Source: a virus
Strand: one strand, 5' to 3'
DNA: 22,657 nucleotides
IMG/VR virus record: IMGVR_UViG_3300044568_001189
Span: 1-22,657 of that record
Each line of letters opens with the position of its first letter. Position 1 is the stretch's first letter. Made by a program: the position numbers and the translations under genes. A model generated the notes under the pieces. The model did no database searches. It was given only the letters and a program-made list of their open reading frames with translations, and was not told the DNA's origin. This document shows positions 1 through 22,657 of this stretch, piece by piece.

Positions 1-84
1 TTGATTATATGTTTAGTAATTTTAACGGTCATGCTTCCGCTGGCCATCATTAATTTAGGGGTAATGAAATGGAAAGAGAAATAG
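1..84 (+). CDS. C-terminal end of a small membrane protein (cut by window edge)
   Basis: The first reading frame is open from base 1 to a TAG at 82-84 and reads as a hydrophobic stretch (LIICLVILTVMLPLAIINLG) followed by a short basic tail, MKWKEK. This is what the end of a membrane-anchored protein looks like: one transmembrane helix, then a positively charged cytoplasmic tail. It overlaps the start of the next gene (ATG at 69) by 16 bases, an arrangement seen repeatedly along this operon. The N-terminus lies outside the window, so family and length cannot be given. An internal ATG at 31 would give only 17 residues and is unlikely to be the true start. Confidence 0.5.
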   Translation: MIICLVILTVMLPLAIINLGVMKWKEK

Positions 85-251
85 ATCAAGACATAGACTG
101 GTTGTATGCACAAACTGTAAAAGGCGGTCTTAAACGACCAACTGAAAAGCAGGAAGATGAATTTGAATATTTAGTCAGCCGATATAGACGGTTGTTAGGC
201 TTAACTGTTTCATCAGCTAGAACACGAGCTTTCAAGGAAGTTATGATGTAA
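69..251 (+). CDS. small hypothetical phage protein, 60 aa
   Basis: The ATG at 69 has a good ribosome binding site (AGGGG, about 57-61) seven to eight bases upstream. The product is acidic in its first half and basic in its second (YLVSRYRRLLGL...SARTRAF), looks wholly helical, and has no membrane segment or cysteines. I do not recognise a named family; it reads as a soluble early phage protein. It overlaps the end of the preceding membrane protein by 16 bases and is followed by a 36-base gap, the largest near the window start, so a weak promoter there cannot be excluded. Confidence 0.6.
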   Translation: MEREIDQDIDWLYAQTVKGGLKRPTEKQEDEFEYLVSRYRRLLGLTVSSARTRAFKEVMM

Positions 252-287
252 TTAACGTTTCCACCAATAAACTTATGGAGTTATCCC

Positions 288-503
288 ATGCCCGACAAAA
301 AGATGGTTGGGGGTAAGCATTATTTATTACCGATCCAACCTGTTACTTACATCCATGCTAACAATCTACCGTTTATGGAAGGTAACATAATAAAGTACAT
401 TACGCGTCATCGAAGCAAGAATGGCGCAGAAGATATAAAGAAAATCATACACTACTGTGAACTAATCTTGGAGCTTGAATACAATGAACGACCTACAACG
501 TGA
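288..503 (+). CDS. DUF3310 family protein
   Basis: The 71-residue product has the DUF3310 pattern: an N-terminal GGKHY (residues 8-12), then NNLPFMEGNIIKYITRHRSKNGAEDIKKIIHYCELI (about residues 25-60, shown here as one run of short motifs: FMEGNIIKYITRH, then KNG, then EDIKKIIHY). In the family these are the conserved H-Y near the start and the 'GN-IKYI-R---KNG-EDLKKA--YL' helix pair. DUF3310 domains occur in many phage early regions; the domain is also found in T7 gp1.7, a nucleotide kinase, but this short stand-alone form has no visible P-loop, so kinase activity should not be assumed. GGAG at 277-280 lies seven bases before the ATG. The gene overlaps the next by 20 bases. Confidence 0.8.
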   Translation: MPDKKMVGGKHYLLPIQPVTYIHANNLPFMEGNIIKYITRHRSKNGAEDIKKIIHYCELILELEYNERPTT

Positions 504-948
504 AGCACAACGAAAAAGATGCCTTGAGTATTATCATAAGAATAAAAAAGCCATACACGAACGAGTTAAATTGAAACGCACAGCAGATAAATTAAAAAAA
601 CGCATAGCGGAGAATTCAATTCTTCCTCCAGTACCTCAAAAAAGCATCACTAAGAAAGAAATAATGGCTTTAATCGGCATTAAAGCATTGATGCTCGATA
701 AGATCGTTAAAGACCCTCGCTATTGTATGCCTAAACATGCCGCGACGCATATTGACGGTTCAATTCTATTCAACCGAGCTGAGATCATGGATTGGCTTCC
801 TTATATAAGAGAAGTTTGCGCGTTCATGTATAAACGTCCTCCGATCAAGCTTACAGGAATGGCAGCGCAGATCGTCCAATTCATGCACCGCAGTAAAGAC
901 ATGGAGATGTATTGCGATGAAATTAGACGCAGGGGCAACAATGAATAG
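484..948 (+). CDS. AlpA/excisionase-like helix-turn-helix protein, 154 aa
   Basis: I place the start at ATG 484, with GGAG at 470-473 about ten bases upstream; an in-frame TTG at 475 has no room for a ribosome binding site. Residues 1-40 are strongly basic and helical (many Lys/Arg). Residues 55-110 resemble a MerR/AlpA-type winged helix: KKEIMALIGI, then a DPRYCMPK segment like the 'DP-FPKP' wing of AlpA regulators, then FNRAEIMDWL, which matches the family ending '-F---E---WL'. The role is inferred as DNA binding, possibly early gene regulation. The basic N-terminal tail is an addition to the simple AlpA fold. There is no integrase here, so an excisionase role is not supported. Confidence 0.6.
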   Translation: MNDLQREAQRKRCLEYYHKNKKAIHERVKLKRTADKLKKRIAENSILPPVPQKSITKKEIMALIGIKALMLDKIVKDPRYCMPKHAATHIDGSILFNRAEIMDWLPYIREVCAFMYKRPPIKLTGMAAQIVQFMHRSKDMEMYCDEIRRRGNNE

Positions 949-1207
949 ACAGCTTGACTTCGCATTGATGTTAAAAGTGTTGTATATGAGGGGTCATACA
1001 TTATCTGATATAGCTAGAAAGACAGGTACATCAGTAAATACATTATCAACAGCAAAACAAGAAACTAAAGCCCCACCAGCAGGATGGTTAGAAGGCATCG
1101 CGATGCTGGATTATTGGCTTAAAGCGACAGGCGAACCCCCACCACGAATAGGTGATTACATTGAACTTGGAGAATATTATGAAGATGAAATATCCACTAC
1201 CGAATGA
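941..1207 (+). CDS. small helix-turn-helix protein, 88 aa
   Basis: The start is ATG 941, five bases after AGGGG (931-935); an in-frame ATG at 917 lacks a clear ribosome binding site and would lengthen the overlap with the preceding gene. Residues 7-40 (ALMLKVLYMRGHTLSDIA, then GTSVNTLS) fit a helix-turn-helix in which 'LSDIARKTGTS' is the first helix and turn. The C-terminal part, GWLEGIAMLDYW followed by EPPPRIG, resembles small phage proteins that pair an HTH with a short helical tail. It is probably a DNA-binding regulator in the early operon, though operator and target are unknown. It overlaps its upstream neighbour, the AlpA-like gene, by eight bases. Confidence 0.6.
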   Translation: MNRQLDFALMLKVLYMRGHTLSDIARKTGTSVNTLSTAKQETKAPPAGWLEGIAMLDYWLKATGEPPPRIGDYIELGEYYEDEISTTE

Positions 1208-1379
1208 AAATGCCAGATGTCTTGGTAGCAACTGCGACAAAAAAGAAAACTGCTCCAGATACTTAAGTATTGAGATCGACACCAAAGATTACATGTGGCA
1301 CGGTGACTTCAAGAAAGAACTTAAACAAATGGAATGTGACCTTTTTATTGATTTTCGAGGCAATTACTATGAGCATTGA
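1179..1379 (+). CDS. small Cys-motif (possible zinc-binding) protein, 66 aa
   Basis: The start is ATG 1179 with GGAG at 1169-1172; an upstream in-frame GTG at 1152 is inside the previous gene and lacks a ribosome binding site. The product carries CLGSNCDKKENCSRY (residues about 14-28), a C-x4-C-x5-C-x-R-Y arrangement that recurs in small phage proteins, plus a fourth Cys near residue 53 (MECDLF). Four cysteines could bind one zinc ion or an iron-sulfur cluster; this is inference. It overlaps the upstream HTH gene by 29 bases and the next gene by 11. Function is unknown. Confidence 0.6.
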   Translation: MKMKYPLPNENARCLGSNCDKKENCSRYLSIEIDTKDYMWHGDFKKELKQMECDLFIDFRGNYYEH

Positions 1380-1758
1380 GAGAGAGTTTTTAAAAAAGCT
1401 TAGATACGCTAGCTTATTAGAAAATGATTTAAGAAAAGAACTTGAAGAACTCCTCGCCCAACCTGAGCAGACTGAGCAAGAGCCTTTTGATTGGGAAACA
1501 AAAAAGAAAAGTTATCTCGATGAAATAGATAGGTTAGGTATGGAGGCTAATAAAGATCAAGAGGAGATAGATAGATTGACAGACCTCTTGTTTTCTAAAC
1601 CTGCAACATATATTGGCAAGACGCAGTGGATGCAAGTACCTGAGCCTTTGAGTGAAAAAGATATTTGCCAGATATTAATAAAAAAAGAATGGAAAGGGTT
1701 TGTTGATTTGGTTCGTATTATAGAAAAAGCACACGGTATTGGGGAAGATGATGAGTAA
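1369..1758 (+). CDS. tandem-cassette protein 1 (LLAQPEQ / HGIG family), 129 aa
   Basis: The start is ATG 1369, eight bases after GAGG (1357-1360). This is the first of a row of related proteins. It has the N-terminal block MSIEREFLKKL, a short helix ending in ELLAQPEQ (about residues 28-35), an acidic helical middle, possibly coiled coil (residues about 48-68), and the C-terminal motif HGIGEDDE. The middle differs from copies 2 and 3: 'QEPFDW' replaces 'QEPVAW' and the 'PLY-AP' segment is absent or much changed. Proteins with 'LAQPEPEPVAW ... PLYTAPP' are common in phage early regions and have no known function. The codons for the final HGIG hold the ribosome binding site of the next gene. 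Confidence 0.6.
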   Translation: MSIEREFLKKLRYASLLENDLRKELEELLAQPEQTEQEPFDWETKKKSYLDEIDRLGMEANKDQEEIDRLTDLLFSKPATYIGKTQWMQVPEPLSEKDICQILIKKEWKGFVDLVRIIEKAHGIGEDDE

Positions 1759-1770
1759 AGAAAGAGAGTT
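1739..1770 (+). repeat. 32-base direct repeat, copy A (cassette gene junction)
   Basis: Matches 2231-2262 with one mismatch. It spans the end of one gene, the ribosome binding site, two tandem ATGs and the first codons (MSKEREL) of the next gene. Offset 492 bases. Confidence 0.85.
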
Positions 1771-2146
1771 GTTAAGACGGGTTAAGGTGTTACTGGAGTG
1801 TTCTAATATGGAACCATTGCAAGATCAAGCTGACATTATTATTAAAGAGATACAACAACTCCTCGCCCAGCCTGAGCAAGAGCAAGAACCTGTGGCTTGG
1901 AAAGTAGTAGATAGAACTACTGGAGATTTTATGTTTTCTAGGGTTAAACCAATGGGACGCTCATATAAATATGATGTGGTAATACCGCTCTACACAGCAC
2001 CAACAGCCCGAAAACATTTAACTGGCATAGAAATATCACAAGGGTTTAAAGGTGATGATGACGCTACACACCCATACAGTTATTGGGCAGGTATTAATTT
2101 TGCTGAAAAGCATCACGGTATTGGAGGTGGGAATGAACATCGTTGA
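1751..2146 (+). CDS. tandem-cassette protein 2 (LLAQPEQEPVAW / PLYTAP / HGIG family), 131 aa
   Basis: Two ATGs lie in tandem (1748 and 1751); the second is better spaced (five to six bases) from GGGGA at 1741-1745, which sits in the HGIG codons of the preceding gene. The order of motifs is MSKERELL at the start, LLAQPEQEQEPVAW at about residues 36-49, VIPLYTAPTA at about residues 76-85, a helical segment with ...SYWAGINFAEKHHGIGGG, and a short tail. This matches the full family layout. Function unknown; no catalytic motif is visible. The gene shares near-identical DNA with the copy at 2243 in its 5' end and in the QPEQ block, pointing to recent duplication or recombination. Confidence 0.65.
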   Translation: MSKERELLRRVKVLLECSNMEPLQDQADIIIKEIQQLLAQPEQEQEPVAWKVVDRTTGDFMFSRVKPMGRSYKYDVVIPLYTAPTARKHLTGIEISQGFKGDDDATHPYSYWAGINFAEKHHGIGGGNEHR

Positions 2147-2243
2147 ATGGTTTTATGTAGTTATGGCAATAGGGATAGTATGGATAGTTTTGACTGCCCC
2201 TTATTTACTTGAGAAATTAGTAAAAGCATTTTGGAGAAGATGA
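2133..2243 (+). CDS. 36-aa single-pass membrane protein
   Basis: The start is ATG 2133, five bases after a strong GGAGG (2123-2127) that lies inside the GIGGG codons of cassette protein 2. The product begins MNIVEWFYVVMAIGIVWIV (one transmembrane helix, about residues 4-24) and ends with a basic tail, EKLVKAFWRR, so the C-terminus should be cytoplasmic. Its stop overlaps the ATG of cassette protein 3 (ATGA at 2240-2243), and its last codons carry GGAG that serves that gene. Function unknown. The strong ribosome binding site and tight coupling are the reasons to treat so short an open frame as real. Confidence 0.55.
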   Translation: MNIVEWFYVVMAIGIVWIVLTAPYLLEKLVKAFWRR

Positions 2244-2262
2244 TGAGTAAAGAAAGAGAGTT
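2231..2262 (+). repeat. 32-base direct repeat, copy B (cassette gene junction)
   Basis: Partner of 1739-1770. Within the cassette a second repeat, the CTCCTCGCCCA-CCTGAGCA block, occurs at 1450, 1859 and 2324 and encodes LLAQPEQ each time. Confidence 0.85.
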
Positions 2263-2620
2263 ACTGAAGAAGGTATTAGCAACGGGGTGGCTAGATCACA
2301 CGTTAAGTTGTGAAGTAGAAACGCTCCTCGCCCAACCTGAGCAAGAGCCTGTGGCTTGGATTACAGAATGGGTACAAAGATATAGACATAACGATACTCC
2401 AATTATAGATAGAGCTGTGTCGTTTACAAAAGGGGATGCACCTGCTGCGCCAAATCCTAATTACATACCCCTCTACCTAGCACCACCAAAACGTGAGCCT
2501 TTTGGTCCTGAAGAAAGGCAAAGACTATCAAGAGCATATAGTACCGAAGCTGAACAAGTAGCTTTTGAAGAGGGTATTATTTTTGCTGAGATTTCATACG
2601 GTATTGGAGGTGGGGAATGA
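2243..2620 (+). CDS. tandem-cassette protein 3 (LLAQPEQEPVAW / PLYLAPP / HGIG family), 125 aa
   Basis: The start is the second of two tandem ATGs (2240, 2243), six bases after GGAG (2233-2236). Motifs in order: MSKERELLKKV, TLLAQPEQEPVAW (about residues 27-39), YIPLYLAPPKREPFGPEERQ (about residues 76-95) and, at the C-terminus, GIIFAEISYGIGGGE. The PLY-APPKRE-F-----E block is the most family-typical copy in this window. The last codons contain GGAGG and then overlap the next ATG (ATGA, 2617-2620). The 5' end repeats the DNA of the 1751 gene with one mismatch in 32 bases. Function unknown. Confidence 0.65.
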   Translation: MSKERELLKKVLATGWLDHTLSCEVETLLAQPEQEPVAWITEWVQRYRHNDTPIIDRAVSFTKGDAPAAPNPNYIPLYLAPPKREPFGPEERQRLSRAYSTEAEQVAFEEGIIFAEISYGIGGGE

Positions 2621-2871
2621 GTGCGGTGTTAACTAGCGCAGAACAAAATGAATTGCACGCTCTTTTAAGACAACAAGGAAGTCTAACTCAAGATGATTGT
2701 TGGGATGCTATTGAAGTATTTGAGAAGTTCTTAAAAGAAAAGCGTGAGCGTATAAATCATGATGACATATTAGATCGCTCTATAGATGGAAGTTTTGAAT
2801 ATAGAGATGGATTCATGGATGGAGTTATGTTCGCTGAAAATCATCACGGCATTGGAGAGAAAGATGAATAA
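2617..2871 (+). CDS. tandem-cassette protein 4 (HGIG-tailed), 84 aa
   Basis: The ATG at 2617 overlaps the upstream stop (ATGA) and lies six bases after GGAGG (2606-2610). This copy has a different N-terminus (MSAVLTSAEQNELHALL...) and no QPEQ/VAW block, but keeps the C-terminal module: a helical ...YRDGFMDGVMFAENHHGIGEKDE, close to the FAEKHHGIGG of cassette protein 2. It therefore looks like a mosaic: the shared C-terminal module joined to an unrelated N-terminal part. As in its neighbours, the HGIG codons provide GGAG for the next start. Acidic and soluble; function unknown. Confidence 0.6.
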   Translation: MSAVLTSAEQNELHALLRQQGSLTQDDCWDAIEVFEKFLKEKRERINHDDILDRSIDGSFEYRDGFMDGVMFAENHHGIGEKDE

Positions 2872-3133
2872 CATAAAAGAACTAACAGAACTATATGGCG
2901 TAACTGCAAAAACACCAGATAGCTTAAATATATTTATAACCGAGGTTTATAGTCATGGCTATCATGACGGCAAGGAGTTTTCATCTACACCTATATCACT
3001 ACGTGACCACTTTGCTGGCTTGGCTATGCAGGGATTGTTAGCTTCAGATATAAATACAAAATGGGATGAAAATGATATCGCTTTGATTGCTTACGGGCAA
3101 GCTGATGCAATGATGGAAAGGAGAGAGAAATAA
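2864..3133 (+). CDS. phage protein with SLRDHFAGLAMQ motif, 89 aa
   Basis: The start is ATG 2864, six bases after GGAG (2854-2857) in the HGIG codons of the preceding gene; an earlier in-frame ATG at 2786 would sit deep inside that gene. The C-terminal half, SLRDHFAGLAMQGLLAS, followed by IALIAYGQADAMMERREK, is a pattern I recognise from many small phage proteins ('SLRDYFA--AM--L---------A--AY--ADAML--R'). No activity is known to me. It is helical, without membrane segments or cysteines. It closes the coupled cassette. Confidence 0.6.
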   Translation: MNNIKELTELYGVTAKTPDSLNIFITEVYSHGYHDGKEFSSTPISLRDHFAGLAMQGLLASDINTKWDENDIALIAYGQADAMMERREK

Positions 3134-3135
3134 AA

Positions 3136-3204
3136 ATGGCTAACAAGACAACCAACAAACAGCGTAAGAAAAATGTTTATAATGAATCAAACAAAAACAA
3201 TTAA
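3136..3204 (+). CDS. possible 22-aa basic peptide
   Basis: An ATG at 3136 follows the preceding stop by two bases and lies downstream of a purine-rich GGAGAGAG (about 3119-3126). It would give a 22-residue Lys/Asn-rich peptide (MANKTTNKQRKKNVYNES...) ending at TAA 3202-3204. It overlaps the next gene in a different frame. It may be a real peptide, a translational-coupling leader or chance; the sequence alone does not decide. Confidence 0.25.
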   Translation: MANKTTNKQRKKNVYNESNKNN

Positions 3205-3397
3205 AGAAATACGTTATTTATGTAGAATTAACGGTTTATCATTTAGAAAAAGTATTACCACTTTTAATAACAAACCGTTTTATTATTTTATCAATAGAGA
3301 AACGGGCGCTGTTGTGTTGTCTAATATGACTCTCTCAAGCGCATTAGATAACGCAGAAAAAATAAATGAGATCATCAATAATGAAACCAAAAATTAA
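3173..3397 (+). CDS. small phage protein (TIKEIRYLCRINGLSF), 74 aa
   Basis: The product contains TIKEIRYLCRINGLSFRKS, then NKPFYYFINRETGAVVLSNMTLSSALDNAE. This resembles a widespread small phage protein whose pattern is 'KEIR-LCR-NG-SFKR-----N---Y---DR-TG-V--SN-TL-SA'. The fold looks like a helix followed by a small beta sheet. Function is unknown to me. The ribosome binding site is weak for either possible start (ATG 3173 or ATG 3182), so the exact N-terminus is uncertain. It overlaps the next gene by 17 bases. Confidence 0.55.
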   Translation: MFIMNQTKTIKEIRYLCRINGLSFRKSITTFNNKPFYYFINRETGAVVLSNMTLSSALDNAEKINEIINNETKN

Positions 3398-3500
3398 ACG
3401 AGTAGGACGATTTTGGGTATGTGGAGGGCCTTACGAAATTGCAGGGTATGGACGCACGCCTTGTGAAGCTTATTTAAATTGGAGAAGCCAATGGTTTTAA
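3381..3500 (+). CDS. 39-aa phage protein (GxGxTPxEAYxxW)
   Basis: The frame from ATG 3381 to TAA 3498-3500 reads MKPKIKRVGRFWVCGGPYEI, then AGYGRTPCEAYLNWRSQWF. The pattern 'W-C--------G-G-TP-EAY--W' is one I associate with a very common small phage protein encoded just upstream of helicase or replication genes, so I treat it as real despite its size. It overlaps the helicase start by ten bases, and the helicase ribosome binding site (GGAG, 3481-3484) is inside it. Its own ribosome binding site is weak; translation may be coupled to the gene before it. Function unknown. Confidence 0.55.
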   Translation: MKPKIKRVGRFWVCGGPYEIAGYGRTPCEAYLNWRSQWF

Positions 3501-4834
3501 GACCTTATCAGGATGAAGCTGCTGATTTCTTGTACAGCCGTGATCGAGCGATGATCCTTGCACCAGTTGGTGCTGGCAAGACGGCCATTACTCTAACAGC
3601 TATGCAAGCAATGATACAGGACGGGCATGTTAAACGATTCTTAGTCCTCGCACCTAAACGTGTGTGTACTGACGTTTGGAGGCAGGAAGGGCTTAAATGG
3701 TCGCCTAAATTAACGATTAAAGTAGCAGTAGGACTAACAAAAATTAGAGTGGGGGCATTTTTATCATGTTCAGATATCGTCGTTACCAATTACGACAATC
3801 TGTTATGGCTTTGCCGTGAACGTCCAGACTTACTTAAAGGCTTTGACGGAATTGTTTTTGACGAGCTGACACGTTTGAAAAACCCGTCTGGATCACGTTT
3901 TAAAGCTTTGTTCAAAGTGATAGACCTGTTCAAGCTACGTTGGGGCTTGACCGGATCGTTTACTAGCAATGGTTTAGAAGATGTGTTTGGACAATGTAAA
4001 GTAGTAGACCAATCATTGCTAGGCAGAAGCAAAAACGCTTTCCTACAACAGTATTTTGTTCTGATGAATCGTGATTATGGTGAATGGGCTGCACGTCCTG
4101 ACTCCTTACCTAAGATTATGAAAACTATCAAACCCGCTACCTATCTGTTGGATGCAGGAGATTACGCTGATCTGATGCCACCTTTGCACATGGTTGAGAT
4201 TAAGTGCCAGATGGATATGGAACACTATAATACTATGAAGAAGGATTTAGTTGTAGCGTTTCCCAGTGCAACTGCGGTTGCAACTAATCTTGCAGTAGTG
4301 ACGGGTAAACTTCAGCAAATGAGTTCTGGATTTGTTTATCACTCGACATCTTCGCCCAGTAAGTCACCAGGTAAGTTCAACACTTCCACACAATCAATAT
4401 GGTTTTCTAGTCATAAATTCGATAGATTAGAAGAATTGCTTGCAGAAAATCAAAGAGATTGTACAATGATTTTTTACACCTACAAGGAAGAACTTGAAGA
4501 ACTCAAACGGAGATACCCTCACGCTCAAACATTAGATGATCCTAATGCCGTTGAACGTTGGAATACTGGGCAGATTGAGTTGTTGTTGGCGCACCCTAAG
4601 AGCGCAGGGCATGGTTTGAATCTTCAGCATCACGGCAATAAGATAGTGTTCTTATCATTACCGTGGTCATTGGAGTATTTTGAACAGGCAATCGGGCGCA
4701 TTCATCGGAGTGGTCAGAAACGTGAAGTGTGGTGTTATATTTTAATGACTGAAAATACTATAGACGAGCGCATTTATTCTGTTTTACAAGAAAAATGTAC
4801 GTTATCTGATATTGCAATAGCGGAGTTACGATGA
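3491..4834 (+). CDS. SNF2-type (superfamily 2) DNA helicase/translocase, 447 aa
   Basis: An ATP-dependent DNA translocase or helicase, probably acting in phage DNA replication or recombination. The start is ATG 3491, six bases after GGAG; an in-frame TTG at 3479 has no site. Visible motifs: LRPYQDEAADF at 3-13 (Q-like motif), Walker A PVGAGKT at 25-31, motif Ia-like VLAPKRVC, Walker B DELT at 124-127 (in place of the usual DEAH/DEAD), motif III LTGSFTSN (usual form LTGTP--N), and motif VI QAIGRIHRSGQ at 399-409 with its arginine fingers R403/R406. The 'IHRSGQ' ending and 'IVTNYDNLLWL' are typical of phage SNF2 proteins. It lacks the extra domains of chromatin remodellers. No polymerase or primase lies nearby. 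It overlaps the next gene by four bases (ATGA). Confidence 0.92.
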   Translation: MVLRPYQDEAADFLYSRDRAMILAPVGAGKTAITLTAMQAMIQDGHVKRFLVLAPKRVCTDVWRQEGLKWSPKLTIKVAVGLTKIRVGAFLSCSDIVVTNYDNLLWLCRERPDLLKGFDGIVFDELTRLKNPSGSRFKALFKVIDLFKLRWGLTGSFTSNGLEDVFGQCKVVDQSLLGRSKNAFLQQYFVLMNRDYGEWAARPDSLPKIMKTIKPATYLLDAGDYADLMPPLHMVEIKCQMDMEHYNTMKKDLVVAFPSATAVATNLAVVTGKLQQMSSGFVYHSTSSPSKSPGKFNTSTQSIWFSSHKFDRLEELLAENQRDCTMIFYTYKEELEELKRRYPHAQTLDDPNAVERWNTGQIELLLAHPKSAGHGLNLQHHGNKIVFLSLPWSLEYFEQAIGRIHRSGQKREVWCYILMTENTIDERIYSVLQEKCTLSDIAIAELR

Positions 4835-5016
4835 AATTAAGTTGGCGAAAACTAAATGAAGTATTACCGGATTTAGAAGAAGAAGAAGTTCTAACCCTTC
4901 TTGAGATGGAAAAAGTAGGTGCTAGACGTGCGATGGTTTTGATACGGCTACATCAACGTTTTTGCACCTTGAGGATGGCTAGAGAGCGCAATCAATTATT
5001 TGGGGAACAACAATGA
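4831..5016 (+). CDS. small helicase-linked protein, 61 aa
   Basis: The ATG overlaps the helicase stop (ATGA, 4831-4834), so translation is almost certainly coupled to it. The product is a charged, all-helical protein: an acidic EEEEVLTLLEMEK segment, then a basic RRAMVLIRLHQRFCTLRMARER segment. I recall similar short proteins directly after phage SNF2 helicases, which suggests, but does not prove, that it partners the helicase. No metal or catalytic motif; one cysteine. It overlaps the following gene by four bases. Confidence 0.6.
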   Translation: MKLSWRKLNEVLPDLEEEEVLTLLEMEKVGARRAMVLIRLHQRFCTLRMARERNQLFGEQQ

Positions 5017-5327
5017 TCTTTTATAACTGTGAAGAACTAGAAGCTAAACTTTATAAAGCTAGAATGATTAATTTATACCTTACTATAGCACTAATCATAT
5101 CCTTAATGGTTAATGTAGCATCAGCAGAATCAATTAACTGCACAACTTTTGGTACTTTAACAACCTGTACTAATGGAATGACTATTAATAGAATGGCATT
5201 AGGCACAAACATTACTACACCTGAATTGCCGATCTTACCACCAATGGAGCAAATAGCACCTGCTATGCTAGTTGCCCCATTTCCTCAAATTCAACCTATT
5301 GAGCCAATACCAGGCTTCAATAAGTAA
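5013..5327 (+). CDS. small secreted or membrane-anchored protein with Pro-rich tail, 104 aa
   Basis: The ATG at 5013 overlaps the previous stop (ATGA) and follows GGGGA (5001-5005). Residues 18-37 form a hydrophobic helix ending ...MVNVASA-ES, which looks like a signal peptidase site after a 17-residue cytoplasmic stretch; a shorter start at M18 (5064) would give a classical signal peptide but has no clear ribosome binding site. After it come two cysteines (NCTTFGTLTTC) that could form a disulfide in the periplasm, and a Pro-rich tail (PELPILPPMEQIAP...PFPQIQPIEPIPGF). There is no lipobox, so it is not an Rz1-type outer spanin by sequence. Function unknown. It is the last gene of the plus-strand operon. 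Confidence 0.6.
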   Translation: MIFYNCEELEAKLYKARMINLYLTIALIISLMVNVASAESINCTTFGTLTTCTNGMTINRMALGTNITTPELPILPPMEQIAPAMLVAPFPQIQPIEPIPGFNK

Positions 5328-5489
5328 TTATTCAACTACTTCTTCAGCAGGCATCGCTTGAACTTGTGGGCCTGCTTGAAGTTGTATTTTTTGAATGACC
5401 GGAGCAACTTGGGTAAATTGACCAACGCCCAATGCGTTCATGATGATGTTTAGTTCTTCTAATGACAATGTCAATGTAATTTCGTTCAT
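5328..5489 (-). CDS. small conserved phage protein after the endolysin, 53 aa
   Basis: Read on the minus strand from ATG 5489 to TAA 5328. The ATG overlaps the endolysin stop (ATGA, 5486-5489), so it is coupled. The sequence is MNEITLTLSLEELNIIMNAL, then GVGQFTQVAPVIQKIQLQAGPQV, then an acidic tail. This matches a small phage protein I have seen often ('-L-LE-VN-IL-ALG--PF-QV--LI-KI--QA-PQ'), a helical hairpin of unknown function near lysis or tail genes. It is the last gene of the minus-strand operon, and its stop abuts the stop of the plus-strand operon with no gap. Confidence 0.65.
   Translation of the reverse strand: MNEITLTLSLEELNIIMNALGVGQFTQVAPVIQKIQLQAGPQVQAMPAEEVVE
5342..5392 (+). 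terminator. probable rho-independent terminator of the plus-strand operon
   Basis: CTTC-AGCAGGC (5342-5352) pairs with GCCTGCT-(T)-GAAG (5370-5381): an 11-bp stem with one bulged T and a 17-base loop. TTGTATTTTTT (5382-5392) follows at once. The T tract is on the plus-strand side only, so it would stop rightward early transcripts. It lies wholly inside the coding sequence of the convergent minus-strand gene 5328-5489. The long loop and bulge lower confidence. Confidence 0.5.
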
Positions 5490-5917
5490 GATAATATTAA
5501 TTCTGCTTCTTTATTTCTACGAATAGTAAGACCTTTTAAGACCTTACCGCCTGCTTTATCCCAACGTTTGATTTCAGACGCTGCGGAAATCCAATCACCT
5601 ACATCAACTTTTTTCTTCAGTGTTGACGAAGTATAACTACCAATGCCTAAATTATAAACAAAATCTGCTATTGCAGCTTGTTTTTCCATATTAACTGTTG
5701 CTAGTATGGGTGAAGCCTTAATCGCTCTGTTAAGCACTTCTAATGCCGTTTTAATTAAATCTTCATCAGCTTGGTTCTGTGTCCAAGTCATTCCTTCTTT
5801 GATGCCTTTGGTTTGACCGTATCCTATTGTCCAAATCCCTGCTGGGCATTTATAACTGGTAAGTTTACATCCTTCTGACTCTTTAATGAGGTTGATTAAT
5901 AATTCTAATGCCGACAT
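5486..5917 (-). CDS. endolysin, T4/P22-type lysozyme (GH24), 143 aa
   Basis: It hydrolyses the N-acetylmuramyl bond of peptidoglycan at the end of infection. From ATG 5917 the catalytic region is ESEGCKLTSYKCPAGIWTIG with E15, C24 and T30. The spacing E-x8-C-x5-T equals the T4 lysozyme triad E11-D20-T26, with Cys in place of Asp, a change known in part of the GH24 family. IGYGQT follows, and the helical C-terminal lobe carries AAIADFVYNLG and LTIRRNKEAELI, both family-typical. There is no signal peptide or SAR segment, so release should need a holin. An upstream TTG at 5920 is a less likely start; ATG 5917 shares one base with the preceding stop (TGATG). No independent ribosome binding site is seen, so translation is probably coupled. 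Confidence 0.93.
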   Translation of the reverse strand: MSALELLINLIKESEGCKLTSYKCPAGIWTIGYGQTKGIKEGMTWTQNQADEDLIKTALEVLNRAIKASPILATVNMEKQAAIADFVYNLGIGSYTSSTLKKKVDVGDWISAASEIKRWDKAGGKVLKGLTIRRNKEAELILS

Positions 5918-6276
5918 CAATTTAAGAACCGTAATTTGTACAAAGTAGACAAATAAGTTTCAACAGCCGTATCAATTAAATTTTGAATAGGTGTATCATT
6001 TTTATCACATATTTTATAGCGGTTGTCTTTTATCCACTTCACTTGCGTTTGCAATTCAGTAATGATGCTTTGCCTGCTACTTTTAAAACCTAGAATCTCG
6101 ATGTTACTCATAAGACCATATTGGCCTTGATAAGCCTCAGCAATAGCATCAGCGTTCTCTACAATTTCATTATAGAAAGTGTTTAATGCCATGTGCTGTG
6201 CAAACGATTTAGTTCTTAAATGCTCACGGTGAGCAAGATCGCGAGCCAAAAACAATAATGATATTAAATGTTCCAT
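5917..6276 (-). CDS. DUF5856-like phage protein, 119 aa
   Basis: The pattern LLFLARDLAHREHLRTKSF, then AQHMALNTFYNEIVENADAI, then AEAYQGQYG (residues about 7-56) fits my memory of DUF5856: helical proteins of phages with 'RD-AH--HL-T-S-A-H-AL--FY--------D---E-YQG'. The spaced His, Glu and Asp residues on long helices recall ferritin/Dps-like four-helix proteins, so metal binding or a Dps-like fold is a reasonable but unproved guess. The ATG at 6276 follows AGGA (spacing about six). It lies in the lysis block between a coiled-coil membrane protein and the endolysin, but nothing in its sequence indicates a lysis role. Confidence 0.65.
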   Translation of the reverse strand: MEHLISLLFLARDLAHREHLRTKSFAQHMALNTFYNEIVENADAIAEAYQGQYGLMSNIEILGFKSSRQSIITELQTQVKWIKDNRYKICDKNDTPIQNLIDTAVETYLSTLYKLRFLN

Positions 6277-6278
6277 TT

Positions 6279-6506
6279 TTATCCTTTGGAAGTTATGTAA
6301 ACGATAAATGCAAATATAGCAGAAACGCTAAAAACCACCCCTCCAAAGAAACCCTTGTTGTTGTTAGCGTCTTTTTGCAATGTTTCTAAAACTAAAAAAA
6401 TTCTATCAGACCGCCTGCGTGATTCTTCACGTTCTTGATGAATATCTTGAAGTAAACTTTCAATTTGCTGTTCTACTTTTGAAACTCTGCAATTTAAGTC
6501 AGGCAC
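6279..6506 (-). CDS. coiled-coil protein with C-terminal TM segment (XhlA-like), 75 aa
   Basis: Residues about 8-45 are a heptad-rich helix (VSKVEQQIESLLQDI, then REESRRRSDRIFLVLETLQ) followed by a C-terminal hydrophobic helix, FFGGVVFSVSAIFAFIVYIT, and a short tail, SKG. This layout matches haemolysin XhlA-type phage proteins, which sit in the membrane beside holins. It is tail-anchored, so it does not resemble an inner spanin, whose TM is N-terminal. I prefer the GTG at 6504-6506, which has AAGGTGG five bases upstream; a GTG at 6513-6515 gives three more residues but has no spaced ribosome binding site. It follows the two-TM holin candidate. Likely a holin partner or regulator. Confidence 0.6.
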   Translation of the reverse strand: MPDLNCRVSKVEQQIESLLQDIHQEREESRRRSDRIFLVLETLQKDANNNKGFFGGVVFSVSAIFAFIVYITSKG

Positions 6507-6517
6507 ATTTTCCACCT

Positions 6518-6679
6518 TTAATCTTTTAAAACCAATCCTAATCCACCTGCAACCGCACTGGCAAGTATCAAAAGCTGATCTATAGGCTTACCTAGATAAA
6601 TGAATACTGAACCTGCAATGGCTGTTGATAGCCAAATAAGCCCACGTTTAGTTGATGCTTCTGACCAAAGTATTTTCAT
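6518..6679 (-). CDS. holin candidate with two TM segments, 53 aa
   Basis: On the minus strand from ATG 6679 to TAA 6518: MKILWSEASTKRGLIWLSTA, then IAGSVFIYLGKPIDQLLILA, then SAVAGGLGLVLKD. There are two hydrophobic helices (about residues 13-30 and 35-51) joined by a short turn (GKPID), with charged ends, so both termini should lie on the same side. The size and hairpin are those of small class II holins, and the position, directly before the coiled-coil membrane protein and the endolysin, supports this. The start overlaps the collar-fibre stop (ATGA, 6676-6679) with no ribosome binding site, so expression is probably coupled. No family is recognised by sequence; the holin role rests on topology and context. 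Confidence 0.6.
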   Translation of the reverse strand: MKILWSEASTKRGLIWLSTAIAGSVFIYLGKPIDQLLILASAVAGGLGLVLKD

Positions 6680-7620
6680 GTTTTTATGATATACATCATT
6701 GCTACGTTTTTAGGACGGGTTTCTGTACCACCAGTAATGCCAGTTGTATTGGATTGAATATCTGCAACGCCCGATGCAGTATTATGTGAGCTTGACCATG
6801 ATTGCATACTATCTGGGCCAGATGTACCTCCAAAAACAGCCGCAGCGCCATTATCACTATGCGTATGCCCTGCGTCAGTATGCGTATGTCCAGGATCGGT
6901 AATTGGGCCAACTAAATCTGCTTGAGTAGAACCTAAAACTCGGCCTACATCCACACCAGCGCTATCATCCCAACCTCGGACGAAATAACCTCTTAAATCA
7001 GGAAGATTGAAAGTTGTAGTGCCATCACCTGCCCCGTATAAAATACCGCAAACACCAAACAAATCAACGTATGTTGTTCTTGATACGGCTGCACCATTAC
7101 ATTCTAAGTACCCTAATGGCACTACGTTACCAGCATAGGCAGCTACATGACCGACAGGGCCAGCAGTTCCCGTAATATTAATAGGCCAGTTAGCACCAAA
7201 ATCAGTTGTTTCTTGTGAAGCAGTAAAATTAACACCGTTCCAACCCATGAAGATGTCAGTGTTGGATTGCGAAGTTGACGTACCAGCAAACACATAAGGA
7301 GGCGCAAACGATGTCGGAGCGTTGATACCATAAATGTTATCAAAGGTTGAGATAGCAGGGCCATTAGTTTCACCAACTAAAGGAGCGCCTTGCAATACCA
7401 ACTTGTAAATACCATCTAACCAAATTTCACCGCCTGTTTCTCCTCTAGCGTTTAAAACTATAGGGTTAGGCCAAGGTGTTGTAGCAGCACCGTCTTGATA
7501 AGCAGTTAATGGTGTAGAAGTGCCAGCAGCGTAGAACCAAATAAGACCACCATTTAGGAAAGTCCCATCATCGCTAAACTGAGCGTTTTGTAGAATCGGT
7601 GATAAGTATGCTTGAGTCAT
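6676..7620 (-). CDS. tail fibre with phage collar domain, 314 aa
   Basis: Virion receptor-binding or fibre-tip protein. The ATG at 7620 follows AGGA six bases upstream. Residues about 25-77 form a beta-rich N-terminal module (GGLIWFYAAGTSTPLTAYQDG, trimmed here to its key residues F29-Y30, Y41-Q-D43, T47-T-P49, N52-P-I-V55) that is also present in the gp4-like protein and probably docks to the virion. Residues about 160-216 are a phage tail collar domain (VPLGYLECNGAAVSR, then FNLPDLRGYFVRGWD). H245, H247, H252 and H254 form two HTH pairs like the metal-binding HxH sites in T4 short and long tail fibres. The C-terminus, ETRPKNVAMMYIIK, is the typical end of collar-domain fibres. It is encoded after the ejection proteins and just before the lysis genes. 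Confidence 0.85.
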   Translation of the reverse strand: MTQAYLSPILQNAQFSDDGTFLNGGLIWFYAAGTSTPLTAYQDGAATTPWPNPIVLNARGETGGEIWLDGIYKLVLQGAPLVGETNGPAISTFDNIYGINAPTSFAPPYVFAGTSTSQSNTDIFMGWNGVNFTASQETTDFGANWPINITGTAGPVGHVAAYAGNVVPLGYLECNGAAVSRTTYVDLFGVCGILYGAGDGTTTFNLPDLRGYFVRGWDDSAGVDVGRVLGSTQADLVGPITDPGHTHTDAGHTHSDNGAAAVFGGTSGPDSMQSWSSSHNTASGVADIQSNTTGITGGTETRPKNVAMMYIIKT

Positions 7621-7640
7621 TTCAATTCCTAAAAATATGG

Positions 7641-9281
7641 TTATTTTCTACCTTGTTGCGCTGCGCCTGCACCAACAGAACCAACATATGGCCCCATTCG
7701 AGATAAGCCTTGACCAACTGCAGATCTGATTGGCCCTGCTTCTTTTAACGATTGTTCAACCATTAATTTTTGAAGTTCAGGTGAATAAAACGCTTTGCCA
7801 CCAAAAAAAGTAGCAAGACCTGCAGGAATTCCTGTAATGCCTGCACCTATCAATTCGTTAAGCCCTAATCGGCCAGCAGAACCAGAATCAGGATATTTAT
7901 TACCAATAATCTCTTGTGCTTGTCTAGCAGATACTTGCATTGGCATTTGACCTTCAGCGTAGCCTGCGCGGTTTCTACCTCGCAAAGCTTGTAGAAGTGA
8001 AGCTGGGGTAGCCATTTCATGTCCTACGCTTGATGTCATTGCAGTTTCCATACGTTTAACATCACGATACGCATTATCAGCCGTGCTTAATGCTTCAGCA
8101 TATCGAGGATTTTGCATTTCCATCATTTGCTTTAATTGATTAGCTGCTTCTTTAGCTGCATCGCCAACACGTCTTTCATCAGCAATTGAACTTTTACCAT
8201 AGCTTTCACCCACAGTTCGTAATTCAGATAACATTTCTTTTAATGATCTGCCATCTACTCTTTGACCATCTTTAAAACGGCTAATTACGCTGTTTTCTAA
8301 AATATCATCGATTTGATTTCTAAACTCAGGCCGTAAATTCTTTGATAAATCTTTAATGCCTTGAAGCCCAGATGCAAGCTCAGGCGTCATTGCCCCGCTT
8401 GATTGAGATACTAAATTATCGTAAGCATTACTAACTGCTTTTTTAACTTTAGAAAACCCTTCCGCAGTCGGTTCAATTTTACCTAAATCTACAACTTCAC
8501 GTTGGATAGCTGCTTGACCAGGCAATGCAACTTCTTGACTTGGTGCAGTACGAATACCTTTATTTAAAGTATCAACAATACTTTGAAGTGTAGATGTATT
8601 AAAACTTTCTAATGCACGTTTTTGAGCTTCAGCGATATGAGTTCCAATAAAAGGTAATGAAGTAGCTTTTTCTTCAAGCGGTTTAAATCCTCCCCCTAAA
8701 GCTTGACCAATAGTAGGTTCACCGCCAGCTTCAACAAATTCCCTAACGCCAGGTGCAGCAACAGGCCCTCTAAACATAGCACCTAACCCTTTAGCAACAC
8801 TTTCACCTACACCTTGACCAACAGCACCGTACATTCCAGCTTTTGCGCGATCTTCAGGTGATATTGCAGCAGCAGTCCCACCAGCACCAATTATCCTAGC
8901 CAAGAATGGTAATTTACCCATTGGTGTCATAGCAGCGGCTTCAGCTGCAATGTCTACGCCTAGACCTCCTAAAGTTGCAGGAAGCCCTGCTTCTTGCATA
9001 TAAGCTTCACCAGCTCTTAATTTGGCGATATCTTCTTCAGATAAATCAGCAAATAAGCCTTTTAACCCTGTTGCAGCTTTAGTTAATGCGATGTTTGCGC
9101 CTCGTCCAGTTCGCATTAATGCACTTTCTTGGGCAGGGTATTTAGGTACACCATAAGCTTCCCAAGGAGAAGGAGCTACTTGGGCAACTTGTTTACCTGT
9201 AGCAATATTAAAGGCTTGTGAAAACGCATCATTAACTTGCGGTTTAGAATTAAACGCTGCTGTAAATTCTTCATCATTCAT
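7641..9281 (-). CDS. large Ala/Gly-rich internal virion (DNA ejection) protein, 546 aa
   Basis: Long, mostly helical protein rich in Ala, Gly and Gln. It has a hydrophobic Ala/Gly stretch at about residues 100-180 (LPATLGGLGVDIAAEAAAMT and similar), charged helices in the middle (SRFKDGQRVDGRSLKEMLSE) and a second Gly-rich hydrophobic stretch near 470-500 (LIGAGITGIPAGLATFFGG). Such proteins in P22-like phages (gp16, gp20 position) are stored in the capsid and injected ahead of the DNA to form a conduit across the envelope; both hydrophobic stretches could insert into membrane. Identity rests on composition and on order (after gp7-like and another ejection protein). No lytic transglycosylase motif is seen. 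ATG 9281 has AAGG about nine bases upstream. Confidence 0.65.
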   Translation of the reverse strand: MNDEEFTAAFNSKPQVNDAFSQAFNIATGKQVAQVAPSPWEAYGVPKYPAQESALMRTGRGANIALTKAATGLKGLFADLSEEDIAKLRAGEAYMQEAGLPATLGGLGVDIAAEAAAMTPMGKLPFLARIIGAGGTAAAISPEDRAKAGMYGAVGQGVGESVAKGLGAMFRGPVAAPGVREFVEAGGEPTIGQALGGGFKPLEEKATSLPFIGTHIAEAQKRALESFNTSTLQSIVDTLNKGIRTAPSQEVALPGQAAIQREVVDLGKIEPTAEGFSKVKKAVSNAYDNLVSQSSGAMTPELASGLQGIKDLSKNLRPEFRNQIDDILENSVISRFKDGQRVDGRSLKEMLSELRTVGESYGKSSIADERRVGDAAKEAANQLKQMMEMQNPRYAEALSTADNAYRDVKRMETAMTSSVGHEMATPASLLQALRGRNRAGYAEGQMPMQVSARQAQEIIGNKYPDSGSAGRLGLNELIGAGITGIPAGLATFFGGKAFYSPELQKLMVEQSLKEAGPIRSAVGQGLSRMGPYVGSVGAGAAQQGRK

Positions 9282-9283
9282 GG

Positions 9284-10678
9284 CTATTGACCTTTATTTC
9301 GATTAGCACGAACTTTCATTGCAGTTTCATGAGTAATTTTACCTTCTCTACCTAAATCTAACAATTCAGCATCTGAATATTTACCATATTTTCCAATATA
9401 TCGTTGTTCTTTTTTGAACCATTCTTCAAACGCTGCCATTTTTTGATCGATAGTCATATCAGATTCAAGATTACCAACTTGTTTTAATCGTTGCGCTAAT
9501 TCTTTATCTGATTGCGAGCCTGGTGCAAAAGGTACAGTGTTAGCCATATCATTTGCGACAACTGCTAAAGCTGATTGAATATCACCTGATGCTAAAGATT
9601 CACCTATAGTTTGACCAAATCTATTAGTCCAATATTCAATATCACTTCCTATAGAACCTTTAACCAAATCTCGGATATGATTAATGTCAGGAAGCGTTTC
9701 AAATGAATTAAGCGATTTATTGATTGTCTGTTGTTCTTCAGCTTGTTGTTTAGCGGTGATTATTGCGCCTTCTTTTTCAGCAGTTTGTTTAATTTGTAAA
9801 TCTCTAGCTTGTTCAGGGCTTACAATTGCGCTTCCTTGTTCTGGAGGAAGTGTATTCAATAAATCATTTCGAGCTTTAATAAGTGCTTCTCTTGCTGTTG
9901 GTTCTTGTACAGTAGTTAATAATGTATTTATTGAATTAAGCTGTGCAGTCATTTCATCAGGCATTTGCATTTGTGGAGCGCCTCCTAATGCAGGTTTCGC
10001 TTGATAAGCACCAACAACTCCTGGCACTTGTTCAACACCACCATATTGTTGCTCCGCAGTCATTGGAACACCTACATTAACTCTAGCTTGTTGTTCTGCT
10101 GTTGTTTTAGCTGATTCTTGTAATGATTGAAGCCTCCGCGAAGGAAAACCTAATCCAGCAGAAGCATTTTCAACAGCTTCAGGGGATATAGTATTAGGAT
10201 CATAAGGAGGATAATTTTTATCTATTAATCCTTGTTGTTGAAAATTTGAAAGCGCTTGTCCACTTTCAGAATGAAACATTTGAAGCGCTTGGTTTGGTGG
10301 AACACCTTTAGCTAATCTTTCATAATACATATCAACAATTGGAACGGCTACTTGCGCTCTTATTTTTGCACGTTCTCGTTCCATCTTATCTTCAATTTCA
10401 CCAGTCTGCGCTTGTTGATGCCGCATCCCTATCATAGCTTGTTGCAATTCTAACTGGTTTTTCATTGCTGTTTGTGCGTATTCAGGGCTGATAGCCCCGA
10501 TCGCTTGATACGATGGGTTAGCTTGTTGAGCATATAAAGCTTTTAACCCTTCACGCTCTTGTTGCGCTCTACGAGCATTATCTAAAGCTATAGCACTAGC
10601 TTGTGCATCTTGTCCGGTCTTTAAGGCGTTAGGATATGCTTCCCATTGCATTTTTAAAATTTCAGTTAAGTCACTCAT
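9284..10678 (-). CDS. DNA ejection protein candidate (gp20/gp16 position), 464 aa
   Basis: Gln/Ala-rich helical protein with long coiled-coil-prone segments (residues about 25-50 and 70-110: LDNARRAQQEREGLKALYAQ, then QAQTGEIEDKMERERAKI) and a Pro-containing middle (residues about 165-250). The C-terminal third, EEWFKKEQRYIGKYGKYSDA and neighbours, is charged. Composition and position between gp7-like and the 546-aa protein fit a capsid-internal ejection protein of P22 type. No enzyme motif is visible. The ATG at 10678 is preceded by AGGGGG, one of the strongest ribosome binding sites in the late operon, consistent with a structural protein made in quantity. Stop and next start are separated by two bases. 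Confidence 0.65.
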   Translation of the reverse strand: MSDLTEILKMQWEAYPNALKTGQDAQASAIALDNARRAQQEREGLKALYAQQANPSYQAIGAISPEYAQTAMKNQLELQQAMIGMRHQQAQTGEIEDKMERERAKIRAQVAVPIVDMYYERLAKGVPPNQALQMFHSESGQALSNFQQQGLIDKNYPPYDPNTISPEAVENASAGLGFPSRRLQSLQESAKTTAEQQARVNVGVPMTAEQQYGGVEQVPGVVGAYQAKPALGGAPQMQMPDEMTAQLNSINTLLTTVQEPTAREALIKARNDLLNTLPPEQGSAIVSPEQARDLQIKQTAEKEGAIITAKQQAEEQQTINKSLNSFETLPDINHIRDLVKGSIGSDIEYWTNRFGQTIGESLASGDIQSALAVVANDMANTVPFAPGSQSDKELAQRLKQVGNLESDMTIDQKMAAFEEWFKKEQRYIGKYGKYSDAELLDLGREGKITHETAMKVRANRNKGQ

Positions 10679-10679
10679 T

Positions 10680-11471
10680 TTAGCCCCCTAAACCAGGTTG
10701 ATAGCCCCAAGATACTTGCGATGAAGGTGAACCGCCTGGATATGAGCCTATCCCTCCTGATGAACCAATACCGCCTCCACCAAATAAACTACCTAATGAC
10801 CCTACTGCACTAGCAGCTCCAGTCCAAGGTGCAGCTGCGCCAGCAGCGTTAGCAGCGCCTAATGCTTGATATGCTGGAGCCATTGCATTAGCCGCACCTA
10901 CACCTATTTGACCTAAACCTAATGCAGAAGTAGACCCTAACTTGGCAGGTTCTAAATACATCGTACCAATTTGTGCTTTCTGACTTAAATCTTGATTAAA
11001 CGCTGTGCCATAAGCTTTTTGCGCTCTTTCCCAAGCTGATTGATAACCTTGAGCTGCTTGACCTTGAGCATAATTGTTCATGGCTTGACCAGCAGCACCG
11101 GATAACAATCCACCTTTAGCTGCTGCACTTTGTTGAACGCCTTGTAAACCTTGTTGCAATTGAAATTGATAGCCTGGCGTTGCTTGCAGTTCAGCTAGGT
11201 TTCTCACCATCGGTGTGTATAAAGGACTTTGTTTGTAGTCCTCCATACCGTAACGCGATGTCAGGTAAGGTAGATTAGCTTCATATCCTGTAGCCCCAAC
11301 TTCACCTAAATGCGTGTAAGGTTTGATGTCTTTTTGAGCTTGCCCATAGACTTTCTTTGTCCAATCTAATTGCTCTCGTGCAACATCGGCCATTGCGCTT
11401 GAAGCAGCAGATTGACCTGCCCCTCCCATTAATCCAGATATTGCACCTGCCGCAGCTATTCCCCAAGGCAT
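10680..11471 (-). CDS. DNA transfer (ejection) protein, P22 gp7-like, 263 aa
   Basis: The N-terminus MPWGIAAAGAISGLMGGAGQ is an Ala/Gly helix typical of gp7-type internal proteins. The centre carries ATPGYQFQLQQGLQGVQQSA, then AAKGGLLSGAAGQAMNNYAQ, then GYQSAWERAQKAYGTAFNQD; this 'PGY-F-L--G---I--S-AA-GGL-SG-----L--Y--G-A---Y--A' block is the family signature I recognise from many podoviral ejection proteins. The C-terminus is Gly/Ser-rich and low-complexity. Role: carried in the capsid and released with the DNA. The ATG at 11471 follows GGGGG within five bases; that site sits in the loop of a weak hairpin (11471-11498). A 19-aa frame (11456-11515) overlaps both the preceding stop and this start and may couple translation. 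Confidence 0.8.
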   Translation of the reverse strand: MPWGIAAAGAISGLMGGAGQSAASSAMADVAREQLDWTKKVYGQAQKDIKPYTHLGEVGATGYEANLPYLTSRYGMEDYKQSPLYTPMVRNLAELQATPGYQFQLQQGLQGVQQSAAAKGGLLSGAAGQAMNNYAQGQAAQGYQSAWERAQKAYGTAFNQDLSQKAQIGTMYLEPAKLGSTSALGLGQIGVGAANAMAPAYQALGAANAAGAAAPWTGAASAVGSLGSLFGGGGIGSSGGIGSYPGGSPSSQVSWGYQPGLGG

Positions 11472-11498
11472 AATATCCCCCTACCCGATTCGATATTA
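11471..11498 (-). promoter_or_regulatory. inverted repeat around the gp7-like ribosome binding site
   Basis: TAATATC (11471-11477) and GATATTA (11492-11498) are perfect 7-base complements. In the minus-strand transcript they would close a hairpin whose 14-base loop holds the AGGGGG ribosome binding site and whose stem includes the first base of the ATG. It is AT-rich and weak, so it may be a mild translation control element or chance. Confidence 0.3.
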
Positions 11499-11511
11499 AA
11501 ATTTAAGTTGT

Positions 11512-11988
11512 TCATACTATTCCTCTGACACGTTCAATAGCTGCGGTGTTCTGTATATTCATTTGGCATAACATTTTATGCCGTTCTTGGTTAAGTTCTT
11601 TGCGAAGCAAATAGTAGTATGCTTCTGACATAATTTCGTAATTAAACAAGTCTTTATAAGCTATTCTATACCCTTTAAGTTGAATCATCAAATCAGCCGA
11701 ATATGAAGGCATCGCTTTAAAGCCTAGCTCTGCTATTGATTTATTTATTTCATCAAAAGGACGGTCTATAATTAGCTTTTTAGCAGAGTGTAGGTTAAGT
11801 TCATCCACTCTAATAAACGCACTGGTTTCAGCAATCCCTAAAGTCCCGTTATATTCCATCGCATCTATATCAGTCGTATGGTATTCCATAGCTGATTCAT
11901 GAATACAAAGCGAACTATCAGTCGTTAAAAGATTAGCGACCCATGCTGTTCCCGATCTAGGTAATCCTAGCACCATAAAGTCGATCAT
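11512..11988 (-). CDS. sulfotransferase-like P-loop protein, 158 aa
   Basis: From ATG 11988 the protein starts MIDFMVLGLPRSGTAWVANL: a beta strand and P-loop G8-L-P-R-S-G-T14-x-W16, the 5'-phosphosulfate-binding loop of sulfotransferases. Residues 71-85 (KLIIDRPFDEINKSI) hold R76 and S84, the same R-x7-S spacing as the 3'-phosphate-binding motif of sulfotransferases that use PAPS. At 158 residues it is much shorter than typical enzymes (250 or more), and no sure catalytic His can be assigned (H30 is a candidate). Similar proteins occur among phage structural genes; their role is unknown. Options are sulfation of a virion or host glycan, or a nucleotide-binding protein without transferase activity. 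The start overlaps the upstream stop (ATGA). A TTG at 11994 would add two residues and is less likely. Confidence 0.7.
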   Translation of the reverse strand: MIDFMVLGLPRSGTAWVANLLTTDSSLCIHESAMEYHTTDIDAMEYNGTLGIAETSAFIRVDELNLHSAKKLIIDRPFDEINKSIAELGFKAMPSYSADLMIQLKGYRIAYKDLFNYEIMSEAYYYLLRKELNQERHKMLCQMNIQNTAAIERVRGIV

Positions 11989-12278
11989 AGCCAAGGTGTT
12001 CCAGATGTTAAAGCTTTACGATCTTTATAGGCTTCTAATTCTGTATCTGCTTGATCTTGCATTTCTTTTCCCACTAAATTTTGCACCCATGCAATTACAT
12101 CATCTTTAGTTAATAATTCATAAGCAATAACTTTACCTGTGGGGGCTGGTAAAGCCGTACAACCTCCAATACTAAAACTAGCATTACCATCAGAAACCTC
12201 AATAGTAAACTCTACAGCGACCACAATACCGTTTTGATCGCTGACTAGATTGATTGGATTATAAACATAGATGTTCAT
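11985..12278 (-). CDS. small virion-region protein ending in GTPWL, 97 aa
   Basis: I place the start at ATG 12278, which shares a base with the fibre stop (TAATG) and so is probably coupled; an in-frame ATG at 12296 has no ribosome binding site and would overlap the fibre gene. The product is a beta-rich N-terminal half (VVAVEFTIEVSDGNASFSIG, then GCTALPAPTGKVIAY) followed by a helix (DDVIAWVQNLVG, then EAYKDRKAL) and the end TSGTPWL. This layout, with a final G-PW, recurs in small phage proteins encoded next to tail fibres; I recall it as a domain of unknown function. It may be a fibre chaperone or minor tail component, by position only. Confidence 0.6.
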   Translation of the reverse strand: MNIYVYNPINLVSDQNGIVVAVEFTIEVSDGNASFSIGGCTALPAPTGKVIAYELLTKDDVIAWVQNLVGKEMQDQADTELEAYKDRKALTSGTPWL

Positions 12279-15046
12279 TAATAGCTCGGATACCATTTTG
12301 TTGTTGTTACATCGTAGGTCATTAATAAAGCTTTACCTACTACGGCTGTTGAAGCCAAAGCTATGTTGCCGGCTGTTGTGGTCGTAAATATTCCAGTAGG
12401 AATCAATGTAATTGTTCCCCCACCCAACGAGATAGGATTAGGCGCTGTAATGGTTACTATAGCTGTTGTGCCTGATATAAAAGTAATCGCTTTAGTAGGC
12501 GCAATCGTAGTAGCTGAAGCTATAGTTGGAGCGGCTGCTGAAGTAGCTTTTAACCCTGCAACGACTATATTGTTAGATGTTGTTGGCTGAGTTGTTGTGC
12601 CAAGAAGTAAATTCCCTGCTAAATAATTAGCAGCTGTACCGTTCATGTACAGATTCCAACGGCCTGCAGCTGAAGCTATATTACCATAAAATCCATAATT
12701 GTTGGTTGCGCCTGTAATAGTGGCAGAAGCGCTAAAGCCATATTGATTTGTTACGGTTGAATCAGCGTTAAAAGCGCCTTGCGCTGCATTAAAACAAGTT
12801 AATGCAGCGATTGTGTATGGTGTACCGCCATTGGCAGCTGTAGCCGCTTGAGAATTAACAATAAGAGCATTTACCGTTACATCAGGTTGAACTGTGACGG
12901 AAACAAGGACTCCAAACGCCCCCGTTGCACCTGTCATGCTTCCTGCAACAGCTAATCGTCTAGCTGTTAATGATGTCGTACCTATGCCTAACGCACCAGC
13001 GACGTAATTGTTGGCTGTACCGTTCATGTACAGATTCCAACGCCCAGTGCTTGACGCTATATTGCCATAAAATCCGTAATTGTTGGTTGCGCCTATTAAA
13101 CTTGAAGAAACATTAAACCCATACGAATTTGTGCCTGATCCTGCCGAACCATTAATTACGCTATTCCCATCGTATGTAAGTGCTGACCCTGTGGCTAACG
13201 CGCTTGAACTACTGGCATAAACAACACCATTGGCAGTAAATGAACTTAAGCCTGTTCCACCATTAGCACCAACTAATATTCCATCAAGTGTAATTGCCCC
13301 TGTAGTTGCTGTAGCAGGAGTTAATCCTGTAGAATTTCCTGAAAAAGATGTAACGCCATTAGAGCCTTGAATACCTGCTACAGATATAGTCCAGTTTGCA
13401 TAAGTACCAGAACCGCCAATAGAATCAACATTGACTACTAAAGTTGTACCGCTGAAAGATGTAATTACACCTTCCATATAATTAGCAGGTGTAGTGACAT
13501 AAGCCACTCTAATTCTAGTTCCTATTGTAAAAGCCGTTGAAATATTAGAAAGGTTTGTAGTAAATGTTTTTGATCCTGTTGCAATAACTACAGAAGAAAC
13601 GGACGTTAAATTGTAATAGCCAATTCCAACTTCAGTAATAGGCGTTACAGTTACAATAACTCCTGGTGTTCTAGGAACTGTTGGGCTTGAAGTTGCTGGC
13701 AATGTTGCAATTGAAATATCAACGTCACTAACAGCCCACATTAATTGGACATAATCTCCAGCGGCTAAAGACAGCACATAATTTACAGCTGCAATTAACT
13801 CCCCATTAACAGTTGAATTTTTTGAAGCTATCCAATATGTACTATTACTATCGGAAATATCTACGCCATTTAATCGAAACCATACATCTACATTATAATT
13901 TTTATTCCCCGTTCCAATATTTTCAAATTGTATGGAATATTGAATATTATATACGCCAGCATATGCAACTGTAATTCTATTACTGCTAGCTATACTAACA
14001 CCATTATTATTAGGGTCAGAAGTACCAATATTAATTGTGTAAGCTACAGTTGTACTGGCGGCAGTTTGATTAGTTGTATCCCAGAACGATCCCCAATATC
14101 CTGTTGTACCAATACCTGTCGCTACAGTTGCCCAAGTAGGCACTGTTGAGCCATTAGATGTTAAAACTTGACCTGCTGATCCTGCTGCGGTAAATGCGTA
14201 TTGAGTTCCGTTACCAACAGCAACAGCGCCTGCTGTGGGTGTAGCTGTACCATTTGTACCGCCATTGGCAATAGGTAGCGTTCCAGTAAAAGTGATATTG
14301 GGTGTTGTTCCACCGCTAGAAGCAATATTTCCACTTCCGGTAACAGCAGTAACCGTTCCGCCTGATCCAGTAGCACTTAACGTTCCAGCTACAAATGTAA
14401 CTCCACTTCCAATCGTTACATTACTAAATCCCCCAGTACCATCACCATATAATATTGATGTTCCTGACGTTGCTGGTGCTTTACTATTAAAAGTATTCCA
14501 ATCGATCGAAGATAAATATCCATCAGTAGCAGTTCCAGCTTGACTAATACTAATTGCAGGAGTATTACCGCCTGATGATGCAATAGGGGCAGTTCCTGTT
14601 ACAGCAGTAACCGTTCCGCCTGATCCAGTTGCAGATAAAACACCGCCTGCAAAAGTAACGCCAGAACCGATAGCAACTGAACTGAATCCGCCAGCGCCAT
14701 TACCATACAAAATTGCATTGCCTGATGTTGCAGGAGCAAAATCAACGCCTGCGACAGCGTTATTAAACCCACCTGTACCGTTGCCTTTTAAAATACTGGT
14801 TCCAGTCGTAGATGGGGCATAAGTTACCCAAATGACACCGTTCCAATATACCATTTGGTCTATTGTCGTATCAAAATAAGGATACCCTATAAAAAGATTT
14901 TGAGTGGGTCTGCCTGACGTAGGGCCACTTGCTACAACAGATTGTAGAATAGGTTGCAATTGGCTAAACCATTGCGCCCACGGTGTTTGCACTCGATCAT
15001 CAGCGTCAACTAGAGTAGACTGGAATGGGGGTTGAGAAATAGCCAT
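12278..15046 (-). CDS. long tail fibre protein with internal repeats, 922 aa
   Basis: Fibre-like virion protein. The N-terminal 75 residues (MAISQPPFQSTLVDADD, then TPWAQWFSQL, then PTSGRPTQNLFIGYPYFDTT, then WNGVIWV) match a docking module common in podoviral tail proteins. The body is Gly/Ser/Thr/Ala-rich beta structure with almost no charge or Cys, including two copies of a 58-residue repeat (residues 106-163 and 192-249) and two copies of a NNYGFYGNIAS-GRWNLYMNG segment. The C-terminus has GTITLIPTGIFTTTTAGNIA and ends KWYPSY. No peptidase chaperone motif is visible. It occupies the slot of the P22 tail needle gene, between gp10-like and gp7-like, but is far longer and not coiled coil. 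The start overlaps the gp10-like stop (TAATG). Its composition fits a trimeric fibre. Confidence 0.75.
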   Translation of the reverse strand: MAISQPPFQSTLVDADDRVQTPWAQWFSQLQPILQSVVASGPTSGRPTQNLFIGYPYFDTTIDQMVYWNGVIWVTYAPSTTGTSILKGNGTGGFNNAVAGVDFAPATSGNAILYGNGAGGFSSVAIGSGVTFAGGVLSATGSGGTVTAVTGTAPIASSGGNTPAISISQAGTATDGYLSSIDWNTFNSKAPATSGTSILYGDGTGGFSNVTIGSGVTFVAGTLSATGSGGTVTAVTGSGNIASSGGTTPNITFTGTLPIANGGTNGTATPTAGAVAVGNGTQYAFTAAGSAGQVLTSNGSTVPTWATVATGIGTTGYWGSFWDTTNQTAASTTVAYTINIGTSDPNNNGVSIASSNRITVAYAGVYNIQYSIQFENIGTGNKNYNVDVWFRLNGVDISDSNSTYWIASKNSTVNGELIAAVNYVLSLAAGDYVQLMWAVSDVDISIATLPATSSPTVPRTPGVIVTVTPITEVGIGYYNLTSVSSVVIATGSKTFTTNLSNISTAFTIGTRIRVAYVTTPANYMEGVITSFSGTTLVVNVDSIGGSGTYANWTISVAGIQGSNGVTSFSGNSTGLTPATATTGAITLDGILVGANGGTGLSSFTANGVVYASSSSALATGSALTYDGNSVINGSAGSGTNSYGFNVSSSLIGATNNYGFYGNIASSTGRWNLYMNGTANNYVAGALGIGTTSLTARRLAVAGSMTGATGAFGVLVSVTVQPDVTVNALIVNSQAATAANGGTPYTIAALTCFNAAQGAFNADSTVTNQYGFSASATITGATNNYGFYGNIASAAGRWNLYMNGTAANYLAGNLLLGTTTQPTTSNNIVVAGLKATSAAAPTIASATTIAPTKAITFISGTTAIVTITAPNPISLGGGTITLIPTGIFTTTTAGNIALASTAVVGKALLMTYDVTTTKWYPSY
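12633..12713 (-). repeat. 81-base direct repeat, copy A (within fibre gene)
   Basis: This copy and 13014-13094 align without gaps over 81 bases and encode the NNYGFYGNIAS-GRWNLYMNGTA segment twice in the fibre. The offset is 381 bases. Differences are few and mostly synonymous, which suggests a duplication kept in register by selection or recent recombination. Confidence 0.75.
13014..13094 (-). repeat. 81-base direct repeat, copy B (within fibre gene)
   Basis: Partner of 12633-12713, nearest the fibre N-terminus of the two. Both copies include the long shared run around GTTCATGTACAGATTCCAAC and end in the shared GTTGGTTGCGCCT. Confidence 0.75.
14300..14473 (-). repeat. 174-base coding repeat, second copy (fibre residues 192-249)
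   Basis: Encodes ATSGTSILYGDGTGGFSNVT, then IGSGVTFVAGTLSATGSGGT, then VTAVTG and a SSGG-TP ending. It aligns with the copy at 14558-14731 over 58 residues at an offset of 258 bases, with conserved lengths. Confidence 0.7.
14558..14731 (-). repeat. 174-base coding repeat, first copy (fibre residues 106-163)
   Basis: Encodes ATSGNAILYGNGAGGFSSVA, then IGSGVTFAGGVLSATGSGGT, then VTAVTG and a SSGG-TP ending. Partner of 14300-14473. A third, partial version (GTSILKGNGTGGFNNAVAGV at residues 82-101) lies just upstream of it. Confidence 0.7.
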
Positions 15047-17382
15047 TATTTAGATGCCTGTGTTGCATAAGCCGCAGCGCCAATTAAAACTGTCTTAATT
15101 GGATCAGTTATTCTAAATTTAAAAACATAATTTCGTGATACACCTAATCTACGCCATTCAGCTCGGCTTAAGAAATCACCTTGCGCTCCACAAGTCGCCC
15201 ACATTTCATCGCCCCAAGTGTACCCACCATCTCGGCTTACTTGTAACATGACTTGAGGATTTTGACCTTGACCATCATTAAGCCCACCGCCTTGTTCCAT
15301 ATCCAATCGCAAACGATAAATATGAAGTTTATTAAACGAGGTGTTTACAAAAAAATGAGGTGTGATTATTTCTCTAGCTATTAAATCTCCATTATCTGTG
15401 TAAGATGCAGGGTCGAGAATATACAAATTACCATTACGGTAATCGGAAGTTATTACATGGAAGTCAAATTGACAGCCAAAATTAGCATAATGTCTTGTGG
15501 TAGCACCAGATAATAAGGTACTCCAAACTTGTGAAGTTGCATCATATAGCCAAGTAACCCCTTGTTGTTGGAAACTTATTTGATAAAATTCATGCCCGTT
15601 TTGACGATAGCTGAAAGCAATTGCATCGCTTGGATTTACATATTCATTAAATAAGAAATCTAAATCAGGTGTAGATACAGTAACAGGGCGATAATTTTGA
15701 ATCGTTACAACTGATAAGCCGCCTCGTCTAGCCCGTCCTAAATAGATCAACTCACCGTTACATCGAGCAATACTCCATCTAGCAGCTACACCCATATCTG
15801 TAGGAGAGCCGGGAATCCTTAATAAGGGAAACGGAAATGCGCCAGTGTCCTGCCAATATTCTTGCGAAATAAACCCTAACAATACTAAACAACTATTATC
15901 TACGGCAACAGCTTCTAAATTATCGGTATATGCCTCTTTACTGGCAAAAGATAATGCGTTCCATGTGAAGCCATCATAGAGCTGAGATAGATAAAATTGT
16001 CTTGTATTAGGTGAATTAACAATGAAATATCCATCTAAGAAAGTTACAGTGTTACCGCCAGGGAAACCAGCAGCTGTAATTTGCCTAAAGTTATTAATTA
16101 CTTCTAAACCTCCTGCACCAGCAGGAGTAGTAGTGGGAACATTAAAAGTCCATTCATTAGCTAATGTGCAAGTGCCAGTTCCTACTGTAGTTCCAGTAGC
16201 CGCAAATGAAGTGCCAACTTCATTATTCTGAGCGCCAACTAATTGAAAATCAGATGTTCCAATACTATTGATAACATATTGAGTACCGACAACTAATGCT
16301 GTAGCAGAAGTTAAAGGAAAATTAACTGTATATTCACCTGATGGCACTGGCCCTGCGGTTTTTAAAATATCAACAATGTCATTTGTATGTCGATTAGTTG
16401 CAGTTTCTGTTACTGCAACAACACCATTTTGTAAATAGGTAAGAAGCCCTGAAGAGCTATTGTTTATGACTACTCCTGTCCCCAATCCAATTGCAGATGC
16501 AGTAAATTCTAGCCCTACAGTATTAGATGCAGCTCCATAAAGCGTAAAATTAGTAGTTCCTACGATTAGGATTATATATTTTTGACCTACTACCAAAGAT
16601 GTTGCCGGAACATTAACATCAATAGTTGCAGGAACAACTGTGCCTGTGCCAAAGGTTGCTTTAGTAGCAGTAAAAACAGCGCCTAATACATTAGAAGCTG
16701 CCCCTGCAAGCGTAAAATCTGAAGTTCCTAAAGTTAAAACTGTATATCTTGACCCTATTACTAAAGCATTGGCGGAGATAGGGGTTTGTAAAGATGGTAA
16801 TACAACATTAAAAGTCCAACTGCCTTGGGTAGATGTGGCAATTGTATAGGCTCCTGAAAGCACATCCCCACCATCAGTAGTAATGGTGGCTGTATCGCCA
16901 GCAATACCCGCATTAATGTAACCAGTTACAGTTATTGCTAACCCTGTTCGATTATAAACATTTGAAACTGAATTAGCTGGATAAGTATAGCTTAATTGTA
17001 GCGTTTTAGGCTCGTAAATGTATCCGTTTTCACCATCAACAATTATAACCTGTTGAGCATTATCAGAAATAGATACTGTGCCTTCAGCGGTTGAAAGCGT
17101 TCCTCTTTCGGTAACTACGCCATCTTTATCAATCTCTAATAACTTATTAGCGTTTACCGAGTAAAGTAAATTTAAAGATTGTAACCACCATAATCCTCGC
17201 GAAGGGTTCTTACCTGCATTAGCAAATAAGGTTAATCCTGGTGTTGGATATGCAGCTAAATTTGTTTTATCTTTTTCAGGCTTAACTTCAAGAAAAAGAT
17301 TCTGTCTTTTTTGAGCAGAAACAGCTTTAGACCGTCCAGCTATGCCAGCTCCTAATATAGGAAGAACAATGGCTTCTGGCAT
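15046..17382 (-). CDS. P22 gp10-like tail hub / DNA stabilisation protein with repeat insertion, 778 aa
   Basis: P22 gp10 closes the portal channel after packaging and forms the hub of the tail machine. Family features: the N-terminal segment with QKRQNLFLEVKPEKDKT and YPTPGLTLFAN (residues 25-54), and the region from about 445 (TFLDGYFIVNSPNT, QFYLSQLYDGFTWNAL, RNGELIYLGRA-type blocks, then a WLYDATSQVWSTL repeat), consistent with the beta-propeller-like gp10 fold. P22 gp10 is about 470 residues; here residues about 135-430 are an extra segment with three copies of a 46-residue repeat (205-250, 261-306, 360-406; pattern LV-G--Y-I---GT-DF-L-GA--N-VG--F-AT----GTG). The start shares a base with the gp4-like stop (TAATG). 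Confidence 0.85.
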   Translation of the reverse strand: MPEAIVLPILGAGIAGRSKAVSAQKRQNLFLEVKPEKDKTNLAAYPTPGLTLFANAGKNPSRGLWWLQSLNLLYSVNANKLLEIDKDGVVTERGTLSTAEGTVSISDNAQQVIIVDGENGYIYEPKTLQLSYTYPANSVSNVYNRTGLAITVTGYINAGIAGDTATITTDGGDVLSGAYTIATSTQGSWTFNVVLPSLQTPISANALVIGSRYTVLTLGTSDFTLAGAASNVLGAVFTATKATFGTGTVVPATIDVNVPATSLVVGQKYIILIVGTTNFTLYGAASNTVGLEFTASAIGLGTGVVINNSSSGLLTYLQNGVVAVTETATNRHTNDIVDILKTAGPVPSGEYTVNFPLTSATALVVGTQYVINSIGTSDFQLVGAQNNEVGTSFAATGTTVGTGTCTLANEWTFNVPTTTPAGAGGLEVINNFRQITAAGFPGGNTVTFLDGYFIVNSPNTRQFYLSQLYDGFTWNALSFASKEAYTDNLEAVAVDNSCLVLLGFISQEYWQDTGAFPFPLLRIPGSPTDMGVAARWSIARCNGELIYLGRARRGGLSVVTIQNYRPVTVSTPDLDFLFNEYVNPSDAIAFSYRQNGHEFYQISFQQQGVTWLYDATSQVWSTLLSGATTRHYANFGCQFDFHVITSDYRNGNLYILDPASYTDNGDLIAREIITPHFFVNTSFNKLHIYRLRLDMEQGGGLNDGQGQNPQVMLQVSRDGGYTWGDEMWATCGAQGDFLSRAEWRRLGVSRNYVFKFRITDPIKTVLIGAAAYATQASK

Positions 17383-18485
17383 TATCGTCCGTATCCATCG
17401 CTATAAATATTATATCTCATTTGGCTGGTACTCATAAGCGCTACATCCGTACTAAGGGTAGGAGTTCGTTGATTAATTCTTTTAATGCGTTTAATAGCAT
17501 TTTGAGCTAATGCAACAGAAGTTTGTCTAATATCAAATTGGTATTCTTCCGCAATTCGAATAGCTAAATTAAACACTATTGCTTCCCAATAACCTGGAGG
17601 AAGGCTAATGTATGCAGTAGGGTCATTAACAACCGTAAAAGGTTTCCAAGATGTCAAAGTAATTGTTTCATTACTAGATGAGCATATTGGGTAAATATAG
17701 ACGTTACCAATAGGAAACCCTCTATCATAAAATAAATAGCCGGGAAAATTAGTTTGTAAACTTTTAAGTCTTACAGCATTGTAATCATCCCATTCCATAA
17801 TTTGCATAGGATAATCAACAGGAATACTTCCTGTGTAGACAGTAAAATATGCGTCTATAATTCGGCTTGGTCTGATAGTATTCCAAGTAGCTCCAAGCCC
17901 TATAGTATAAGGGTTAGTGCCGGAGGATAAAGGAAATGTTTCTCTAGTGATCTGGTAAAGCATCAATTCATCAGCAGACCACGAATCTAGCATACGATTA
18001 AGCGATTCTATGCCGTCTTTAAGCTCGTTTGCAGTTAAATCAGTGTCTACAGATGATACTTGAATTAACCGCATTGCAGCGCGTACTAAATCATTTGCTG
18101 TATAAAGCTGCCCTACATTGCTGACCATTGAAACAGCAACAGTGTAAGGGGTTATATAAGCCCAAACATTAGGTTGATTGCTCCAAAATACTGATAAATT
18201 CCCCCAGATTGGTGCAGGGAGAGTCCAAATATCATTAATGAAAACAGTTGATATGAGATTACCACCTATCAACTGAATATCATATTCTTGAGTTCCATCT
18301 GCTACCCAAAAAGATATATTATAGCCGCTAGTAATTACTATAGGATTAGCAATAGGTGTAGTCATTGCTTGATCTTCAAAGATTGCTACCGCAGAAGAAG
18401 TATTTGCATAAAATACTCCTGTGGAGATCAAACCTAATTGACCTCCTGACTGGGGAACTAAATCAATGGTGAAATATCGTGACAT
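17382..18485 (-). CDS. P22 gp4-like tail accessory protein with extra N-terminal module, 367 aa
   Basis: P22 gp4 binds below the portal and starts tail assembly. Residues about 127-367 fit this family: LYTANDLVRAAMRLIQVSSV, then LTANELKDGIESLNRMLDSW, then SADELMLYQITRETFPLSSG, a beta-rich middle, and a C-terminal helix (YWEAIVFNLAIRIAEEY). P22 gp4 is only 166 residues. The first 100 residues are an added beta-rich module (YANTSSAVAIFEDQAMTTPI, then ANPIVI) that aligns with residues 25-77 of the collar fibre at 6676-7620. The protein is therefore a fusion of an attachment-type module and a neck adaptor. The ATG at 18485 has AAGGA about eight to nine bases upstream. It is followed by the gp10-like gene with a one-base overlap. 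Confidence 0.82.
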   Translation of the reverse strand: MSRYFTIDLVPQSGGQLGLISTGVFYANTSSAVAIFEDQAMTTPIANPIVITSGYNISFWVADGTQEYDIQLIGGNLISTVFINDIWTLPAPIWGNLSVFWSNQPNVWAYITPYTVAVSMVSNVGQLYTANDLVRAAMRLIQVSSVDTDLTANELKDGIESLNRMLDSWSADELMLYQITRETFPLSSGTNPYTIGLGATWNTIRPSRIIDAYFTVYTGSIPVDYPMQIMEWDDYNAVRLKSLQTNFPGYLFYDRGFPIGNVYIYPICSSSNETITLTSWKPFTVVNDPTAYISLPPGYWEAIVFNLAIRIAEEYQFDIRQTSVALAQNAIKRIKRINQRTPTLSTDVALMSTSQMRYNIYSDGYGR

Positions 18486-18506
18486 TATACTTTTCCTTAG
18501 TTTTTA

Positions 18507-20888
18507 TTACGCTGAAGCTTCGTACTCACCAGAAATATAAAAGTTTTTTGCCGATCCAGATGCTACTTCTGTAGTTCCAATATTTATGCTATTAATACCC
18601 GAACCTAGGCCTTGAAGTTGAACGTATGATACACCGGGTATAACTCTACCTACGACTTGCGTAGCTGAAGCACCAAATGTCCAAGATGTATCTGAATTGT
18701 GAACTGTAACGGGGTAAAAACTAAGCCCAACACCAGCTTTACAAGGATATGGCAAACCGTCAATTCTTAATGTGCTAGAAGCAGTTGTGTAAGTTGGAGT
18801 GCATGTGAGTTGGATAACAAATTTAATTGTAGTGCCAGTTCTCCAATACCTACCAGATTGAGTTGCATAACTTACCGCTAAATCGCCTACAGTAGCAAAC
18901 GTTAAAGTAGGCACAAAAGGTGTCCAACCAAATACTGCATCGCCTGCAACGCTATAAGTAAATCGGACTTGACTTCCAATAATAGGACGACTACACCCAT
19001 CAGCAGTATGATAGTTATACATGCCATTATCAGCGGAATTTGTAGACGCGCCTATTTCAGCATTAGCACCACCAGAATAAACAGCATAAACACTTGTGGC
19101 GTCTGGAACAGTTACCCAATTTGCAATGACGGTTGCTACTTTTGTTGTGCCATTATAAGTAGTAATTTGATTTTCTTGCCCTGACCCAGTGCCGCTGGTA
19201 ATGCGGATAAGTCGGCCTTCATACTGCAAATTACTTGTTGATGAGGTAGCCGCCAAAGTAATTGTACTTGCCGCACCAGCTTGTGCAGTTCCAGTAGCCG
19301 CTAAGCCTCCCAATACTGGATTTATAAAGCAATGTTGACGAGCAAATTCTGCATCGTTTTTATTATTGCCATACAACCTAACGCCTACACCTTTACCGAA
19401 CGTGTACGTTCTAAAGCCAATATAAGTATTTGTATCAGAGTTTATACACTGTAGAGCATCACCATGCCATACCACACATCCACAATTTGTATATACGCTT
19501 TGGTTCACGTTGTTACTTGGATTGCCTCGTTGCACCCACCCAACTGTTGTATTCTGAGTTGGTGTAGCTGCCCAAACTGTGACTGTTGCCCAGTTATTGA
19601 ACTGCGTGGCGTTGTTGCCTTTAGTAACGCCTGTGCCAGAAATTAAATAAACGCTTGTGTTATCTGGTGAAATTCCCCATGCAGGACTTACCGTAGCAAT
19701 TTGCGTGCTTCCAACATACGAGCTGATTGTCCGTGTTAGCCCACTCCCAGTGCCAGATGAAATTGAAATTGTTAAACCTGCATACAAATCATCTCTTGTG
19801 CTAGACGCTGTTGCAAGTGTGATTGTGCTAGCACCACCAGCTTGAGCAGTTCCAGTTGTATTAGCAGGTACAAGACAATCTTCAATTACACCAATTAAAA
19901 GGGGTTGATAAATAAGCAAGTTGGTAAAAAATGAATTTTTAACACTGACGACTTGAAGCCCATAATCGGCTTCAAGGTTACAGTCAATCATAATCCCTTC
20001 AACGGTAACAGCTTGTAATGTATATTCTGCAGAATCTGGCGTAACTACTTTAATCATTGCTGTCAAAGCAGGAAACGATGGATCGGCAATTAATCGAGTA
20101 CGGTTAATCGCATCAAAACCCGGATCAGAAGCGTAAGCTGCAGGAGGGTATTGCCCTGCACCAAAACCTATTAAAGAAATGCCTGAGTAAAGAGTAATTG
20201 CATTGCTGATTAAATAATCTTTAGCGTCAAAGTAGACTGAACCGCCACCAGCAGAGTTCGCTGCGTTAATTGCATTTTGAATTGCAGCAGTGTCATTAGT
20301 TGTACCATCACCAACAGCGCCAAAATCTTTAACATTAATTGCATCGTTGAGTTTAGACGCTACAGTACGAGCAGATGCACCTGTGCCAGAAGTAATAGTC
20401 CCAACTAAGGTCGAGCCTGTGGAAGCCGCGTAATCTATTGGGGCTGCGCTTGCATTTTGAATTGAAGTAACAGTTCCCGTAACGATAGTTACTGTACCAA
20501 AACTATAAAACACGCCAGTAACCGTACCTATAATTTTATAACTTCCAGCAGGAACAGCTATACCTGTAGGGTTTGCAGCGGTAGCTGCAATAAAAGCAGC
20601 TGTATCATCAGTTAAGCCGTCACCTACAGCGCCAAAATCTTTAACATTTGGAAAGTCACCAAACATATCTGAGATTAATCTTGGTGTAGCACCAGTTAAA
20701 GGAGTACCATTTTCCGATACTATAGCTGTATCAGAGGTAGTAACAGATGCGCCAGCAGAACTTAAACTTAAGCCTGTAACATTTCCATTTCCATCTTGAA
20801 CTTGTTGAAGTGTTGAAGTTATGCCGCCAGGAACCTGCAATAAGCCTGGAAAGGATAAATTTTGTTGCTGATTCGCTAGGCTAGACAT
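18507..20888 (-). CDS. tailspike with pectate-lyase fold and inserted repeats, 793 aa
   Basis: Probable receptor-binding tailspike that recognises or cleaves a surface polysaccharide. ATG 20888 follows GAGGA. NVKDFGAVGDG occurs twice (residues 81-91 and 185-195), each followed by -T-DTAA; this is the opening motif of Pectate_lyase_3 (parallel beta-helix) domains. The second copy continues into the helix proper (NAANSAGGGSVYFDAKDYLI). Two copies of a 75-residue module (residues 344-418 and about 531-605; GTAQAG-ASTITLA ... GTGSG ... W---PD-TSVY) are inserted into the helix. The C-terminal 120 residues (GWTPFVPTLTF, RYWRTGTTIKFVIQL) form a separate beta domain, perhaps for trimerisation or binding. 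Active-site residues cannot be assigned. P22 places its tailspike gene after gp16; here it lies upstream of the gp4-like gene. Confidence 0.85.
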   Translation of the reverse strand: MSSLANQQQNLSFPGLLQVPGGITSTLQQVQDGNGNVTGLSLSSAGASVTTSDTAIVSENGTPLTGATPRLISDMFGDFPNVKDFGAVGDGLTDDTAAFIAATAANPTGIAVPAGSYKIIGTVTGVFYSFGTVTIVTGTVTSIQNASAAPIDYAASTGSTLVGTITSGTGASARTVASKLNDAINVKDFGAVGDGTTNDTAAIQNAINAANSAGGGSVYFDAKDYLISNAITLYSGISLIGFGAGQYPPAAYASDPGFDAINRTRLIADPSFPALTAMIKVVTPDSAEYTLQAVTVEGIMIDCNLEADYGLQVVSVKNSFFTNLLIYQPLLIGVIEDCLVPANTTGTAQAGGASTITLATASSTRDDLYAGLTISISSGTGSGLTRTISSYVGSTQIATVSPAWGISPDNTSVYLISGTGVTKGNNATQFNNWATVTVWAATPTQNTTVGWVQRGNPSNNVNQSVYTNCGCVVWHGDALQCINSDTNTYIGFRTYTFGKGVGVRLYGNNKNDAEFARQHCFINPVLGGLAATGTAQAGAASTITLAATSSTSNLQYEGRLIRITSGTGSGQENQITTYNGTTKVATVIANWVTVPDATSVYAVYSGGANAEIGASTNSADNGMYNYHTADGCSRPIIGSQVRFTYSVAGDAVFGWTPFVPTLTFATVGDLAVSYATQSGRYWRTGTTIKFVIQLTCTPTYTTASSTLRIDGLPYPCKAGVGLSFYPVTVHNSDTSWTFGASATQVVGRVIPGVSYVQLQGLGSGINSINIGTTEVASGSAKNFYISGEYEASA

Positions 20889-20891
20889 TTA

Positions 20892-21071
20892 CTATTCCTC
20901 AAATTTGGTCGATCTAACACGTTTTACGGGGGTTTCTTTACCCTTACTGTCCCATTCTTGGGAAGTTAGCCATCCGTCCTTGGATAAAGCTTTATATTCT
21001 TGCTCATCAATGGCAATTGTTGAATTGTCATATGAGTCTTTGTGCATCGAGCATGGATATTCGATTGCCAT
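20892..21071 (-). CDS. small soluble hypothetical protein, 59 aa
   Basis: Read on the minus strand from ATG 21071 to TAG 20892. AGGTG lies four to five bases upstream of the ATG. The product is MAIEYPCSMHKDSYDNST, then IAIDEQEYKALSKDGWLTSQ, then a charged basic tail ending FEE. The 'YP-----D--------DE-EY-AL---GW' pattern resembles small phage proteins found among head genes. It fills the space between the decoration-like gene and the tailspike, three bases before the tailspike ATG. It lies immediately downstream of the terminator-like hairpin, so its expression would depend on readthrough. Function unknown. Confidence 0.6.
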   Translation of the reverse strand: MAIEYPCSMHKDSYDNSTIAIDEQEYKALSKDGWLTSQEWDSKGKETPVKRVRSTKFEE

Positions 21072-21081
21072 ATTTCACCTA

Positions 21082-21119
21082 AAAAGGAAAAAGGTGGAGG
21101 ACTTTATCCCCCCACCTTT
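21082..21119 (-). terminator. rho-independent terminator after the coat/decoration genes
   Basis: AAAGGTGG (21090-21097) and CCACCTTT (21112-21119) are perfect complements, extended inward by GG/CC pairs around a loop of about seven bases. In the minus-strand transcript the stem is followed by TTCCTTTTT (to 21081). The stop of the decoration-like gene (21126) lies just upstream. There is no room for a promoter before the next ATG at 21071, so this is likely a partial terminator that gives coat and decoration genes more transcript than downstream tail genes. Confidence 0.75.
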
Positions 21120-21125
21120 AACTTA

Positions 21126-21500
21126 CTATGGGTTATTAGCCGCAATTGCACCGTAGTTACTTGGTGATGCTGTCATAAAGTCAGTAGCAACAGGGTAAGA
21201 ACGAACAATTTGAACTAAATATGTATCAGCTGCTGGAGTTTTACTTGCAGCAGTTGGGTTTACATAAGTGATACTGATAGTATTAGCAGCTTTTACTCTT
21301 GCGCCAGCTATAGCAACGCCAGCAGTTTGAGCTGCTGTAGTTGATACTGATACAAAATCACCTACAGCAACGCCAGTAAGAGTAAAATCTTGCTCGGCTG
21401 TGGTAATTGTTGCAACCGCAGCAGGAGTTACTGCTAAAGATACAATAGATGTAGCGCGAATTGGTGCGACTGCAACTATATTAGGGCCTGGATTACTCAT
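21126..21500 (-). CDS. head decoration-like protein, 124 aa
   Basis: Beta-rich, almost uncharged, Ala/Thr/Val-rich protein: IVSLAVTPAAVATITTAEQD, then FTLTGVAVGDFVSVS, then AGARVKAANTISITYVNPTA, then PAADTYLVQIVRS. The 'V-A-T---Q-FTV-GV-VGD-V-V------G--I--ARV-A-NTI-I---N-TA---TPAA-TY' pattern recurs in small proteins encoded directly after P22-like coat genes; capsid decoration or a head fibre is the most likely role, by analogy. A strong AGGAG lies eight bases before ATG 21500, and the gene follows the coat gene by 15 bases, consistent with high expression. A terminator follows it. Confidence 0.6.
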   Translation of the reverse strand: MSNPGPNIVAVAPIRATSIVSLAVTPAAVATITTAEQDFTLTGVAVGDFVSVSTTAAQTAGVAIAGARVKAANTISITYVNPTAASKTPAADTYLVQIVRSYPVATDFMTASPSNYGAIAANNP

Positions 21501-21515
21501 ATTAAAATACTCCTA

Positions 21516-22657
21516 TTAACCAGTGATACGGCAAGCCAGCTCAGGATAAACTGTGCTGAAACCATAAAGAACATCAAGACGAGTCGGCAATTGGTCAGAG
21601 TTAATATCGTATTGGCGAACCAAACGAATTGACAAACCATCAGCAGAAGCACGTCCAGCCATATCAACACCTTGAGGCAATAATAGGTCAGCAGTACCAA
21701 GAGCAAACGCATCGCGATGGAACGCAATAGCGTTAGCGTAGCTTGCACCAGCAGAACCTGAAATTACAGTAGCGTTGCCAGAAGCAATAGTACCAGTGGT
21801 GCTAGTTACGTTTTGGAATTGACCGCTAAATACTGGTGTTGGGAATACTTGAACTGTTTGTGAAGAACCAGTACCAGTAGTCAACGCAGTTACTACGAAG
21901 TTACGCAGTGTACCAGTTGATTGACGGTTTTGTGGGTTCACAGCGTAAACGCCAGGTATTGTGAAAACAGTACCTTGAGTTAAAGTTTTACCATTACTAA
22001 TAGTAGCAGTTAAACCAAAAGTAGTTGCAGCGTTAGTTTGAACAGAACCGCCAGCTTGTGCAGCTACAGCGATAGTGTCAGTACCAACGATGAAAGAACC
22101 AGAAGTAAAGTTACCTACGTTTTGATCCATTGCAAAGTTAAAACCTAAAGTGCTGTCACCCATTGCGCCTTTCTTGAATATTTCAGAAATAACACCTTGT
22201 GGGTTGAACAAGTTAGTCAAACCAGAAACGATACCAACATCAATAGTAGGATCAACAATAATGCTTCTTAATTCATCAACAGGAGCAGCTTCTTGGTTCA
22301 ATCTAGCACGAGCAGCTAAGATTGTGTTTAAAGATTGAGCTTGAGTTGGTGAGTTAGATAACACGCCAGGAGTACCGACCATGTTATATACGTTCAAGAA
22401 TTGTTGTAGACCATCATAATCGATTTTGTTAGCAACTGCAGCAATAGCAGGCTTAATAAAACGATCTGAGAAATCAGAAATGTTTAAGCTCAAATCTTGA
22501 GTTGTAAACGCCATATCAACACCGAATTGGGTGTTCAGAGTCAATGGAACGTAAGTTTCAACAGAAGATTCAACTTGAAGTGCAGGGCCAGTTCTACCAA
22601 CATAACGAGGAGGTTTTCTCAAGTTAATAGTAGTACCGATTTTTGCGCCTTCGATGG
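21516..22657 (-). CDS. major capsid (coat) protein, P22 gp5-like, partial at N-terminus
   Basis: The frame is open to the right window edge, so the start is missing; a TTG at 22620-22622 is not the start, because the upstream codons (IEGAKIGTTIN, then LRKPPRYVGRTG) continue the family pattern 'G-TI-IRKP-RF----G'. Typical blocks follow: SVETYVPLTLNTQFGVDMAF, then TTQDLSLNISDFSDRFIKPA, then AAVANKIDYDGLQQF, then VYNMVGTPG. These match the P22 coat protein family, an HK97-fold shell protein. The middle (about 150 residues, Thr/Ser/Gly-rich, with VFTIPGVYAVNPQNRQSTGT) corresponds to the inserted I-domain region. The C-terminal block SIRLVRQYDINSDQLPTRLD, then VLYGFSTVYPELACRITG is also family-typical. 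Order on the minus strand (coat, decoration, gp4-like, gp10-like) agrees with P22. Confidence 0.9.
   Translation of the reverse strand, partial: IEGAKIGTTINLRKPPRYVGRTGPALQVESSVETYVPLTLNTQFGVDMAFTTQDLSLNISDFSDRFIKPAIAAVANKIDYDGLQQFLNVYNMVGTPGVLSNSPTQAQSLNTILAARARLNQEAAPVDELRSIIVDPTIDVGIVSGLTNLFNPQGVISEIFKKGAMGDSTLGFNFAMDQNVGNFTSGSFIVGTDTIAVAAQAGGSVQTNAATTFGLTATISNGKTLTQGTVFTIPGVYAVNPQNRQSTGTLRNFVVTALTTGTGSSQTVQVFPTPVFSGQFQNVTSTTGTIASGNATVISGSAGASYANAIAFHRDAFALGTADLLLPQGVDMAGRASADGLSIRLVRQYDINSDQLPTRLDVLYGFSTVYPELACRITG

Follow-up and report, generated by a model that had tools for sequence, protein, structure and literature searches.

The window, by which the whole 22.7-kb virus record analysed here is meant (22,657 nt), carries six overlapping genes on the plus strand at 1369–3133, as read directly from the sequence, and these are preceded by a further gene:

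1180–1379, plus strand: gene MKMKYPLPNENARCLGSNC..., which precedes the array
1369–1758, plus strand: cassette gene 1, 129 aa, C-terminus KAHGIGEDDE (open reading frame and repeats)
1732–1758, plus strand: junction 1, HGI codons, GGGGA Shine-Dalgarno (SD) sequence (1741–1745) and ATG 1748/1751 overlapping TAA (sequence)
1739–1770 and 2231–2262, plus strand: repeat D5, 32 nt, 97% identical, comprising SD, start and MSKEREL
1751–2146, plus strand: cassette gene 2, 131 aa, MSKEREL...LLAQPEQEQEPVAW...PLYTAP...HHGIGGGNEHR (open reading frame; fold model with coil tail)
2114–2146, plus strand: junction 2, HGI codons, GGAGG SD (2123–2127) and ATG 2133 (sequence)
2133–2243, plus strand: 36-aa membrane-type ORF MNIVEWFYVVMAIGIVWIVLTAPYLLEKLVKAFWRR, docked at junction 2 and ending in FWRR before the stop (sequence)
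2243–2620, plus strand: cassette gene 3, 125 aa, C-terminus SYGIGGGE (open reading frame)
2321–2364, and also about 1450–1490 and 1858–1899, plus strand: linker LLAQPEQEPVAW (repeats D2/D3, codon table)
2597–2620, plus strand: junction 3, YGI codons, GGAGG SD (2606–2610) and ATG 2617, with ATGA overlap (sequence)
2617–2871, plus strand: cassette gene 4, 84 aa, C-terminus HHGIGEKDE (open reading frame)
2845–2871, plus strand: junction 4, HGI codons, GGAGA SD (2854–2858) and ATG 2864 (sequence)
2864–3133, plus strand: docked gene 5, 89 aa, ...SLRDHFAGLAMQGLL...ADAMMERREK, matching phrog_2201 (E 8e-10)

The initial annotation had reported [HY]GIG-type ends for the proteins starting at 1369, 1751, 2243 and 2617, and direct reading of the sequence confirms this together with two further statements, namely that the codons after Ile form GGGGA, GGAGG, GGAGG and GGAGA at 5, 5, 6 and 5 bases ahead of the ATG of junctions 1–4 and that the stop overlaps the next start in all four cases (by 8, 14, 4 and 8 nt). 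The tail HGIGEDDE of gene 1 is written CAC GGT ATT GGG GAA GAT GAT GAG TAA (1732–1758), and GGA GGT GGG stands at 2123–2131 in the tail of gene 2. The description of the four proteins as lying in a row overlooked the 36-aa ORF between genes 2 and 3 (2133–2243), which also embeds an SD (GGAGAAG, 2233–2239), and gene 5 (2864–3133) carries a second SD-bearing C-terminal motif, encoded by GAA AGG AGA GAG. Repeat families D1–D5 link the cassette genes of the window; the upstream half of D5 encodes IGEDDE and a stop at 1739–1770 and, in another frame, FWRR and a stop at 2231–2262, and since the copies are read in two frames the joint is conserved at the DNA level even where the peptide is not.

Cassette genes 1–4 have no accepted-threshold match in Pfam, PHROGs or NCBIfam, and phrog_60 matches them weakly (E 0.02–0.03, with 8e-5 as the best value among relatives). 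An annotated phage collection gave remote matches only, with one useful case, DSL-LC05, and nearly all matches of a Foldseek search against viral models were uncharacterised phage proteins with TM <0.4, from which no function emerged. A scan of 257 Gb of genomes for the tail returned 53 matches over many phyla, which are read as mostly chance. Relatives were collected from IMG/VR contigs (loci with the prefix L below): 70 loci came from peptide patterns outside the tail, at least 100 stretches from the codon-neutral pattern FAExxHGIG, a search that required HGIG and was the source of most tails, and 91 stretches, among the matches listed, from a search with junction DNA. Genes were called with a home-made caller, and pairs of loci are not independent of each other.

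Among the matches listed, the glycine of Ile-Gly is encoded by GGA in 124 of 138 tails, the neighbouring glycine of His-Gly in only 4 of 161 core tails and glycines upstream in the relatives in 250 of 917 cases (Fisher p 7e-62 for Ile-Gly against His-Gly and 2e-46 against upstream Gly). Synonymous resampling, with codons drawn from the contigs' own usage and scored by anti-SD match, gave 3.86 ± 0.13 for the 104 low-GC tails against 5.40 observed (about 12 s.d.) and 3.64 ± 0.31 for the 22 high-GC tails against 5.14 observed (about 5 s.d.), again among the matches listed. The same SD role falls to another peptide, HGIKEKNT (AAG GAG AAG AAC ACA TGA), in the high-GC phages. An open next start lies within −14 to +20 nt of the stop in 152 of the 161 core tails among the matches listed. 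Of the tail junctions, 93% fall within −25 to +15 nt compared to 73% of other junctions on the same contigs, and 86% compared to 56% overlap the next gene. By these counts the tail/SD arrangement exceeds chance, and selection of the codons after Ile as an SD is supported. Translational coupling across the tail junctions is probable, as they have the stop–start overlap with an SD that characterises coupled gene pairs.

The initial annotation had gone further and proposed that the peptide motif may be maintained by selection on the embedded SD. Codon bias and resampling favour this for the codons after Ile and not for the HGIG peptide as a whole, because HGI precedes the SD, varies freely at its third codon positions (CAC/CAT, GGC/GGT/GGG, ATT/ATA/ATC) and persists without the SD: L258 ends in HGIT about 40 nt ahead of the next start with no SD in the post-Ile codons, L172 reads ATC GGC GAC after HG with the SD located further on, and L177 has the tail HGIANEP with no SD in the codons after Ile. 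Conversely, the residues after Ile vary (GGGE, VDDE, KEKNT, EKDE) while the SD stays, and the SD is also kept where HGI is not. In L293/L305 a one-base difference puts the junction into another frame (KLTVLEVGNE before the stop) with SD and next ATG intact, the junction of L008 is out of frame (HWSR before the stop), that of L025/L278 follows a stop and is untranslated, KL replaces HGI in L384, DSL-LC05 ends in AKLKEKNT, and further tails read HSIGVDDEN, HDIGGKE and HSIKE, all with the SD retained. HGI and the SD thus behave as two separate layers. As for tails kept with no coupled gene, L258 is the one clear case among the relatives and candidates inspected; in several others that seemed uncoupled, the tail proved to precede a very short ORF (for example MSENIVC..., about 20 aa), a contig end or a missed start.

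What HGI itself may do is suggested by the fold model of the protein encoded at 1751–2143, in which the last helix (residues 108–121) is followed by H122-G123-I124 and then by a coil tail with pLDDT 44–68. The order helix, Gly, hydrophobic residue corresponds to the classical C-cap (Schellman) motif. Given this Schellman-like order, we infer from the model that HGI caps the last helix and that the remaining tail is free coding space.

The genes that meet at tail junctions change partners frequently. Among the matches listed, 7 different successors follow the 8 members of one upstream cluster and 7 follow the 7 members of another, the 8 members of one downstream cluster have 7 predecessors between them, and the genes downstream of tails fall into at least 109 clusters. 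At 60–75, 75–90 and ≥90% identity of the upstream gene, 8, 17 and 23% of pairs share the next gene at tail junctions, compared to 33, 46 and 70% at the remaining junctions on these contigs and 28, 46 and 59% at junctions that lie close to the arrays and carry no tail. When each upstream family is counted once, the contrast is weaker but kept, with 12, 20 and 56% at tail junctions against 38, 58 and 75% at others (60–80, 80–95 and ≥95% identity; p 0.036, 0.018 and 0.053), the difference at ≥95% identity being marginal. Gene order is thus evidently less stable at tail junctions than elsewhere.

Where two loci have the upstream gene alone in common, their identity is about 80% as far as HGI and about 90% over HGI and falls to background some 36 nt on, and otherwise unrelated pairs match at 80–86% over 12 nt from CAC, a value inflated by the selection of tails for HGI. 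Homology thus appears confined to the boundary with different genes beyond, as is expected of phage boundary sequences, and we infer recombination at the joints, either homologous or over short homologies. Cassette gain or loss can be followed most clearly between L270 (A directly before C) and L154 (an insert between A and C), which have in common the gene C junction ggcattggaggtgRggaagaATGAAAATG, while the tail of gene A varies with the next gene (HGIGGEEE in L270, HGIRGGK in L154). A strict tie of the tail to one gene, be it the upstream or the downstream one, found no statistical support: the identity of the tail after HGI is 11% where only the upstream and 20% where only the downstream gene is shared. 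Because identity is low both ways, the statement that the tail goes with the downstream gene is backed by individual cases and a slight excess. The earlier view of each gene with its tail as a stackable unit therefore stands insofar as cassettes are gained, lost and reshuffled, but the unit is better taken as a gene plus the SD before it. A NUMOD4/HNH endonuclease sequence lies inside a tail-family protein (L109:13771–14619), so the shuffling may also involve endonucleases of the homing type.

The tail is evidently also grafted onto unrelated proteins, among them a Dam methylase and a membrane peptide. The Dam methylase of L133/L304 (PF05869, E 4e-31; phrog_111) ends in VIIIK-AHGIGGE, whereas the 95% identical Dam of L306 ends in VIIKPI with no tail and the remaining Dam relatives that were inspected also lack it and terminate close to this point. 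A homologue of the 36-aa membrane ORF of the window ends in NGIGGGE in L251, and homologues of the gene at 1180–1379 lie directly behind an HGI junction in L150, L154, L250 and L270. Further proteins found behind the junction include RusA, nucleoside deoxyribosyltransferase-like (Nuc_deoxyri_tr2), HNH/AP2 and ExoX-like proteins. Remnants of the Dam 3' end (SAVIIIK) are seen in L259, L293, L338 and L350 fused behind PLYTAPP or read in other contexts and may be scars of recombination at the joint. L077, L079, L127, L248 and L284 share a hydrophobic mini-ORF of about 20 aa, MS(S)ENIVC.SL..., which is placed immediately after the junction.

Joints of a similar kind may also lie inside genes. The DNA of the LLAQPEQEPVAW linker is almost invariant between otherwise different genes and uses rare codons (CTC and GCC, 5% and 11% of their amino acid in these contigs), which suggests crossovers within genes as well; as this linker has no SD role and is nevertheless codon-invariant, part of the DNA conservation would reflect recent recombination rather than SD selection. 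In a small sample of eight protein pairs with a relationship in at least one of three segments, seven pairs are related in one segment only. A C-terminal motif unrelated to the HGIG tail, ADAMLAEREK (window 3110–3133; for example L004, L013, L016, L089 and L257), embeds the SD GAG AGG GAG AAA before an overlapping start, and its Arg codon is AGG in 41 of 56 cases compared to 37 of 276 upstream (p 1e-18; relatives, among the matches listed), so that SD-bearing C-termini are a general habit of these arrays.

Taken together, the shared C-terminal tail is probably (roughly 75%) a gene junction that is both portable and dual-coding and lies in a hyper-mosaic small-gene block of water-borne phages. 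The junction, consisting of HGI end, SD and overlapping start (CACGGYATTGGAGGTGGGGAATGA or ...AAGGAGAAGAACACATGA), seems best described as part of the next gene no less than of the protein that it ends. The His-Gly-Ile codons would close the upstream protein, probably by capping its last helix, and the next codons, structurally free, would be written as the SD (ATT GGA GGT or AAG GAG), with the next start overlapping the stop (ATGA and variants) 5–8 nt after it, so that a ribosome ending one protein would be placed at the start of the next. Crossovers in the junction DNA would swap genes with the ribosome binding site retained, as this DNA is common to many cassettes, and a new neighbour would set the last residues of the upstream protein.

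The pattern could also arise from gene packing, in which overlapped C-termini are written in purine codons, HGIG marks an ordinary paralogous family and the shuffling is nothing special. The 73% of other junctions on the same contigs that also lie within −25 to +15 nt and the same codon effect in the unrelated ADAMLAEREK motif (AGG in 41/56 vs 37/276) agree with it, as do SDs inside upstream coding sequence, which have been described genome-wide (PMC2784483), but packing leaves unexplained the Dam graft, the untranslated L025/L278 copy, the out-of-frame copies and the lower conservation of neighbours at tail junctions, and we consider it improbable. A somewhat weaker case can be made for the tail as a functional peptide, for instance a binding or degradation tag, with the SD incidental: HGI is kept with varied synonymous codons, also in distant high-GC phages, and occurs without the SD in L258, yet adjacent Gly residues differ in codon choice, the post-Ile residues vary while the SD stays, the frame change in L293/L305 loses the tail and keeps the SD, and the tail is low-confidence coil in the fold model. 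Least likely of all appears a history in which one gene was merely duplicated in tandem and its copies diverged, tail and linkers evolving slowest. This would account for the N-terminus, linker and tail common to window genes 1–3 but not for bodies that are mostly unrelated between the shared blocks, homologous segments that are combined differently from phage to phage and tails on unrelated genes.

Beyond the portable junction, a broader and distinctly tentative reading is a specialised gene-assembly region in which bodies and protein segments are continuously recombined between a few fixed DNA joints, namely the start ATGAGTAAAGAAAGAGAG, the linkers LLAQPEQEPVAW and PLYTAPPKREPL and the HGI+SD end, each product being automatically translated and coupled. 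If true, it would let small proteins, which may be directed at the host, diversify rapidly through new combinations.

The closest known parallels each share part of this arrangement. The Start-Associated Sequences (SAS/ESAS repeats) of cluster K mycobacteriophages stand directly before many unrelated starts, contain an SD core, are conserved beyond the need for 16S rRNA pairing and can include the upstream stop (PMC3203893). The junction resembles SAS in its conservation upstream of many unrelated starts and in an SD core with conservation reaching beyond it, but it occurs in different phages, has a different sequence lacking the SAS consensus 5'-GGGATAGGAGCCC (PMC3203893) and is mostly coding, giving the upstream protein a fixed tail, whereas no shared C-terminal peptide is described for SAS; the junction would thus work like SAS without being SAS. 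In phage Island3, gp67 and gp68 have a common 60-bp 3' end with 18 shared C-terminal residues, and short conserved boundary sequences are regarded as recombination points between phage modules (PMC3029335). Shared 3' ends giving similar C-termini on different proteins and explaining gene gain and loss are found here too, but Island3 concerns one gene pair, while the present junction recurs over many contigs and includes the SD and start of the next gene. Stop–start overlap of co-directed genes also occurs in pairs coupled by termination–reinitiation at ATGA/TGATG (PMC6728339; PMC12548453), where it is found in genomes generally and involves neither a conserved peptide nor a mobile junction. 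Genome statistics likewise include SDs that lie within the end of the preceding gene, but with neither a single conserved tail nor shuffling (PMC2784483). Searches of the open-licence literature found no shuffling joint that unites a conserved peptide end with an SD and a start.

The usual explanation of phage mosaicism is illegitimate exchange followed by selection, since homologies at the boundaries can seldom be seen (PMC3029335). In the present arrays the boundary can be seen, recurs and carries both a protein end and the next start signal, so that shuffled genes would stay expressible, and it offers a testable case of a junction design letting phages trade genes. For annotation it is a warning that conservation of a C-terminal peptide may result from the ribosome binding site of the neighbouring gene and not reflect a function of the protein. 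Elsewhere in the window, on the minus strand, an ORF at 11512–11994 starting MAMIDFMVLGLPRSGTAWVANLL resembles, by eye only, the start of a P-loop sulfotransferase, and a 922-aa ORF at 12278–15046 has internal repeats of the type TSGNAILYGNGAGGFSSVAIGSGVTF.
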